Positions 1 to 64,000 of a stretch of DNA of 64,000 nt are shown piece after piece. Where the stretch lies: positions 434,001-498,000 of the forward strand of contig NC_014002.1 in the NCBI RefSeq assembly GCF_000025865.1, given 5' to 3'. The DNA comes from Methanohalophilus mahii DSM 5219 (lineage in GTDB: Archaea; Halobacteriota; Methanosarcinia; Methanosarcinales; Methanosarcinaceae). Each line of letters begins with the position of its first letter. Positions within the stretch are counted from its first letter, which is position 1. A program made the translations under genes and the position numbers. The notes beneath the pieces were generated by a model. It did not search any database, was not told where the DNA came from, and worked only from the letters and a program-made list of their open reading frames with translations.

Positions 1-1818
1 AATAGTGGAGTGCACACTTATCTTGTGGAAAAAGAAACGACAATAGGTGGCAATGCCGCAAAGATTGGCAAGATATTTTCCCCGGAGAAACTGGTCGAGG
101 AATGCGCCATGTGTTCTCTCAGTCCCCTGATGAATGAAGTTGCTTCTCATCCCAAAATAGAACTGCTAACTGATTGTGAGATCAGAAATATAGATTCAAT
201 TACCGGTAACTTTCAGGTAAGTATTACTCAGAATCCCCGGTATGTAACCGATAAATGTGTCTGTTGTGGTAAGTGTGCTGCAGTATGTCCTGTAGTTACA
301 GAAAATGAATTCAACTGTGGTTCAAAGGACAAAAAAGCCGTATCAATAAAATTTGCCCAGGCAGTACCCCAGATATATTCCATCAATCCTGAACATTGCA
401 TAGAACTTAAGGGTGGCAGGTGTGGCAAGTGCAGGGAGGTTTGCAATGTAGATGCTATTGATTTCTCCCAACAGGACAAACATATCGAAATACAGGTGGG
501 AGCCATTATTGCTGCGACCGGTTTTGGTGAATATGATCCTTCCTCCAAACCCCAATATGGTTACGGTCGCTTTCCCAACGTTCTAACCCAGATGGAACTT
601 GCCCGGATACTTGGTGTAAATGGCCCTACTCAGGGTAAATTACTGCGCCCCTCTGATGCAAAAAGGCCGAAAAACGTTGTTATGATCCAGTGTGTGGGTT
701 CCAGGGATGAGAAATCTTCGGGAAACCGTTACTGTTCCCGCTACTGTTGCATGGCAGCTCTTAAACATGCCAGTCTTATAAAGAAAAAATATCCGGATGT
801 GAATGTCACCATCTGTTACATTGATATGCGTGCCTTTGGCCTGTATGAACACTACTACCGTGCCGTACAGGAAATGGCTGTCCAATTCGTGCGTGGTAGG
901 CCTGCCGAGATTGCAGAACGAGATAATTCCGAGCTTGTGGTGAAGGTCGAGGATACCCTGAACCAGCAACTTATGGAATTGCCGGCTGATATGGTGGTAC
1001 TCTCTGCTGCCATGGAGCCATCAGAAGGTACACAGCAGATTGCCCGGATAATGGATACCAATCTAAGTGAAGACGGTTTCATCAAGGAACGACATTCCAA
1101 GCTCAGGCCGGTCGACACTTCAAAGGAAGGCATATTTGTCTGTGGCAGTGCCCAGTCCCCCAAGGACATAACAGACTCAATAGCCCAAGCCGGGCTTGCT
1201 GCCTCCCGCGCTCATGCTTTCCTGGCGGCAGGTGAGATATATCTGGATCCGCATATTGCAGTTGCAGACCCTGATGTGTGCACTTTATGCGGCAAGTGTG
1301 TAACATGTCCCTTTGGGGCCATTTCCATAGAGGATAAGGTAAAAATCGATCCGCTCGTGTGTAATGGATGTGGCTATTGCACCTCCCTCTGTGATGAAGA
1401 TGCGATCCATATCAGGGGCTACAGCAGGGAAGAACTGGTAGCCGAGATAGAAGGTCTGGCTCAAGCAGGGGATACCATTGTCTTTGCCAGCTGCAACATC
1501 GCATATTCAACCATTGATAATATAGGAAGTAGTGCGCAGGATTATCCTGCTTCTACAAAGATCATAAGGGTGCCGACAACTACCATTGTGACAGCGGAAA
1601 TGCTTGATATGGCATTCAATAGGGGTGTTTTTCATGTTGTTTTTGTGGAAGAACCACCGGATAACCAGATTGGTGAAATAATCTATCCACTGGCTGAGGC
1701 ACGGTTTTTTGAATTAAAAGCAGAATATGGTGATCGATTGCATCTCAAGAAGGCTTATATTCCTCATGCAAAGGGACTCAGTGATATGTTCTCTTCCCTG
1801 GAAGAGGTGGAAGAATGA
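1..1818 (+). CDS. hdrA: CoB-CoM heterodisulfide reductase, iron-sulfur/flavin subunit A (5' partial)
   Basis: FAD and multi-cluster subunit of soluble heterodisulfide reductase, which passes electrons towards HdrC and HdrB. The frame is open to base 1, so the N-terminus with the first Rossmann glycine motif lies outside the window; the GTG at base 10 is not a real start. Visible features are the HdrA-specific CAMCSLSP segment, a ferredoxin motif CVCCGKCAAVCP, a second Cys group GGRCGKCREVC, the CVGSRDE...CSRYCC segment, and the flavin-binding CGSAQSPKDI near residue 380. Towards the C-terminus are two more ferredoxin motifs, CTLCGKCVTCP (one residue shorter than usual before the last Cys) and CNGCGYCTSLC. 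The last ~120 residues resemble MvhD but keep only one cysteine. The stop overlaps the hdrC start (ATGA), so this is an hdrA-hdrC-hdrB operon, the order of the Methanosarcina hdrA1C1B1 set. Confidence 0.95.
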   Translation, partial: NSGVHTYLVEKETTIGGNAAKIGKIFSPEKLVEECAMCSLSPLMNEVASHPKIELLTDCEIRNIDSITGNFQVSITQNPRYVTDKCVCCGKCAAVCPVVTENEFNCGSKDKKAVSIKFAQAVPQIYSINPEHCIELKGGRCGKCREVCNVDAIDFSQQDKHIEIQVGAIIAATGFGEYDPSSKPQYGYGRFPNVLTQMELARILGVNGPTQGKLLRPSDAKRPKNVVMIQCVGSRDEKSSGNRYCSRYCCMAALKHASLIKKKYPDVNVTICYIDMRAFGLYEHYYRAVQEMAVQFVRGRPAEIAERDNSELVVKVEDTLNQQLMELPADMVVLSAAMEPSEGTQQIARIMDTNLSEDGFIKERHSKLRPVDTSKEGIFVCGSAQSPKDITDSIAQAGLAASRAHAFLAAGEIYLDPHIAVADPDVCTLCGKCVTCPFGAISIEDKVKIDPLVCNGCGYCTSLCDEDAIHIRGYSREELVAEIEGLAQAGDTIVFASCNIAYSTIDNIGSSAQDYPASTKIIRVPTTTIVTAEMLDMAFNRGVFHVVFVEEPPDNQIGEIIYPLAEARFFELKAEYGDRLHLKKAYIPHAKGLSDMFSSLEEVEE

Positions 1819-2420
1819 ATGAAAATCATGACACTCCGGAATGTGGATCTCTTGTAGAAACCGTCAAGAAAAGCCTCCGGACCTCGGATTCTATCGGTAT
1901 CGAGCGCTGTATGCAGTGTGGTGCCTGTACTTCTTCGTGCCCGGCGGCACGATACAGTGATTACAATCCCCGCAATGTAATGAAAAGGGTCAAAGAGAAC
2001 GATTGGAGTGTAATTGAAGACAAGACAATATGGAATTGCTTCTATTGCTATACATGTAACCTGCGCTGCCCGCGTAACAACAGTCCTTCCCAGATTGTGC
2101 AGGTATTGCGTCAGATGGCAATTAACAAAGGTATTGGTATTGAGAGATTGAGTGTGCTTTTTGAATATCCCGAATCTTTCGCCAGGTTGGGTATCAGCCA
2201 GATACCTGCACCCTATATCGGACAGATGGAGGAGGACCTGGGTAAACACTGGCAGCATTTCAGGGACAATCTGGAGGATATCCGGGAGGAACTCGGCCTG
2301 GGTCCCCTGGCCATAGAAGACGAAAGGGGCGAGATCAAAGCGCTACTTAAGGGTATCGGGTTTGAGGATCGTTTTGTCAGGCTTAAGGAGATGGCTGCAG
2401 AAGAAGGTGAGGATGAATGA
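1815..2420 (+). CDS. hdrC: CoB-CoM heterodisulfide reductase subunit C
   Basis: Small ferredoxin-like subunit (201 aa) carrying two [4Fe-4S] clusters that link HdrA to the catalytic HdrB. Two full CX2CX2CX3CP motifs are present: CMQCGACTSSCP near residue 33 and CFYCYTCNLRCP near residue 75. The C-terminal ~90 residues are helical and charged, as is normal for the family. It overlaps hdrA by 4 bases and hdrB by 4 bases (ATGA at both joints), so the three subunits are probably translationally coupled. Length matches known HdrC proteins. Confidence 0.95.
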   Translation: MNENHDTPECGSLVETVKKSLRTSDSIGIERCMQCGACTSSCPAARYSDYNPRNVMKRVKENDWSVIEDKTIWNCFYCYTCNLRCPRNNSPSQIVQVLRQMAINKGIGIERLSVLFEYPESFARLGISQIPAPYIGQMEEDLGKHWQHFRDNLEDIREELGLGPLAIEDERGEIKALLKGIGFEDRFVRLKEMAAEEGEDE

Positions 2421-3352
2421 AGGAACTTGCGGATGTACCTGTAAAAGGATTATTGCTGTTTAAATCCTGTCTGGTTAGTTCGGAGTATCCAGGCATTGAA
2501 AGTTCCACTAAATACGCATTTGACAGACTTGGAGTGGATTATCTTGTCAGCGGGGAGCAGTCCTGTTGTACCGGTCTGGGACATTATTTTGACCTGTTTG
2601 ACCAGATGACCACCACCGCGATTGCAGCCCGCAATTTTGCTGTGGCCAAAAAGGAAGGTTACACCAATATCACAACAATGTGTGCCACATGCTATGCCAT
2701 CAATAAGAAATCCTGCTCCCTGCTCAATAATAACAGGCAGGTCATCAGCCTTGTCAATGACAACGTGGAGGCTGCAGGGCTTGATGACCTGAAATATGAA
2801 GCGGACAGTTTCGATGAAGTTGGAAACTTCTATCATGTGGTGGAAGTGCTGGCAAAGAATGCCAATCGAATCGGGGAATTATCAATCATTGATTTTGCCG
2901 GTGTGAAGATGGCTGCCCATCATGCCTGTCATTACTACAAGATCGATTATGAGGACGTTGCCGGCAATCCGGAACATCCGGAGCTTATCGATCATATTGC
3001 AAAGGCCTGCGGTGGAGATGTGGTGGAATGGTATGAGGACAGGACACTGACATGCGGTGCGGGATTTTCCCAGCGTTATGTCAATCGTGAAATGTCCCTG
3101 AAAGCCACTCATGCCAAGCTGGAAAGCCTGAAAAGGGCAGATGTGCAACTTGTACTCCATATGTGTCCCAACTGTCAGGTACAGTATGACCGTTACCAGC
3201 CTGTTATAGAAAAGGAGTTTGGAGAGGAGTACGATATGGTGCATATGAACATTGCCCAATTCACTGCTCTTGCACTGGGTGGTGACCCTTGGAAGATTTG
3301 CGGTTTCCAGACACATTCTGTTGACCTGACTGATTTTCTGAAGACCCTCTGA
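2417..3352 (+). CDS. hdrB: CoB-CoM heterodisulfide reductase subunit B
   Basis: Catalytic subunit (311 aa) of the CCG family that reduces the CoM-S-S-CoB heterodisulfide at non-cubane [4Fe-4S] clusters. The first CCG motif is complete: C18, C50-C51, then C89-x2-C92. In the second motif the sequence shows HHACHYY, then TCGAG with one Cys where the family usually has two, then MCPNC. Whether this still holds a non-cubane cluster cannot be told from sequence. It ends the hdrACB operon; about 80 non-coding bases follow before the next gene on the same strand. Confidence 0.93.
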
Positions 3353-3431
3353 GTATTGGAAAAGATTATGGTACATAAAATCTATACAGGGTAAAAACGT
3401 ATTTTCCCCAAGAATCTCACAGGTGTTTATT

Positions 3432-4673
3432 TTGAGTACTATCAGCGAGAAGATATTCAGCCGGGCAGCCGGCAAAGAGGCAAAGGCCAATGATTTTGTG
3501 ATAGCTGATATTGATTATGCAATGGCCCACGACGGTACCAGCATTCTGGCAGTCCGTTCTTTCCGCCAGATGGAAGTTGAAAAAGTGTGGGATCCTTCAC
3601 GTATAGTGATTCCCTTTGATCATCTGGCACCAGCGAATTCCGATACTACGGCTGGTCTGCAGAAGGACATCAGGGGCTGGGTACGTCAGCAGGGCATACG
3701 CAATTTCTATGATATTGGTAACGGCATCTGCCATCAGGTGTTACCTGAGAAGGGTTTTGCAATGCCGGGTAAGTTGATCGTGGGTGCCGATTCTCATTCC
3801 TGTACATATGGTGCTTTCGGTGCCTTCGGTACCGGTGTAGGAGCAACGGATATGGCCGAAATATTCGCATCCGGCAAACTCTGGTTCCGTGTCCCTGAAT
3901 CTATCAGGATTACAGCGGAGGGAAAACTGGATGACAGGGTTTGTGCCAAGGATCTCACCCTCAAGATCATCGGGGAGGTGACCGCATCAGGGGCGACCTA
4001 CAAAGCGGTTGAATTCTATGGTGATGCCATAGAGAATCTTTCCATGGCAGGCAGGATGACCCTTTCCAACATGGCTATCGAAATGGGTGCCAAGGCGGGT
4101 ATAGTACCTCCTGATGCCACGACCTTTGAATACCTGAAAAACCGGGCAGTCAGTGATTATGAACCTGTTTATTCGGACGGGGATGCAGATTACGTAGCCG
4201 AATATCACATCGATGTGAACTCCCTTGAACCGCAGGTTGCCTGTCCCCATGAGGTGGACAATGTTTGCGGTGTGTCCGGGATTGCAGGTAAAAAACTCGA
4301 TCAGGCATTTATCGGTACCTGTACCAATGGCCGGCTGGAGGATCTCGAAGCTGCGGCAGAAGTCCTGAAAGGGAATGAGGTTGCCGTAAGGACGATTATA
4401 ATACCGGCTTCCAGGCAGATTATGAAGGAAGCCGCAAGCAAAGGCTTAATAGAGATTTTCCTCGATGCTGGCGCTACTATGGGTACTCCCGGATGCGGTC
4501 CATGTCTGGGTGGTCATATGGGGGTTATTGGTGAGGGTGAAGTATGTATTTCCACTGCAAACCGTAACTTCCGGGGGCGTATGGGTACAGGTGGCTATAT
4601 CTATCTTGCTTCTCCGGCAACGGTTGCTGCTTCGGCTATAAAAGGTGAGATTACCGATCCGCGTAATGTATGA
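3432..4673 (+). CDS. 3-isopropylmalate dehydratase / homoaconitase large subunit family
   Basis: Aconitase-superfamily hydro-lyase large subunit, 413 aa from the TTG at 3432. That start has AGGTG six bases upstream; an in-frame GTG at 3423 would extend it by three residues but overlaps this ribosome site. Family marks are AMAHDGTS near the N-terminus, [29 protein letters not shown] and [11 protein letters not shown], the last two giving the three cysteines of the [4Fe-4S] cluster. Methanogens have two such proteins, LeuC (leucine) and HacA/AksD (2-oxosuberate for coenzyme B), and the large subunit alone does not separate them. The small subunit is not next to it. Placement after hdrACB would suit a coenzyme B role, but that is inference. 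Confidence 0.88.
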
Positions 4674-4682
4674 GATGGTACA

Positions 4683-4889
4683 ATGGAAGAAATAAACAGG
4701 GATAAACTGAAACATTTGCTTGGACACTGGATAGAACACAACGAAAACCATTGTGAAAGTTTTGAAAACTGGATTCCCCAGCTTGAGGACGCAGGGTTCC
4801 AGCAGGCTGCAGAATACGTTTCTGCTGCCTCTTCTGAAATGGAACAATCAACAGATATGTTGAGAAAAGCACTGGAATCCCTTGAATAA
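4683..4889 (+). CDS. small conserved helical protein (68 aa), function unknown
   Basis: Starts nine bases after the dehydratase gene and is probably cotranscribed. The product is acidic and predicted all-helical, with no cysteine pair or membrane segment. The N-terminal sequence KLKHLLGHWIEHNENH looks like the short His-rich DUF proteins seen in methanogens, but I do not recognise a function. The gene ends inside a perfect hairpin (4876-4901) shared with the convergent stress-protein gene. Confidence 0.7.
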   Translation: MEEINRDKLKHLLGHWIEHNENHCESFENWIPQLEDAGFQQAAEYVSAASSEMEQSTDMLRKALESLE

Positions 4890-4901
4890 TTTCAAGGGAT
4901 T
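4876..4901. terminator. bidirectional hairpin holding both convergent stop codons
   Basis: An 11-bp perfect inverted repeat (4876-4886 and 4891-4901, AATCCCTTGAA/TTCAAGGGATT) with a four-base loop TAAT. The stop TAA of the plus-strand 68-aa gene lies in the loop, and the stop TGA of the minus-strand stress-protein gene lies in the stem. No long T-run follows on either strand, so this may stabilise 3' ends rather than terminate. Confidence 0.6.
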
Positions 4902-5332
4902 ACCATTACCGCAGTTTTTGCATGTCTTAGGACCTTTTCAGAAACGCTTCCCATAAGATAGCGCTCCAGGCCTGTGCGTCCCAGTGAGCCCATAACTATT
5001 ATGTCTATTTCATTTTCTTTTGCAAAATCCAGTATTTCCTCCGCGGGATTACCTGTCAAAAGAGCTGTATCAACAGCTACTCCCTGGGGATCTCCCAGTT
5101 CTTCCACATACTGAAGGGCTTCCTGTCCTTCTCTTTTTATGTCTTCGTGGGGGATGTCAAAATTTGTGATTCTTGCTCCATAAGGAAGGGTTTTTGATGA
5201 AAGTTCTTTCATTACGTGTACTGCAAATACTCTTGCACCATAGATTTTTGCCAGGCTTATTCCTTCGGATGCCGCCTTTTTGGAGTGTTCTGAGCCATCT
5301 GTTGCAATTAAAATCTTTTTTACATTATTCAT
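4892..5332 (-). CDS. universal stress protein, UspA family
   Basis: Single-domain nucleotide-binding Usp (146 aa). It begins with KKILIATDGSEHSKKA and ends with the ATP-binding signature GSLGRTGLERYLMGSVSEKV (G-x2-G-x9-G-S). The start at 5332 is chosen because GGGGAA lies just upstream; an ATG at 5344 and further upstream codons lack a ribosome site. Downstream it converges on the small plus-strand gene through a shared hairpin. Upstream is a tiny membrane protein on the same strand, perhaps in the same transcript. The specific stress role is unknown. Confidence 0.92.
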   Translation of the reverse strand: MNNVKKILIATDGSEHSKKAASEGISLAKIYGARVFAVHVMKELSSKTLPYGARITNFDIPHEDIKREGQEALQYVEELGDPQGVAVDTALLTGNPAEEILDFAKENEIDIIVMGSLGRTGLERYLMGSVSEKVLRHAKTAVMVIP

Positions 5333-5388
5333 TAAATTCCCCATTACATAATAATGAAGGTAGATTATATTAACATTTGGAAGGCTCC

Positions 5389-5577
5389 TCATTCATATAT
5401 CTTCGAATAAAGGTACGTTCCAAGCACATAACCCAGCAATGCTACTACCAGTGTACCGGGTGCATAAATAGGAATATTTCCGCCTGCCATGTAAAAAATC
5501 AGGTTAACTGTGGCAACATATATTATTACTGTAGTGATTAACACTATCATCTGGAATATCCCTTTTTCAGGTGGCAT
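5389..5577 (-). CDS. small membrane protein with two predicted TM helices
   Basis: A 62-aa product with two hydrophobic stretches (about residues 9-30 and 37-57) joined by a short loop containing GGNIPIYAPG. No family recognised. It lies upstream of, and on the same strand as, the stress protein. The reading frame is the longest in the gap and its composition is clearly that of a membrane protein, but homologue support could not be checked. Confidence 0.5.
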   Translation of the reverse strand: MPPEKGIFQMIVLITTVIIYVATVNLIFYMAGGNIPIYAPGTLVVALLGYVLGTYLYSKIYE

Positions 5578-5799
5578 GATTGTTCACTATATTAATATTT
5601 GAAATCTGCCTATTCATTATTTGCGGTGCTGTCTGCTTATAGGCTTTCCCTGCAGAGGCGATTAACACCGTTACGGACTTTTACCCATTCAGATTACAGT
5701 ACTTCTAATATTCTTGTTACAGTAGCCGTACTTAATTTGATTTATATAGGGCTGGTATCCAATATCAGTACTGTAATAATATTGCAACAGGCGATTGTC

Positions 5800-6990
5800 A
5801 TGAAAGAAAGAGTACTGATACTTGGAGCCGGCTATGCGGGTGCGGTGATTGCAAACACACTGGCCCGTGAGTTCAGGCGCAAAATTGCAAAGGGTGAACT
5901 TGAAATTACAGTGCTTGACAAAAACGATATGGGGGTCAATCAGGGTGGTTTTACTTTTCTGCCCTTTGGTTTATACACCCCTGAGGACCTGGTCAGGCCG
6001 AGGAAAGAATCGTTGAGTCCCAGGATTAAGAGTCGTTTTGGGGATCAGGGTGAAGTCACGGGTATTGACCTGAACAGGCAGCAGGTAACTGTCAAATCCG
6101 GTAAAAATTATTCATATGATCATCTTGTGATTGCAATGGGGGCAAGATCGGATGCTTCCGGTGTGCCGGGTCTTGAAGATGATCTCAATACATTCTATAC
6201 ATCTATGGACGATGCCCTGGAAGTAGGGGAACTTATCCGCAATTTCAAAGGTGGCAGAATAGTGGTTTCGGTTTCCAGAATGCCTATACCCTGCCCGGGT
6301 GCCCCTGTGAAATTCTCCTTTTTGCTGGAGAGTTACCTGAGGGATATACGTAATATCAGGGATGATGTGCAGCTGACGCTTCTCTGGCCTATGGAACCAA
6401 TAGGTCCGCCGGAGTTTAATAAACTGGTTACCGGTCGTCTTGAAGAAAAAGGAATTGAGGCCATCAGGCAGTTCCAGCTTGGCAAGGTTGATGCTTCAAA
6501 CAAGATGGTTGAATCTACCGACGGCAGGCAGGAAAACTATGACCTGCTTATCACAGTTCCTCCACATAAGCCACAAAAGGCTGTACTGGATTCGGGTCTT
6601 ACAGATGAGAAAGGGTGGATTGACGCGGATAAAACAACCTTGCAATATCGGGGTCCGCTCGGGGATAAGGATAATGTGTACATTGTGGGGGACAATGGTC
6701 CGGCCGACATCCTGAAAACAGGAATCGGTGCGCACTATCAGGCACAGGTGGTATCCCACAATCTGATCAATACGATCAATGGCAACAATATCAAATCGAA
6801 GTACAAGGGTGAGACCGGCTGCCCGATAATTACGGATATGGCCTCTGATGCTCATACCGGTAGAGCATACATTGCTACCTGGAGTTACAAGAACCCGCCC
6901 CAGTCGTTCGATACCACTCAGCTTGGCTGGTATCTGTACCGGATGTATTACTACCTGCACTGGGATATGAGTATAAAGGCATTGATGTGA
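5800..6990 (+). CDS. FAD-dependent pyridine nucleotide-disulfide oxidoreductase, SQR-like
   Basis: Flavoprotein of the sulfide:quinone oxidoreductase/type II NADH dehydrogenase superfamily, 396 aa from ATG 5800, where the dinucleotide-binding motif VLILGAGYAGAVIANTL begins at once; the frame is open about 200 bases further upstream without a good start. The segment PIPCPGAPVKFSFLLESYLR is typical of SQR-like proteins, and YIVGDNGPADILKTGIGAHYQA is the second FAD site. The C-terminus is amphipathic (LGWYLYRMYYYLHW), fitting peripheral membrane binding. Only one SQR-type cysteine is evident in the central PCPGAP motif. It is followed ten bases later by a DUF1641 gene, a pairing seen with archaeal SQRs. 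Substrate and electron acceptor (methanophenazine?) are inference. Confidence 0.85.
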   Translation: MKERVLILGAGYAGAVIANTLAREFRRKIAKGELEITVLDKNDMGVNQGGFTFLPFGLYTPEDLVRPRKESLSPRIKSRFGDQGEVTGIDLNRQQVTVKSGKNYSYDHLVIAMGARSDASGVPGLEDDLNTFYTSMDDALEVGELIRNFKGGRIVVSVSRMPIPCPGAPVKFSFLLESYLRDIRNIRDDVQLTLLWPMEPIGPPEFNKLVTGRLEEKGIEAIRQFQLGKVDASNKMVESTDGRQENYDLLITVPPHKPQKAVLDSGLTDEKGWIDADKTTLQYRGPLGDKDNVYIVGDNGPADILKTGIGAHYQAQVVSHNLINTINGNNIKSKYKGETGCPIITDMASDAHTGRAYIATWSYKNPPQSFDTTQLGWYLYRMYYYLHWDMSIKALM

Positions 6991-7000
6991 GGTGATTGGT

Positions 7001-7366
7001 ATGGCTGAAGATATAAAGAATGTTAATATAGGAATGACACAGGCAGACATCGACGCCTTCGTGGATATTGTCAGGACTGCCCGTATCATGCAGAGTTACC
7101 TTAATGATGAAACGGTCCACGGCGTTGCAAATGTGATGACACCCATGCTAAAACTGCTCAACGGAGTTGCCAGTACAGATCTTGTGGATGTACTGGAAAG
7201 GAGTATGCAGGATCCCGGTCTGGACAAGGCTTTGATGAACCCTCCTAAGGTTGGTATGTATGGTGCACTTCGTGAGATGGGAGATGAGGATTTCCAGAAA
7301 GGGTTGGGGATAGCCATTGAATTCCTGAAAGCCCTTGGCAGGGCTTCGGAGGATATAGGGGAATAA
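7001..7366 (+). CDS. DUF1641 family protein, partner of the SQR-like flavoprotein
   Basis: A 121-aa helical protein. The C-terminal half has the DUF1641 pattern: a Pro-Pro-Lys-Val-Gly motif (NPPKVGMYGALREMGDE) followed by QKGLGIAIEFLKALG. ATG 7001 is preceded by GGTGAT, a near-perfect archaeal ribosome site, which favours it over an in-frame GTG at 6992. DUF1641 genes sit beside SQR or formate dehydrogenase genes in many prokaryotes; the biochemical role is not known to me. A pyrimidine-rich T-tract region (about 7366-7405) follows and probably ends the transcript. Confidence 0.85.
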   Translation: MAEDIKNVNIGMTQADIDAFVDIVRTARIMQSYLNDETVHGVANVMTPMLKLLNGVASTDLVDVLERSMQDPGLDKALMNPPKVGMYGALREMGDEDFQKGLGIAIEFLKALGRASEDIGE

Positions 7367-7471
7367 TTTTCCGCTCTTTCCCGTTTTCCTCCTTTCTTTT
7401 TTCACTTCAATTCTGTTTTTCCACCACAACCTTTATGCTTGCTGCCTTCCTAATTTATTTTAAGGTGTTTT

Positions 7472-8065
7472 ATGCGTTTAACCGAAGACAGGGACATCGG
7501 TCGTGTGGCCTGTTGCAAGGAGGCCATCGATGCTTCCAGGGCAATCTATGACAGTTTCTCACTGCTGGACTATTTCCATGACTGCGAATTTGCAATGCAT
7601 TCCCGCCGGTTTGCCTGGGGAGAGGCTGTGGCTTATGTATATGAGGCCAGGGATGCTATCTATATATTGCTTCTTTTTTCCCGCCAGCAGAAAAGGGGGC
7701 ACGGTCACAGATTGGTTAATTGCATCATTGGGCATGCCCGCTATAAGGGATACAGCCGTGTTTATGTGACTACCTCTTATAGATCTCCACACCACTACGC
7801 TGCCGGCAGGTTCTATGTTTCATGTGGTTTCCGTATGATCGGCTCGGATGAGGAACATATGTATTATGGACTGGATGTAAATACAGCTCATGTGTCTGAT
7901 TGCACGAATGATTATGCCAATCCTCCTGAATTGTTGTACAGATTGTCAGACTACTTTTTGATATTGATTGCACTGTTGGTTGTATTCTTGAAACCCCAAC
8001 GAGATGAGCCACAGGTTGTGAAGATGTTGAGGAAAATTATTTCTGAAAAAGAAAAAAGTCAGTGA
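7472..8065 (+). CDS. GNAT-family N-acetyltransferase with C-terminal membrane segment
   Basis: 197 aa, start ATG with AGGTG six bases upstream. The acetyl-CoA pyrophosphate loop is QQKRGHGHRLVN (R/Q-x-x-G-x-G) near residue 72, followed by the usual AAGRFYVSCGFRMIG strand-helix of GNAT enzymes. Residues ~157-175 (YFLILIALLVVFL) form one hydrophobic helix, so the enzyme may be membrane-anchored, which is uncommon for this family. The substrate cannot be predicted. Confidence 0.8.
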   Translation: MRLTEDRDIGRVACCKEAIDASRAIYDSFSLLDYFHDCEFAMHSRRFAWGEAVAYVYEARDAIYILLLFSRQQKRGHGHRLVNCIIGHARYKGYSRVYVTTSYRSPHHYAAGRFYVSCGFRMIGSDEEHMYYGLDVNTAHVSDCTNDYANPPELLYRLSDYFLILIALLVVFLKPQRDEPQVVKMLRKIISEKEKSQ

Positions 8066-8070
8066 ATTGA

Positions 8071-11000
8071 TCAGGTGGTGAGCCTGTTATAGAGCATGGG
8101 AAGTCTTTCAGGAAGGGTAGTTGCATTATCAATAATGGTATAACCCACATCGGAAAATATCGAATGCATATAATCGCTTGCTTTTGAATCAACGGTTATA
8201 CAGAAAAAGTGCATTCCAAGGGCTTTTCCTTCCTGAATTGCCATTTTTGTATCTTCAATTGCAACTTCATTCTCGTATTTCCCGTCTGCAATCCCAAAAT
8301 CATAGGGTTCACCGTCGGATAATAATACCAAAAGTTTAATTTTTGCATCAATTTCTTTCAGTTTAGTTATGGAATGTCTGATTACAGGACCCAGACGGGT
8401 GTTATCTGCGGGTTCCAGTGCATCGATTTTGCATTCAACATTTTCTGAAAAAACTTCCCCGAAATCTTTTATGGTATAGTATTCCACATCATTTCTGGTA
8501 TCGCCGGAAAAAGCATAGATCGCATATTTATCCCCGATGCTTTCCAGGGCCTCTGTCATCAGGACAAGTGCCTCCTTTTCTACATCCAGTATGCTTTTGC
8601 TATTATCCAGTTTTTTTCTGGTGGATGCACTTATGTCAACAAGAAAAAGTGTGGCAACATCCCTCTCACGTTTGTCCCGGCGTATATAGAGGCGTTCTGT
8701 GGGATTTATACCACATTTTCTGTCCGTGAAAGCTTCGACAATCGCATCGAAATCGATTTCATCCCCATCGCTTTGTCTTCTTAACTTACGAAATGAAACC
8801 GGTTTCATCATCCTGAATATACGTTTTATGAGTGAAATTTCATGGATGTAGTTCTGTAGGGTGTCCCGGTAAAAATCGGTGGATTTACCAGTCGGACAGA
8901 CTTCATATACGGTACTCCATCCGGATTTATAATCCCTCAACCTGCTATCCCATTCATCGTAGGTAAAACTGCTAAGTACCTCCCAGTTTTTTGCCAGGGC
9001 ACACTTTGGTCCTGCCTGAATGTTTTCCTGTATGATCTCATTTTCAGCAAGCTCCCATTCTGTCAGAGGTATAAAGCGTTCTAATGCTTTTCCTGCATTT
9101 CCCTCAGTCTCATTTTCAGAATGTAGTCCGGGACCGACACCCCGGTACTCAAGGTTTTGTATGCTGGTATACTGCCTGGGATTTTCAGGAAGGATACTCT
9201 TTTCAAGCATTTCGTATATTTCAAATGTAACTTCCAGAGAGTCAATGGTTAAAGATTGAGGCTGGAATATTTTCAAATCCAGGAGGACCCTGGCTTTTTC
9301 CAGAAGATCTTTGGTGACTTCATCAATTACCAATGGTGGCTCCTGGTCCACAGATAATAAAAGAAGGGCTTCCATGAATATTCCAGTCCGGTTTTGTGGT
9401 ACTTTCCTGTTTCTTACCATCTTTTCCCTGACTCTTTCAAAATCCCGGCGCAAACCCCTGTAAACCCTGGTTATCATATACTCGATTCTGGCATCCTCTA
9501 CAATTCCCATGATATCTGCTGCAAGAGATGGTTGCGGAAACAGGCTGATTATATCTTTAAGACTAACCGTGTTATCTTTGTCATCTCCAGAAGCAACAAT
9601 TTTTTCCAGGTGTGTAGAATTAATATTTGTTGATGTTTTGTTTAATAATGGTAGAAATGATTTTGTTGCATATCCTGTAGTGCCAAATTTCTGGTGCCCT
9701 ACTTCATGCATTACACTTAGTTTGTAGATCATGAAATTATCTTCAAAATCCCCGTATCCTTTCATTGTTGGTACAAGGTAGATGGTTTTCCCGGAAACTA
9801 CTGGTTGTATGGAATCTACATGGTCTTCTGGCAGGAGATTTCTGGAGCGAATGTTAAAATTTATTCCTGAGATACCTAATGCATAATATGTCAGGATATT
9901 GTTAACTCTTTTAAGAGCAACTCCGCTCATCAAATATTCTATGAATTCTCTGGATTTTTTTGATTTAAGGGAGAAATACAATCTTGCTCCTGCAGAATTA
10001 TTTTCAAAAATTTCAAGACCTTTCATTGCCCATTCTTCAAGTTCGGTTATTTCCAGGTCCTGGAGCAGGATGGCAGAATTGCGGAAATACTGTATTGCTA
10101 TTTCCCGGTCTTTTTCAAATAATTTGATGCCGGTGTTAACCCAGGTTTTTAGTTCTTCAGGATGAATGCTCAGCAGGATTTCCTGGAGTTTTGAAAAATA
10201 AATTCCTGCAAGCAATTGCTCTTTTTTCAGCAGGGATTGTGCATTATTAAAGATCAAATCATAGAATAGAGGATTTATTCTTTTTAGGGTGGTAAAGGAG
10301 TTATTGTAATATTCTCTGCAGTAAAAAGTACTCCCCTCTGCTATTTTTTCACCGGTGTTTGCCCATTTTGTAAATTCATCCTTTGGAAGTTCTGTGATTA
10401 CAGGAGGAGATTTTTCAAAATAGCTTTGCACACACCTGTGATTTGTAAGTGCAAGTTTGAAACCCCTTTCAAACAAACATTTCCTCTGTTTTCTGCTGGT
10501 TTTTCCTATGTGATTTGCAAGCCCATTGAATGTTCCCTCAAAGAATAATTCTACAGCTTCTGGCCGGGTGGAAAAAAGTTCGCTGCCTCTTTCAACCCAA
10601 TCCAGTATCTCATCCAGATCCAAATCATTTAGTAATCTGGATGTCCTTTGAATGAATATTATTGCAACATCTTCTTCCTTTTCGGCCAGTTTTAATGCTG
10701 TAGTTTCCCATCTTTCAAACCCTGTTTTATCAAGACTGCCTGCTTTATCAAGACTGGCCATTGCAAGAGGAGCATCAGTAAAGAAGACGAGGGATGTGCG
10801 GGGATATTTGGCAGCGAACTTCTGGGTTGTGATAAGCAGTTTAAGACGTTGCCAGGAAGGAATTACAGGGAAAACAATTTTTGTTTTTCGGGTAAATTCA
10901 ATAGCACATTTTATTTCTTTTTCAGCCAGGATATTTATCACTGATTGCCATAAATGAAAAACTTCCTCATCCATCAGGGGTATTAATTCTGTTTTTGTTT

Positions 11001-11079
11001 TCTCGTATGTATTTGCAACCCTCTTGTTCCTGATTGCAGGACTTTTCTTATCTGCAGGCAACAGACCCTCACTCCACAA
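8071..11079 (-). CDS. VWA-domain protein of the NorD/CbbO type, partner of a MoxR AAA+ ATPase
   Basis: Large protein (up to 1002 aa). The N-terminal half consists of degenerate ~45-residue helical repeats (pattern L-x-x-W-x-x-x-G ... A-x-x-Y-F-x-x-S). Around residue 455 is MHEVGHQ, an HEXXH-type site, with VEDARIE further on, as in NorD/CobT-like proteins. The C-terminal VWA domain has a full MIDAS start DISAST and a later LLSDGEP. It overlaps the AAA+ gene by 11 bases; such pairs act as chaperones that insert metals or remodel target enzymes. The start is uncertain: TTG 11079 is coupled to the upstream stop, while ATG 10974 would shorten it by 35 residues; neither has a clear ribosome site. 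The target enzyme is not visible nearby. Confidence 0.85.
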
Positions 11080-11902
11080 TAGCGGTTATTATTTCATCAA
11101 TGCTTTTCTGGAGCTCGTAATCATCAGTTATGGGTTTGATCATTGCCGCCCTGCAAGCCTCTTTTTGGTCAATGCCAGAACGGATAAGCATACCTGCATA
11201 GATTAACAGGCGTGTACTTACTCCCTCTTCAAGCCCATGTTGCTTGAAGTTCCTGATTTTCTGGCCGATATCCACAAGAGTCCGGGCGTCTTCCATATCA
11301 ATTCCGCTCTCATGTGCCACAATTTCATATTCTGTGTCTGCAGGCGGGTAATCGAAGTCTATGGCAACGAATCTCTGGCGGGTGCTCTGTTTGAGGTCTT
11401 TCAAGACACTCTGGTAGCCAGGGTTGTAGGAAATAGTTAACATGAACTCTGGAGGAGCATGAAGTATTATCCCCAGTTTATCTATTGGCATTACCCGCCT
11501 GTCGTCAGTAAGGGGATGTATCACAACCCTTGTGTCCATCCTGGCTTCCACGAATTCATCCAGGTAACAGATGGCACCGTTTTTGACAGCTTTTGTGAGG
11601 GGGCCGTCGTTCCACTGGGTAGATTCGTTTTTTATGAGGAATCGCCCGATAAGATCACTGGCTGTAAGGTCTTCATGGCAGGCTATCGTTATAAGAGGAC
11701 GTTCTAATTTGTACGCCATGTATTCCATAAAACGGGTTTTCCCGCAACCTGTAGGTCCTTTCAGGTTGACGGGCAGATTGTTTTCAAAAGCAGCGGTGAA
11801 AATTTCAACTTCATCTTTTACCGGGACGTAATAGGGCTTTTCTCTGATGACGTATTCTTCAACAGGCTGCTCCTGGTAACTTATCGCTTTCATCGTGTCC
11901 AT
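11069..11902 (-). CDS. MoxR/NorQ/CbbQ-type AAA+ ATPase
   Basis: 277 aa. Walker A is [12 protein letters not shown] near residue 50, Walker B is [10 protein letters not shown] near residue 112, and the sensor region [10 protein letters not shown] follows. The C-terminus has the CbbQ/NorQ layout ([18 protein letters not shown], then [10 protein letters not shown]). These ATPases work with the VWA protein encoded by the overlapping downstream gene to activate or assemble metalloenzymes. The two genes form a clear two-gene operon transcribed leftward. Confidence 0.92.
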
Positions 11903-12061
11903 GTTTATGTCTGTATTCTCATTTATATGTAGGTAGTGGGAAGTTGAGTATGTTTATTTTATAAAATTTGAATTATTTATTCCAGTACCTATCCTGATAA
12001 ATCCTATATTGATGCATTATCAGATAGAAATTTAGGAATTCACATTAAAAAGAGACGAATG

Positions 12062-12571
12062 TTATTCTCTTGTCAATGATTCAATTAACTTCCTGTGACG
12101 GGGAAATCTTTCCAGCAGTTCGTCTTTCTTATGCAGTGTGAAATCCTCAAATTCAAAACCCGGTGCAACCGTACATCCAACCAGTGAATAGTCGTCTTTG
12201 GTATTATCACACACTGTTGCACCAAAGGCTGAACCTGCAGGTACAACACCCTGGGGCACCTCACCGTTTAATATGTTGTTTCCCAGATGAATCGATTCAT
12301 AAACATCACCCGGATGTAGCATATGTATGTCAACGGGTGCCCCGCTGTAAAAATGCCAGATTTCTTCCTGCTTTATTGTGTGAAGTGCTGAGAATTCGCC
12401 TTGCTTTAATAAAAAGTAAATCGCCGTGGAAAACGCATGGTTTATGGTAAATCTTTCTGGTAAAAATTTGTGTTTGATCGTTTCCTCGGATCTGTATGTT
12501 TCTTTAAAATACCCGCCTTCGGGGTGCTTGCTCATATCAAGATATTCTATAATTTCATCAGCTTTGGTCAT
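12062..12571 (-). CDS. cupin_5 (DUF985) family protein
   Basis: 169-aa single-domain cupin. Landmarks are the N-terminal HPEGGYFKETYRS, the FSTAIYFLL strand, IWHFYSGAPVDIHML, and APGFEFEDF near the end. AAGGA precedes the ATG at suitable spacing. Cupin_5 proteins are mostly uncharacterised beta-barrels that may bind sugars or act as isomerases; the function here is not known. It stands alone between the MoxR pair and a histidine kinase. Confidence 0.88.
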   Translation of the reverse strand: MTKADEIIEYLDMSKHPEGGYFKETYRSEETIKHKFLPERFTINHAFSTAIYFLLKQGEFSALHTIKQEEIWHFYSGAPVDIHMLHPGDVYESIHLGNNILNGEVPQGVVPAGSAFGATVCDNTKDDYSLVGCTVAPGFEFEDFTLHKKDELLERFPRHRKLIESLTRE

Positions 12572-12925
12572 GGTTATTTCCTTTTTTACTGCAATAGTCC
12601 TTCCATGTATACCTTATATTACTATTACATTATTATTTGGACATACCAAAGATGGGGATTGGCATATGGATAAATGCACAACGTAAGGAAAAGTTAGTTC
12701 TTCATCCTCTGCGGGATCGTGTATTCAGAAAAGAACCAAGCCCCGGTGTGTGGCCGTCAACAAGTTTCCCTTGCCTCTCTTCATGCTATAGTATTATTTT
12801 AAGGATGATTAAGTTTCCTTTTGATCCTTGTTTTTAAGTAACATTTGAATGAACATTGGTTCAGAGTAATTCAACATTGCCAGTCCATGCCTGGATACAT
12901 AAATCTACAGATGTCACTGTGATAT
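12572..12925. other. intergenic region, no gene recognised
   Basis: About 350 bases between the cupin start and the histidine kinase stop. A 66-codon plus-strand frame (12637-12837) exists but has no ribosome site, no recognisable motif and a composition unlike the neighbouring genes. I see no RNA gene or strong repeat. Confidence 0.5.
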
Positions 12926-15307
12926 TTATTGTTTAGAGTAGGAACTCTGTGAAGTATACTCTTGATTAACAATTGTAAACGTAAAAGTACTTCCTTTGTA
13001 GACTTCACTCTCCACACAGAATTTTCCATCATGCATTTGAACAAATTTTTTTGCCAGAGAAAGCCCCACTCCAGTCCCTCCATAGTTCCGGGATGTGGAC
13101 GCATCAACCTGTATGAATGGATCAAATACATCTTCTAACTTGGCTTCAGGGATTCCAATTCCAGTGTCAGAAACAGACACCTCTATTATATTGTCATCAT
13201 TTTCTTTTGCAATCACTGAAATTGCACCATTTTTTGGAGTGAATTTTATAGCGTTGGTCAGTAGATTGAATATAACCTGTTTGATTTTGATTTTATCACC
13301 CTTGATCCTTGGGATTTTTTCAGATAATACAAATTGTAGATTTATATCTTTTTTAGCTGCTTGAGGTGAAAATATAGATTCTACTTCACTTAAAATAGAA
13401 TTAAGATCGAAATCTTCACACTGAAGCTCCATTTTGCCTTCTTCTATTTTTGAAAGATCCAGGATATCATTTATAAGTTCAAGCAGGTGTCTGCCACTTT
13501 TGGAAATATTGGAAATATATTTTTTCTGTGAATCATTGAGTTCTCCCTTTATTTCTTTCAATAGTACATCGGAAAAACCAATTACTGAATTTAAAGGTGT
13601 ACGCAGCTCATGGCTCATATTTGTAATGAACTCTGATTTCATACGGTCATTTTCTTCTGCTATTAATTTACCTTTGAGTAAAGCTTGTTCTGCACGGTTG
13701 CGCTCGGTGATATCACGACCAATTCCGAGAATACCAATTAATAAGCCATCTGGTCCTCTGTATGGTGTTTTCAGCATGTCGAGCAATATTTTTCTTCCAT
13801 CAGGATATGTAATCCATTCCTCGTTGTGCCGGGGTTGCAGCAACTCCAGTGTCCTTTCGTCATGTTTTCTGAAAAAATCTGCGAAAGCCTTGTCGAAGAG
13901 GTCGTAATCGGTTTTACCGATGATTTCTTCTCTTGGCCTACCTACGAACTCGGTAAATGCGGGATTGCATCCCATATAAACTCCCTTCACATCTTTGAAG
14001 AAAATAATATCGGGAATGGAATCTAGTAGGGATGTAATCATACCAGCATAGTGATTGATATCTTCTTCGGCTTTCTTGCGTGCGATAATTCCTGACAGGG
14101 CGTTTGCCGAGCTGACGAGAAACTGTTCCAGTTTGGCAGAGTAGGTATGACCTTCTTGCACGTAAAGATTCAAGACACCGATAGTTTGGTTTTTGAATCG
14201 CAATGGGGTGCAATAGTGTCCGTGAGGTTTCATACCTTCATAATGGATATCATGGCATTCATCAACTCTGTCGGCAAATATCATTTTTTCGGTGGATGCG
14301 GCACGTCCACATAGGCATTTTCCAAAAGGCACGCGTGCACATTTACGTAAAAGTGGGTCAGCTAGTCCATGTGAAGCCTTAAGTACCAGGCAGTCTGCAT
14401 CATCTTCCACTAGGAAAACAGCCCCAGCATTTTCAAGTTCGAAATCAGGTATGTCAAGAATTAAATTCAAAGCCTTCTCAAGCAGACGTTCGATCGGTAA
14501 ATCTTTAAAGGACAGGCGAAGGATTTCATTGATGGCGGATTCACGCACGTATCCATTATATATATTATCTTCTGCCTGCTTGCGTTCGGTAATGTCCCGC
14601 CCAATACCTTCCAATGCGATCAGGTTTCCGTTCGTATCATAAGTTGGCAGATTTCGTTGTTCGATCCATACTGTCTGACCGTTTTTGTGAATGTAACGCA
14701 ACACAATAGGTTTATGTAGGGGAATTTTTCCTTGAACACAATCTCCAAGCAATTTCCTATCATCCGGATGGATGATTTTTAAACACATATCGGGATCATC
14801 ATAATACTCCTCAGGAGTATAACCAATTATTGAGGCTGCAGCGTTGTTTACATACGTAAATCCACGTACGGGACTTAATTCATAACGAAATATAATGTCC
14901 TGTGAATTATCGTTCAAGCGGTGGAATATTTCCTCATCTTTTGATAGATCGGTATAAAGTGTAACAAAAAGATATTTTTCAGGCGAGTATACGTGCACCT
15001 TATACCATCTACTAAGAGGGTGAAAAATTGTTTTATTTTTTTCATCCCGTCCATTTAAGGCAATATCACCACAAAATTTAATCCAGTCAAAAGAGTAATC
15101 CTGAATCCAAGGAAGTACTTCGGTTGCTTTTTTTCCAATAATGTCTGAACATTTAAGCCCAGTCTGTTTCTCAAAAGCAGCATTTACTTCAAGAAATTCA
15201 TAATCACAAGGAACTCCGTTTTCATCTAAAATAATTCGATTATATGCATATCCCTCGGAAATTTTATCCAGAAATGATTTTTGAAAATAACCTCTCATTA
15301 CCATCAT
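12926..15307 (-). CDS. multi-PAS/GAF sensor histidine kinase (793 aa)
   Basis: Soluble sensor kinase with no membrane helix. Order of domains: an N-terminal PAS-like domain (~10-120, starting NRIILDENGVPCDYEFLEVN), PAS/PAC (~125-245), GAF (~260-410, with several cysteines), PAS/PAC (~430-550), HisKA with MSHELRTPLNSVIGFSDVLL (phospho-acceptor His near residue 570), and HATPase with SVSDTGIGIPEAKL and a GGTGVGLSLAKKF G2 box. The start has GAGGA six bases upstream. There is no receiver domain and no response regulator next to it. The N-terminal PAS and the kinase core are close paralogues of the kinase at 17549-20653. The ligand is unknown. Confidence 0.92.
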   Translation of the reverse strand: MMVMRGYFQKSFLDKISEGYAYNRIILDENGVPCDYEFLEVNAAFEKQTGLKCSDIIGKKATEVLPWIQDYSFDWIKFCGDIALNGRDEKNKTIFHPLSRWYKVHVYSPEKYLFVTLYTDLSKDEEIFHRLNDNSQDIIFRYELSPVRGFTYVNNAAASIIGYTPEEYYDDPDMCLKIIHPDDRKLLGDCVQGKIPLHKPIVLRYIHKNGQTVWIEQRNLPTYDTNGNLIALEGIGRDITERKQAEDNIYNGYVRESAINEILRLSFKDLPIERLLEKALNLILDIPDFELENAGAVFLVEDDADCLVLKASHGLADPLLRKCARVPFGKCLCGRAASTEKMIFADRVDECHDIHYEGMKPHGHYCTPLRFKNQTIGVLNLYVQEGHTYSAKLEQFLVSSANALSGIIARKKAEEDINHYAGMITSLLDSIPDIIFFKDVKGVYMGCNPAFTEFVGRPREEIIGKTDYDLFDKAFADFFRKHDERTLELLQPRHNEEWITYPDGRKILLDMLKTPYRGPDGLLIGILGIGRDITERNRAEQALLKGKLIAEENDRMKSEFITNMSHELRTPLNSVIGFSDVLLKEIKGELNDSQKKYISNISKSGRHLLELINDILDLSKIEEGKMELQCEDFDLNSILSEVESIFSPQAAKKDINLQFVLSEKIPRIKGDKIKIKQVIFNLLTNAIKFTPKNGAISVIAKENDDNIIEVSVSDTGIGIPEAKLEDVFDPFIQVDASTSRNYGGTGVGLSLAKKFVQMHDGKFCVESEVYKGSTFTFTIVNQEYTSQSSYSKQ

Positions 15308-15412
15308 AAATTCCTCAATAAATATACATGCAGTCTAAAGCATAAATACCAATAGGATAAAATTTGGCGTTAATTTCAGTGTTTTTGGTTTCAATCCTTG
15401 TTTTAGTGGATA

Positions 15413-15775
15413 TTGAATTTTGACCAGCAGTTTTACCATCGTTGGAATCCTGCCTTTCAGGCAGTTGAATCGGTTGACCTTGGCAAGACATTGTACCAGA
15501 TGCTTGTACGGGAAGGTTTGCCTGTCAGGGAACTCAAAGCCGATAGGGATAAGGTTACCCGGGCTTTGCCTGCAGCTGCAAGAATGGAAGCAGGTGCAGT
15601 TTATTTCATGCACGGACCGTGGCTGGCAGATTTTGAGGATGAATTGTTATCCTTTCCGACCGGGTCCCATGATGACGATCAGGTGGATATGTTGTCCTTT
15701 GCGGTGCAGATGACCGTGAAGCAGAGAACAGACAAACTCGAGCTATCGGCATTAATCAAAACCAGGGTGAGGTAA
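15413..15775 (+). pseudogene. phage terminase large subunit, C-terminal fragment (provirus remnant)
   Basis: About 120 codons matching only the RNase H-like nuclease end of tailed-virus terminases: VDLGKTLYQMLVREGLPVREL, DKVTRALPAAARMEAGAVYF, then WLADFEDELLSFPTGSHDDDQVDMLSFA, where the HDDxxD motif is the metal-binding end of the nuclease. The ATPase half (Walker A/B) is absent, and the bases upstream run into the kinase promoter region. The apparent TTG start at 15413 is probably accidental. A short gene follows four bases after the stop, as in viral packaging modules. Confidence 0.85.
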
Positions 15776-15778
15776 AAA

Positions 15779-15971
15779 ATGAGGCCGGTACTTCATACAA
15801 CTGTAGGTCAGCGTACGGCATACATTATCCACAGAGTCATGAAAGAAAAGAAATGCAAGAAGAGTGAAGTGCTCGATTATATTGTTGCCGAGTATGAGAT
15901 ACGCAAAGGGGGCCGAGCCTGTAGATGAAGTTGCTGAAAGGGTGATTAAGAGGTTGAAAGGTGGTGCATAA
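15779..15971 (+). pseudogene. small gene after terminase, broken by a frameshift in a G5 run
   Basis: ATG 15779 follows a GGTGAGG ribosome site within the terminase end. Frame 1 gives about 45 sensible residues (from MRPVLHTTVGQRTAYIIHRV) up to GGGGG at 15908-15912, then reaches a stop. Shifting by one base after the G run gives AEPVDEVAERVIKRLKGGA and a stop at 15971, continuing the same charged helical character. It is probably a short viral HTH or head-accessory protein; I do not recognise the family. The shift may be real decay or a homopolymer read error. Confidence 0.5.
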
Positions 15972-16001
15972 GTGATATTTTCAGGTGAATAGTCAGGACC
16001 T

Positions 16002-16094
16002 ATGTGGAACAGGATCAATCGCATGGACGATGTTGCGTGGGAGATATTCTATTCAATCGGTGTATATCTTCAGAATTTGGAATATAAGATATGA
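16002..16094 (+). pseudogene. possible truncated viral gene start (30 codons)
   Basis: An ATG frame beginning MWNRINRMDDVAWEIFYSIG and stopping after 30 codons lies just downstream of the terminase fragment and small gene, where a portal-type gene would be expected in a tailed provirus. It is too short to assign. It is recorded because it extends the remnant to about 16.1 kb. Confidence 0.2.
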
Positions 16095-16247
16095 AATAAT
16101 CGTACAAAATCGATCGAAGTTCTGGAATATTAATATTAATCGAAAAACTCTATATTGTACCAAAAAAATAATCAGAAACGGTAAATCAGGAGTGAACATA
16201 CTCCTATAAATTACACATTTCTGATTTATATATTGTTTATTGTAGTT

Positions 16248-16874
16248 TTAAAACTCTTCTTCTGGCATTTCAGGTACGCCTTCTTCAGGCATCTCTTCTG
16301 CACCAATATTACTGGCATCATCCGCTTTTTCAATGGACTCTACTGTAAATTCAAAGACAATGGTTTCTCCGGCAAGTGGAGGGTTGGCATCTAATTCGAT
16401 ATGAGTATCATTGATATCGCTAACCGTAACCGTCCCCATCTGAGTAATCATCTGTTGCCCCACCTCAGGAGTCTCATTTGTGCCTGTAGCATTTTGATAT
16501 TCCTCAATCGGCATTGATTCTACAAGTTCATCCTGATAAGGACCAAATGCCTCTTCCGGAGATAATGTCAGAGTATCCTCTTCTCCTTCACTCATACCAA
16601 TGATGCCCTCATTGATACCGGGAAGCATTTGTTCTGAACCAGCTTTAAATTCAAGTAATTGCGGAGTTGCTTCGATATTATTTTCTGCAGCAACATCTTC
16701 ACTGGATGTTTCAACAACTGTACCATCCTCCTGCATCAGAGTAAAATCCAGAGCTACTGTGTCCCCTTCTTCAACAACTGTTTCAGATAGAGTATCGTCC
16801 ACATCAGCACATCCACTGAAAAGTAATATACATCCCAGTAGAATCGTTGTAATCAAGATTTTCGGTCTCATCAT
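16248..16874 (-). CDS. FKBP-type peptidyl-prolyl isomerase lipoprotein
   Basis: 208 aa. A short signal peptide ends in the lipobox LFSGC (Cys near 21), so the protein is lipid-anchored outside the membrane. The FKBP/SlyD-like domain follows: VEEGDTVALDFTLMQEDGTVVETS, GSEQMLPGINEGIIGMSEGEE, SPEEAFGPYQDELVES, an inserted-flap region, then NPPLAGETIVFEFTVESIEK. The C-terminal tail is acidic and Met/Pro-rich (AEEMPEEGVPEMPEEEF). No ribosome site precedes the ATG; a TATA-like element about 22 bases upstream suggests a leaderless transcript. A second, cytoplasmic FKBP is at 62157. Confidence 0.9.
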   Translation of the reverse strand: MMRPKILITTILLGCILLFSGCADVDDTLSETVVEEGDTVALDFTLMQEDGTVVETSSEDVAAENNIEATPQLLEFKAGSEQMLPGINEGIIGMSEGEEDTLTLSPEEAFGPYQDELVESMPIEEYQNATGTNETPEVGQQMITQMGTVTVSDINDTHIELDANPPLAGETIVFEFTVESIEKADDASNIGAEEMPEEGVPEMPEEEF

Positions 16875-16875
16875 T

Positions 16876-16890
16876 TTCTGCTAAGCAGAA
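16876..16890 (-). promoter_or_regulatory. perfect palindrome between TATA box and start codon of the FKBP lipoprotein gene
   Basis: TTCTGC-TAA-GCAGAA, a 6-bp perfect inverted repeat with a three-base spacer, ends one base before the ATG. On the minus strand a TATA-like stretch (16891-16901) abuts it. A protein bound here would block a leaderless promoter, so an operator is the simplest reading. It could instead be a hairpin at the 5' end. Confidence 0.4.
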
Positions 16891-17548
16891 CTATTTAATA
16901 CTTTTTTCGGTATTTACTGAATTAAATTAATTTAAAAATAATAAATTGAATTGTTAGACATGCATTATGAATTAATAAAGTGGTAAAATCATAAATATCT
17001 GGAGAAAGAGAATAGAATCGTATTTTAACAGTTTGAAGAAACGTTAATGAAAGTGATGAAACCGACTACTCTATATAATAAGTGAAGATCTTTGCGAGGA
17101 ACATTGGTCCAACATTAGATTATTATCAAAAAATGTTTTGTCATAAGATATTAAAGGCCAAGTAAGACTCCAATACAGCATTTTTACCACCATACCACAA
17201 CAATAACTTTTATTTTTACCCGCTCCTTCTACCCCTATCTCGTATCTCCTCATCTACACTCCAACAAATTTAGTATGTTAATACTGGTTTAATGCTACTT
17301 TGTACTATTAATCTTAATCAGATCGATCAATATAAGGAATTTCCTCATATTTTGCAGTCTGTAGTTTGCATACAAAATTGCATTTGCATCAAACATACAA
17401 AAGCATATAGCAATAAGGTTTTATATATTTTATAGACACATATAAAATGTATCCAATTGTTTGAGGGAATAAAATAACTTTCATGTTATACAAACCATTC
17501 CAATCATCCGGTTCCCCCTATTCATATTATTTATAAGATCTGATTGTC
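16891..17548. other. AT-rich region between divergent genes
   Basis: About 660 bases separating the FKBP lipoprotein promoter from the second histidine kinase. It is AT-rich with scattered short near-repeats (e.g. TTTGCAT/TGCATACAAAA around 17365-17410). I see no gene; a 60-codon minus-strand frame at 17071-17253 lacks support. The kinase ATG has no clear ribosome site. Confidence 0.5.
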
Positions 17549-20500
17549 ATGCCAAATTCAACAGATAATGATTTTGAGAAAGATTCTTTCGCCTACGCAC
17601 GTCACAAAATCATCCTTGATGAAAACGGCAAACCTGTAAATTACCGGTTTCTGGATGTAAATCCTACATTTGAGGATATGACCGATTTGAAAAAAGAAAA
17701 TATTCTCAACAAAACAGTTACTGAAGTGCTTCCCGAAATTGTTGAAGATGATTTTGACTGGATTGCACTTTTTGGACATGTGGCATTAACAGGAGAGGAT
17801 ATAAATTTCACTCATTATTCTCTAGCATTGGGACAATGGTACCAGATATATGTTCAATCATCCGAAAAAGGATATTTTGTCACTCTTTTTTCAGTCCTGT
17901 CACAAAATGAAGCCAAATTTTACGAGTTTGCAGAACGCTCTTCTGAGCCAATCTATCGTTATGACCTTATTCCCAGGCCCGGTTATACCTATGTAAATAA
18001 AGCTACAACTCAAATGGACGGATACACACCCGAAGAACATTATCGGGACCCACAACTGGCTATAAAAATAGTCCACCCCGAAGATAAACAACTGTTTTTG
18101 GATTATTTTGAGGGTAAAATTCCGATAGACAAACGCATCCAATTGCGCTGGGTCCATAAAAAGGGACAGACAGTATGGTTTGAATATGTGAATAAACCTG
18201 TCTATGACAGCAACGGCAACCTCATTGCAGTGGAAGGGATTGGCAGGGATATAACGGACATGAAAATCGCACAGGAACGTGAACAGCATATCAAAGATGT
18301 TCTTCTTTCAATCCGTAATGTCAACAAGATGATTGTAAAAGAACATGATCCGAACCGAGTTATCCAGAAAGCCTGCAATAACCTGACAGAAACACTGGGC
18401 TACTACAGTGCCTGGATTGCACTTGTTGATGATGAGAAGAATGTTATATCAGCAGCATCTTCTTTTTCCGATTTTGCCAGTGTTTTTGAACGTCTGAAAG
18501 GACAATTAAAAGAAGGCATATTTCCACAATGTATGCAGCAAGTCTTGGAAAAAGACGAAATTTTGATTATGGATAATCCTGCTGAAGAATGTCAGGAGTG
18601 TCCTCTTTCCTGTACTTATTCTGACCATGCATCTTTATGTTATCGACTGCAATATAATTCAAAGGTGTGTGGTATATTATCGGTTGCAGTTCCTCGAAAA
18701 TATGCCGATCTGGATGAAATACATGACCTTTTCAGAGAAGTTTCAGATGATCTGGGTTTTGCTCTCTATAAGATAGAAATGGAAAAAAAAAGAGACCAAT
18801 ATGAAGCCCATATTCGTTTGATGACCCGGAATATGAATGATGTCATAATTGAAGCCGATGTCGAAGGTCGCTATACATACATCTCTCCTTCCCATCAACG
18901 AGTTCTTGGCAGGGGTAAAGAATTACTGGGTAAAAACTGTATGAAGGACCTGCATCCTGATGATATTGATTTTGTTGCCAGCATATTTAAAAAAATCGTT
19001 GAAACAGGAGAGCAACAGCATGCTGAATACCGGTATCTCCATCCCGATAAAGGATATATCTGGCTGGGATCTGTCGCCACTTCTTATGTTGATGAAAATG
19101 GTCAAAAACGGGTACTGATCAACACCCGTGATGTTACTGAACGTAAAGAAAATGAAGAGGAAATAAAAAAACTCACGGAAGAATATCAAACGGTATTCCA
19201 GGGTACACAGGATTCAATGTTTTTGATTGAGGTAACCGATGATAATGAATTCCGCTATATGCGTAACAATCGGGCACACCAGGTGTCCACTGGGTTCACT
19301 TCAGCTTATTTTAGAGGCAAAACTCCTCAGGAACTTGCAGGAAAGAAAACCGGTGATCAACTTTCTGCCAATTATAAACGATGTATTGATTCAAATGACA
19401 CTGTTTCATATGAAGAAACACTGGAGTTTCCGGCCGGTACAAGGATGTGGCAGACTGCATTGACACCGATTTTTCAGCATGGTGAGGTCCGCTATATTGT
19501 CGGTTCCAGCCAGGACATTACCGGTCGTATAAAGGCTGAGAATGAACTGAGGCAAAGTAAACAAAAGTATCAGAGCCTTGTAGAAAACTTAAATGAAATC
19601 GTTTATACTCTTGACCAAAATGCTACGGTAACGTATGTCACTCCAAATATTGAAAACATTAGTGGTTACAAACCTGAAGAAGTAATTGGTAAAAACTTCG
19701 TGGAATTTGTACATCCAGATGATATAAGGGGACGAATGGAGCAATTCCGCAAGGTACTTTCAGGAATTGATGAACCTTCTGAATATCGTTTTCTTACCAA
19801 AAGCGGAGACACTGTCTGGGTGAGGACCAATGCAAAGCCGATTATAAAAGATGACAAAATTGTGGGTATCCAGGGGTTATTAATGGATATTACAGATGTC
19901 AAAAAGGCAGAAAAACAGTTAGAAGATGCTGTTCTAAGAGCCAATGAAATGGCAATTCAGGCTGAATATGCCAATAAAACCAAAAGTCAGTTTCTGGCCA
20001 ACATGAGTCACGAACTACGCACGCCTTTAAATTCAGTAATCGGATTTTCCGATATCTTGCTGAAAGAAATAAAGGGAGAACTCAATGATTCACAGAAAAA
20101 ATATATATCCAATATATCCAATGGTGGCAGACACCTGCTTGATCTTATAAATGATATCCTGGATCTTTCGAAGATAGAAGCCGGTAAAATGGAACTTGCT
20201 TGTGAAGATTTAAATCTGGATTCTGTGTTTTCTGAGATCGAATCTGTCATTTCACCACAGGCACAGAAAAAATCCATTGATCTTGAAATAAGCAAACCCG
20301 CAGATATAGAAATCAATGCCGATAAAAGTAAGATTAAACAGATCATTTTCAATCTATTAAGCAATGCGATCAAATTCACTGATGAAAATGGCAAGGTGTC
20401 CATGTCCGCCGGAGAAGTTGATCGAGATCAGGTGGAAATAACGGTTAAGGATACGGGGATCGGTATTCCTGAAGACAAATTAGACAAAATTTTTGATCCT

Positions 20501-20653
20501 TTCATGCAGGCGGATTCTTCCACATCCCGCAAGTACGGAGGGACCGGGCTGGGACTTCCCCTTGTCAAAGAATATGTTGAGATGCATGGCGGGGAAATAT
20601 TGGTTGAAAGTGAGGTAGGTAAAGGCAGTGTTTTTACGTTACTGTTCCATTAA
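17549..20653 (+). CDS. multi-PAS/GAF sensor histidine kinase (1034 aa)
   Basis: Soluble sensor kinase, longer paralogue of the one at 12926-15307. Domains: N-terminal PAS-like (~8-120), PAS/PAC (~125-240), GAF (~255-410, including CQECPLSC), then three PAS/PAC domains (~425-540, ~545-665, ~670-785), HisKA with MSHELRTPLNSVIGFSDILL (His near 823), and HATPase with TVKDTGIGIPEDKL and a GGTGLGLPLVKEY box. The H-box region is nearly identical to the paralogue. No receiver domain or adjacent regulator. The two kinases are oriented towards opposite outer sides of the same provirus remnant. Confidence 0.93.
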   Translation: MPNSTDNDFEKDSFAYARHKIILDENGKPVNYRFLDVNPTFEDMTDLKKENILNKTVTEVLPEIVEDDFDWIALFGHVALTGEDINFTHYSLALGQWYQIYVQSSEKGYFVTLFSVLSQNEAKFYEFAERSSEPIYRYDLIPRPGYTYVNKATTQMDGYTPEEHYRDPQLAIKIVHPEDKQLFLDYFEGKIPIDKRIQLRWVHKKGQTVWFEYVNKPVYDSNGNLIAVEGIGRDITDMKIAQEREQHIKDVLLSIRNVNKMIVKEHDPNRVIQKACNNLTETLGYYSAWIALVDDEKNVISAASSFSDFASVFERLKGQLKEGIFPQCMQQVLEKDEILIMDNPAEECQECPLSCTYSDHASLCYRLQYNSKVCGILSVAVPRKYADLDEIHDLFREVSDDLGFALYKIEMEKKRDQYEAHIRLMTRNMNDVIIEADVEGRYTYISPSHQRVLGRGKELLGKNCMKDLHPDDIDFVASIFKKIVETGEQQHAEYRYLHPDKGYIWLGSVATSYVDENGQKRVLINTRDVTERKENEEEIKKLTEEYQTVFQGTQDSMFLIEVTDDNEFRYMRNNRAHQVSTGFTSAYFRGKTPQELAGKKTGDQLSANYKRCIDSNDTVSYEETLEFPAGTRMWQTALTPIFQHGEVRYIVGSSQDITGRIKAENELRQSKQKYQSLVENLNEIVYTLDQNATVTYVTPNIENISGYKPEEVIGKNFVEFVHPDDIRGRMEQFRKVLSGIDEPSEYRFLTKSGDTVWVRTNAKPIIKDDKIVGIQGLLMDITDVKKAEKQLEDAVLRANEMAIQAEYANKTKSQFLANMSHELRTPLNSVIGFSDILLKEIKGELNDSQKKYISNISNGGRHLLDLINDILDLSKIEAGKMELACEDLNLDSVFSEIESVISPQAQKKSIDLEISKPADIEINADKSKIKQIIFNLLSNAIKFTDENGKVSMSAGEVDRDQVEITVKDTGIGIPEDKLDKIFDPFMQADSSTSRKYGGTGLGLPLVKEYVEMHGGEILVESEVGKGSVFTLLFH

Positions 20654-20816
20654 AATAACAGAGTATTTCACAATACGAAAAAATGAAGCAGGAAACCACT
20701 TGGCTTTTAGCCAAATGGAAGTCCACAGGTTGACCAGGAATCTTGTAATATAAAACCATTCAATAACTTCTAGACTTATGTTCCTGTATAAGTTCTAATT
20801 AACCAGTCAGGTTTTG

Positions 20817-21563
20817 TTATTGAGTAATGTAAGTGACCTGAACTGACATCGAAATCTTAGACTCTCCCGGTTCAATCGGTGTTGGTCCTGATTCTTTCTC
20901 TATTTCTTCTGCAACTTCTTCATAAAATATCCTTGGCTGGTTATTGTCGCTTATAGATGATGACTTCACACTTATGATCTCTACACCCAGATTTTCAGCC
21001 AGTATTTCAGCTTTTGATGATGCATCGGCCACAGCTTCACTGATCAGGTCTTCACGCAATTCTTTCTGTTTATCATCAGATACAGTAAAGGATATACCTC
21101 CTATCTGATTAGCGCCTGCAGATGCTGACCTGTCAATCATCTCTCCCAGACTATCAAGCATTGTAGTAGTTATCTGCACATTATTGGAAGCTGAATACCC
21201 TTCAATTGTTCGTGTCCTTTCTTCATAATTGTACACAGGCCGTACAGAAACGCGTGAGGTCTGGATATCTTCTTCCTCTAGACCAATATTTTTAAGTTCC
21301 TCAATAACTGCATTCATGATAGCTGCGTTCTCCTGGCTCGCTTCTTCTGCAGTGGGGGCCATGACCTCTGCACCAATATTCAGAGTTGCAGTGTCCGGTA
21401 CAACCATCATTTCTGAATTGCCGCTCATATGCATAGTATTTTCTGAACTTCTATCTGATGAACCCACCGATCCTGCATATAAAGTTGCAGCCATTAGTAT
21501 CAGAACAGCGGATAGTGCAATTACGACATAATATAATTTATCTTTACCATTTTCCGGAGACAA
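20817..21563 (-). CDS. SIMPL (DUF541) domain protein, membrane-anchored
   Basis: 248 aa. Starts at TTG 21563 behind a very strong ribosome site (AGGAGG, seven bases away); no ATG competes. Residues ~10-31 are one transmembrane helix or uncleaved signal. The rest is the SIMPL/DUF541 domain: MSGNSEMMVVPDTATLNIGAEV, then EDIQTSRVSVRPVYNYEE, GYSASNNVQIT, AGANQIGGISFTVSD and the final VSVQVTYIT strand pattern. These proteins face the outside of the cell and form oligomers; their role is poorly known. Confidence 0.88.
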   Translation of the reverse strand: MSPENGKDKLYYVVIALSAVLILMAATLYAGSVGSSDRSSENTMHMSGNSEMMVVPDTATLNIGAEVMAPTAEEASQENAAIMNAVIEELKNIGLEEEDIQTSRVSVRPVYNYEERTRTIEGYSASNNVQITTTMLDSLGEMIDRSASAGANQIGGISFTVSDDKQKELREDLISEAVADASSKAEILAENLGVEIISVKSSSISDNNQPRIFYEEVAEEIEKESGPTPIEPGESKISMSVQVTYITQ

Positions 21564-22326
21564 TTAAACTCCTCCTGTTACTTACTACATTAAACAATAT
21601 GATTACACAATATTAAAGAATTGTCTAAACTTCAATACAGATCGCAGTTATGCAAAACCATGTGTAAATGTATGGGTCTAAAAGTAGGTATGTTTTACTG
21701 AACTCGTCTACGATTTATCCCTTTATATTGTAGAGTTTAGCAATATCCTCGTCATTATTCCAGATTGGCCTTCCGCTTTCCAGGACAGTTCTGTGGCAGA
21801 ATCAGAGTCTTCCTCTGTGTATAAGGTCACATGGATTCTGGGTCAATGGTAAAGTAGCAATAATCAGAGGCGTAATTACAATTTTTTTCATTAACACATC
21901 TTCGCTTATTTAGAACTGTTTATCATTGATTTGTCTTATTTTTCTGTACAGTCTTAATAAATATATCAGGATTATGCTTGATGGCATCCATCAGAATGTC
22001 AAACAGCTCATCGTCACTGTCTGTTAGCTGCATCTGCTTCAGTTGGTTCATTGGTGGTGTCACAGTGGGAACATTTTATCGGACCTTTCAATTTCAGCAA
22101 CTACTCGATACAAGTCAGTAAGTGTCACTTCATCAAAGTCCTTTCCAAACTTGTAGGATAGGATATTCTGTTGAGCCAGATATTTGAATATGCGTGCCCC
22201 GACAAAGCTTCCGCATACAACACATTAACAAATTCAAAAATCAGATATTTATTTCTTTGAGAACATTCTTCATTAATAATCCAGAAACCTGTGTGGAAAT
22301 ATTAGGGCTGGTTACTGGTAGTAGGA
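21564..22326. other. long gap with remnants of a decayed gene on the minus strand
   Basis: About 760 bases with no intact gene. On the minus strand, 21923-22250 contains stretches of protein-like sequence broken by frameshifts: FVGARIFKYLAQQNILSYKF, then EVTLTDLYRVVAEIERSDKM, and in another frame a 42-codon ATG frame at 21923-22051 (SDDELFDILMDAIKHNPDIF). These read as the C-terminal part of one gene that has lost its frame. I do not recognise the family. The remainder shows nothing. Confidence 0.35.
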
Positions 22327-22400
22327 AGCCCCGGGCGTGATTTGAACACGCGACCTAGTGATTACAAGTCACTCGCTCTGCCAGGCTGAGCCACCGAGGC
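22327..22400 (-). tRNA. tRNA-Thr (anticodon TGT)
   Basis: A full cloverleaf can be folded: acceptor GCCTCGG/CCGGGGC, anticodon stem AGTGA/TCACT with loop CTTGTAA, and T arm GCGTG-TTCAAAT-CACGC. Discriminator U, no encoded CCA. It lies between the decayed region and the aldolase gene on the opposite strand. Confidence 0.95.
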
Positions 22401-22479
22401 GCTTTTGGTATGAATGCAACCCATAGATAGCATAATGGCACATAAATTTTATGGCTGGTTGAACTTATATCTAACTCCT

Positions 22480-23037
22480 ATGTGGCAGGAAATGGCAAGA
22501 ATCGGGAAAAAACTCGTGGATCATGGGCTGGTTGAGTCTCATTTTGGAAATATAAGTGTACGTCAGGGCAACAGTATGGTGATAACCCGCAGTGGATGCC
22601 CGCTTGATGAGATATGTGAGGAGAATGTGGTGGAGGTGCCCATCCATAACACCTGCGAATTTGACGGTCTCGCATCGTCGGAAACCCGGGTCCACAGGCG
22701 TATCTATCAGGAGACTGATGCCGGATGCATCGTGCACGGCCACTGTCCCTTTGCAGTTGTGATGTCACTGCTGGATGAATCGGGCAGTATCGAACCACTG
22801 GATAGTGAAGGTGTGTATTTCCTGGGGCATGTGTCGATTGTGGAAGGCAGTATAGGCAGTGAAGAACTTGCCGCAAACTCCGCTGCGGCGCTAGCAGAAA
22901 CCAACGGGGTTATCGTCAAAAGCCACGGCACCATCTCCACAGGAAAAACCCTGGACCATGCCTACATCAACACCACCCAGATAGAGCACACCTGCAAAGT
23001 GCGCTATTACTACGATCTTGCTAAAAGATCCCTGTGA
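22480..23037 (+). CDS. class II aldolase/adducin family, L-fuculose-phosphate aldolase-like
   Basis: 185 aa from ATG 22480, which fits family length; an upstream ATG at 22414 would add 22 residues and lies 14 bases from the tRNA gene. A TATA-like stretch around 22440-22450 is compatible with a leaderless start at 22480. Motifs: ESHFGNISVR (phosphate site), ITRSGCPLDEI, the zinc ligands HGHCPFAVV and a later SHGTIS. In methanogens this family (MJ1418) supplies lactaldehyde for coenzyme F420 and is often annotated FucA; this role is inferred from the family. An AIP-synthase-like gene follows directly. Confidence 0.85.
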   Translation: MWQEMARIGKKLVDHGLVESHFGNISVRQGNSMVITRSGCPLDEICEENVVEVPIHNTCEFDGLASSETRVHRRIYQETDAGCIVHGHCPFAVVMSLLDESGSIEPLDSEGVYFLGHVSIVEGSIGSEELAANSAAALAETNGVIVKSHGTISTGKTLDHAYINTTQIEHTCKVRYYYDLAKRSL

Positions 23038-23081
23038 AAGTAAAAGATTAAATCATGGAAGGACAACTAAGGGATTATACA

Positions 23082-23693
23082 ATGACCCTGGACCGCTTCA
23101 GGCCTGTTTTTGCAGGCCCCATATCAAGACTTGCAAAAATATTTGCAGACATGGGCATAACCCCCAACCAGGTAACACTTGCTTCCCTGCTTTTTTCCGC
23201 AGCTGCAGGACTGTGCTATGCCTTTGGGGCGACCAACATTTTCCTGATAGGTGCGGCATTCATATTCGTGGTCCTCAACTCCCTGTTTGACGCGCTGGAT
23301 GGCAGTATGGCCCGTTATCTTCTCATAAACGACAAGGCCGGGGATTTCCTTGATCATGTGGTTGATCGCTATGCAGATGTCTTTATTGTCGGCGGCCTGA
23401 TCTTCGGGGAATATGCAGGCTGGGGTATTGGCCTGTTCACAATGGTGGGCATTCTGCTGACAAGTTATCTCGGTACTCAGGCCCAGGCATTATCCATCGG
23501 TCGTTTCTATGGTGGGATTATGGGCAGGGCGGACCGTCTTGTACTGATCATGGCCGCATCGCTGTTGCACATTATCTATCCACAGGCTATATTTGGCTAC
23601 ACCCTGCTTGGCTGGTCCCTTATCCTTATGGGTATTGCTTCCCATGTAACTGCCCTGCAGCGTATACATTTTATCCGCACACGCCTGGGCTGA
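23082..23693 (+). CDS. CDP-alcohol phosphatidyltransferase family, archaetidylinositol-phosphate synthase-like
   Basis: Integral membrane enzyme of archaeal ether-lipid synthesis, 203 aa from ATG 23082 (AAGGG seven bases before); ATG 23055 would add nine residues. The catalytic motif D-x2-DG-x2-AR-x8-G-x3-D-x3-D is intact in FDALDGSMARY...AGDFLDHVVDR. There are about six hydrophobic helices. Length and the N-terminal MTLDRFRP are like archaeal AIP synthases, but the polar head group cannot be fixed by sequence alone. Confidence 0.85.
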   Translation: MTLDRFRPVFAGPISRLAKIFADMGITPNQVTLASLLFSAAAGLCYAFGATNIFLIGAAFIFVVLNSLFDALDGSMARYLLINDKAGDFLDHVVDRYADVFIVGGLIFGEYAGWGIGLFTMVGILLTSYLGTQAQALSIGRFYGGIMGRADRLVLIMAASLLHIIYPQAIFGYTLLGWSLILMGIASHVTALQRIHFIRTRLG

Positions 23694-23706
23694 AACAGAC
23701 GCATGA

Positions 23707-23715
23707 TTTAAATTA
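23707..23715 (+). promoter_or_regulatory. TATA box of the archease gene (leaderless start)
   Basis: TTTAAATTA is centred 27 bases before ATG 23738, and there is no Shine-Dalgarno sequence between, the pattern of a leaderless archaeal transcript. Confidence 0.5.
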
Positions 23716-23737
23716 CTCCCTGTAATTGGTTATCCTC

Positions 23738-24166
23738 ATGAAAAAATATGAATACATTGAACATACCGCAGATGCAAGGTTCAAAGCCTTTGGATCCACC
23801 GCAGAAGAAGCCTTTGCAAATGCCGCAGAGGCAATGTTTAACGTTATGATCGATACTTCCGGCATTGAGCCACAGATTACCGAATATATTGAATTGCAGG
23901 CGCCTGACATGGAAAACCTTCTTGTGGACTGGCTTTCTGAACTTCTTTATCTCTTTGAAGTCAATATGGTTGTGTTCAGTAACTTTGAGGTTTTTGCTAT
24001 TGAAAAAAAAGGCGATGAATACCTACTTTCAGCAAAAGCAGAGGGTGAACCTTTGGATCTTGAAAAACACGTATTTGACACAGAAGTCAAGGCAGTAACA
24101 TATAATGACCTTGGTGTACAAATAACATCACAGGGAGTAACGGTACGTATTACAGTGGATACATGA
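23738..24166 (+). CDS. archease, RtcB tRNA ligase activator
   Basis: 142 aa. The N-terminal YEYIEHTADARFKAFG carries the conserved Asp, and the C-terminal VKAVTYNDLGVQ has another metal-binding Asp. Archease binds metal and speeds guanylylation and turnover of RtcB. It overlaps rtcB by four bases (ATGA), the classic archaeal pairing. ATG 23738 is preferred over an in-frame TTG at 23726 because a TATA box sits at the right distance for a leaderless start. Confidence 0.95.
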   Translation: MKKYEYIEHTADARFKAFGSTAEEAFANAAEAMFNVMIDTSGIEPQITEYIELQAPDMENLLVDWLSELLYLFEVNMVVFSNFEVFAIEKKGDEYLLSAKAEGEPLDLEKHVFDTEVKAVTYNDLGVQITSQGVTVRITVDT

Positions 24167-25644
24167 AAAGGGGATTTGATAGGATGGATACAGAAGGACC
24201 TGAAATAGAAGGACTTGAACGGATAGACAATGATATATGGCAAGTTCCCATGGGTTACAAATCCGGGATGAGAGTGCCGGGAAGGATATATCTTTCAGAT
24301 AAATTGTTCGCCAATCTGGAAAAGGAAGCAGTTGACCAGGTAGCCAATGTGGCCACGCTGCCGGGAATACAGAAATTTTCAATGGCAATGCCCGATGCCC
24401 ATGTAGGATATGGTTTCCCCATCGGAGGAGTTGCAGCTTTTGATGCTGAGGAAGGTGTCATCAGTCCCGGTGGTGTGGGATTTGACATCAATTGCGGTGT
24501 ACGCCTGATCAGGTCAAATCTGGATAAATCCGATGTGGACGGTAAAGTCAATGACCTGCTGGATTCCCTTTTCAAGGCCGTACCTTCGGGTGTGGGTTCC
24601 AAAAGCCGGATACGTGCATCGGAAAGCGAACTTGAAGCAATCTTCACCAATGGTTCCCGTTGGGCTGTGGAGCAGGGCTATGGCGTAGAAGCCGATCTTA
24701 CCCACTGTGAAGGTGAAGGGTGCATCGAAGGAGGTGACCCTGCACAGGTAAGTGCCAAAGCCCGTAAAAGAGGCAGACCGCAGCTTGGAACCCTGGGAAG
24801 CGGCAATCATTTCCTGGAATTGCAGTATGTGGATGAGATATATGATCCGGTAGCAGCTGAAGCCTTTAATCTCAAACAGGGTCAGCTTACTTTCATGGTA
24901 CATTGCGGATCTAGGGGTGCGGGGCATCAGGTATGCACCGACCACCTGCGCAATCTCACCCGTGCAGTGGAGAAATACAAAATAGACCTGCCTGACAAAC
25001 AGCTTGCCTGTGCACCTGCACAATCAGAAGAAGCCCAGGCCTATTTCGGTGCAATGGCCTCAGCTGCCAACTATGCCTGGACCAACCGCCAGATCATAAT
25101 GCACCACTGTCGTGAAGTGTTCGAACAACAAATGAATATGGATGCAGATGAATTGGGTCTGGATTTGGTCTATGACGTGGCTCACAATGTCGCCAAACTG
25201 GAAGAACATAATGTAAACGGTGGAAAAAAACAGGTATATGTACACCGTAAGGGTGCCACCCGTGCTTTTCCTGCAGGCCATCACGAGGTCCCGAAGGCTT
25301 ACAGGGATGTAGGTCAGCCAGTACTTATCCCGGGCAGTATGGGTACTCCTTCCTATGTGCTCTGCGGTAAGCAGTCAGCAATGGATGTATCCTTTGGAAG
25401 CGCCTGTCATGGTGCCGGCAGGGTAATGAGTCGCTCCGGTGCGAAACACACTTTCAGAGGAGAACAGATTCAAAAAGATCTCAGTGGCCAGGGCATCTCT
25501 GTCAGGGCAGCCCACCCTTCGGTCATTGCCGAAGAAGCACCCGGGGTTTACAAATCCAGCAGTGAGGTGGTGGATGTTGTTGACAGGCTTGGTATTGCAG
25601 GTAAGGTAGCAAAACTCATGCCTGTGGGTGTTGTAAAAGGTTAA
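24163..25644 (+). CDS. rtcB: RNA-splicing ligase RtcB
   Basis: 493 aa. Joins tRNA halves after intron removal (3'-phosphate to 5'-OH, GTP and Mn dependent). Family marks: PGIQKFSMAMPDAHVGYGFP, GVGFDINCGVRL (metal Cys), LGTLGSGNHFLEL, VHCGSRGAGHQV, YDVAHNVAKLEEH, and SACHGAGRVMSRS, which holds the His that is guanylylated. No intein interrupts it, unlike several archaeal RtcB genes. The first ATG overlaps archease; a second ATG at 24184 has AGGGG upstream and would remove seven residues. Confidence 0.97.
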   Translation: MKRGFDRMDTEGPEIEGLERIDNDIWQVPMGYKSGMRVPGRIYLSDKLFANLEKEAVDQVANVATLPGIQKFSMAMPDAHVGYGFPIGGVAAFDAEEGVISPGGVGFDINCGVRLIRSNLDKSDVDGKVNDLLDSLFKAVPSGVGSKSRIRASESELEAIFTNGSRWAVEQGYGVEADLTHCEGEGCIEGGDPAQVSAKARKRGRPQLGTLGSGNHFLELQYVDEIYDPVAAEAFNLKQGQLTFMVHCGSRGAGHQVCTDHLRNLTRAVEKYKIDLPDKQLACAPAQSEEAQAYFGAMASAANYAWTNRQIIMHHCREVFEQQMNMDADELGLDLVYDVAHNVAKLEEHNVNGGKKQVYVHRKGATRAFPAGHHEVPKAYRDVGQPVLIPGSMGTPSYVLCGKQSAMDVSFGSACHGAGRVMSRSGAKHTFRGEQIQKDLSGQGISVRAAHPSVIAEEAPGVYKSSSEVVDVVDRLGIAGKVAKLMPVGVVKG

Positions 25645-25678
25645 AATTGAGAGAATATGAGGAAGGGAACACATTGTT

Positions 25679-25699
25679 TGAGGGGATGAATGGTTTTGC
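25679..25699 (+). repeat. single copy of the TGAGGGGATGAATGG element
   Basis: TGAGGGGATGAATGG at 25679-25693, and the next six bases differ at one position from the copy at 37076-37096. It sits in the 190-base gap between rtcB and the PUA gene, about 140 bases before the latter. Confidence 0.5.
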
Positions 25700-25836
25700 T
25701 TGGTTACAGTAATTCTGTATTAAACCATATGACAGGTTCCGCTTCCTCACATTCCAATGGGTGACTATAATATTTAAAATGTTTGATTAATCTCCATGCA
25801 TTCACCGCTACTCATTTAATGTCCTAATGCTTTTTT

Positions 25837-26316
25837 ATGGCCATGACAAAAGAGGAATCACGTATTAAACAGGTACGTACCATGGCTGATTACCAGTTTG
25901 GCAAAGGATGTGGTAACATTCTCTTTTCCGGTGACATCACATTCAAACTATCCCGGACAAAAAGGATCAGGCAGATATTTTCCGAAGAGAAACGTATGGC
26001 CACTGTACGTGCCAGGGATGGAATGTTCACTTTAAGTATTGAAGGGGCCTCACGTATCCATTCCCATCTTCCAGCACCAGGCTACCGTGTGATGATGTGT
26101 GACGATGCAATTCCCTTTGTCTCAAAAGGGAAAACTGCCTTTGCCAAACATGTGGAAAACATAGACTCCGATCTGAGGGCTGGAGATGAAGTTTTGCTTG
26201 TGGATAAACATGACAATCTTATTGCCACAGGGCAGTTATTACTTGCTCCTGAAGAAGTTCTTGCCATGCAGAACGGCCCGGCTGTTGATGTCAGGGTTGG
26301 GGTTAATAGCAGCTGA
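25837..26316 (+). CDS. stand-alone PUA-domain protein related to archaeosine transglycosylase C-terminus
   Basis: 159 aa. The N-terminal half (IKQVRTMADYQFGKGCGNILFS) matches the C2 domain found before the PUA domain in archaeosine tRNA-guanine transglycosylases and related proteins. The C-terminal half is a PUA domain (RMATVRARDGMFTLSIEGA ... AGDEVLLVDKHDNLIATGQLLL). It probably binds RNA. No catalytic domain is present. It is a separate conserved gene in many Euryarchaeota rather than a fragment, but the exact role is unknown. Confidence 0.8.
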   Translation: MAMTKEESRIKQVRTMADYQFGKGCGNILFSGDITFKLSRTKRIRQIFSEEKRMATVRARDGMFTLSIEGASRIHSHLPAPGYRVMMCDDAIPFVSKGKTAFAKHVENIDSDLRAGDEVLLVDKHDNLIATGQLLLAPEEVLAMQNGPAVDVRVGVNSS

Positions 26317-26448
26317 TATGGATTGCAATCAAAATCTAAATATATATTCAACAAATAAGCATGTAAGTTATATTGTACTTCCTCAGAAGGTGAAACTATC
26401 GAAGAAGACCAGCTCCTGAAAACCTTTGTAATTCCTCCAAATACGAAA

Positions 26449-27294
26449 ATGGAAGAACATAATATTGTTCTGGATGAGGATATTATAGTAGGGAACCATT
26501 CCGATATACGCTACGGTATAATTGCTGATTCGGTGATAATCGGAGAAAGGGTGTCGGTATCGGGTGATGTACTTGCCAGGTCTGATATTCGTATAGACAT
26601 CTGGTCAAAAATCGGTGGCAATGTACGCTGTGGCGAAAATGGTTATATTGGCGAATTTGTGAAAATAGATGGCAAACTTTTCGTCAATGGAGATCTTGAT
26701 GTTGGTAATGATGTGAAGATCAACAGAGGTTTCGAAGCTCATGGCTGGATAGTTGTTCGTAATCCTGTACCTGTAATCACCTATATTTTCCTCTATATCT
26801 CCGAACTTTTACGTATGGGTAAGGGTGAAGAAGTAGAAAGGGCTATGAGTGAATTCTTTGAAGAGGAAGCAAAAGAGATCAGTTATGGTGCTATGGTAGT
26901 TCCCAACGGATCCCGCATATCTGCAGACTCTATAAGGGTTCCTGGTACAGCCACCATAGGTAATAACTGCAGGCTAGTAGGTAATATAAGGGCTGAATCT
27001 TTGGAAATGGGCGATGCTACTACTTTGTATGGAAGTATCAGGACAGCCAGTGATATTGAGATAGGTGAAAATAACGCCATTCATGGTAACATTGTCTCCC
27101 GGGGTAGGGTTATAGTGGGTAAAGGTACCCATATATTGGGAGAGATCAATGCTTACTCTATCAGGATCCACGAGGATTCAAGGGTTGATGGTGTGATGCG
27201 TGCCACCGGTGGCACCACATTCATACGTGAGGAAGAAGAGGTCGCCCAAGACAGGGAACTGATAAAACTGGATGTAGCAGACCAACAGCAATAA
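26449..27294 (+). CDS. bactofilin-like polymer-forming / hexapeptide beta-helix protein
   Basis: 281 aa. Two blocks of short repeating beta-strand turns (about 10-110 and 150-265; for example DSVIIGERVSVSGDVLARSD and IEIGENNAIHGNIVSRGRVI) flank a helical insert of ~40 residues (ISELLRMGKGEEVERAMSEFFE). The layout fits archaeal bactofilin-like cytoskeletal proteins rather than a sugar acyltransferase. The frame remains protein-like for about 18 codons upstream of the first ATG (IEEDQLLKTFVIPPNTK), without ATG, GTG or TTG, so the true start may be non-canonical near 26398. Confidence 0.7.
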   Translation: MEEHNIVLDEDIIVGNHSDIRYGIIADSVIIGERVSVSGDVLARSDIRIDIWSKIGGNVRCGENGYIGEFVKIDGKLFVNGDLDVGNDVKINRGFEAHGWIVVRNPVPVITYIFLYISELLRMGKGEEVERAMSEFFEEEAKEISYGAMVVPNGSRISADSIRVPGTATIGNNCRLVGNIRAESLEMGDATTLYGSIRTASDIEIGENNAIHGNIVSRGRVIVGKGTHILGEINAYSIRIHEDSRVDGVMRATGGTTFIREEEEVAQDRELIKLDVADQQQ

Positions 27295-27308
27295 AAAGGT
27301 GTTCTTTT

Positions 27309-28472
27309 TTGAGTGAAACTACTGAGATTTATAACTCTATTGTAGAGAAAGATTCAAAATACGTTATGCAAAACTACGGTCGTTATCCTATTGCACTGGA
27401 TAAAGGAGCAGGGGCTCTTGTATGGGATACTGCCGGCAAACAGTATATCGATTGTGTGGCAGGAATAGCCGTAAACAATGTTGGACATTGCCACCCTCAA
27501 GTTGTGAATGCGATACAGGAGCAGGCAGGCAAACTCATCCATGTATCCAATCTCTATTATACCGATGTACAGGCTGACCTTGCAGAAAAACTTTCCCAGA
27601 TTACCGGCATGGATCGCCTTTTCTTCTGCAATTCCGGCACCGAGGCCATAGAAGCTGCCATGAAACTGGCCCGGGCCCATTCAGGGAAAAAGAACTTCGT
27701 GGCTACAGAAGGCTCATTTCACGGCAGGACTATGGGTGCCCTTGCGGTAACTTCCAAAGAGGCCTACAGGAAGCCCTTTGAACCCCTTCCTGGCAGGGTG
27801 GATTTTGTATCTTATGATAATGCTGATGCAATTGCAGATGCCATTGATTCGGATACTGCAGCGGTAATCGTGGAACCCATACAGGGAGAAGGTGGTGTTA
27901 ATGTTCCTACCTCAAATTACCTGAAAGAGGTCCGGGAAATCTGTGATGAAACTGATACTCTGTTGATATTCGATGAGGTACAGACCGGTTTTGGGCGTAC
28001 TGGCAAGTGGTTCTGTAAGGATTACTTCAATGTTACCCCGGACATAATGACAATGGCCAAAGCACTTGGGGGTGGTTTTCCCATGGGCGCCATTGCAAGC
28101 AGGGAGGGTATTGTTTTCCAGAAGGGCCAGCATGCAGCAACCTTTGGCGGAGGTCCTCTTGCATGTGCAGCAGCCCTGGCATCCATTAATGCAATTGAAA
28201 AGGAAGGACTCGTGGAACGCTCCCGCATTATGGGTGAGTATTTCGTGAAAAAACTGGAAGGTTTAAACCGTGAGGATTTCCTGGAAATCCGGGGTAAAGG
28301 ATTGATGATGGGCGTACATGTGAAGGACTCATGTGCGGAGATGGTAACTGAGGGCCTTGAGAGAGGTGTGCTGCTCAATTGCACAGCAGGCAACATACTG
28401 CGTATGGTGCCTCCGCTTGTCATAACCGAAGAACAGGTAGATTCGGTGGTGGATATAATTGGCAATTTATGA
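27309..28472 (+). CDS. argD: acetylornithine aminotransferase (class III)
   Basis: 387 aa, arginine pathway. TTG start at 27309 with AAGGTG upstream. Motifs: [57 protein letters not shown], and the PLP lysine in [15 protein letters not shown]. It overlaps hisC by 14 bases, so two amino-acid aminotransferases are translationally linked. Paralogues acting on other omega-amines cannot be fully excluded. Confidence 0.92.
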
Positions 28473-29544
28473 ACTGGTAAAACCTGAGATCAGGTCGATA
28501 GCTCCCTATGTACCGGGCAAATCGATTGCCGAGATCGCTGAAAAATATAATCTGGAAAGCGATTCGATTATCAAATTAGGCTCAAACGAAAATCCTCTGG
28601 GACCTTCTCCGGCAGCAGTCAGTGCCTTGCAGGAAGCTGCCGCCACTGTGAATATTTACCCTTCGGCAGATGCCAGGGAACTGGTGGATGCGATCTCTGC
28701 TTATGTTGGTATGCCCCAGGCCAATATTGTGGCATCCGGTCCGGGTATGGATGGTTTGCTTGACGGCCTGATGAGAATGCTCATGTCTGCAGACTCGGAA
28801 GTTGTGGTTACAACTCCAACCTTTTCCTATTACGAGATTTCTGCAACCGCATGTGGAGCAAAACCAGTGTTTGTGAAACGGAATGAAAATTTTGACGTGG
28901 ATATTGACAGGGTCATTGCTGCGGTAAATGAGAACACAAAAGTAGTTTTCATTTGCTCCCCAAACAATCCCACGGGCAATATCACTGCTGAAAAAGAACT
29001 ACGCAGGTTGCTGGATTCGGTTGAGTGCCTGGTTTTTGTGGACGAGGCCTATGTGGAATTTGCAGGTTCGGATATTGCATCTCTTGTAGGGGAATATGAT
29101 AATCTTGTTGTTGGCAGGACCTTTTCCAAAGCATTCGGGCTGGCAGGTTTGAGACTTGGCTACGGCATAATGCCTGCCTGGCTTAAGGTCGAATATATGA
29201 AAGCTGCTACTCCATTCAATGTAAGTGCACCGGCCGTTGCAGCAGGCATTGCTGCCCTTTCTGACAGAGAGCATCTGGAGGCCAGCCAACAGATGGTAAT
29301 CGATGGTCGTGAGTATTTGCAGGCAAATCTGCCTTTCAAAGTATATGGGTCACAGGCTAATTTTATGCTTGTGGATGTTGCGCCCAACAGTGCAAAGGAT
29401 GTATGTGACCATCTGTTGCGCAGGGGGATAATTGTCAGGGATTGTACTTCTTTCCGTGATGCAGGGGATTCCTTTATCAGGGTCACTGTAGGTACAGAAG
29501 AACAAAATGCAAGAATTGTGGAAGGCTTTTCAACCTATTTATGA
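28459..29544 (+). CDS. hisC: histidinol-phosphate aminotransferase (class I/II)
   Basis: 361 aa. TTG start inside the end of argD. Motifs: [41 protein letters not shown], and the PLP lysine in [18 protein letters not shown], all typical of HisC. Its stop overlaps the stop region of the convergent mptD by six bases, leaving no room for a separate terminator. Confidence 0.94.
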
Positions 29545-29901
29545 GAGGCTTTCGACCTCATTTATTTCCATAAGGGGGTAATCCCGTTCCTGGTTGTAGG
29601 TCATGGATGCCCGGATTCTGGTATTTCCGTGAATTACTTGCAGGCCTACTGTCAACATTCTTCCCTCAAGCTCACAGTATCCGAATTCATCATTTAATTT
29701 TGTGGCTATCATATCCCTGTTTATATTCACATTGATCTCTTCAACAAACGGCTGTACAGAAATACTTTCAGCAATGGCTCTTTCCATGCTATCCGCATTT
29801 TGCAGGTTAAGGGGCGAACCCGTGAACTGGTGGTAGAGGGCTCCCAGTTTGATCCCTGCTTCAAAGGCGGCTATTTGTGCATCATCAGGTCTGTTTTCCA
29901 T
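29539..29901 (-). CDS. mptD: archaeal dihydroneopterin aldolase
   Basis: 120 aa, MptD/DUF372 family, unrelated to bacterial FolB. It makes 6-hydroxymethyl-7,8-dihydropterin for tetrahydromethanopterin or sarcinapterin. Family marks: [18 protein letters not shown] near the start and an acidic C-terminus. No ribosome site precedes the ATG; a TATA-like CTATTTATATTTG (29923-29935, plus-strand reading) is centred 28 bases upstream, consistent with a leaderless transcript. Confidence 0.9.
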
Positions 29902-30006
29902 GATTGGTGGGATGGCAGGGTGCTATTTATATTTGTGGATGGGGCACATTTTTACATAGTATCAGGTATAATGTGGTATGGTTACAAAAAATAAGGAGTA
30001 TATTGT

Positions 30007-30498
30007 ATGAGTACGCTTGAAAACCTTGAAGGAGCATTTGCCGGCGAATCAATGGCAAACAGGAAGTATCTGGCCTTTGCAAAAAAAGCTGATGACGAAG
30101 GCTTTCCCCAGATTGCAAAACTTTTCAGGGCTGCCGCAGCAGCTGAGACAGTTCATGCTCACAACCATCTGGAAATTATGAATGGTATCAAGAGCACTGA
30201 GGAAAACCTCAGGGAGGCCATCGAAGGAGAAACCTATGAGTTTGAGGAAATGTATCCCGCATTCATAACACAGGCAAAAAAGGAAGACAACGGTAAGGCT
30301 GCCTGGAGTTTTGATGTTGCCAACCAGGTAGAGGCAATCCATGCCGAACTCTACAAGAAAGCCCTTGACAATGCAGGTAACAATGACGAGGTTGACTATT
30401 ACGTCTGTGAGGTTTGTGGCAATACTGTGGAAAACGGTGCTCCTGATGTATGTCCTATCTGTGGGGCTCCCGCTTCTAAGTTCAAGAAAATTGATTAA
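30007..30498 (+). CDS. rbr: rubrerythrin
   Basis: 163 aa. Non-heme di-iron peroxidase with C-terminal rubredoxin. The N-terminal four-helix domain has two E-x2-x-Y/E-x-x-H type ligands (GESMANRKYLAF, AAAETVHAHNH, EGETYEFEEMYPAF, QVEAIHAELY). The rubredoxin end is CEVCGNTV...CPICGAPASKF. AAGGAG lies at ideal spacing before the ATG. Likely a hydrogen-peroxide defence enzyme, cytoplasmic. Confidence 0.96.
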   Translation: MSTLENLEGAFAGESMANRKYLAFAKKADDEGFPQIAKLFRAAAAAETVHAHNHLEIMNGIKSTEENLREAIEGETYEFEEMYPAFITQAKKEDNGKAAWSFDVANQVEAIHAELYKKALDNAGNNDEVDYYVCEVCGNTVENGAPDVCPICGAPASKFKKID

Positions 30499-30667
30499 AA
30501 TGTCCTGTTGATTGGGGCATATCCCTTTATTTTTATTTATTACCCCTGAATGCTGGTTTAAATGCTATATTTTTATTTTTGCTAATTAGTGTACAGTGTT
30601 TTATGTACATTAATTGTATATTCAGTGCCATATTTATTATCCCTATGGTCATGGAACATTACGGGTA

Positions 30668-31963
30668 ATGGAATCAGGACATTATTCTTTTACCAGCATT
30701 GTATTTTATTCTCTTATTTCTGTGACTTTGTTTTGTGTGCTGGCAACCTCTCAGGCTTCAGCGGACTGGGGGCAGAATGAAGTGGAAGTGAATTCAGTAT
30801 ATGAAGTAGGCTGCGGGGTTGTCCATGTCTCAAAAGAGATAACTTTTACCAATATGGATGAAAATACCCGTTACTGGCAGGGATTTTACTCTTCACTAAA
30901 TTATCCTGTTGCCCCGGGTCATTCGAATCTTAGTTCCTTTGATGATTCTTCTGAAATAAAATCCAAAAGAGCTGAGGATGGGGGAAACTATTACATGTTT
31001 ACATTCAATGAGAATGTATGGTATGGAGATAGTTACATTTTAACACTGGAATATGATGTAAGGATGGACCCCATCTATACCACTTTCACAATACGGGAAC
31101 AATCGGATTCTGGAAATGTGAAACTCATTGTCCCGGATAATTATGAGGCATATCTGGAAGATGTTGACTATGCAAAAGAAAATCTGGACGATCATGCAGT
31201 TTATACGTTTGATAACAAAAGTTTCCAGGAATTTCCTTTGCGGATAGATTGTGTAAAAACAGTGGACACCATGGTTGACAGTGAAATTGTTTCCCTGGAA
31301 GGCAGGAATGTCAGCATCAGTGTTGAATACCGGCAAGGAAATGATGAATGGGCACAGAATGTGCTGGACAAAACGGCTACATATCTTCCCTTGCTGGAGG
31401 ATGTCTGGGGAGCTCCTTACCCGGGCAATTCATATCTCACAATAAGGGAATCCTCAATTGCGGAAACCAAAGGCTACGATGGTTTCAATTATGGTAATGG
31501 TACGATATCCCTTCTACACTCAGCAGGAGACCGTGTGCTGATACATGAGCTTTCCCACAGCTGGACCCATGCATGCAATTTTGAGCAACTCTGGATGCAT
31601 GAAGGTTACGCCAATCTGTATACTTTCCTCGTGTTAAAACAGACAAATCCAGAAAAAGCCCTAACTATGAAATCCGAACTTGAGGATGGCTATGGTAAAA
31701 ATGGGCACAATTTTGTACAGGCTCTTGATGGCTGGTCGATTCCGGATGAATATAACACTTCCAGCTCAGAATCAATTGGATATGGTTACAGTAAATCTTT
31801 TGTTTTCGTATCAGATATTTATGAAAATGTTGGATTTGAGAGGATGCAAATCGCCAACAGGAAGTTGTTGGCCACCGGGAATGTGGATACTTCTGATCAT
31901 ATTTCAATAATTGAATCGGTTTCAGGCAAAGAGTTCGATGAAATGTATTCTAATTTTGTCTAA
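30668..31963 (+). CDS. secreted gluzincin-type metallopeptidase
   Basis: 431 aa from ATG 30668 (CGGGT just upstream), giving a clean N-terminal signal sequence ending around LATSQASA; an in-frame start at 30614 would add 18 residues before the signal. The active site is IHELSHSWTH (zinc HEXXH) followed by WMHEGYANLY, where Glu is the third ligand as in M1-like enzymes, but only 14 residues separate HEXXH and Glu against 18 in classical M1. The N-terminal half is beta-rich. No sorting signal or second TM helix is seen, so it may be released. Substrate unknown. Confidence 0.8.
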   Translation: MESGHYSFTSIVFYSLISVTLFCVLATSQASADWGQNEVEVNSVYEVGCGVVHVSKEITFTNMDENTRYWQGFYSSLNYPVAPGHSNLSSFDDSSEIKSKRAEDGGNYYMFTFNENVWYGDSYILTLEYDVRMDPIYTTFTIREQSDSGNVKLIVPDNYEAYLEDVDYAKENLDDHAVYTFDNKSFQEFPLRIDCVKTVDTMVDSEIVSLEGRNVSISVEYRQGNDEWAQNVLDKTATYLPLLEDVWGAPYPGNSYLTIRESSIAETKGYDGFNYGNGTISLLHSAGDRVLIHELSHSWTHACNFEQLWMHEGYANLYTFLVLKQTNPEKALTMKSELEDGYGKNGHNFVQALDGWSIPDEYNTSSSESIGYGYSKSFVFVSDIYENVGFERMQIANRKLLATGNVDTSDHISIIESVSGKEFDEMYSNFV

Positions 31964-32169
31964 TGAGTTGTTAGGGTAAAAACTGACATACTTCTCATGC
32001 ATATTGTATGGATGTTTTATGGTTGGCTTTGCGGGTCTTTTTTGGGTTCCTTGATAGGTTCATTTGAGGAGTGTCAGTCCGCTTGTTTCTACCCATTGAT
32101 ATTTCTCATCTAATCCGTGCGGATGTATCTCTCAAGATCTAAGGTCAAATCCTTATAGGTAATATCAAA

Positions 32170-32191
32170 AGCGGGCTTTTCAAGACCCGCT
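32170..32191 (-). terminator. hairpin terminator at the end of the feo operon, stop codon in the loop
   Basis: On the minus strand AGCGGG...CCCGCT (arms 32186-32191 and 32170-32175) followed by TTTT. The TGA stop of the DtxR-type gene lies in the ten-base loop. Confidence 0.7.
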
Positions 32192-32836
32192 CTCGATTTT
32201 CACATAGATGCAGTCTGCCATTTCCCGGTCAACTGCATAACGTGTATGTTCCAGGTCGAAAACATAGGATGGATATGACTGTACAAGTCCTATGGGCATG
32301 CTTGGCAGCACTCCCATTGACATGATTTTTTGTAGTCTTTCTTCATCCTTTATGTCAAAATATGCAACCTTGCCCTGTTGGCCATTGCTCAGGGCCGAGA
32401 GAGGTGCAACGACCCTCTCGATTCTGTCTTTGGCTTTTCTGCAGCACTCTCCTTCTGGGATATTTCTTCCGTGGGGGCATGTTTTGGGATGGCCCAGAAG
32501 GGTGCATATTTTATCATCTATGCCCCTGTGGAGCACATGTTCGAATTCACAGGCAGCATTGTGGATATACCTGTCCTTTGTGTCAAGCACGTCTGCAAGC
32601 AAACGTTCGGCAAGCCGGTGTCTTCTGACTACGTTTCTGCCGTTTTCAATTCCCTTCTGGCTGAGAATTATATTGTTGCCCTGAAGGGTGATGTTTTTCT
32701 TCTCTATTAGTTCGAGTATTTCGGGTGATTTTTTTTCCACCCCGAGTGTATCCAGTGGAACTGAAACCATTCCCTTTTCTTCTGTAAATCTCCACATTTT
32801 CTCAATGATCTCTTCTGCATCGTTACTGATCTTCAC
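32180..32836 (-). CDS. DtxR/IdeR-family metal-dependent repressor
   Basis: 218 aa, GTG start with AGAGGTG upstream. N-terminal winged helix, then the dimer/metal region with RHRLAERLLADVL, AACEFEHVLHRGIDDKICTLLGHP and CPHGRNIP (typical DtxR metal ligands Glu, His, Cys), and a C-terminal FeoA/SH3-like domain. It is the last gene of a feoB-zinc ribbon-dtxR operon and overlaps the zinc-ribbon stop (GTGA). Two operator-like repeats precede feoB, so it probably represses its own operon when ferrous iron is plentiful; this is inference. Confidence 0.9.
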   Translation of the reverse strand: MKISNDAEEIIEKMWRFTEEKGMVSVPLDTLGVEKKSPEILELIEKKNITLQGNNIILSQKGIENGRNVVRRHRLAERLLADVLDTKDRYIHNAACEFEHVLHRGIDDKICTLLGHPKTCPHGRNIPEGECCRKAKDRIERVVAPLSALSNGQQGKVAYFDIKDEERLQKIMSMGVLPSMPIGLVQSYPSYVFDLEHTRYAVDREMADCIYVKIESGS

Positions 32837-32997
32837 TTGAATACACCTCTTAGCAATTTTTCCAGTTTTGTTTCTTTGGGAATTTCATACTTACAGTTTG
32901 GGCATTTCTGCATATTGCATGAATGCAGTTTGCCACATCCTGCACACGTCGATTTGTCAGGTTCATCGAATTCGAATCCGCAAAACGGGCATTTCAT
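32833..32997 (-). CDS. 54-residue double zinc-ribbon protein in the feo operon
   Basis: Small gene with three CXXC-type pairs: MKCPFCGFEF, CAGCGKLHSC, KCPNCKYEIP; the C-terminal third is basic. Its ATG overlaps the feoB stop (ATGA) and its stop overlaps the GTG start of the repressor, so it is tightly coupled to both. Such Cys-rich peptides accompany feoB in other methanogens; it may be a metal-binding adaptor or a FeoA/FeoC-like helper. Function unproven. Confidence 0.75.
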   Translation of the reverse strand: MKCPFCGFEFDEPDKSTCAGCGKLHSCNMQKCPNCKYEIPKETKLEKLLRGVFK

Positions 32998-35027
32998 AGT
33001 ATCACTCCGAAATAATTGAGCAGGTAATTGACTACAAAACCAACTCCAAAGGCACTTGGGAATATGAAAGCTGCCATTGCAAAGGCTGTTTTTAGTCCCC
33101 TTTCCTTTACTGTCATCATGAACTGGGCTATGCAGGGCATGAACAGGGTCAGGGTAACAGCAGCTACCACAATGTTTACTCCGGTCAGCATTCCTGCATT
33201 ATACATGTCGAAAAGACCGGCAGCACCAAAATCTCTCCTGAAGAATCCAAACAGGAACATCACCCCTGCCTCTGCGGGCAAACCTATCCACTGTGAGGGA
33301 TATGCCAGCAGTTTCACAGCAATATCGAACAGACCGATGAGTCTTCCAATCCATATCACTACACTGGCTACAATAAACAGTGGCAACACTTCAAGGAAAT
33401 ACCACTGCATCCTTGAGTATGTTTTTATAGCGACATTGGATATTTTAGGCAGGCGCAGGGGTGGCATTTCTACAAAGAAATTTGGTTTTTCTCCGGACAT
33501 GACCTTTGATGCCAGAAATCCTATGAGTATCAATTCCAAAAATACTACAATTGCCCATATGAACAATGCTTTTGAGCTGAAGGACAACACTCCCAGAATC
33601 ACTCCTAGCTGTGCGGAGCAGGGAATAGCAAGTGCAAGCAGCATGCTTGCTATGACTCGTTCACGTTTAGTTTCCAGGGTACGTGTGACCATTGTCGCCA
33701 TGGTAACACAGCCAAATCCCAGTACCATGGGGATTACTGCTCTTCCGCTGAGGCCAATCTTCTTGAATAGTCTGTCAATGAGCATGGCAAGCCTGGGCAG
33801 ATATCCTGTGTCCTCTATTATCGAGAATACTATGAAGAAAGCACCTACCAGGGGCATTATCAGTGCGATAGCATAGGTGATTGCCTGGGTGAATATCCCA
33901 TATTCTCCTACAAACAGGTCCTGAATGACTGGATAGGGAACAAGGGCATTGAAATTAGCAATAACCCATGGATTGATCTGTTCTCCAAAAAGTGTTCCTT
34001 CCAGATAATCAACCACCGTTCCTGCTGCAAATACTCCTACAAATTTGTAAAGACCGAAATAGAGTATTAGGAGGAGTATTGGTATGCCTGTAATTGGCCG
34101 GATCAGAAGTTTATCAATACGCCTACTTATACTGTTTTCATTTTCATGCGTCTTTTTTTCGGCTGCTTTCTCTCTATCTTCCTTCTGTGTCATGACTGAA
34201 TCGATTATTTCATTGACATTATCCTGCCTTTTTATTGCTATTTTCAGATTGAGTGGTTCACTGTGTTCAGCTTGGCTGTCATCAACAATTAGTCCTATCC
34301 TTTCCGGTTCTTCTTCCTTTCTTTGAATTTTTTCGAAAGCAATAAGATCCTTCTGGAGCAGAAGTTGTGCAAGGGCTCTTTTTGCTACTCTATATTCAGA
34401 ATTCAGGGAAGAAACTGTTTTCTCAATTGCAGATTCGATTTCTTCACCGTAATTTGGAATGAAATGCTTTTGAGTGGGTTTGTAGTTGGCGATAGTCTCT
34501 TCCAGCTCTTTCAAACCCCTGCCAGTGGTCGAGACTGTACTAACGACTGGAATCCCCAGCCTTTGTGCAAGTCTCTGAGTATCAATCTCTACTCCTCTTT
34601 CTTCAGCCTCATCCATCATATTGAGTACAAGTATGAGGGGTACGTCTGCTTCAATTAACTGGATTGTAAGGGGCAGCATCCTCCTCAGATTTTTTGCATC
34701 CACTACATGGAGGTATACATGGGCATCTTCATCAAGGACGTATTTCTGGGCCACCCTTTCCTCCTCTGTAATGGGCAGCATAGAGTACATTCCGGGGGTA
34801 TCTATTATCTCGTACTCCTTTCCTGCTATCGTTCCGTCTCCTTTACTGATCTCTACCGTGGTTCCGGGATAGTTGGAAACTATGGTATAGCTGTTCGAGA
34901 AGTGGTTGAAGAGGACACTTTTTCCGACATTCGGATTGCCTACAAGCACTATTTTTTCAAGTCCGTTTGAAGGAGTTTCCGATATCTGGCAGCATTTGCC
35001 TTTTGTTTTTAGTGTTGGTAACTTCAT
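32994..35027 (-). CDS. feoB: ferrous iron transporter FeoB
   Basis: 677 aa membrane GTPase-permease. The G domain has GNPNVGKSVLFNHF (G1), TTVEISKG, DTPGMYSM (G3) and LNMMDEAEERG (G4, NxxD form). After a charged linker (~200-300, Glu/Lys-rich) come the Gate and core membrane segments with PMVLGFGCVTMAT and the second Gate region ALAIPCSAQLGV. GAGAGG precedes the ATG. Promoter region holds two TTAGG-N4-CCTAA sites. No feoA gene is adjacent; the repressor's SH3-like end is the only FeoA-like domain here. Confidence 0.95.
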   Translation of the reverse strand: MKLPTLKTKGKCCQISETPSNGLEKIVLVGNPNVGKSVLFNHFSNSYTIVSNYPGTTVEISKGDGTIAGKEYEIIDTPGMYSMLPITEEERVAQKYVLDEDAHVYLHVVDAKNLRRMLPLTIQLIEADVPLILVLNMMDEAEERGVEIDTQRLAQRLGIPVVSTVSTTGRGLKELEETIANYKPTQKHFIPNYGEEIESAIEKTVSSLNSEYRVAKRALAQLLLQKDLIAFEKIQRKEEEPERIGLIVDDSQAEHSEPLNLKIAIKRQDNVNEIIDSVMTQKEDREKAAEKKTHENENSISRRIDKLLIRPITGIPILLLILYFGLYKFVGVFAAGTVVDYLEGTLFGEQINPWVIANFNALVPYPVIQDLFVGEYGIFTQAITYAIALIMPLVGAFFIVFSIIEDTGYLPRLAMLIDRLFKKIGLSGRAVIPMVLGFGCVTMATMVTRTLETKRERVIASMLLALAIPCSAQLGVILGVLSFSSKALFIWAIVVFLELILIGFLASKVMSGEKPNFFVEMPPLRLPKISNVAIKTYSRMQWYFLEVLPLFIVASVVIWIGRLIGLFDIAVKLLAYPSQWIGLPAEAGVMFLFGFFRRDFGAAGLFDMYNAGMLTGVNIVVAAVTLTLFMPCIAQFMMTVKERGLKTAFAMAAFIFPSAFGVGFVVNYLLNYFGVIL

Positions 35028-35041
35028 TTTAACCTCTCTTT

Positions 35042-35055
35042 TTAGGGTTACCTAA
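35042..35055 (-). promoter_or_regulatory. DtxR-like operator, promoter-proximal copy
   Basis: TTAGGGTTACCTAA: TTAGG/CCTAA inverted repeat with a four-base spacer, 15 bases upstream of the feoB ATG. It resembles DtxR/MntR-family boxes. Confidence 0.65.
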
Positions 35056-35066
35056 TATAGAGTTTC

Positions 35067-35080
35067 TTAGGGTTGCCTAA
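35067..35080 (-). promoter_or_regulatory. DtxR-like operator, TATA-proximal copy
   Basis: TTAGGGTTGCCTAA, identical to the other copy except at one spacer base, starting 25 bases from it. It abuts a TATA-like AATTTTTAAATA (35081-35092, read on the minus strand), so occupancy would cover the transcription start. Confidence 0.65.
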
Positions 35081-35267
35081 TATTTAAAAATTGTGCATGA
35101 GGCAATAATCGATTGAGTAAAACCGACAACTTATCCTCAGTCTCATGGGACGAAAAAAGACTATACAATAATCTGCAGGATATTTTTTAAAGAATTGGAG
35201 CTGTAATTAAAGGATAGTATGTCAACTGATGCATTCCAATTGATGAAAATCTTTAAAAAATCAATGG

Positions 35268-35342
35268 TGCTCCGATCGGGATTCGAACCCGAGTCACAGG
35301 AGTGAGAGTCCTGTATGATTGGCCGTGCTACACTATCGGAGC
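35268..35342 (-). tRNA. tRNA-Glu (anticodon CTC)
   Basis: Acceptor GCTCCGA/TCGGAGC, anticodon stem CAGGA/TCCTG with loop CTCTCAC, T arm TCGGG-TTCGAAT-CCCGA, discriminator A. CCA follows in the genomic sequence (35265-35267), unlike the other three tRNA genes here. Confidence 0.95.
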
Positions 35343-35408
35343 TCTTATGCCTTGAGGGCACAATCCTAAAGCAATTTATGTTATATTAAGCTTTTGTAAA
35401 AACAAGAA

Positions 35409-35431
35409 GCGGGATTAGGCAAACATCCCGC
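35409..35431 (-). terminator. hairpin at the 3' end of the PAN gene, stop codon in the loop
   Basis: On the minus strand GCGGGAT (35431-35425) and ATCCCGC (35415-35409) enclose GTTTGCCTA and are followed by a T-rich stretch TTCTTGTTTTT. The PAN stop codon TAA is at the loop end. Confidence 0.65.
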
Positions 35432-36641
35432 TTACTGTACCCTGTTCTTCTTCCGTTGTGATCTTATTGAAGGCTTCGGTCATATCCTTCATGGTGATCT
35501 GTTCGCCCCTGCGACGCAGGACAAACATCCCTGCTTCCTTGACAATGATTTTGAGGTCTGCTCCACTCAGGCCGTTGGCCATTTTGGCAAGTTTGGCCAT
35601 ATCCACATCATCTGCAAGATTCATGTGTCGGGTATGGATCCTGAGGATATCCTCGCGTGCTTTTTCATCGGGTATTGGTATTTCAATAACCCTGTCAAAT
35701 CTTCCCGGGCGAAGAAGTGCTGGGTCAAGCAGGTCAATACGGTTTGTGGCCGCTATGATCTTGACCTGGCCACGTGGCTCGAAACCATCCATCTCGGACA
35801 ACAGTTGCAGCATTGTACGATTTACTTCTGCAGAACCTGTGGTGCCATCATGGGTACGCATTCCGCCCACGGCATCGATCTCATCAATAAACAGGATGCA
35901 TGGGGATTTATCCCGGGCCATCTGGAACACATCTTTCACAAGCCTTGCTCCTTCTCCGATGAATTTCTGGACAAGGTCTGAACCGGACATGCGTATAAAG
36001 CTTGCATGCGCCCGGGATGCCACTGCTTTGGCAATCAGTGTTTTTCCTGTTCCAGGGTCACCGTACATAAGGACACCTGATGGGGGTTCGATACCGATCT
36101 TATCGAATAGTTCGGGTTCGGTAAGGGGCATCTCTACGGATTCGATTACCTCGTTGAGGACGTCATCCAGCCCGCCTATCATATCGTAATCTACATCAGG
36201 GGAATTGATTACTTCCATTATCTGGGCGCGCATGTCGGTTGCTTTACGCATTATTGATACAATGGAAAATGCAGCATTGATTGATACTCGCACTCCCGGT
36301 TCAATTTCATCCCTGAACTCCGCGGGAATCTGTGTAACTACTTCCTGATTGTTGCCATGCTGGCGGATAAGTGCCATGTCATCTTCTGTTTCCATGACAG
36401 TTGCAATGAAAAGGGGGGGTGATGTAATACGCTCGAGTTGCTCCTTGAGTTTTTCCATTTCCTCGAGGTAGTTGTTTGCCAGCATATTTGCTTCAAGAAG
36501 CTTTGCTCTCATAGATTCACTCTGGACTCGTAGTTCCTCATTTTCCTTTTTGAGTGATTCGATCTCAGAGTCCATCTCCTCTGCATTATCAACAGTGTTA
36601 TTGGTATTTTCAATAGGAGTATTTGCAGTTGCATCGGACAT
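35415..36641 (-). CDS. pan: proteasome-activating nucleotidase PAN
   Basis: 408 aa AAA+ unfoldase that feeds the archaeal 20S proteasome. N-terminal coiled coil (~25-75, KKENEELRVQSESMRAKLLE), OB domain (~78-135), then AAA+ with Walker A GDPGTGKTLIAKAV, Walker B CILFIDEIDAVGG, pore loop FIRMSGSDLVQKFIGEG, and the second region LLRPGRFDRVIEI. AGGGA precedes the ATG. The C-terminus ends SGMFA, so the HbYX docking motif appears as Met-Phe-Ala. The nearest genes are unrelated. Confidence 0.95.
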   Translation of the reverse strand: MSDATANTPIENTNNTVDNAEEMDSEIESLKKENEELRVQSESMRAKLLEANMLANNYLEEMEKLKEQLERITSPPLFIATVMETEDDMALIRQHGNNQEVVTQIPAEFRDEIEPGVRVSINAAFSIVSIMRKATDMRAQIMEVINSPDVDYDMIGGLDDVLNEVIESVEMPLTEPELFDKIGIEPPSGVLMYGDPGTGKTLIAKAVASRAHASFIRMSGSDLVQKFIGEGARLVKDVFQMARDKSPCILFIDEIDAVGGMRTHDGTTGSAEVNRTMLQLLSEMDGFEPRGQVKIIAATNRIDLLDPALLRPGRFDRVIEIPIPDEKAREDILRIHTRHMNLADDVDMAKLAKMANGLSGADLKIIVKEAGMFVLRRRGEQITMKDMTEAFNKITTEEEQGTVSGMFA

Positions 36642-37144
36642 AATGCGTCCCTATGCATATCATCGAATATAAATCCACTCCTGTTTTCATGTATTATCTG
36701 GGGGTGTTTTATGTATTTTTACCTATATTTTTATGACTCTTATCTGTGTTTTTGCACCTATTGTCCTCCTATATGATCTGTTTCACACTTCTATACAGAT
36801 AAAAACAAACCCCTCTATTTCCATTGGAGTTAAAGACAATATATGATAATATTTATATCACATTGTCCTCTTTGCTTGTTGTGAATAAGATGAAATATAA
36901 GTTTTTAAATTGTTTAGTTTTATTTTATTGTTTTTCACAAGTAAAAAACAGTTTAAAACAAATATATAACAAAAGACTTATATATGATCTTATCATACCA
37001 AATATTGCATATAATGGATGTGTGAAACTGTAATAACGATTCACAATTCAATCTAAACAATGCAAACCATAAATCTGAGGGGATGAATGGCTTTGCACTC
37101 CATTGCATCTGAGGGGATGAATGGACTTATGCAGAGGCTAAAAG
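36642..37144. other. long AT-rich leader region before the Pro-rich HTH gene
   Basis: About 500 bases between divergent pan and the Pro-rich gene. TATA-like stretches occur near 36840-36870 and 36955-36985 (TTAAAACAAATATATAACAA). Short frames here lack support. The last 75 bases contain two copies of ATCTGAGGGGATGAATGG. Confidence 0.5.
37073..37124 (+). repeat. two direct copies of ATCTGAGGGGATGAATGG, 34-base period
   Basis: Exact 18-base repeats at 37073-37090 and 37107-37124, ending 20 bases before the ATG of the Pro-rich HTH gene. Each contains an ATG directly after GAGGGG; the first opens a nine-codon peptide that ends in the TGA of the second copy. A third copy is at 25679. Confidence 0.6.
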
Positions 37145-37885
37145 ATGAAGATCCGACTCGAGTTATTCGATGATGATGACAACGAGGTTGCCAGAGTCCA
37201 ATTTGAAGGAGATACTTGGCAGAATCGCTCGATCCAGTTTATCAACATGTTTGGTGAGGCTCAACCTCAATCGGAAGAATCTTCATCTTTTAACCTTTCT
37301 TCACAATCACAAAACAGTCATGAAGTAAACACACCTTCACATTCCGGTGCTCAATATCCACCACAACAGCAGGTTCCACCACAGATGGTCCCTCCAAATT
37401 ATCCGCCTATGCCCGCACAACATTACTATAATCCAATGTATTACCCACCGGTTTACTACCCGTCGATGATGCCACAACCACTACCTCCCATGCAACCCAC
37501 CACCCAGGCACCATCGATGTCCCAGCCACCTCATGTCCAGCAAGGACAGCAAAGTGGTAGTGTAAACCGGTCCTTTCCTTCTCAACAGGTGAATAAATCA
37601 AAATCAGATCCTTCGTTGACAATAAGTGAAAGACTTGAGTTGTTCCTGAAATATGAGTTTCCACGTATGTGGGGTACTTCACAGGAAATACAGCATCAGT
37701 ATGAGCAGGTATATGGCCCGATCAAACTGAGCACTGTGTCCACATACCTTTCCCGTATGTATCGTAAAGATCTTCTTCAGAGGCGGGGCAATCGCACCAA
37801 TCGGGAGTATCTTTATGTGGGTGATATGGAAGAGCAATCTTCAGTTCATCAGTCCTTTTCTCCGGGTTACATCCAGAGGACATGA
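37145..37885 (+). CDS. Pro/Gln/Met-rich linker protein with C-terminal winged-helix-like domain
   Basis: 246 aa. N-terminal ~50 residues form a small acidic domain (MKIRLELFDDDDNEVARVQF). Residues ~65-155 are low-complexity, rich in Pro, Gln, Tyr and Met. Residues ~158-230 look like a compact winged helix: LTISERLELFLKYEFPRMWG, STVSTYLSRMYRKDLLQRRG, with an Arg-rich wing. AGAGG precedes the ATG. It is probably a DNA-binding or scaffold protein; I know of no function. Such a long disordered linker is unusual in an archaeal regulator. Confidence 0.65.
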   Translation: MKIRLELFDDDDNEVARVQFEGDTWQNRSIQFINMFGEAQPQSEESSSFNLSSQSQNSHEVNTPSHSGAQYPPQQQVPPQMVPPNYPPMPAQHYYNPMYYPPVYYPSMMPQPLPPMQPTTQAPSMSQPPHVQQGQQSGSVNRSFPSQQVNKSKSDPSLTISERLELFLKYEFPRMWGTSQEIQHQYEQVYGPIKLSTVSTYLSRMYRKDLLQRRGNRTNREYLYVGDMEEQSSVHQSFSPGYIQRT

Positions 37886-37915
37886 TATTTAATATCTGAA
37901 ATCTTATCTTTTCTC

Positions 37916-38164
37916 ATGAATTCAGCAGAAAATTCTATAACAAAGGGTTTCGTGCTGATTACAATCGGCTTTTTTCTATTGTTTTTAGGTTTTATTACAA
38001 AAGCGATTTATGGAAATGGAGCCCAGTCCGAATTTGGCGGGCTTGTACTGATTGGTCCGATTCCAATTGTTATAGGTTCTTCTGTAGGTGTTTCCTATTC
38101 AATGCTTCTATTAGGACTTTTGATATTTGCGATTTACATTTTGCTATGGAGGACTAACCGTTGA
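37916..38164 (+). CDS. DUF131 (TIGR00304) small membrane protein, copy 1
   Basis: 82 aa. Two TM helices (~10-30, ~58-78) flank the family signature FGGLVLIGPIPIVIGSS. Its stop overlaps the TTG start of the second copy (TTGA). Function unknown; restricted to archaea as far as I know. Confidence 0.8.
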   Translation: MNSAENSITKGFVLITIGFFLLFLGFITKAIYGNGAQSEFGGLVLIGPIPIVIGSSVGVSYSMLLLGLLIFAIYILLWRTNR

Positions 38165-38472
38165 TCGGGAATATACTTGTTTACGGGGGAATGGCCTTTA
38201 TTGGAATTGGTATTTTCCTGATAATGCGGGGTGTCTATGAACAAAATGTATTTCACAAAAAACAGTCGTCATCACAGACACATGGTCATGTGAATGAAAT
38301 CCATACAGGTGATGAAGGTGATTATTCACGTACCGATGTCAAAAGTGGAGGGGTTATCATGATTGGCCCCCTGCCGATAATTTTTGGTTCTGACAGCAAC
38401 ACCTCCAAAAAAGCGATGGTGCTTGCCATAATTCTGATGCTGATTTACCTTTTGGTGGTAGTATTGGTATAA
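38161..38472 (+). CDS. DUF131 (TIGR00304) small membrane protein, copy 2
   Basis: 103 aa, TTG start overlapping copy 1. Two TM helices (~4-24, ~83-103) separated by a longer His/Ser/Asp-rich loop, then the signature SGGVIMIGPLPIIFGSD. Tandem paralogues with a coupled start suggest a hetero-oligomer. uvrB follows about 35 bases downstream. Confidence 0.8.
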   Translation: MIGNILVYGGMAFIGIGIFLIMRGVYEQNVFHKKQSSSQTHGHVNEIHTGDEGDYSRTDVKSGGVIMIGPLPIIFGSDSNTSKKAMVLAIILMLIYLLVVVLV

Positions 38473-38505
38473 TTATATACGTTTTCACAACAGATAGGAT
38501 GTAGT

Positions 38506-40482
38506 ATGCCGGAGTTTGAACTTGTATCAAACTACAGTCCCCGTGGTGACCAGCCACAGGCGATCGATAATCTTTCGAATGGTATAAACGGTGGTTTCAG
38601 GCACCAGACACTGCTGGGTGTGACCGGCTCAGGTAAGACCTTCACAATGGCAAATGTCATTCAAAATGTGCAGAGGCCTACCCTTGTAATTGCTCATAAC
38701 AAAACCCTTGCAGCCCAGTTGTTTTCAGAATTCCGCGACTTTTTCCCGGACAATGCTGTTGAATATTTTGTCAGTTATTACGATTATTACCAGCCCGAAG
38801 CCTATCTTCCCACAACTGATACCTATATTGAAAAGGATTCTTCCATCAATGAAGAGATAGATCGGTTGAGGTTGTCTGCCACCAAGTCGCTTATGGAGCG
38901 CAGGGACGTAATTGTTGTATCCAGTGTGTCATGCATCTACAACCTGGGTTCTCCTAAAGAATGGCAGGAAATGTCCCTTTTCCTGAAACCGGGAGATGAG
39001 GTTGACAGGAGCTGGATATTCGGTAAACTTGTGGATATCCAGTATGAAAGGAATGATGTGGAATTCACCCAGGGTACTTTCCGTGCCAGGGGGGACACTG
39101 TCGAGATATTCCCGGCACAGGATAATGTGGCAGTGCGGGTAGAGATGTTCGGGGATGAGATCGACAGGATTTCCTATTTTGAGCCACTTACCGGCAAGGT
39201 TGTACGTGAAGTGGAAGATGATATGCAGGTTGTGATCTATCCTGCCAAGCATTTTGTTATGCCCCAGTCACAGATTGATCGTGCCCTTGTATCTATTGAA
39301 GAGGAACTGAAGGATACAGTTGCCGAATTTGAAAAACAGGGCCAATTGCTGGAGGCCCAGCGTATCATGCAACGTACCAGATTTGATATCGAAATGATAG
39401 AAGAGCTCGGGTATTGCAGTGGTATTGAAAATTATTCCCGCCATTTTGACGGCCGCAAACCGGGTGAGGCTCCTTCTTCACTGCTGGATTTCTTCCCGGA
39501 TGATTATTTGCTCATCATCGATGAATCCCATGTGACTATCCCGCAGATTGGAGGGATGCATAACGGGGATCGGGCACGCAAAAAATCCCTTATTGAATAT
39601 GGTTTCCGTCTGCCTTCGGCCTTCGACAACCGGCCCCTGAATTACAGGGAATTCGAGGAGAGGATCAATCAGGCCGTTTATGTTTCCGCCACACCTGCAG
39701 ATTATGAGCTGGGATTGAGTGATCAGGTTGTGGAGCAGATCATTCGTCCTACAGGGCTTGTTGATCCACCGGTGCAGGTCAGGCCTGTGGCAAATCAGAT
39801 AGATGACCTGATGGAAGAAGTCCGGAAGGTATCGGAAAGGGGTTACAGGACCCTTGTGACAACCCTGACTAAGAAAATGGCCGAGGATCTGACCGACTAC
39901 CTGCTGGAAATGGGTATCAGGGTGCGGTATATGCATTCGGACATCGATACACTGGAGCGGGCCGAGATCGTGCGGGAATTACGTAAGGGCACCTTTGATG
40001 TGCTTGTGGGGATTAACCTGTTACGTGAAGGGCTGGACATTCCCGAGGTCGCTCTTGTGGCAATACTCGATGCAGATAAGGAAGGCTTCCTGCGTTCGGA
40101 ACGCTCTCTCATCCAGACGATTGGCCGGGCTTCGCGGAATGTGGATGCTTATGCTATTATGTATGCGGACAGGATTACCGGTTCAATGTCCCGTGCAATG
40201 AGTGAGATGGAAAGAAGACGTAACATTCAACTGGAGTTCAATCGCAAGCATAACATTACACCGACCAGTATCATGAAGGAAATTCAGCGTGAAATCGTAG
40301 AGGTTGAAGAGGTATCCACTCCTGCTGCCGGGGTTGATATGGGGCTTTCCAAAATGGAGGCCAATAGCATGCTTATTGATCTGGAGGCAGAGATGCATGA
40401 GGCTGCACGTAACCTGGAATTCGAGGAAGCAGCCCGGCTGAGGGATGCTATCAGGGAAATGAGGGAAACCTATTCTCTCTAA
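38506..40482 (+). CDS. uvrB: excinuclease ABC subunit B
   Basis: 658 aa, full length. Damage-verifying helicase-like subunit of bacterial nucleotide excision repair. Motifs: [14 protein letters not shown] (Walker A), the beta-hairpin [12 protein letters not shown]...[50 protein letters not shown], and a C-terminal UVR domain ([20 protein letters not shown]). AGGATG lies before ATG. uvrA and uvrC are not in the window. UvrABC in methanogens is generally held to be of bacterial origin. Confidence 0.97.
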
Positions 40483-40572
40483 TTGTATTCTGTTGGTGGC
40501 AATACCTTTTAGTCATAACCGACATGGCCGAAAGGGTTATATCTGAAAAATACTATCAAGAGGTTGCAGTGA

Positions 40573-40644
40573 GCGTTGATGGTCTAGTGGCTATGACTGG
40601 GGCCTTCCAAGCCCTAAACCCGGGTTCGAATCCCGGTCGACGCA
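40573..40644 (+). tRNA. tRNA-Gly (anticodon TCC)
   Basis: Acceptor GCGTTGA/TCGACGC (one G-T pair), anticodon loop CTTCCAA, T arm CCGGG-TTCGAAT-CCCGG, discriminator A. No encoded CCA; T-tracts follow within 30 bases. Confidence 0.95.
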
Positions 40645-40709
40645 TTCTCTTTTTCTTACAATCTTTTTTTGGACAAAGATATTTATGCGTAATTATTTGA
40701 TGTATTTTC

Positions 40710-41408
40710 ATGACTACAACAGATACTATCCTTGAAAAGTTACATGAAAATGCTAAGCCAGATGCTGTGGATGGTATGAAAAAGTATGGTATCACGCCAT
40801 CTGAATCTTTGGGAGTTTCAATACCGATTCTGCGCAGCATTGCAAAGGATACAGGAAAAGATCATGAACTGGCCCTTGCCCTATGGGAAATAGACCTGAG
40901 GGAAACTCGCATCCTTGCCAGTATGGTGGACGTACCTTCAAAGGTAACGACAGAACAGATGGATCGTTGGGCAAGGGATTTTGATTACTGGGAAATATGT
41001 GACCAGTGTTGCATGAACTTGTTTGAAAAAACATCTCTTGCCCGGGACAGGGCTTTTGAATGGAGTGGCAAACAGGAGGAGTTTGTCAAAAGGGAAGGGT
41101 TTGTTATGATGGCCCGGCTGGCTGTAAGCGATAAGCAGGCTCCTGATGAAGCCTTTCTTGCCTTTTTCCCGGTAATTGAACGTGAAGCTGTCGACGGGCG
41201 CAATATGGTGAAAAAGGCTGTGAACTGGGCCCTGCGCCAGATAGGAAAACGTAGTCTATACCTTAATAACAGGGCCACAGAATGTGCTGAACGAATAGGG
41301 AAGATCGATTCCAAAAGTGCCCGGTGGATTGCCTCGGATGCTTTGAGAGAACTTCGCAGTGAAAAAGTTCTGGAGAGACTTAACCGCAAGGTTGCCAGGA
41401 ATCATTGA
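40710..41408 (+). CDS. DNA alkylation repair protein, AlkD-like HEAT-repeat family
   Basis: 232 aa, all-helical. Recognised by SLGVSIPILRSIAKD, the ALALWEIDLRETRILASMV repeat and FDYWEICDQCCMNL, whose W/D residues line the DNA-binding groove in AlkD proteins, followed by REGFVMMARLAV and KKAVNWALRQIGKRS. The family excises bulky or cationic alkyl bases. Following uvrB, this gives two repair genes in a row, separated by a tRNA. Confidence 0.88.
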   Translation: MTTTDTILEKLHENAKPDAVDGMKKYGITPSESLGVSIPILRSIAKDTGKDHELALALWEIDLRETRILASMVDVPSKVTTEQMDRWARDFDYWEICDQCCMNLFEKTSLARDRAFEWSGKQEEFVKREGFVMMARLAVSDKQAPDEAFLAFFPVIEREAVDGRNMVKKAVNWALRQIGKRSLYLNNRATECAERIGKIDSKSARWIASDALRELRSEKVLERLNRKVARNH

Positions 41409-41461
41409 TCAGTTCGAAACATTGATTAGTGTTTGGTGCTCATGTTTTATGGGGTTTGATT

Positions 41462-41962
41462 ATGGGGGTTCCTACTGCTGAATATGACGTATTGGAGAAG
41501 CCGGCCGATGATATAGAAATTCGTTATTATCCGGAAATGGTGATTGCCAGGACGAATGCATCGAGTTCGAAAGAGGCTTTCAGGAAAATAGCGGCATACA
41601 TCTTCGGCTCCAATGAAAAACAATTGAAGATTTCAATGACCACTCCTGTGATTACTTGTTATCCTCAGGAAGAGGGGATGGAGATGGCTTTTGTGCTACC
41701 CGAGGAATTTACTTCTACAAAACCACCTGCTCCTCTCTCAGAGGATGTGGTACTGCAAACACTGTCCCCTCGCAGGATTGCAGTGGTTAAGTTCAGGGGC
41801 AGCATTTCCGATGCCATCATTTCCCATAAACGCAGTTATCTGGAACAATTCCTGGATTCCCATGATTACATCCACAAAGGCCTTTTCTTCCGGCTAAGCT
41901 ATGACCCTCCCTGGGTACCGGATTTCCTGAAACGTCATGAGATTGCCACCAGGATTGAATGA
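41462..41962 (+). CDS. SOUL heme-binding family protein
   Basis: 166 aa from ATG 41462; a GTG at 41429 would add 11 hydrophobic residues and has no ribosome site. SOUL-domain marks are YDVLEKPADDIEIRYYPEMV, AFRKIAAYIFGSNE, ISMTTPVIT and VVKFRGSISDAII. Archaeal and bacterial members bind heme or tetrapyrrole; role unknown here. Confidence 0.88.
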   Translation: MGVPTAEYDVLEKPADDIEIRYYPEMVIARTNASSSKEAFRKIAAYIFGSNEKQLKISMTTPVITCYPQEEGMEMAFVLPEEFTSTKPPAPLSEDVVLQTLSPRRIAVVKFRGSISDAIISHKRSYLEQFLDSHDYIHKGLFFRLSYDPPWVPDFLKRHEIATRIE

Positions 41963-42079
41963 CATTTTTGCGCAACATTAATATCTATGTGTGCCCATGT
42001 AAGACCACTTTCCAAACACCCGTACGATCAAGTACAGGTTGTAGATACGGAAATCTGTGCAAGACTTTTCAATCTCTTT

Positions 42080-42164
42080 GCGGGGGTTGCCCAGCCAGGC
42101 CAAAGGCGCAGGGCTTAGGACCCTGTCTTGTAGAAGTTCGTGGGTTCGAATCCCACTCCCCGCA
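42080..42164 (+). tRNA. tRNA-Leu (anticodon TAG)
   Basis: 85 nt class II tRNA: acceptor GCGGGGG/TCCCCGC, anticodon stem CAGGG/CCCTG with loop CTTAGGA, long variable arm, T loop GTTCGAAT. Discriminator A. A nine-T run (42169-42177) follows at once as a terminator. The AT-rich accessory region begins just after it. Confidence 0.95.
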
Positions 42165-42268
42165 TCTGTTTTTTTTTGGGATATAGGTATCTCTGAAAAA
42201 CAGAACTGCGTAAAAAAACAAACAACTTCTAAATAATATATAATGAAGAATAACTTTAAAATAAAATA

Positions 42269-42619
42269 TTAAAGTTGTTCGACATTGCATCTATAATTAT
42301 AATCAACTCCACTTTCTCCATCAAGAGTGAATTCAATATTTCTTTTTTCCCCAGGTTGCAAAGTAATTGTTTTGCTAAGAGAATCTCTGATTTCGTCAGT
42401 ATTAGATATTAGATTAGCAGTTACTCTTGCATTGTGTGAACTACTACCTTCATTCTTAACCCAAACATCAATATCATAAACTACACCTTTGGAAAAATCA
42501 AAAGAACTTGTTCCTTTTGTTTGCACAATTACAACTTCATTATCAAACCCAGTACATCCTATAGCTAAAAGAGCTATAAAAATAATTAATACACTACAAA
42601 TTTTAAACATAAATCGCAT
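42269..42619 (-). CDS. small lipoprotein with a CARDB-like beta-sandwich domain
   Basis: 116 aa from ATG 42619, with AGGAAG at correct spacing. A signal helix ends in the lipobox LAIGC, so it is lipid-anchored on the outer face. The rest (VVYDIDVWVKNEGSSSHNAR, LQPGEKRNIEFTLDG) follows the pattern of CARDB/FxLD-like immunoglobulin folds used as cell-surface modules. Function unknown. Confidence 0.7.
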   Translation of the reverse strand: MRFMFKICSVLIIFIALLAIGCTGFDNEVVIVQTKGTSSFDFSKGVVYDIDVWVKNEGSSSHNARVTANLISNTDEIRDSLSKTITLQPGEKRNIEFTLDGESGVDYNYRCNVEQL

Positions 42620-42860
42620 ATACAAACTTCCTATATTTAATATTTTTAAATTTAATTTTGTAGAGTTTTTATTTATATTTAAACATATCTATTTAACTTA
42701 AATTATGACAGATAGTATATTGAAAATAATTATTAACAATCAATTAATAAATTTAATATAATATATTTAATATAAATTGTTTATGAGTTTAAGATTTAAA
42801 TTTTAATTAATTTAAAATATGCTAATTATAAGTAATATTAATAAATATTTTGTAGTACAA

Positions 42861-43792
42861 TCACTCTTTATAATTGACAATGCTTCTTAAACAATGTATT
42901 AGTGGCTCTGTAGAAATCCTCATTTGAATAATTATTGAAGCAGAGATAACCCTTTCTATATTATGAATTAATAATTTGCACTTGACTTCTTTGACCTGAT
43001 TTCTGTATTTTGTTGCCCTCAGTTCTTCCCTATACTTCCTTTTCAAAACAGAAAACATTGTCTCTACCAGGTTTCTATAATGGTAGCTGCATCAAATTCA
43101 TCTCTCATTTTACGACGGTATTTTCCTTTGATTCTTTTCCTTTTTCTACATCTTACAGGTATGATGGCTTCTGCTTTCAATTCTTCATTGATTAGAGCAT
43201 GTATCTTCTCAGAATCATATCCTTTATCCATCAGATAACAATCAGATTTTCTCCTTTTGTGACATTGTCTCAGCAATATCAATGCATGCTTTGCATCATG
43301 TACAGGTTTACCTGAAATCTTAAAACCATTTACAATGAAATTCTCAACGTCAACAGCTATACTTGTTTTCAGATACGATCGTCTTTTCTTTCCTGTTCTC
43401 ACAGAATAATAGTAACTACAATGTCCTCCTGTAAATCCACTTGAATCAATAGCAACCAGAGGTATTCTTTCACCATGTGAATAGAAGAGTTTCAGAGTTT
43501 GGTGAAGTAAACTATTGAAATAGAATGAAGATATTCTATTGGTAAATTTATGTAATGTTGTGAAATGAGGCAAGCGATTTATACCAATTTTGGATTGAAC
43601 TCCTTCCATTAAATCAACAAGTTTAACAAATTTTCTGAAATTTTCATTTATGTAATCTTTGAACAATACCAATGTCAGTAACTGATGTTGAGTATATTTT
43701 CGTTTGGAATACTTGCAACTGTAAATGGGAAGATGGGATCTTCCAGCTACAGACATAGCTGTATCGATAAAGTTTAAGTAATCGCTTGACAA
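42861..43792 (-). pseudogene. IS4/IS5-superfamily DDE transposase, frameshifted
   Basis: First segment (43792-43064, TTG start behind GGGGAT) contains LVAIDSSGFTGGHCSYYYS (first Asp) and YLMDKGYDSEKIH (second Asp). It stops just as another frame takes over at 43075 with YHYRNLVETMFSVLKRKYRE, holding the catalytic Glu of the Y-R-E signature. One missing base near 43080 explains the break. The second frame then runs through the left inverted repeat and stops outside the element at 42861. Programmed frameshifting is possible, but no slippery run is evident. Confidence 0.8.
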
Positions 43793-43903
43793 AACACATT
43801 CATCCCCATTGTGTTTTTTATGGCGAAAATCACATTGGGGACCTCTTCTTATAAAAATAATAATGTATTAGTGGAAGTTAGAGGAAAGGGTTTCTACAGA
43901 GCC
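42904..43903. mobile_element. 1000-bp insertion sequence with 16-bp inverted ends
   Basis: Left end GGCTCTGTAGAAATCC (42904-42919) and right end GGGTTTCTACAGAGCC (43888-43903) match as inverted repeats at 15 of 16 positions. They enclose the broken DDE transposase. No clear target-site duplication flanks it. The 13-mer AATGTATTAGTGG occurs across the left edge (42893-42905) and again inside the right end (43862-43874). Confidence 0.8.
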
Positions 43904-44175
43904 GGAAAATAAAGCTGTAGTAGGTATCTGGCCAGAAGAAATTCAGGGTGATGTGATGTGGGATAATAATTTGCATTTAGATATTTACTGACAGTAAATC
44001 ATTGAGAACATCTCAAAAATTACCTATCTAAATTTGACCGACGTTTATTGAATCCAAAAAATTTCATATAATAGTGACAAAAAGTACTAATAAAACAATT
44101 ATTGATACTTTTCACTATTTTAATGTTAATCAAATTATGAAAACAATTTTTGAGATATACATCTATGTTCAAATT

Positions 44176-45354
44176 TTATTCAGGATTATAAACCATGGAT
44201 AATTCATATTCAACATCTTTATAAGACTCACTTGCATCTATAATGGCACCATATCCCGGTTCTATTTCAATTTCTCTGTCAAAATATTGTATATCATTTT
44301 TTGATATGACACTGCTTGATTGGATATTCTGACGATTTAAGAAATCATCATATTTTTCTTCATCTGAAACTATGTAAAAATCTACATCATCACTACTTTG
44401 TAATTTGATATTCACATTTGTATCAAATTCCAATCCAAGACTTTTATCATATATATTGTAATATTGTGTATATCCGTTAGGCAATGTGTCCTCGTAAGTA
44501 GAATCAAAACTTGCAAAAACAGCAGTTATGTAACATGCAGTTTCTTTTCCATCGTCTACAGATTCATCTGTCGCAACAACACCGATTCCTACATGGTCCC
44601 ACAAAATTGGTTTATCCGTATCTAAAACCGGAATTCTGTGGCCTGGGCTTTCTATCCAACCCTGTACAGTTTCATCAGCAATATCGGTAGTTCTATTCAC
44701 AGGTAAATACATAAGGTTCTCTGTTGCAGAAAAATAGAATATTTCATTTTCTTTAAGAATGTCTCCAACTCCATAGCCATCAGGTGTAGTGTGAGAAAAA
44801 TATCCTCTTTGAACCATGTCTTTACTTCTACTTTCTGCAATATCGTCCAGGATTTCACTTCTTTCAAGTGGTGTTATATCCAGATATTTTCTTTCTTCAT
44901 TGATTAATTGGAAAATGCTATCCTCAGCTGAATCTGTTATTACATCTTCTGCACTATAAGAGATGTCAGCTAATCGACTTTCGGGCACGGTGAAATCTAT
45001 AGCATTATATTCAAAGTCGCTTTCAAAGAAGTCGTAGTAAAAAACAAAACTGTCACCTTCATAATTGCCTTTTAAGGAGATTTCTCCTGGATATAATTCA
45101 TCTTTTGGTGCATTTAATATCCCATTTTCAGTAGTTCCAAGGAATTTATCGTCGATGTAAACATTACCGTTTAAATTCTCTCCGGTTTCTTCAACATAAA
45201 AATTAAATTCCATTGAATTAGATTGTAAACAACCAGCTGAGGTAATTGCAATTATAAATCCAATCAATATGAATACATTAAAAGCTCTATTTTCAAATTT
45301 ATTTTTTAATAAATCTTCTTTGTTCAAGGAAATCAACTCTTGATAATATTTCAT
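44176..45354 (-). CDS. CAP/SCP-domain lipoprotein
   Basis: 392 aa from ATG 45354; the frame extends 16 codons further upstream without a better start. A hydrophobic segment ends ITSAGC, a lipobox, preceded by a longer than usual charged N-terminus. A beta-rich region (~60-140) precedes a CAP domain (~155-290: FQLINEERKYLDITPLERS, SKDMVQRGYFSHTTPDGY, ATENLMYL, VQGWIESPGHR, HVGIGVVATD) with the usual His/Glu cavity residues. A ~100-residue tail follows. Surface-exposed; function unknown. AT-rich, like its neighbours. Confidence 0.82.
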   Translation of the reverse strand: MKYYQELISLNKEDLLKNKFENRAFNVFILIGFIIAITSAGCLQSNSMEFNFYVEETGENLNGNVYIDDKFLGTTENGILNAPKDELYPGEISLKGNYEGDSFVFYYDFFESDFEYNAIDFTVPESRLADISYSAEDVITDSAEDSIFQLINEERKYLDITPLERSEILDDIAESRSKDMVQRGYFSHTTPDGYGVGDILKENEIFYFSATENLMYLPVNRTTDIADETVQGWIESPGHRIPVLDTDKPILWDHVGIGVVATDESVDDGKETACYITAVFASFDSTYEDTLPNGYTQYYNIYDKSLGLEFDTNVNIKLQSSDDVDFYIVSDEEKYDDFLNRQNIQSSSVISKNDIQYFDREIEIEPGYGAIIDASESYKDVEYELSMVYNPE

Positions 45355-45487
45355 GTATACATTATATAAAATTTTATTCAATTGTCCCAATTTAACTATC
45401 AACTTGAATGAATAAAAATTTAATATTTATTAGAATATAATATCATAAAAACAAAACAAATTTATATTATATTTCTTTAGTATTACT

Positions 45488-45901
45488 ATGAATGATTCAA
45501 ATAACAATTTAAATAGTACATCTATACCCCTTTGGAAATTTATATTACTTTCTTTAATCACATTTGGTATTTATGAAATATATTGGATGTACAAACAGTG
45601 GAAATTTTTAAAATTAAAAGATGATCTGAATATATCTCCTTTTTGGAGGTCTATTCTTGCAATTATTTTCCTTCATGAATTACTTGAAAGGATAGCAACT
45701 TTAGCAGATAATGTTGGATATGAAAAAGCAAGTTCTACGAAAATGAATACTTTTCGTTTTGTTTTTTGGTTCCTAACCGCTTCAATAAATAAATTCCAAA
45801 TACCTTTACCGTTTGGATTAATAACTTATCTTCATTTTTTGGCCCTTATAAATGCAGTCCAATCAATAAATTTCTATTGGAAAATAAATGATACGTTTTG
45901 A
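45488..45901 (+). CDS. DUF4234-like integral membrane protein
   Basis: 137 aa with three or four TM helices. The N-terminal signature IPLWKFILLSLITFGIYEIYWMYKQWKFLK is that of DUF4234-type proteins (split here: LLSLITFGIYEIYWMYKQ). Function unknown. High AT content fits the accessory region. Confidence 0.72.
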   Translation: MNDSNNNLNSTSIPLWKFILLSLITFGIYEIYWMYKQWKFLKLKDDLNISPFWRSILAIIFLHELLERIATLADNVGYEKASSTKMNTFRFVFWFLTASINKFQIPLPFGLITYLHFLALINAVQSINFYWKINDTF

Positions 45902-46142
45902 TACATTTAAATAATCTACAATGACATCGTGATGTAATTTTCCACTTCCTCTCTCCAATGCAACATAATATATATTTTGTTGCGTTTTCAGGAAAAAGTA
46001 AATTCATCAATTTCCTATTTTCGCTATCATTAAATGGCATAGACGTTTTCTTTACATAACAAACACAACATTTATATACAGTTGTTGTATTTTATACAGT
46101 AGGAAATATAATAAACAGTGGCTACGACAAGATGAATTAGAA

Positions 46143-46676
46143 TTGATGTTGAATAATCCCAATATTTCTGAAAAATATGAAATATGGATTCTTTTGATGT
46201 ACACTCCTGCATTAAGAGTAACCGAGGCCATCAATATCAGAGTTAAAGATATTGACTTGGAAGATGAATGTATTGATATCTGGGGTGGCAAGGGTCGTGA
46301 TGTTACCGAATTGCAGAAAGCTCCCTGCAATATTCGGGTCTTGAAACGAATAAAGCGATTCTGTGAACATTCGGATCTTCGACCAACGGGTTACATTATG
46401 TATTCCCAGAAGTCCAAACAAGTGAATCGTTCCCATGTATATAAAGTCTTCAATGACATATGCAGTGAATCTGGAATTAACAAGACAATTGGAACACATA
46501 CAATGCGACGTTCCAGGGCAGAACATTTGTTGGATAAAGGATTACCATTGACATTTGTTAGTAAATACCTGCGGTACAAGAATTTGTCAACTACAATGAA
46601 GTATCTGGATGTTTCAGTAGCTGATATTCAGCGGGAAATGGAAATGATTGATGATTGCGTTAATGCATTGGTTTGA
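46143..46676 (+). CDS. tyrosine recombinase/integrase, catalytic domain only
   Basis: 177 aa. Active-site residues can be placed: Arg in TPALRVTEAINIRV, Lys in WGGKGRD, H-x-x-R in THTMRRSRAEHLL, and Tyr in TTMKYLDVSV. The N-terminal SAM-like DNA-binding domain is absent. The frame stays open and protein-like for ~25 codons upstream (RKYNKQWLRQDELEL) but has no ATG/GTG/TTG, and a TATA box (TTTATATAC, ~46070) is close, so the start at TTG 46143/ATG 46146 is a guess. It may be a truncated integrase or one of the short archaeal XerA-like forms. Confidence 0.75.
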   Translation: MMLNNPNISEKYEIWILLMYTPALRVTEAINIRVKDIDLEDECIDIWGGKGRDVTELQKAPCNIRVLKRIKRFCEHSDLRPTGYIMYSQKSKQVNRSHVYKVFNDICSESGINKTIGTHTMRRSRAEHLLDKGLPLTFVSKYLRYKNLSTTMKYLDVSVADIQREMEMIDDCVNALV

Positions 46677-46679
46677 TAT

Positions 46680-46977
46680 GGTTGTATATACACCAACCAA
46701 TAACATTCAATCTTAATTATGATAATTTGTTATGAGTTCAATCGCTGTATTTTCTATTGTTAATGATATTTTCCATTCCATGTAGAATTAATGTATTAGA
46801 ACATATACACTAAATTATTTTTGTATATTTAAATTATAGAAAAGCGTCTCATTTAGTTTTTATTTTAATTAATAAATATATTTAAAGCGGTATTTTTTAA
46901 TATTAAAGGTTTGTATCTATTTTTAGAATTTAAAACAGATGCCTGGGCTTACATTGCATACCAAATGGAGAATTATA
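46680..46977. other. AT-rich promoter region of the surface-protein operon
   Basis: About 300 bases. Several TATA-like stretches (e.g. AATATATTTAAAG around 46875-46888). No gene seen before the 36-codon ORF. Confidence 0.4.
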
Positions 46978-47088
46978 ATGATTAAAAAAATAGTAACTTC
47001 AGTAATACTATTTTTGCTGCTAATAGGATTAACTTCTGGATACCAAAATGATACTTCTATAAATGTAACTAACGGAGGAAAACAATGA
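46978..47088 (+). CDS. 36-residue secreted peptide upstream of, and overlapping, the S-layer fusion gene
   Basis: ATG with TGGAG eight bases before it. The product is almost entirely a signal peptide: a KK dipeptide, a hydrophobic core IVTSVILFLLLIGLTS, then an Asn/Thr-rich tail of ~15 residues with two possible N-glycosylation sequons (NDT, NVT). Its stop (TGA) overlaps the ATG of the next gene, and its last codons form that gene's ribosome site (GGAGG). It may act as a coupling/leader ORF, a secreted peptide, or the remnant of a longer surface gene. Confidence 0.5.
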   Translation: MIKKIVTSVILFLLLIGLTSGYQNDTSINVTNGGKQ

Positions 47089-49922
47089 AAAGATTAACAG
47101 TAATTTTAATGGCTGCCCTAATGGTCTTAATAGTATTTTCTGGCGTAGCAAGCGCAGCAGATTCTGTTGAAGTCCGTGGGGAAGCTGCAGTAGATACAGC
47201 ATCTTTCACATGGGATGCAGACAACTTTGCAGGTTTCTGGTATGATGTCGACAACGGTGTCTTCTCTGAAACTATGGACATTACTAGAGATGCTTCCCCT
47301 TCAAGAAACATTGATGACGGCAACTTGGTATATACAGCAACTGTTCAACCAGAATCCACAGAATTTGACTTTGCAGGTGAAACAACTACCACTGGAGCAT
47401 TTACCAATTATCCAATCGGTAAAATCGGCCTTTTTGCAAGTGAATACTATGTGGTTGGAGATGGCCAACTATCCGAAGTCCTAATGGACACCGATGTCAG
47501 TTACACAATGCGAACCGGTGAGACTCTTGAGCTCGCTGAAGGCTATGCAATCACACCACAGCAGATCAATGTTAACGATGGAAAAGTATGGCTTGAACTT
47601 ACCAAAGACGGTCAATTCCTTGATGGCAAGGTAATTGATGTCTCCGGTGACAACACTGCTTGGATCTACGAACAGGACGTAATGAATGAAGAAGATGTAG
47701 TTACATTGCAGATCAACATCGATCAGGTTTTCCAGGGACAGGTTGATAGCCTTTGTATTGTTGAGGGCATCTTCCAAATATCTGACACCGGGCTTCACAT
47801 CGAAAAATATGATACTTTTGGTAAACTCATTGTAACAACTGTGGACTCTACCCAGATTGTAATGGAGAATGAAAATAGCTTCAATGTACCAAAGGATGGT
47901 ACAACAGAAATCTCTGAAGATTTCTACCTGCGTGGAAACGACAATGTAGGTGCTCCACCAAATGATATCTGGTATCTTGCAACTGAATATACTGAACCCG
48001 GTACATACGAAGTCCGTGGAGAAGCTGCAGTAGATGCATCATCTTTCACATGGGATGCAGACAACTTTGCAGGTTTCTGGTATGACCTTGATGAAGATGA
48101 TTCATCTGAAACAATGGAAATCAATGTAACTGATGACAAAGATATCCTCGAAGGTGATTTGGTTTACACTGCAACTGCAGTAGATGATCAGACCACTGAA
48201 TTTGGATTTACTGAAAGCTCTACAAGTGCTACAGGATTTACCTACACGAAACTCGGACTTTTTGCCGAGGAATATTTCGTAGTTAATGATGCAATTGACA
48301 CCCTTTCCAAGATTCTCATGGATGATGACAGTAGTTACACCATGAGGACCGGTGAGACACTGGAACTCGAGGAAGGTTACGCAATCACACCACAGCAGAT
48401 CGATGTTGACGGAAACAAGGTCTGGCTTGAACTCACCAAAGATGGTGAATTCGTAGATGACAAGATAATCTCTACCTCAGGTGATGCTACACAGGCAAAC
48501 AAGACCTGGTTCTATGAACAGGATATTGAAGACCAGGAAGATGTTGCAACCATAATGGTCCATGTTGATGAAGTGTTCCAAGGACAGGTTGACAGTCTCT
48601 GTTCCATCGAAGGTGTATTCCAGATTTCTGATGAAGCAATGGTAGTTCAAACAGATGATGAATTCGGTGAACTTGAAGTAACAAGCATCGGTACTGATTC
48701 AATCGAAATGGCAAACATGGATGACCTTGATGTTCCAGATGATGGTGTCCTTGACATCACAGATGAACTAATGGTCAGAGGAAACGATGGTGCAACACTC
48801 TGGTATCTCTTCACTGAGAGAACAATTGGAGGCGAAGAACCAGTTGAACCAGTTGAACCAGAAGAAAGAACCACAAGTATTGGTTATGTTATGTGGGACG
48901 GTGAAATTGCCAGTACCAACGTAATGAAAGAGGTCCTTGAACAGGCCGGTTACGAAGTAGAAATAATCGCTGTTGATGCAGGCCCACTTTACCAGGGACT
49001 TGCAGACGGCCAGTTTGACTTTACAACATCTGCGTGGCTTCCACAAACCCAGGCAAATTACTGGGAGCAGTATGGAGACCAGGTTGACAGAGTTGCAGTA
49101 AATCTTGAAGATTGCAAACTCGGCCTTGCAGTACCAACCTACATGGAAGACATTAATTCCATCGAAGACCTGAATGCAAACAAGGAGAAGTTCAATGGAA
49201 AGATCACCGGTATTGACCCCGGTGCAGGTATAATGCAGAACACAGAAGATGCAATCGATATGTATAATCTGGATTACGACCTTGAAGCCAGCAGCAGTGC
49301 TGGAATGGCATCAGCCCTTGATGGTGCTTACAGGGACGAACAACCAATCGTTGTCACCCTCTGGACACCTCACTGGGCATTCGACAGATATGACCTGAAG
49401 ATGCTGGATGATCCACAGCAGGCCTATGGAGAAGCTGACCACGTAGAAACCCTTGCCAGACAGGGACTCGAGGATGATAAACCCGAACTCTACGCAATCA
49501 TAAACAGGTTCAACTGGACCCATAATGAGATTCAAACCGTAATGGCTGATATGGAAGCAGGAATGAGTGCTGAAGATGCCGCTGCAAATTGGGTTGAAAA
49601 CAATCCTGACAGAGTTAATGAATGGATTAATGGTTCGGATTCTAGTTCAGGTTCATCCGGTGGTGGAAGTGGAGCTTCATATTCCACTTATAATATGTCA
49701 CTCCAAAAGGGTTGGAACCTTGTGTCAATCCCAATAATTCCAGAATCATCGGTATTGTCAACTTTTGAAAATACAAGTGATGTGTTATTGCCGGTTTATT
49801 CTTGGAATACTGAAAATAAACAGTATTATGAAGTTGAACACCTTGAAATTGGTAGGGGATATTGGGTTCTTGCATTAAATGATACTGAAGTCAATGTTGA
49901 AGGAGCAACATATTATCCTTGA
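47085..49922 (+). CDS. S-layer DUF1608 tandem domains fused to an OpuAC-type glycine-betaine-binding domain
   Basis: 945 aa. A signal peptide (1-24, ending SGVASA) is followed by two tandem Methanosarcinales S-layer DUF1608 domains (~28-303 and ~306-583), each opening with VRGEAAVD...SFTWDADNFAGFWYD and each having an MRTGETLEL...GYAITPQQI segment. After an EPVEPVEPEE linker comes a complete ABC-type betaine-binding domain (~595-848): GYVMWDGEIASTNVM, FTTSAWLPQTQANYWEQYG, GIDPGAGIM, LWTPHWAFDRYDLKML, FNWTHNEIQTVMADM. It keeps the Trp residues that form the aromatic cage for trimethylammonium ligands. A Gly/Ser linker (~849-866) leads to a final ~75-residue GWNLVSIP-type domain. There is no C-terminal TM helix or sorting signal. 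GGAGG precedes the ATG. The two S-layer halves are also similar at DNA level, 840 bases apart, so they arose by duplication. Confidence 0.93.
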   Translation: MKRLTVILMAALMVLIVFSGVASAADSVEVRGEAAVDTASFTWDADNFAGFWYDVDNGVFSETMDITRDASPSRNIDDGNLVYTATVQPESTEFDFAGETTTTGAFTNYPIGKIGLFASEYYVVGDGQLSEVLMDTDVSYTMRTGETLELAEGYAITPQQINVNDGKVWLELTKDGQFLDGKVIDVSGDNTAWIYEQDVMNEEDVVTLQINIDQVFQGQVDSLCIVEGIFQISDTGLHIEKYDTFGKLIVTTVDSTQIVMENENSFNVPKDGTTEISEDFYLRGNDNVGAPPNDIWYLATEYTEPGTYEVRGEAAVDASSFTWDADNFAGFWYDLDEDDSSETMEINVTDDKDILEGDLVYTATAVDDQTTEFGFTESSTSATGFTYTKLGLFAEEYFVVNDAIDTLSKILMDDDSSYTMRTGETLELEEGYAITPQQIDVDGNKVWLELTKDGEFVDDKIISTSGDATQANKTWFYEQDIEDQEDVATIMVHVDEVFQGQVDSLCSIEGVFQISDEAMVVQTDDEFGELEVTSIGTDSIEMANMDDLDVPDDGVLDITDELMVRGNDGATLWYLFTERTIGGEEPVEPVEPEERTTSIGYVMWDGEIASTNVMKEVLEQAGYEVEIIAVDAGPLYQGLADGQFDFTTSAWLPQTQANYWEQYGDQVDRVAVNLEDCKLGLAVPTYMEDINSIEDLNANKEKFNGKITGIDPGAGIMQNTEDAIDMYNLDYDLEASSSAGMASALDGAYRDEQPIVVTLWTPHWAFDRYDLKMLDDPQQAYGEADHVETLARQGLEDDKPELYAIINRFNWTHNEIQTVMADMEAGMSAEDAAANWVENNPDRVNEWINGSDSSSGSSGGGSGASYSTYNMSLQKGWNLVSIPIIPESSVLSTFENTSDVLLPVYSWNTENKQYYEVEHLEIGRGYWVLALNDTEVNVEGATYYP

Positions 49923-49935
49923 AGGATGTGTTAAT

Positions 49936-51168
49936 TTGCAAAAAGTATCATTTTTAGCATTTGTTCTATTACTGGTAATTGGAACATTATCTGTTGTTTC
50001 AGCAGATACCAATGACTCATGGGAAGTGAAATTATATTTCACCTCTCTTTCAAGTTCCTCTGGTAATACTTCACCTCCTCCTGCACCAGCAACTTATGAG
50101 CGTATATTTGGCATAAATTCAACTGCAATAGATGGCTTCGACAGAGATATCGATAAACCAGCTCCACCTGAACCACAAGGTGATGCATTGGATGTTTATT
50201 TTCCATGTGAACATGAAGTTGTAACTCGTCTTGCAACGGACATAAAAAGCAATGATACAGATAAATGGAAATTAAATATTGTAATGCCTTCTCAATCAAT
50301 TACCCATCTTAGATGGGATAATACTTCACTTCCTGCAGATGAAGATTTCATAATTATTGTGGATGGCTCAGAAACTGATATGCAATCTAAAGATATGATT
50401 GAATTGACAAGTGGTGCAAATGAGATTACTGTTCATATGGGAGACATACCGACTTCGACCAAGCCCTCTGATCCTCCGGGCGGAGGCAGTGGAGGGGGCG
50501 GTGGTGGAGCCACAGGTGAAGAGTTTGAAAACATCGCCTCCAAGCATGCACAGGTGAGCAAGGTGGCTGCCGGTGAAAATGTACGTTATGAGTTCAGTGA
50601 AGATGATATTGATTTAATGACCATCCAGTTTACAAGCCTTTCCAATGAGGGTCAAACCAAAACATCAGTTGAAGTCCTCAAAGATACCTCAGCATTGGTG
50701 GATTCTTCTGCACCAGGGAAAGTCTATCAGAATCTGAATATCTGGGTTGGCAATGTCGCCTTTAATGAAGATGATATGGAGATTCCTGTAGTTGGATTCA
50801 GGGTAAGTAAAGAATGGATTTCTGATAATGATGTAGAATCTTCTTCAGTTGTACTTTGCCGGTATAATGATGGAGAATGGACTCAGCTTCCAACCGAAGT
50901 TATAGATGAAAATGAGAATTACTTCATTTATGAGTCCGAAACGCCTGGATTTTCACCCTTTGCAATATCTGCAATTTATGAAGAGGAGGAATCTTCTGAA
51001 GATACTATTTCTTCGTCTGAAGAAAAATATGATGATTTTGTGGAAGAAGAGGAAGTTGTTGAAAATGATTCAAATACCCCGGACTCAAATGCAACACCTG
51101 GATTCAGTATTCTCTTGAGTATGGGAGTTCTGTTACTGATGGCCATGATTTTCAGAAAGAAGGGTTGA
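49936..51168 (+). CDS. PGF-pre-PGF domain surface protein with PGF-CTERM anchor
   Basis: 410 aa, TTG start at 49936, 13 bases after the fusion gene, with AAGGATG upstream. A signal peptide ends near VVSA. An N-terminal domain (~25-165) with FGINSTAIDGFDRDIDKPAP is common in archaeal surface proteins. A Gly-rich linker (~175-190) follows, then a PGF-pre-PGF domain (~195-355) with PGKVYQNLNIWVGN, FRVSKEWI and TPGFSPFAI. An acidic stalk (~356-388) leads to the PGF-CTERM signal, PGFSILLS, a hydrophobic helix and RKKG, which archaeosortase would process to lipid-anchor the protein. It is the only member of the operon with a clear membrane anchor. Confidence 0.9.
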   Translation: MQKVSFLAFVLLLVIGTLSVVSADTNDSWEVKLYFTSLSSSSGNTSPPPAPATYERIFGINSTAIDGFDRDIDKPAPPEPQGDALDVYFPCEHEVVTRLATDIKSNDTDKWKLNIVMPSQSITHLRWDNTSLPADEDFIIIVDGSETDMQSKDMIELTSGANEITVHMGDIPTSTKPSDPPGGGSGGGGGGATGEEFENIASKHAQVSKVAAGENVRYEFSEDDIDLMTIQFTSLSNEGQTKTSVEVLKDTSALVDSSAPGKVYQNLNIWVGNVAFNEDDMEIPVVGFRVSKEWISDNDVESSSVVLCRYNDGEWTQLPTEVIDENENYFIYESETPGFSPFAISAIYEEEESSEDTISSSEEKYDDFVEEEEVVENDSNTPDSNATPGFSILLSMGVLLLMAMIFRKKG

Positions 51169-51414
51169 AGATTCAATCCTTTTCTCTATTTTGTAAGGAC
51201 GAGTTGAATTACAGAATTTATCAGTTTGTTATCTGGATATAATATGACTGAACTTATCACAAAGATGGTTACATCTATCCAATCTGCAATAAGGAGCATA
51301 TAGTTGGCAGGTTCCCTTTTGACTTTAAGTAGTCAAATACAAAAGTTACAATAATTAATAGGATTAGGAAGAATTAGGGATCAATTTGGGTGGTTTATAA
51401 ATCTATAAACATTA

Positions 51415-51912
51415 TCATGATTCGTCCATAAGATATTCACCAAATAAATATCTTCCAGGACCAAAAGTTCCATAATTTTTTACAACAATACCAGCTTTAT
51501 TGTTTTTATCATATAAAGCAGGCTCATGTAAATAATTATTCAGTACTTCATATATCTCTTTAATTGATGGTGTATCGGTTGAAAATTCTGATGCAAAATA
51601 TGTCACTGAATTAGGAGTTCCGACCTTTCTTCCAGTAAAATCCTTGAAACATTTCACATTGTTTCTTCTTACTATGATCTTATCTACGTTATGATTCATA
51701 TCGCTATCATAGTAAATAGCATAAGAGCGTCCTCTGGTACCACGTGCAACAAGTCCACCCTTAAATTTTTCTTGAATATAATATTTACCAGTGAATAAAT
51801 CTAATAGTTGTTCTATTGTAAGACAATTTTCACACCCAAGTTTGCCAGGATCTTGAGGTATTCTTTTTATTTTATTTAGATACCAAGCAGCAGCTTCGTC
51901 AAAACAGTCCAT
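51415..51912 (-). CDS. uncharacterised protein (165 aa), partner of a PD-(D/E)XK protein
   Basis: Not recognised. It has CFDEAAAWYLNKIKRIPQ at the N-terminus, a CENC pair, and a central KYYIQEKFKGGLVARGTRG segment with a GRSYAIYYDSD strand, then a mixed alpha/beta end with GTFGPGRYLFGE. No signal peptide or TM. It is 78 bases downstream of the nuclease-like gene on the same strand, so the two probably form a cassette. Confidence 0.55.
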   Translation of the reverse strand: MDCFDEAAAWYLNKIKRIPQDPGKLGCENCLTIEQLLDLFTGKYYIQEKFKGGLVARGTRGRSYAIYYDSDMNHNVDKIIVRRNNVKCFKDFTGRKVGTPNSVTYFASEFSTDTPSIKEIYEVLNNYLHEPALYDKNNKAGIVVKNYGTFGPGRYLFGEYLMDES

Positions 51913-51990
51913 TCTTACCCACTCCTTTTGTACTAATTCAATTATAGATATTTCAAGTTATACTCAACCCAAAAGATGGTAGAACTCCTT

Positions 51991-53112
51991 TTATCCAATT
52001 AATTTATTCAGTTTCTCTAATAAATAATTAGTAGAAACATCATTTTCTATTTTCGCATTAAATGAATCCAAAACTTCCTCCAAACCCTTGTTATCGGTAT
52101 CCACATCCAATTCTCCAATCATTTCTAATATCTCGTTGAAATAGAAGTTGTTCAGCAAAACAAGTTTCAACTCAGATTCATATTTATCAATCTCTGTTGT
52201 TACATTTTCATCATGGAAAGATTCTGAATCATGTATGTGTAAGCCTTTGTCATCAAAAAATATTCCACCTGCAACAGGCCCCTCATCCATTCGTTTTTTT
52301 ATTTTTGCAAAAACTTCGTCATGGTCACTATCTACCGTCGGAAAGGAAATGAACAGTTTTTTTGCGACCTTTTCCTTTTTTGCTCTCAATAACTGGTCGA
52401 CACCTCTTGAAGGACTATTTGATAGTCCATAACGTTTTGATGATTTCACTTCAACTAAAATTAACTCATTGTTAACAGGACTGTCAAGATGTGTACTTGG
52501 TTCAGGAACTCTGTCCAACCATCTTAAACAAGCTAATTCTGATATATGACATCCTTTATCGATGAATCGAAACTTCCTCAGTTCATCTAAAGTGGGTGAT
52601 TTCCATGCGACTACATCATCTATTCCAGGTCTATCGTTGCCCTCTTTTCCATAAGTACCTAAGGGATTTTGAACAATGTAACCTTTCTCTCTAAAATAGA
52701 GCATTGATACCAGAGTACCCAATTTCTCCGTTGAAATTATATATTTATTAGGAAAGTGTACATAATTACTTGGAATGTCTGCTTGAATGCAAATTTTTGT
52801 ATCTTCAAGTCCCTCAACAAATCTATTTATTGCTGTTCTTCCAGGTTTATGAACAAATACAAAATTTTTATGCATAATTTCTTCAAAACTGTTTTTTATA
52901 TTTTCTTCGAGGGCTACCTTTGGTATTTGAGTCAATCCTAAGGAACAAAAATTTATTGCAGGATCATGCAACCCAAGTGTTTCGATAAAAAATAATTTTG
53001 TTCTATTATTGAGAAGTACAATTTTTTCCCCGTCAAAATCAAATAAGGAATTGTTTCCTAAATTATTCAAATCTTCAAATGTCTTCTTAAATGTAACTAG
53101 CTGATGTTCCAT
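51991..53112 (-). CDS. PD-(D/E)XK nuclease-like protein (373 aa)
   Basis: A run of G (GGGGG) precedes the ATG. The N-terminal ~130 residues match nothing I recognise. Residues ~135-265 follow the PD-(D/E)XK layout: LGTLVSMLYFREKGYIVQNP (helix with Glu), RPGIDDVVAWK (active-site Asp), then ELILVEVKSSKRYG (E-x-K), with a Gln-Leu helix VDQLLRAKKEKVAKK after it. The C-terminus is an acidic helical tail. No helicase or methylase domain, and no methylase gene nearby, so it is not an ordinary restriction system. A defence role is inference from domain type and genomic setting. Confidence 0.65.
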   Translation of the reverse strand: MEHQLVTFKKTFEDLNNLGNNSLFDFDGEKIVLLNNRTKLFFIETLGLHDPAINFCSLGLTQIPKVALEENIKNSFEEIMHKNFVFVHKPGRTAINRFVEGLEDTKICIQADIPSNYVHFPNKYIISTEKLGTLVSMLYFREKGYIVQNPLGTYGKEGNDRPGIDDVVAWKSPTLDELRKFRFIDKGCHISELACLRWLDRVPEPSTHLDSPVNNELILVEVKSSKRYGLSNSPSRGVDQLLRAKKEKVAKKLFISFPTVDSDHDEVFAKIKKRMDEGPVAGGIFFDDKGLHIHDSESFHDENVTTEIDKYESELKLVLLNNFYFNEILEMIGELDVDTDNKGLEEVLDSFNAKIENDVSTNYLLEKLNKLIG

Positions 53113-53273
53113 TATTAGTACCCCCCCACTACAATCTAGTAATCAATAGTCAGGTCTTAAGATATATATGTTTATCAAAGTGGTTCCTTTATCTCCATCT
53201 GAGTCGTGGAGTACCGTCGGTGATTTACATTAAAGGAAAATGTTAATCTCATTATTTGGATGCAGTTGTCAAA

Positions 53274-53548
53274 ATGTTTGAAGAATTAAAAAACAAATAT
53301 GAGGAAATTTCGTACTTAGTGTTTATAAAAAACTAGATAAACTACTTTTACCTCCTCTAGAAAAGAAAATAGTTTTTCTAATTCTTGAAAATAACGGATA
53401 TTTTCAAAATCGACTTTGGAAGTCTCTAAATATTGATAACAGAAAATGTTCTCGCAAAGTGAAATCATTAGTTGACAAAGAAATAATCTTGAGACAACCA
53501 GCTGTCAATAATGGTTCGCGTACTTATAAATTGTACATCAGAATATAA
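53274..53548 (+). pseudogene. small winged-helix DNA-binding protein gene, frameshifted in an A6 run
   Basis: ATG 53274 opens MFEELKNKYEEISYLVFIK and stops. Adding one base in the A run at 53327-53332 joins it to a second frame: KLDKLLLPPLEKKIVFLILE, then YFQNRLWKSLNIDNRKCSRKVKSLVDKEII, ending with a wing and YKLYIRI at 53548. The joined product (~91 aa) has MarR/ArsR-like winged-helix character (helix-turn-helix plus wing). The break may be a real mutation or a homopolymer read error. It is divergent from the nuclease cassette and could have been its regulator. Confidence 0.6.
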
Positions 53549-53655
53549 AGTTGTGTTATTTATTTTGTACCGAAAAGAAAGAGCCATTCTACTAATCCCA
53601 TATCTATATAAACAAGCAGCAAGTAATTTTTTTTAATAATGATAGGGGGAATTAT

Positions 53656-54153
53656 ATGAAAACATTAGTAACATATATGACACAGACAGGAAATACAAAG
53701 AAGATAGCTGAAGCAATTTATGGGGAAATTACCGGGGAGAAGGATGTCAAAGACATCGAAGATGTAAGCAACTTGGAAGGTTATGATCTTGTGTTTGTGG
53801 GTTTTCCGGTCCTGCAATTCAACATTCCAGAGAAAGTTTCAAACTTTGTAAAAGAGAATGTAGCTGGTAAGAACATTGCATTTTTCATGACTCATGCTGT
53901 TCCCGAGGGATTCGAAGCCATTCATTCATGGACCGGCTCCTGCAAGGATATTGCAGCCAGTGGAAATTATCTTGGTACATTTGAATGCCAGGGTGAGTTG
54001 GCACAACCTGTAATCGACATGTTGCTGGAATCCGATGATCCACAAATGAAAGAGTTTGGTGAGATGGGCCCTTCCACCAAGGGACAACCTGACGAATCTC
54101 GTGTACAGAAGGCAAGGGAATTCGCAAAAGAGATCCAGGCAAAGGTCCAGTGA
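53656..54153 (+). CDS. flavodoxin family protein
   Basis: 165 aa. The FMN phosphate loop TQTGNTKKIAEAIYG is at the N-terminus. VFVGFPVLQFNIPEKV and FFMTHAVPEG give the flavin-flanking loops. AGGGGG precedes the ATG. Likely a low-potential electron carrier or a flavodoxin-type reductase; partner unknown. Confidence 0.9.
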   Translation: MKTLVTYMTQTGNTKKIAEAIYGEITGEKDVKDIEDVSNLEGYDLVFVGFPVLQFNIPEKVSNFVKENVAGKNIAFFMTHAVPEGFEAIHSWTGSCKDIAASGNYLGTFECQGELAQPVIDMLLESDDPQMKEFGEMGPSTKGQPDESRVQKAREFAKEIQAKVQ

Positions 54154-54276
54154 CTGGATATATCTGATTTCCTGCAATTGATGTAGGGGGTTCAGGTGCT
54201 ATTCAAAGATTGATTGGAACTTAGTTTGAGTTCATTTAATTTTTTATTTTTTCAGAGACGTCCCTACTTGAATAAA

Positions 54277-54972
54277 TTAAAAATTGTTCAAAGGGCACAC
54301 TTTAATGCATAGTCCGCATCGAAGTCCGCCAAGTACATTAAACATATACTCAGCGCATTTTTCTTTATGAATGACTCCTTCTGATGTAAGAGCATCAACC
54401 GGGCATACTTCGATACACTTCATGCATTCACTGCATGCATCATTGATAAATGGCAACTCGGCCTTTTCTTCTGTATCCAATGGTGCATCAGTCAGTATAG
54501 CGGCCATACGCACTTTAGGCCCAAAGTCCTTTGTGATCAGAAGATGATTCATGCCAAAGTTTCCCACTCCTGCACGATAAGCAGCATATTTGAAAGATAA
54601 ATCTGCTTTAAGTGTTTCACGATCGGCATACCAGTAACCGTACTCACTTCCTTCACTTGGAGCAATCGTAGCCATATAACCTTCTTTTTCAATAAGTTTA
54701 GCTAACTTGAATGCAATGACCCTCAATGTGGTTGTAGCTGCCATAAGTGTATTTGTATATTCACCTCTGCCTTTTGGTAACGTTTCAAAAGCTCCTCGTG
54801 GTAAAGAAACCCCCAGGATTATTACTGATTGTAAATTATCCATCACATCTTGGGGCTTGTTGCCAGTATAATCTGAATCTTCAAAACAGGATTTATCAGT
54901 GATACTGATAAAATCAGCATCTAACTCAAAGGCCAGGTTTCTCAAAGTTTCTGTAATATTGTTCTCTGTCAT
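54277..54972 (-). CDS. epoxyqueuosine reductase-like 4Fe-4S protein
   Basis: 231 aa. An N-terminal domain like that of QueG/reductive dehalogenases (VIILGVSLPRGAF, KYAAYRAGVGNFGMNHLLIT) is followed by a two-cluster ferredoxin: CSECMKCIEVCPVDAL and, after the KEKC segment, CGLCIKVCPLNNF. Strong AAAGGAG site before the ATG. Archaea lack queuosine, so the substrate must differ; methanogen paralogues are usually described only as 4Fe-4S binding proteins. Shorter than QueG and without the HEAT C-terminus. Confidence 0.82.
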   Translation of the reverse strand: MTENNITETLRNLAFELDADFISITDKSCFEDSDYTGNKPQDVMDNLQSVIILGVSLPRGAFETLPKGRGEYTNTLMAATTTLRVIAFKLAKLIEKEGYMATIAPSEGSEYGYWYADRETLKADLSFKYAAYRAGVGNFGMNHLLITKDFGPKVRMAAILTDAPLDTEEKAELPFINDACSECMKCIEVCPVDALTSEGVIHKEKCAEYMFNVLGGLRCGLCIKVCPLNNF

Positions 54973-55029
54973 TTTTATCTCCTTTTGAAAAGTGCCTGTT
55001 CGAATTTGTCCCTCAAAAATCCGTTTGCT

Positions 55030-55392
55030 TTAGCAGGTGAGATGGAACAAGCCAATAACCTTTCCTTTTGCAGAGTTCCACTTATCTATGGCCTCGGGTG
55101 TTGGGCAGAGTTTGACCTTGCAATCTTTCGATTTGAAAAAATCATGTGCTTCATCTGATAATTCTAGCATCCCGTTCTGGCCGGAACCGATTATGATCTT
55201 CTCAGCACCATTTTCATAAACATGTTCTGCTTCATCCAGAGATATCTTGTGAGACGTGCCGTATATCGCTTTTGAGAGTTTCTTTTTCCTTTTCTTTATA
55301 TTTCCGCTCAGTCGAATAAGCACATCCTTCTCATACTCTTCTCCCTCTATTGTAATCGAACTGAATTTGGTACTGTCTATTTTCGGCTTCAT
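55030..55392 (-). CDS. Mth938-like (DUF498) domain protein
   Basis: 120 aa from ATG 55392 (CGGGGA eight bases upstream); an in-frame start at 55410 adds six residues. FSSITIEGEEYEKDVLI, EKIIIGSGQNGMLELSDEAH and LCPTPEAIDKWN follow the Mth938 fold (related to mitochondrial NDUFAF3). Function in archaea unknown. Confidence 0.85.
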   Translation of the reverse strand: MKPKIDSTKFSSITIEGEEYEKDVLIRLSGNIKKRKKKLSKAIYGTSHKISLDEAEHVYENGAEKIIIGSGQNGMLELSDEAHDFFKSKDCKVKLCPTPEAIDKWNSAKGKVIGLFHLTC

Positions 55393-55573
55393 GGATTTTT
55401 CCCCGATCATGGGTATGTTCCTTTATGCATATAGATTTTATTTGACAAAAATAATGTATTGGCGAATTCAACCTGTCATAGGTTGCCATACTGGCTACAA
55501 GGTCTATTAGAAAACTCCTATGATGTTGTTGGAAATAGATGAAGTAAGCATCAATTCTGAATGATTTATTCCA

Positions 55574-56077
55574 TCATTTCTTACTCCTTGTTCTGTACGC
55601 TTCATTAATGACATCGTGTTTTGTGATAACTCCTATCAGTTTATCATCGTTGTCCACTACCCACACATGGTTTATATTGTGCTTTAGCATCATATCCACA
55701 CCTTCACATAAGCTGGTGTCCCGGGATACTTTCAGGGGGTGTGGGATCATGATACTTTTTGCATCTTCGCCAAGTGACCTCACCGCAGTCAGATGAGTAT
55801 GACTGGAACTGGGTAACCTGTCATGGAACAGCAATTCCAGAACAATGTTCTGATCGATCACACCCTTTAGCCTGTAGTCCTTATCAACAACAGGAAAATT
55901 ATGGAACCTATATTTTCCGATTAATTCGAGTGTATCTTCAATAGAACTGCTCTCATCGATTCCTACCACTTCCACAGTCATAACTTCAATGATTTTTTTA
56001 GTGGCACATTGTTTTGAGATCTGGAATCTATCTCTATAATCTGGATTTTTGGATTTATCCGGTGCATCTAATGGCAT
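55574..56077 (-). CDS. CBS-domain pair protein
   Basis: 167 aa. Two CBS motifs: ~33-95 (MTVEVVGIDESSSIEDTLEL ... FPVVDKDYRLKGVIDQNIVL) and ~105-160 (MIPHPLKVSRDTSLCEGVDM ... VWVVDNDDKLIGVITKHDVI). It forms a Bateman module that typically senses adenosine nucleotides or S-adenosyl compounds. A basic N-terminal extension of ~28 residues has no known domain. GGGAGATCGGGAT lies before the ATG. Confidence 0.9.
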   Translation of the reverse strand: MPLDAPDKSKNPDYRDRFQISKQCATKKIIEVMTVEVVGIDESSSIEDTLELIGKYRFHNFPVVDKDYRLKGVIDQNIVLELLFHDRLPSSSHTHLTAVRSLGEDAKSIMIPHPLKVSRDTSLCEGVDMMLKHNINHVWVVDNDDKLIGVITKHDVINEAYRTRSKK

Positions 56078-56379
56078 ATCCCGATCTCCCTGAATAAAAT
56101 CTATATATATCAGTATATAAACGGTCCTATTACTGTATTTCCATTCAAATCAACAAAAATTTGTTGCCGATGGTACAATTAGATACAGGATGCAACCCCT
56201 GCAGCCAGTATATTCCATTACTTATTCAAATGTAAGGATCATTACAGCCACATGGCCAGCAGAACAGTATCTTGAAAATAGTAAAACTCTGACACTATGA
56301 TTATGTGTAAGTTACATGTAATATATCCAGATAGTTTTCAGTTCATGTCAAGTTAAACCTGGCCTGATTTCAAAAGAAT

Positions 56380-56481
56380 TTAGAATTCTATCTTACGCAA
56401 AAAGTCGAATAAATAAAATCCAGCGCTTGTAACCAATACATAAATTAAAGATATCATGAGTAATTCCCAAAAGTTAATCAT
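56380..56481 (-). CDS. possible 33-residue single-TM peptide
   Basis: ATG preceded by GAGTGAT, close to the archaeal ribosome site GAGGTGAT. The product has one continuous hydrophobic helix (LLMISLIYVLVTSAGFYLF) followed by a basic end FLRKIEF, i.e. a proper single-span topology. No other support. Confidence 0.35.
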   Translation of the reverse strand: MINFWELLMISLIYVLVTSAGFYLFDFLRKIEF

Positions 56482-56578
56482 ACAAATCACTCTTTATCGT
56501 ACTGATTATGTCTGTTTTTTGTTGCTAAAAGCATATTTGCAGCTTATGGATTAATTTCTCATTCTAAAACACAGGAGA

Positions 56579-56700
56579 ATTGAGAGCATAGGACCCCCAT
56601 CCACTGCTCTCAATCATACCACCCACTCCCATTTTTTAAGCCGAACCCCTTCGGCTGTATCCAGTTCAGGAACCTGCTGCAAAAGTTCCCGGCTGCAACC
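56579..56700. ncRNA. candidate structured RNA: two or three stable hairpins in a GC-rich island
   Basis: A perfect 10-bp stem ATTGAGAGCA/TGCTCTCAAT (56579-56588, 56605-56614) with a 16-base loop including GGACCCCCATCC. A second perfect stem GCCGAA-CCCC-TTCGGC is at 56640-56655. A weaker GGAAC/GTTCC pair follows. The stretch is clearly richer in GC than the sequence either side, as for RNA genes in AT-rich archaeal DNA. Strand and class cannot be decided. Confidence 0.35.
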
Positions 56701-56954
56701 ACTAATAGGATATTTTCCCATATAACCTAAATGGAAATAGAATTTCTTTAGTGTGAGGATTTTTTTAAGCAATTAAAAAATTCAACCACAATATAATAGA
56801 CTAATTAGCTTTTATATTTTTGCTAACCAAAATTAAGTAACAAAAAGATATAATATTAATTAGGTTGTAAACTACTTCTGTGAAGAATTGTTCTTCACCA
56901 AATGTATTTATATAGCATGCAACCAGAAACGCATGTACCAAATGGGGGTATTAC

Positions 56955-57320
56955 ATGTCTGAACACGAAGAACTTGAACATGAAGAATTACTGGACAGTA
57001 TGAGTAACAAACTGGGTTTCACTCCGCAGATCCTGAAAACATTGGGCGAGATCGATCCGCATTTCCTGAAAAAATACAATCATTGCAATCAGAAACTCCT
57101 GTCAGACGGTGCGCTGCCTGCAAAGATGAAGATCCTTATGGCACTTGCAGTGGTGGCATCCAAGCAATGTGAACGATGCACGGTTGTACAGATGCAGAGT
57201 GCCTTGAAAAACGGGGCTACGGCCGAAGAGATTATGGAAACCATGGAAGTCATATCCATAACCTCGGGTGCACCCGCGGTAGCTGCCTGCAGGGATGCGT
57301 TGAAACTTCTCAAGGAATAA
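56955..57320 (+). CDS. carboxymuconolactone decarboxylase/AhpD-like protein
   Basis: 121 aa. The CMD core has the redox pair [16 protein letters not shown] (C-x2-C) within an all-helical fold, preceded by [19 protein letters not shown] Glu-rich N-terminus is added. Members act in peroxide detoxification or as small thiol oxidoreductases; the AhpD His-containing proton relay is not evident. A DJ-1/PfpI gene follows 45 bases later, so both may belong to one stress-response transcript. Confidence 0.85.
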
Positions 57321-57365
57321 TCTCGCATTATTCTGGCTTTAAATTTTATATGGGGGTACATTTGA

Positions 57366-57869
57366 ATGAAAGTTTTAGTTTTTGGAGCCGATGGTTTCGA
57401 AGATCTCGAGCTGTTTTATCCTTTGCACAGGTTGAAAGAGGAAGGTATAGATGCGAGGGTGGCATCTGTTTCCCGTGGTACCATTGAAGGCAAACACGGC
57501 TATCATGTCGAAGCGGACCTGTCCTTTGATGAGATAGATCCCGAAGAACACGATGCACTGGTTATTTCCGGTGGCAAGGGACCTGAGATCATGCGGTTGA
57601 ATGAATATGCGCTGGATATAGTGAAGCATTTCATGAATGAAGAAAAACCTGTGGCTGCTATCTGTCACGGCCCGCAGCTCCTGATCTCCGCCCGGGTGCT
57701 GGATGGTCGCAAGGCCACCTGCTGGCCCGGTATCAGGGATGACCTGATTATAGCAGGTGCAGATTATCGTGATAGTGAAGTGGTAGTTGATGACAATTTG
57801 GTCACTTCACGTCATCCGGGTGACCTTTTCGCCTTTGGACGTGAGTTGCTTGGTTTGATTAAAAGATGA
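57366..57869 (+). CDS. DJ-1/PfpI family protein
   Basis: 167 aa. FGADGFEDLELFYPLHRL has the conserved Glu, and AAICHGPQLLISA the nucleophilic Cys-His pair (nucleophile elbow). VTSRHPGDLFAFGREL is the usual C-terminal segment. PfpI-type enzymes have been described as intracellular proteases, glyoxalases or deglycases; which applies is unknown. GGGGT precedes the ATG. Confidence 0.9.
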   Translation: MKVLVFGADGFEDLELFYPLHRLKEEGIDARVASVSRGTIEGKHGYHVEADLSFDEIDPEEHDALVISGGKGPEIMRLNEYALDIVKHFMNEEKPVAAICHGPQLLISARVLDGRKATCWPGIRDDLIIAGADYRDSEVVVDDNLVTSRHPGDLFAFGRELLGLIKR

Positions 57870-57928
57870 AATATGGTTTCCGGGATATCTCCGGATTCAT
57901 AATCTATTTCTTTCTTTTTTTGATATAA

Positions 57929-58966
57929 TCAGATTAATATATCCTCAATACCTGATTCTTTTACGATAGCTATTGCCTTCTCTTTTTCATCCGGAAGCAG
58001 TCGTCGGGATATTTCCGGATACTCTCTGGATCTGTACTGTGGTGTGTATTGAAACATGAGGTTAAACCTTACTTCTGGCACATGCTTTGCTATCCACCTG
58101 ACAACCGGCTTTGTGCAACATTCCAGATGTTCTGGCAGGACAAGGTGCCTTATGATAATTTCCGCCTTTTGATAGGCTATTTCATGATTACGTTTGACAA
58201 TTTCCAGATAATTCTGCACCTTGGAGTACTTTTTTGCGCATCTGTCGCTTCCATACTTGAAATCGGTAAGATATACATCTATCACTCCCTCCAGTAACTT
58301 TGCGATTTCCCTGGTATGATACATGTTGGAATTCCAGATAACAGGTATATTCACGGAAACTTCTCTGAGGATTTTCAGTATATTGTGAGCATGAGGGGTA
58401 GGTGTAACAAAATTTACATTTCTGGCGCCAGAATGCCTTCTTTCCCTGATAATTGCAGCTAGGTTGGCGGGATTTACTTGGTGGCCTTTTTCGGGATAAG
58501 CGGATATATCCCAGTTCTGGCAGTATACACAGCCAAACACACATCCTGTGAAGAATATCGTATGTGAGGGGACCAGTTCGGACTCTTCTCCCATGTGTAA
58601 AAATTCAGAGGTGTACCTGGATGTTTCTGTCAATCGACAAAATCCCTTCTCATCCCTTTTGCGATTCACATCACACCTATGCTCACAGAGGCAGCATTTT
58701 TCGATTAGTTTCTCCGCAATTGCTATTTTCAGGTCCAGTAAGGATGTGCAGGCTGCAGTAAGTTTTTCCGGATATCTCTTTTCCGAATCGATAAGATCAA
58801 GCAAACTGCGATATTGTTCCATGGACCTTTCATGTATGTTCCAGAGTTCATCCAGAGATTTAGATATATCATATCTTGTAGGTATGCTTTTCACAATTTG
58901 AAACTGTGCAGGTAATTGATTATTTGTGACTGCATGGTAGCGATTCAGAAATTTTGGAGAATCCAT
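57929..58966 (-). CDS. radical SAM protein, pyruvate formate-lyase-activating-enzyme-like
   Basis: 345 aa. The SAM/[4Fe-4S] motif is GCVFGCVYCQNWDIS (C-x3-C-x2-C) near residue 145. Before it a Cys-rich zone CCLCEHRCDVNRKRDEKGFC is like that of PflA-type proteins of the AmmeMemoRadiSam neighbourhood. Downstream segments VIWNSNMYHT and VYLTDFKYGSD fit the TIM-barrel. An N-terminal ~90-residue helical extension is extra. The substrate protein is unknown. No ribosome site precedes the ATG. Confidence 0.88.
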   Translation of the reverse strand: MDSPKFLNRYHAVTNNQLPAQFQIVKSIPTRYDISKSLDELWNIHERSMEQYRSLLDLIDSEKRYPEKLTAACTSLLDLKIAIAEKLIEKCCLCEHRCDVNRKRDEKGFCRLTETSRYTSEFLHMGEESELVPSHTIFFTGCVFGCVYCQNWDISAYPEKGHQVNPANLAAIIRERRHSGARNVNFVTPTPHAHNILKILREVSVNIPVIWNSNMYHTREIAKLLEGVIDVYLTDFKYGSDRCAKKYSKVQNYLEIVKRNHEIAYQKAEIIIRHLVLPEHLECCTKPVVRWIAKHVPEVRFNLMFQYTPQYRSREYPEISRRLLPDEKEKAIAIVKESGIEDILI

Positions 58967-59091
58967 GAGGGAATATATGTTATTCTAGGGTTGAATATAT
59001 TGTGGTATTCAGTCCTATTTATCATTCATCCAATTATTAATTGAGAAATATTTAAAAATTATGAGGGTGTTCATCTTTTAGGTGCTTATAG

Positions 59092-59775
59092 ATGGATTAT
59101 TGTTGTTTTGTATGTAATGATTCGATTACTTCTGCTGAATATAAATATTCTATGAATAAATTCGGACGCGCTTTATGCAGACGGCATCAAAAAGATTCTG
59201 CTACGATTGATCATACTAACTCATCTTCGAATGAAAGCGAAAAAGATGATCAAAATGGAAATGTAGATCAAACTAATTCTGTATCAAACTGGAAACAGGG
59301 TTGGCGCAACCCGGAGAATATGATCAAAGGTAGAATTGCTGAAACTCTCATAGAGGAATTATTTTTACAATTGGGTTTTTCTGTATTTAGGTATGGAATG
59401 GAAAATACAATACCTGGAGTGATGCAACTTCTCAAAGGTGTACGCAGTGATGTTGCAACTAACATAAGAAGGATGCCTGATTTTGTGGTGCAAAATCCGA
59501 AAACACATGAAGTATCATTTGTGGAAGTTAAATTCAGGAAAAGTGAATCATTTAAACTTAAAGATGCAGGGGAAGATTATCCTTATGAAAATTGCTTTTT
59601 TATAGTTGTTTCTAAAAAACATATAAAATGTATTACTTATCAGGAATTGAAAAAGGGAAAAGAAATAACTCCTAAATCAATAAATTATCTCGGTAACAGA
59701 AAGGAGTTCGAATTGGATAAAGATACAATAATCCAATATTGTGATTTTGCAGTTAAATTCTTTGAATCTGTTTGA
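59092..59775 (+). CDS. zinc-finger plus PD-(D/E)XK nuclease-like protein
   Basis: 227 aa, AGGTG before ATG. The N-terminus has a treble-clef-like C-x2-C ... C-x2-H finger (CFVCNDSI ... LCRRHQ). A Ser/Asn-rich linker (~40-70) follows, then a nuclease-like core: IKGRIAETLIEELFLQLGFS (Glu), MPDFVVQN (Pro-Asp) and VSFVEVKFRKS (E-x-K). AT content is high. A stand-alone gene; role in defence or repair is inference. Confidence 0.65.
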   Translation: MDYCCFVCNDSITSAEYKYSMNKFGRALCRRHQKDSATIDHTNSSSNESEKDDQNGNVDQTNSVSNWKQGWRNPENMIKGRIAETLIEELFLQLGFSVFRYGMENTIPGVMQLLKGVRSDVATNIRRMPDFVVQNPKTHEVSFVEVKFRKSESFKLKDAGEDYPYENCFFIVVSKKHIKCITYQELKKGKEITPKSINYLGNRKEFELDKDTIIQYCDFAVKFFESV

Positions 59776-59933
59776 CACCTAATTAATTAGTAGCATATAT
59801 TTAAAAGTAAGTTCTCAAAGAATCGAAATGTTACAAATATTCGTGGGATGAAATCACCATATTTATATACTCTTTTTTCTTCACTCCGGCTAATAAGGGA
59901 CTACCATGAATACTAAAAAATAAACCGGATTCC

Positions 59934-60758
59934 TTGAAGAATAATGGTTTTCTGCCCCAGAAACTGGACAATAAATTTTCAATGTGTACACATCTTGTTG
60001 GCGGGTGTGTAGAGGCAAATCAGCTGCGTGCTCTGACAGATGCTGCAGAAAAATATGTGGCAGGGCATGTCCATATTACCTCGCGACAGGGTGCGGAGAT
60101 TCCTTTTGTGGATATGGATGACGTTGAAAACATTACTGAAGATATGGAGGATGCAGGCATTTTTGGTGGTGCAACCGGCCAGAAAGTAAGAGGCGTAGTT
60201 GCCTGTCAGGGTATCACCGTCTGCAACCACGGTCTCATTAACTGTCCTGAACTGGCTGCAAGAATCGATGAGATATATTTTGGAACCTATGCTTCCAAAA
60301 AATTCAAGATTGCAATAACCGGCTGTCCTGCATCCTGCATGAAACCTCAGGAAAATGATTTCGGTATTATGGGAGTGGTACGACCTGAATGGATCGAAAA
60401 CAATTGTGTGGCCTGTGGTCTTTGTGAAAAGATTTGTAAGGCCGACGCCATAAGCATTGATAACGGCCAGTTAGATATCGATAGTAACAGTTGCATATTT
60501 TGTGGAGAATGCATCTCGTCCTGCAAAAAATCTGCAATCAATGGTGCAGAATCCGGTTACGCTATATTTGTAGGAGGCAAGGTCGGGCGCTTCCCCCGCT
60601 CCTGTGACAAACCAATTGAATTTACAGATGAAAATCGCCTGTTCTCTATTCTCGAAAAAACGCTTGCCTATTACAGGAAATACGGACAGGATGGAGAACG
60701 TTTTGGTGACCTGCTTGACAGGCGGGGGTTTGCTGAATACAGAGATACAGTCCTTTAA
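59934..60758 (+). CDS. dissimilatory sulfite reductase-like (Dsr-LP/Fsr-C type) siroheme-ferredoxin protein
   Basis: 274 aa, TTG start. The siroheme/[4Fe-4S] half has HVHITSRQGAEIPFV, then GITVCNHGLINC and TGCPASCMKPQ (two Cys pairs). A two-cluster ferredoxin is inserted near residues 155-205: CVACGLCEKICKADAI and CIFCGECISSCKKSAI. The family is widespread in methanogens as small siroheme proteins of unknown reaction, possibly sulfite or nitrite reduction. A five-codon ATG frame (MNTKK) ends just upstream of the TTG. Confidence 0.85.
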   Translation: MKNNGFLPQKLDNKFSMCTHLVGGCVEANQLRALTDAAEKYVAGHVHITSRQGAEIPFVDMDDVENITEDMEDAGIFGGATGQKVRGVVACQGITVCNHGLINCPELAARIDEIYFGTYASKKFKIAITGCPASCMKPQENDFGIMGVVRPEWIENNCVACGLCEKICKADAISIDNGQLDIDSNSCIFCGECISSCKKSAINGAESGYAIFVGGKVGRFPRSCDKPIEFTDENRLFSILEKTLAYYRKYGQDGERFGDLLDRRGFAEYRDTVL

Positions 60759-60763
60759 TTCCA

Positions 60764-61987
60764 TCATTTTTTACGGGCGACACCACTCTTAATAGCCGCA
60801 TCTGCAACAGCCTTTGCCACAGCAGGTACCACTCTTTTGTCAAGAGGATTGGGTATTATGTAATTTTCTTCAATGCCATCCTGCTCCACAATTGCAGCAA
60901 GGGCATTAGCGGCTGCAAGTTCCATCTCCAGGTTTATCTGTGTGGCTCTGGTTTCCAGTGCACCTTTGAAGATTCCCGGAAATCCCAGACAATTATTGAT
61001 CTGGTTGGGACAATCCGATCTTCCGGTTGCCACTATACGGGCGCCTGCTTCAAAGGCCTTGGATGGCATGATTTCAGGTATGGGATTCGCCATGGCAAAG
61101 ATAATGGCGTCATTGTTCATGGAAGCGACCATTTTTTCTGTAAGGATTCCGGGAACAGATACACCTATAAATACATCAGATCCAGCTACAGCGTCATCAA
61201 TATTCCCTTCTATTTCTTCAGTATTTGAAAATTCAGCGATTTTCTCTTTTTCAGGATTCATCCCTTCTGTACGTTTTTTGCTGATAATTCCATGTCTGTC
61301 ACATACAAGCAGGTTTTCAGGCCTCACTCCTGTATGAAGGAGTTTTTTGGCAATGGCCATGCCTGCAGCACCGGCGCCAGATATGACCACCTTTATCTCA
61401 TTGATTTTTTTGCCTGTAAGTTTTAGTGAATTCAGTAGGCCTGCTATTGTAACTATTGCGGTTCCATGCTGGTCGTCATGTGTCACGGGTATTGACAATT
61501 CTTTTTTGAGCCGCTCTTCAATCTCAAAGCAGCGGGGTGCACTTATGTCTTCGAGATTGATCCCTCCGAAAACCGGGGCGATGTTTTTGACAGTTTTAAT
61601 AATTTCTTCGGTTTCCTGGGTATCAAGACATATAGGGAATGCATTGATTCCTGCAAGTTCCTTGAATATAATGGCTTTACCTTCCATAACAGGTAAACCT
61701 GCAGATGCACCTATGTTTCCCAGCCCCAGAATGGCTGAGCCGTCTGTTATGATTGCGACAGTGTTCTCTTTCAGTGTATATTTATATACATCATCTTTGT
61801 TTTCAGCGATCCGCTTGCAGGGCTCGGCAACACCGGGAGTATAGGCGATGCTTAAGTCCTGGGTATTGTCCATATGCACTTTGCTTGCCACTTCAAGAAC
61901 ACCGTGATGCTTTTCGTGTAATTGAAGAGACTCTTCTCCCAGTGAGTCATCGGTTTCCATGCACGATTTTACTGTCAAATGTTTCAA
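60764..61987 (-). CDS. malic enzyme, NAD(P)-dependent malate dehydrogenase (oxaloacetate-decarboxylating)
   Basis: 407 aa. TTG start with GGGGGAG six bases upstream. Motifs: LSIAYTPGVAEPCKRIAEN (tyrosine of the active site), ITDGSAILGLGNIGASAGLPVMEGKA, THDDQHGTAIVT (metal Asp residues), VISGAGAAGMAIAKKLL (nucleotide site) and ANPIPEIMP. It makes pyruvate from malate. It lies close to aconitase, and with the dehydratase at 3432 covers parts of the incomplete citrate branch. Convergent with the Dsr-like gene, with five bases between. Confidence 0.93.
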   Translation of the reverse strand: MKHLTVKSCMETDDSLGEESLQLHEKHHGVLEVASKVHMDNTQDLSIAYTPGVAEPCKRIAENKDDVYKYTLKENTVAIITDGSAILGLGNIGASAGLPVMEGKAIIFKELAGINAFPICLDTQETEEIIKTVKNIAPVFGGINLEDISAPRCFEIEERLKKELSIPVTHDDQHGTAIVTIAGLLNSLKLTGKKINEIKVVISGAGAAGMAIAKKLLHTGVRPENLLVCDRHGIISKKRTEGMNPEKEKIAEFSNTEEIEGNIDDAVAGSDVFIGVSVPGILTEKMVASMNNDAIIFAMANPIPEIMPSKAFEAGARIVATGRSDCPNQINNCLGFPGIFKGALETRATQINLEMELAAANALAAIVEQDGIEENYIIPNPLDKRVVPAVAKAVADAAIKSGVARKK

Positions 61988-62156
61988 CTTTTACTCCCCC
62001 TTTGTGCTGGTTAATCCTTAATTTATAATTGTGAAGGCTATCTACTTATAATCTCGCTACTTCGAATTTCACCCAAAACACCTAAGTAAGGTAGAGTACC
62101 TCGGTTGGCTATGAGATGAGTGAGAACTCGTTTTTATACAACACTGAGTTGATATA

Positions 62157-62588
62157 TTGTCAATAAAAGATGGCGACACAATAAAGATCGATTATAAAGG
62201 TACTCTGGATGATGGCACAGTTTTCGACAGTTCCGAAAACCATGAGGAGCCTCTTGAATTTACTGTAGGGGCAGGTCAGGTTATCCAGGGATTTGACGAT
62301 GCTGTCAGAGATATGAAAGAAGGTGAAGAAAAAGAGTTCAGACTTGAGCCTTCTGAAGCTTATGGTGAATACAATGAGGGTCTTTCCCAACCAGTACCTA
62401 AAGACAACATTCAGTCAGATATTGACGTTGAAGTTGGAATGATGTTGCTGGTAAAAACACCTGATGGCCAGGAGCTTCCTGCAAAGATTGTTGAAGTGGG
62501 CGATGAGGAAGTCATACTCGACATGAATCATCCTCTTGCAGGAAAGGCATTGAATTTTAATATACAGGTCAAAGAGATATCATCCTGA
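62157..62588 (+). CDS. FKBP-type peptidyl-prolyl isomerase, cytoplasmic SlyD-like
   Basis: 143 aa, TTG start; GAGTTGAT upstream is a weak ribosome site. FKBP core: IKDGDTIKIDYKGTLDDGTV, AGQVIQGFDDAVRDMKEGEE, LEPSEAYGEY, an inserted flap (~80-120), then NHPLAGKALNFNIQVKEI. No signal peptide, unlike the lipoprotein version at 16248. Typical length for archaeal short FKBPs that combine isomerase and chaperone action. Confidence 0.93.
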   Translation: MSIKDGDTIKIDYKGTLDDGTVFDSSENHEEPLEFTVGAGQVIQGFDDAVRDMKEGEEKEFRLEPSEAYGEYNEGLSQPVPKDNIQSDIDVEVGMMLLVKTPDGQELPAKIVEVGDEEVILDMNHPLAGKALNFNIQVKEISS

Positions 62589-62763
62589 TATCTCTTTTTC
62601 ATCTAATTCCCTAATTCCTTTCCTGAAATTACTGCTTTCTGATTAATGTTTTTCCCAATATATTTTAACCAGCGAAGGCTCTGGAAATTTATAATATTAA
62701 TTAATATATAAATCCACTATAGATTTAAATCCAGGAAGTAAAAGGAAAAAAGTGGGTGGGGAA

Positions 62764-64000
62764 TTATTCCCCTTTTGCCTTGTCCCTCAGGAACTTGTGC
62801 AGAATTCCACCATTTTTGCAGTAGTCCACCTCTATATCGGAATTGAGATTTACAGTTACATTGAATGTGACTTCATTTCCATCCGGGTGGCGGGCTACAA
62901 CCTCGAGTTCTCCGCCGGGTTTCATTTCCGGGATGCCCTTGATGGTGTAGGTTTCATCACCTTCAAGTCCCAGGCTTTCTTTATTTTCACCTTCCCTGAA
63001 CTGCAGGGGGATTACTCCCATTCCCACAAGATTACTGCGGTGAATTCTTTCATAGGACTGTGCGATCACGGCTTTTACACCGAGAAGTTGTGTGCCCTTG
63101 GCCGCCCAGTCACGGGAGCTGCCTGTTCCATATTCCTTGCCTGCGATTACCACCAGTGGAATGTTATTTTCCATGTATTTCATGGCAGCATCATATATTG
63201 GCATCTCTTCTGCCTCAGGGAGGTACACTGTCCATGAACCTTCCTTGCCAGGCACAAGTTTGTTTTTCAGGCGCACGTTACCGAAGGTTCCACGCATCAT
63301 TACTTCGTGGTTGCCCCTTCTGGATCCATAAGAATTGAATTCATTTTCCGCTACACCGTGTTCCATCAGGTACCTGCCTGCAGGATAGTCAGCAGGAATC
63401 GAGCCTGCCGGAGATATATGGTCGGTGGTAATGCTGTCATCCACAACTACAAGTGCTCTTGCATCCTTTATATCTTCCATATTTTCGATATCAACAGGGA
63501 AGTCCTGGAAAAATGGAGGTTCCTGTATGTAGGTAGATTCGTTGTTCCAGTCGTACAGTAATCCTTCCGGAGCGTCAAGTTCCTGCCACCGTTCAGTTCC
63601 CTGGAATACATTGGCATATTCTTTTTCAAACATTTCGGGTTGTACATATTCACCACAATACTGTTCTATCTCACCGTTTGCAGGCCAGATATCCTTCAGG
63701 TAGACCGGTTCACCGTTCGGGTCGCATGCAATAGGTTCTTTTGTGAGGTCAATATCCACCGTGCCTGCCAGAGCAAAGGCAACAACGAGCATAGGGGATG
63801 CTAGGTAATTGGCTTTTACATGGGGACTGATCCTGCCTTCGAAATTCCTGTTTCCGCTGAGTACCGATGCAACGGTCAGGTCACGGTCCTCAATTTCCTT
63901 TACTACCGCTTCATGCAGGGGTCCACTGTTCCCGATACATGTGAGACAGCCGTAGCCCACAAGATGGAATCCCAGGGCTTCCAAGTAAGGTACAAGGCCG
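62764..64000 (-). CDS. aconitate hydratase, AcnA/IRP1 type (5' partial)
   Basis: The C-terminal ~410 residues of a single-chain aconitase; the frame is open to the window edge and the apparent start near 63984 is internal (GLVPYLEALGFHLVGYGC reads through it). GCLTCIGNSGPL supplies two of the three cluster cysteines; the first lies outside. SGNRNFEGRISPHVKANYLASP, DDSITTDHISPAG, FNSYGSRRGNHEVM and YGTGSSRDWAAKG are aconitase active-site segments. Single-chain form sets it apart from the two-subunit dehydratase at 3432. Confidence 0.95.
   Translation of the reverse strand, partial: GLVPYLEALGFHLVGYGCLTCIGNSGPLHEAVVKEIEDRDLTVASVLSGNRNFEGRISPHVKANYLASPMLVVAFALAGTVDIDLTKEPIACDPNGEPVYLKDIWPANGEIEQYCGEYVQPEMFEKEYANVFQGTERWQELDAPEGLLYDWNNESTYIQEPPFFQDFPVDIENMEDIKDARALVVVDDSITTDHISPAGSIPADYPAGRYLMEHGVAENEFNSYGSRRGNHEVMMRGTFGNVRLKNKLVPGKEGSWTVYLPEAEEMPIYDAAMKYMENNIPLVVIAGKEYGTGSSRDWAAKGTQLLGVKAVIAQSYERIHRSNLVGMGVIPLQFREGENKESLGLEGDETYTIKGIPEMKPGGELEVVARHPDGNEVTFNVTVNLNSDIEVDYCKNGGILHKFLRDKAKGE

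Follow-up and report, generated by a model that had tools for sequence, protein, structure and literature searches.

A Methanohalophilus mahii S-layer protein fused to a betaine-binding domain, and the neighbouring gene of a putative membrane-anchored partner

Results

The window analysed here is a 64,000-nucleotide stretch of the chromosome of the halophilic methanogen M. mahii DSM 5219, and it carries two adjacent genes, called gene A and gene B below, on a genomic island beside a tRNA-Leu gene (Table 1). Gene A is a single uninterrupted frame of 945 codons, as an initial annotation made from the sequence had stated, and the domain content read from it there was also confirmed: two stretches of S-layer (DUF1608) sequence are matched both by PF07752 (E 4.5e-146) and by TIGR01567 (E 2.3e-118); the OpuAC domain (PF04069, E 7.6e-72, residues 598-839) is full length, covering model positions 4-257 of 257; and the SAWLP, GAGIM, WTPHWAF and FNWT blocks are all found. 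Residues 306-584 match the solved S-layer protein MA0829 (3u2g, E 2.5e-61) over the whole solved construct, while residues 597-851 match the solved OpuA-type betaine-binding domains 3l6g, 7ahc and 2b4l. Candidate matches to DUF6799, DUF5881 and SBP_bac_3 scored below the Pfam cut-off and were dropped.

Table 1. Features of the gene A-gene B locus, in window coordinates
Feature	Position	Strand	Basis
tRNA-Leu	42079-42166
Species-specific island, about 11.3 kb, between tRNA-Leu and flavodoxin gene	42210-53560	.	Flank alignment, five congeners; AT-rich flanks
Phage-integrase-family recombinase, upstream of gene A	46143-46676	+	Pfam, E 9.4e-27
Gene A: S-layer x2 / OpuAC / C-terminal domain protein, 945 aa	47085-49922	+	Open-frame call, Pfam, NCBIfam, solved relatives
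Gene A signal peptide, residues ~1-25, near-match to that of main S-layer protein	47085-47159	+	Sequence, hydropathy
Gene A S-layer domain 1 (PF07752/TIGR01567), limits approximate	47163-47999	+	Two-stretch profile match
Gene A S-layer domain 2, residues ~306-584, aligned with MA0829	48000-48836	+	Pfam, NCBIfam, solved-structure match
Gene A short Glu/Pro stretch resembling S-layer stalk start	48837-48866	+	blastn against relatives
Gene A fusion point, gene nt 1777	~48861	+	blastn of gene A against relatives
Gene A OpuAC betaine-binding domain, residues 595-848; W604/W651/W760 cage, G715/I716, Q656 at His position	48867-49628	+	Pfam, solved relatives, alignment, blastn
Gene A linker, Ser/Gly-rich	49629-49688	+	Sequence
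Gene A A1 conserved C-terminal domain (YNMSLQKGWNLVSIP...VEGATYYP), proposed docking domain	49689-49919	+	Homology searches
Gene B start, TTG likely	open frame from 49879	+	Sequence
Gene B: A2 N-domain, Gly linker, PGF-pre-PGF domain, PGF-CTERM-like membrane tail	49936-51168	+	Open-frame call, NCBIfam, hydropathy
A2, conserved N-terminal domain of gene B	50020-50451	+	Homology searches
PGF-pre-PGF domain (TIGR04213) in gene B	50518-50970	+	NCBIfam, E 5.3e-54

The OpuAC domain had been taken for the end of the frame, which it is not: residues 869-945 form a further conserved domain of about 77 residues, A1. By hydropathy, the only hydrophobic stretch of the gene A protein is its signal peptide, and there is no C-terminal transmembrane (TM) tether; the main S-layer protein, encoded by a separate gene in the same genome, has a PGF tail at 632-654. 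The earlier proposal that the binding domain replaces the tether is thus right in that gene A has no membrane tether of its own, but its place is taken by the OpuAC domain and a further C-terminal domain, the latter paired with a gene for a membrane-anchored partner, so that the locus is better described as a two-gene unit. The partner, gene B, ends in a PGFSILL...FRKKG tail with a predicted TM window at residues 386-408; PF18204 is not called in it and is matched weakly in the copy of the congener G034 (E 0.0038). No Pfam match to a cohesin or dockerin domain was obtained in gene A or B. The open frames of the two genes overlap by 44 bases; a frameshift joining them was considered for this reason and rejected, because in every genome gene B encodes a signal peptide of its own and gene A stops at nearly the same position.

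The flanks of the island align with those of five congeners, with other DNA between them in each, and the insert includes an integrase-family gene and a DDE transposase gene. No copy of a tRNA-Leu-end attachment site was found in the window. Every Methanohalophilus compared has its own insert, about 1.5-11 kb long, at the spot after the tRNA-Leu gene (window 42079-53560), and this spot is likely to be an integration hot spot. Since the A-B pair of G034 occupies a different chromosomal place from that of M. mahii, the unit moves; among plasmid records, no place covering most of gene A was found. The island also encodes, at 51991-53112 on the minus strand, a 373-aa protein with no Pfam match, whose D...EVK pattern is, as an impression, reminiscent of PD-(D/E)XK nucleases.

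When gene A was compared with its relatives by blastn, S-layer homology stopped and binding-protein homology started at one nucleotide (gene nt 1777); the latter spans nt 1777-2544 and is followed by the linker and, from nt 2611, by A1 homology. Gene A is a mosaic of three pieces, and the fusion is genuine. The genome is one contig of 2,012,424 bases, in which the 401 bases spanning the junction are unique, the next-best match being a 142-base S-layer stretch of 85% identity; misassembly through repeats is unlikely because of this uniqueness, and a hidden join between two genes, the error that would have undone the original description, is not seen. The S-layer part is 88% identical to the main S-layer protein of G032 vs 75% to M. 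mahii's own (for domain 2, the amino acid figure against G032 is 88%). The fused OpuAC DNA is 94.1% identical in nucleotides to the free binding-protein gene of G034, compared with 94.5% for neighbouring core DNA, and 89-92% identical to the free genes of three other congeners. In these congeners, the free counterpart encodes the lipoprotein of the operon for betaine transport.

An alignment of the fused domain with B. subtilis OpuAC, whose pocket residues are W72, W178, W225, G26, I27 and H230, pairs W760 with W72, W604 with W178, W651 with W225, G715 with G26, I716 with I27, and Q656 with H230. The tryptophan prism of solved OpuAC and the carboxylate contacts in the L. lactis protein have been described (PMC2861598). 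Gene A thus keeps the three-tryptophan cage, the presence of cage-forming aromatic residues having been noted at first reading, along with the carboxylate-binding positions G and I, and has Gln at the His position; the three tryptophans are kept in all free relatives compared, and Gln stands at the His position in most of them. For the fused domain against the free gene of G034, dN/dS is about 0.17 (0.031/0.181), close to that of free-gene pairs, and the domain is under purifying selection. Five amino acid changes are specific to the window (K595R, E797D, E798D, D828S and K835N), none of them in the cage. Betaine binding by the fused domain is likely, because the cage is kept and dN/dS is like that of free genes.

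It had been remarked that no permease or ATPase lies nearby; this holds for the neighbours of gene A that were scanned, but M. mahii does have an OpuA-type transporter, missed at that time, at ~355-358 kb of the genome. Its permease and ATPase share 93-97% identity with their counterparts in congeners whose operon binding protein nearly matches the fused domain, and the fused domain is itself 89-94% identical to the congeners' free binding proteins. The M. mahii transporter operon holds two free binding proteins; the one encoded at the place of the congeners' free gene is of another type, 54% identical to the fused domain and 94% to that of G031, and the sole copy of the fused-domain type in M. 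mahii is the fused one. This operon binding protein (L038:9421-10317, G000:C1:355423-356316) combines a signal peptide common to congeners with a mature domain of the other type; the domain type of the operon binding protein has switched within the genus. Growth of M. mahii on glycine betaine is listed as not reported, and the genus Methanohalophilus is able to make betaine itself (PMC6491703); a catabolic role, with betaine as methanogenic substrate, is unsupported.

Of 112 Methanosarcinaceae genomes, 6 have strong A1 matches, and A2 is found in the same six and no others (E <= 0.001), with the A1 gene adjoining the A2 gene in every case. A pattern scan, covering one genome each of 84,980 species, gave the A-B order also in an ANME-2 contig and in a contig of a WOR-3-labelled bin. 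The A-B pair of the latter contig, L075 (JAGLZA010000245.1), is typically methanosarcinal and includes S-layer sequence; this contig is probably a binning contamination. All complete A proteins have S-layer sequence (PF07752), a signal peptide, no other TM segment and A1 as their last residues; they range from 808 to 2116 aa, with beta-helix and fn3 sequence, one to four S-layer stretches and, in two, OpuAC. All B proteins have a signal peptide, A2 and a C-terminal TM segment, and the PGF-pre-PGF domain is recognised by NCBIfam in the window and G034 copies.

Further afield, a profile search of the phylum for A2 added only weak, distant relatives, and a scan for A2 relatives in viral contigs found none. 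A1-like domains are common, being present in 114 of the 393 genomes of the phylum, and most of them lack an A2 partner. In other archaea, distant relatives of A2 and A1 adjoin within one polypeptide (L084, L085, L089 and L090), and in G192 an A2 gene again comes directly after the gene of an A2-A1 protein; such side-by-side placement in one chain points to an association of A1 with A2. The distribution as a whole is that expected of a docking pair, which is an indirect indication that the two may dock. Their predicted structures are both of low confidence, with a mean pLDDT of 52 (A1) and 62 (A2), and a fold search with the A2 model gave no significant match.

Long frames contain only three of the ~150 best PF04069 matches listed for the 112 Methanosarcinaceae genomes (those in the window, G034 and G073), so there are at least three OpuAC fusions, weaker matches being outside this set. 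The one other S-layer/OpuAC fusion among the matches listed, in G034 (L041:5487-11837), is a 2116-aa envelope protein with beta-helix, fn3, OpuAC, two S-layer stretches and A1; the B gene after it is 73% identical to gene B of the window. In the pocket of its OpuAC, W, W and G are replaced by K, R and S, so that two cage tryptophans and a pocket glycine are lost; this domain can hardly bind betaine, to judge from the loss of the two tryptophans. The G073 fusion (L048:7765-9651, about C1:1378765-1380651) is a 628-aa protein with a ~330-aa N-part of an unnamed family, one internal hydrophobic stretch and an intact C-terminal OpuAC; kinship to gene A beyond OpuAC was rejected, the N-part being different and the hydrophobic stretch internal. 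It resembles a betaine receptor that has a cytoplasmic part, and the gene after it has a similar N-part and a different outer part.

Discussion

A C-terminal helix is believed to tether the major DUF1608 S-layer proteins to the membrane (PMC3361143), so that sequence after the S-layer domains should face the membrane side. The initial proposal had betaine concentrated at the cell surface; this topology would put the binding domain under the canopy, rather than on the outer face. We suggest, as a reading that we regard as having an even chance of being correct, that the gene A protein is an S-layer protein docked via A1 on a membrane-anchored gene B protein, with the betaine domain held below the canopy as a reservoir or feeder. 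The two S-layer domains would put the protein in or against the S-layer, and A1 would dock on A2 of the gene B protein, whose PGF-CTERM-like tail presumably anchors its C-terminus in the membrane. The betaine domain would then occupy the space in which free binding lipoproteins operate, between membrane and S-layer, and could capture betaine as a fixed reservoir or feed it to the OpuA-type transporter encoded elsewhere. Hand-over to this transporter is plausible, and a reservoir without hand-over is equally open. Three observations weigh against this reading: A1-like domains are common and mostly unpaired with A2, the OpuAC of the G034 fusion has lost its cage, and M. mahii already has two free binding proteins in its transporter operon.

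The most serious rival, which we consider unlikely but by no means negligible, is that the OpuAC domain is passive filler without a role in betaine binding, captured by recombination into a fast-shuffling, adhesin-like S-layer family. It keeps this standing mainly because, to judge from G034, the module can persist without betaine binding: the OpuAC of this sister cassette is recognisable at full length, yet its pocket is substituted. Passengers also vary by cassette (beta-helix, fn3, extra S-layer domains), and the capture in the window is not old, so there has been little time for decay. Against this, the M. mahii domain retains every cage residue, its dN/dS is about 0.17, and none of the five window-specific changes falls in the cage.

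A betaine sensor or sink, which would regulate the envelope or the osmotic response rather than aid transport, seems improbable to us. Binding domains can serve as receptors, and no transporter gene adjoins gene A; however, no cytoplasmic signalling domain is recognised in gene A or gene B, neither of which leaves space for such a domain, and the G073 fusion, with its internal TM segment and long N-part, is the more receptor-like protein. That two genes were joined in error during assembly is barely credible: the exact architecture of gene A is seen in one genome only, but the genome is a single contig, the junction is unique, the frame is continuous across a seamless breakpoint, and the same C-terminal domain and partner gene follow in independent genomes.

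Going beyond docking of the gene A protein on its partner, we tentatively put forward a wider reading, which is possible but rather doubtful as a whole, in which A1/A2 would be an undescribed, non-cohesin docking pair of some Halobacteriota that holds exchangeable large S-layer-type proteins on a small membrane-anchored partner, and in which M. mahii would have used it to place a working betaine domain under the S-layer as a fixed importer feeder. If A1 and A2 dock, some DUF1608 methanogens would have a two-protein tether that allows exchange of whole modules, and this would be a natural counterpart of engineered S-layer display; the constant placement of an A1 end domain of this type next to the gene of a membrane-anchored partner suggests a plug-in mode by which the archaeal cell coat acquires new functions. 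Solute storage or channelling by the archaeal pseudo-periplasm could also be probed with a binding domain that is held between membrane and canopy. In any case, gene A clearly illustrates how the binding protein of a transporter has been recruited into the cell coat.

Comparison with known systems

S-layer fusions as such are already known, from ANME cytochromes; what appears new is the S-layer/solute-binding fusion and the A1/A2 pair, neither of which we found described in the part of the literature searched, and to that extent the initial impression of an undescribed architecture stands. With the major S-layer protein of Methanosarcina (MA0829 type, PF07752/DUF1608), gene A shares a signal peptide and tandem DUF1608 domains, but it has OpuAC and A1 where that protein has a C-terminal TM tether. 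The full domain, tryptophan prism and backbone pocket motif are common to gene A and OpuAC-type proteins (PF04069; L. lactis OpuA, B. subtilis OpuAC); unlike these, gene A does not encode a lipoprotein or lie beside an ABC transporter, and its binding domain is inside an S-layer protein.

The S-layer-fused cytochromes of ANME, proposed for electron transfer (PMC9012536), likewise combine a DUF1608 S-layer protein with an inbuilt functional module; they differ in having their own C-terminal TM segment, whereas gene A carries a solute-binding domain, has no such segment and is accompanied by a partner gene. Dockerin-bearing binding proteins and S-layer/dockerin proteins have also been reported in ANME, and both systems share the idea that protein docking holds ABC binding proteins at the cell surface (PMC9012536); gene A, however, is a direct covalent fusion with no dockerin or cohesin, and A1 and A2 are other sequences. 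Gene B, finally, resembles PGF-CTERM and PGF-pre-PGF surface proteins, having the TIGR04213 domain and, at its C-terminus, PGF, a TM segment and a basic tail.
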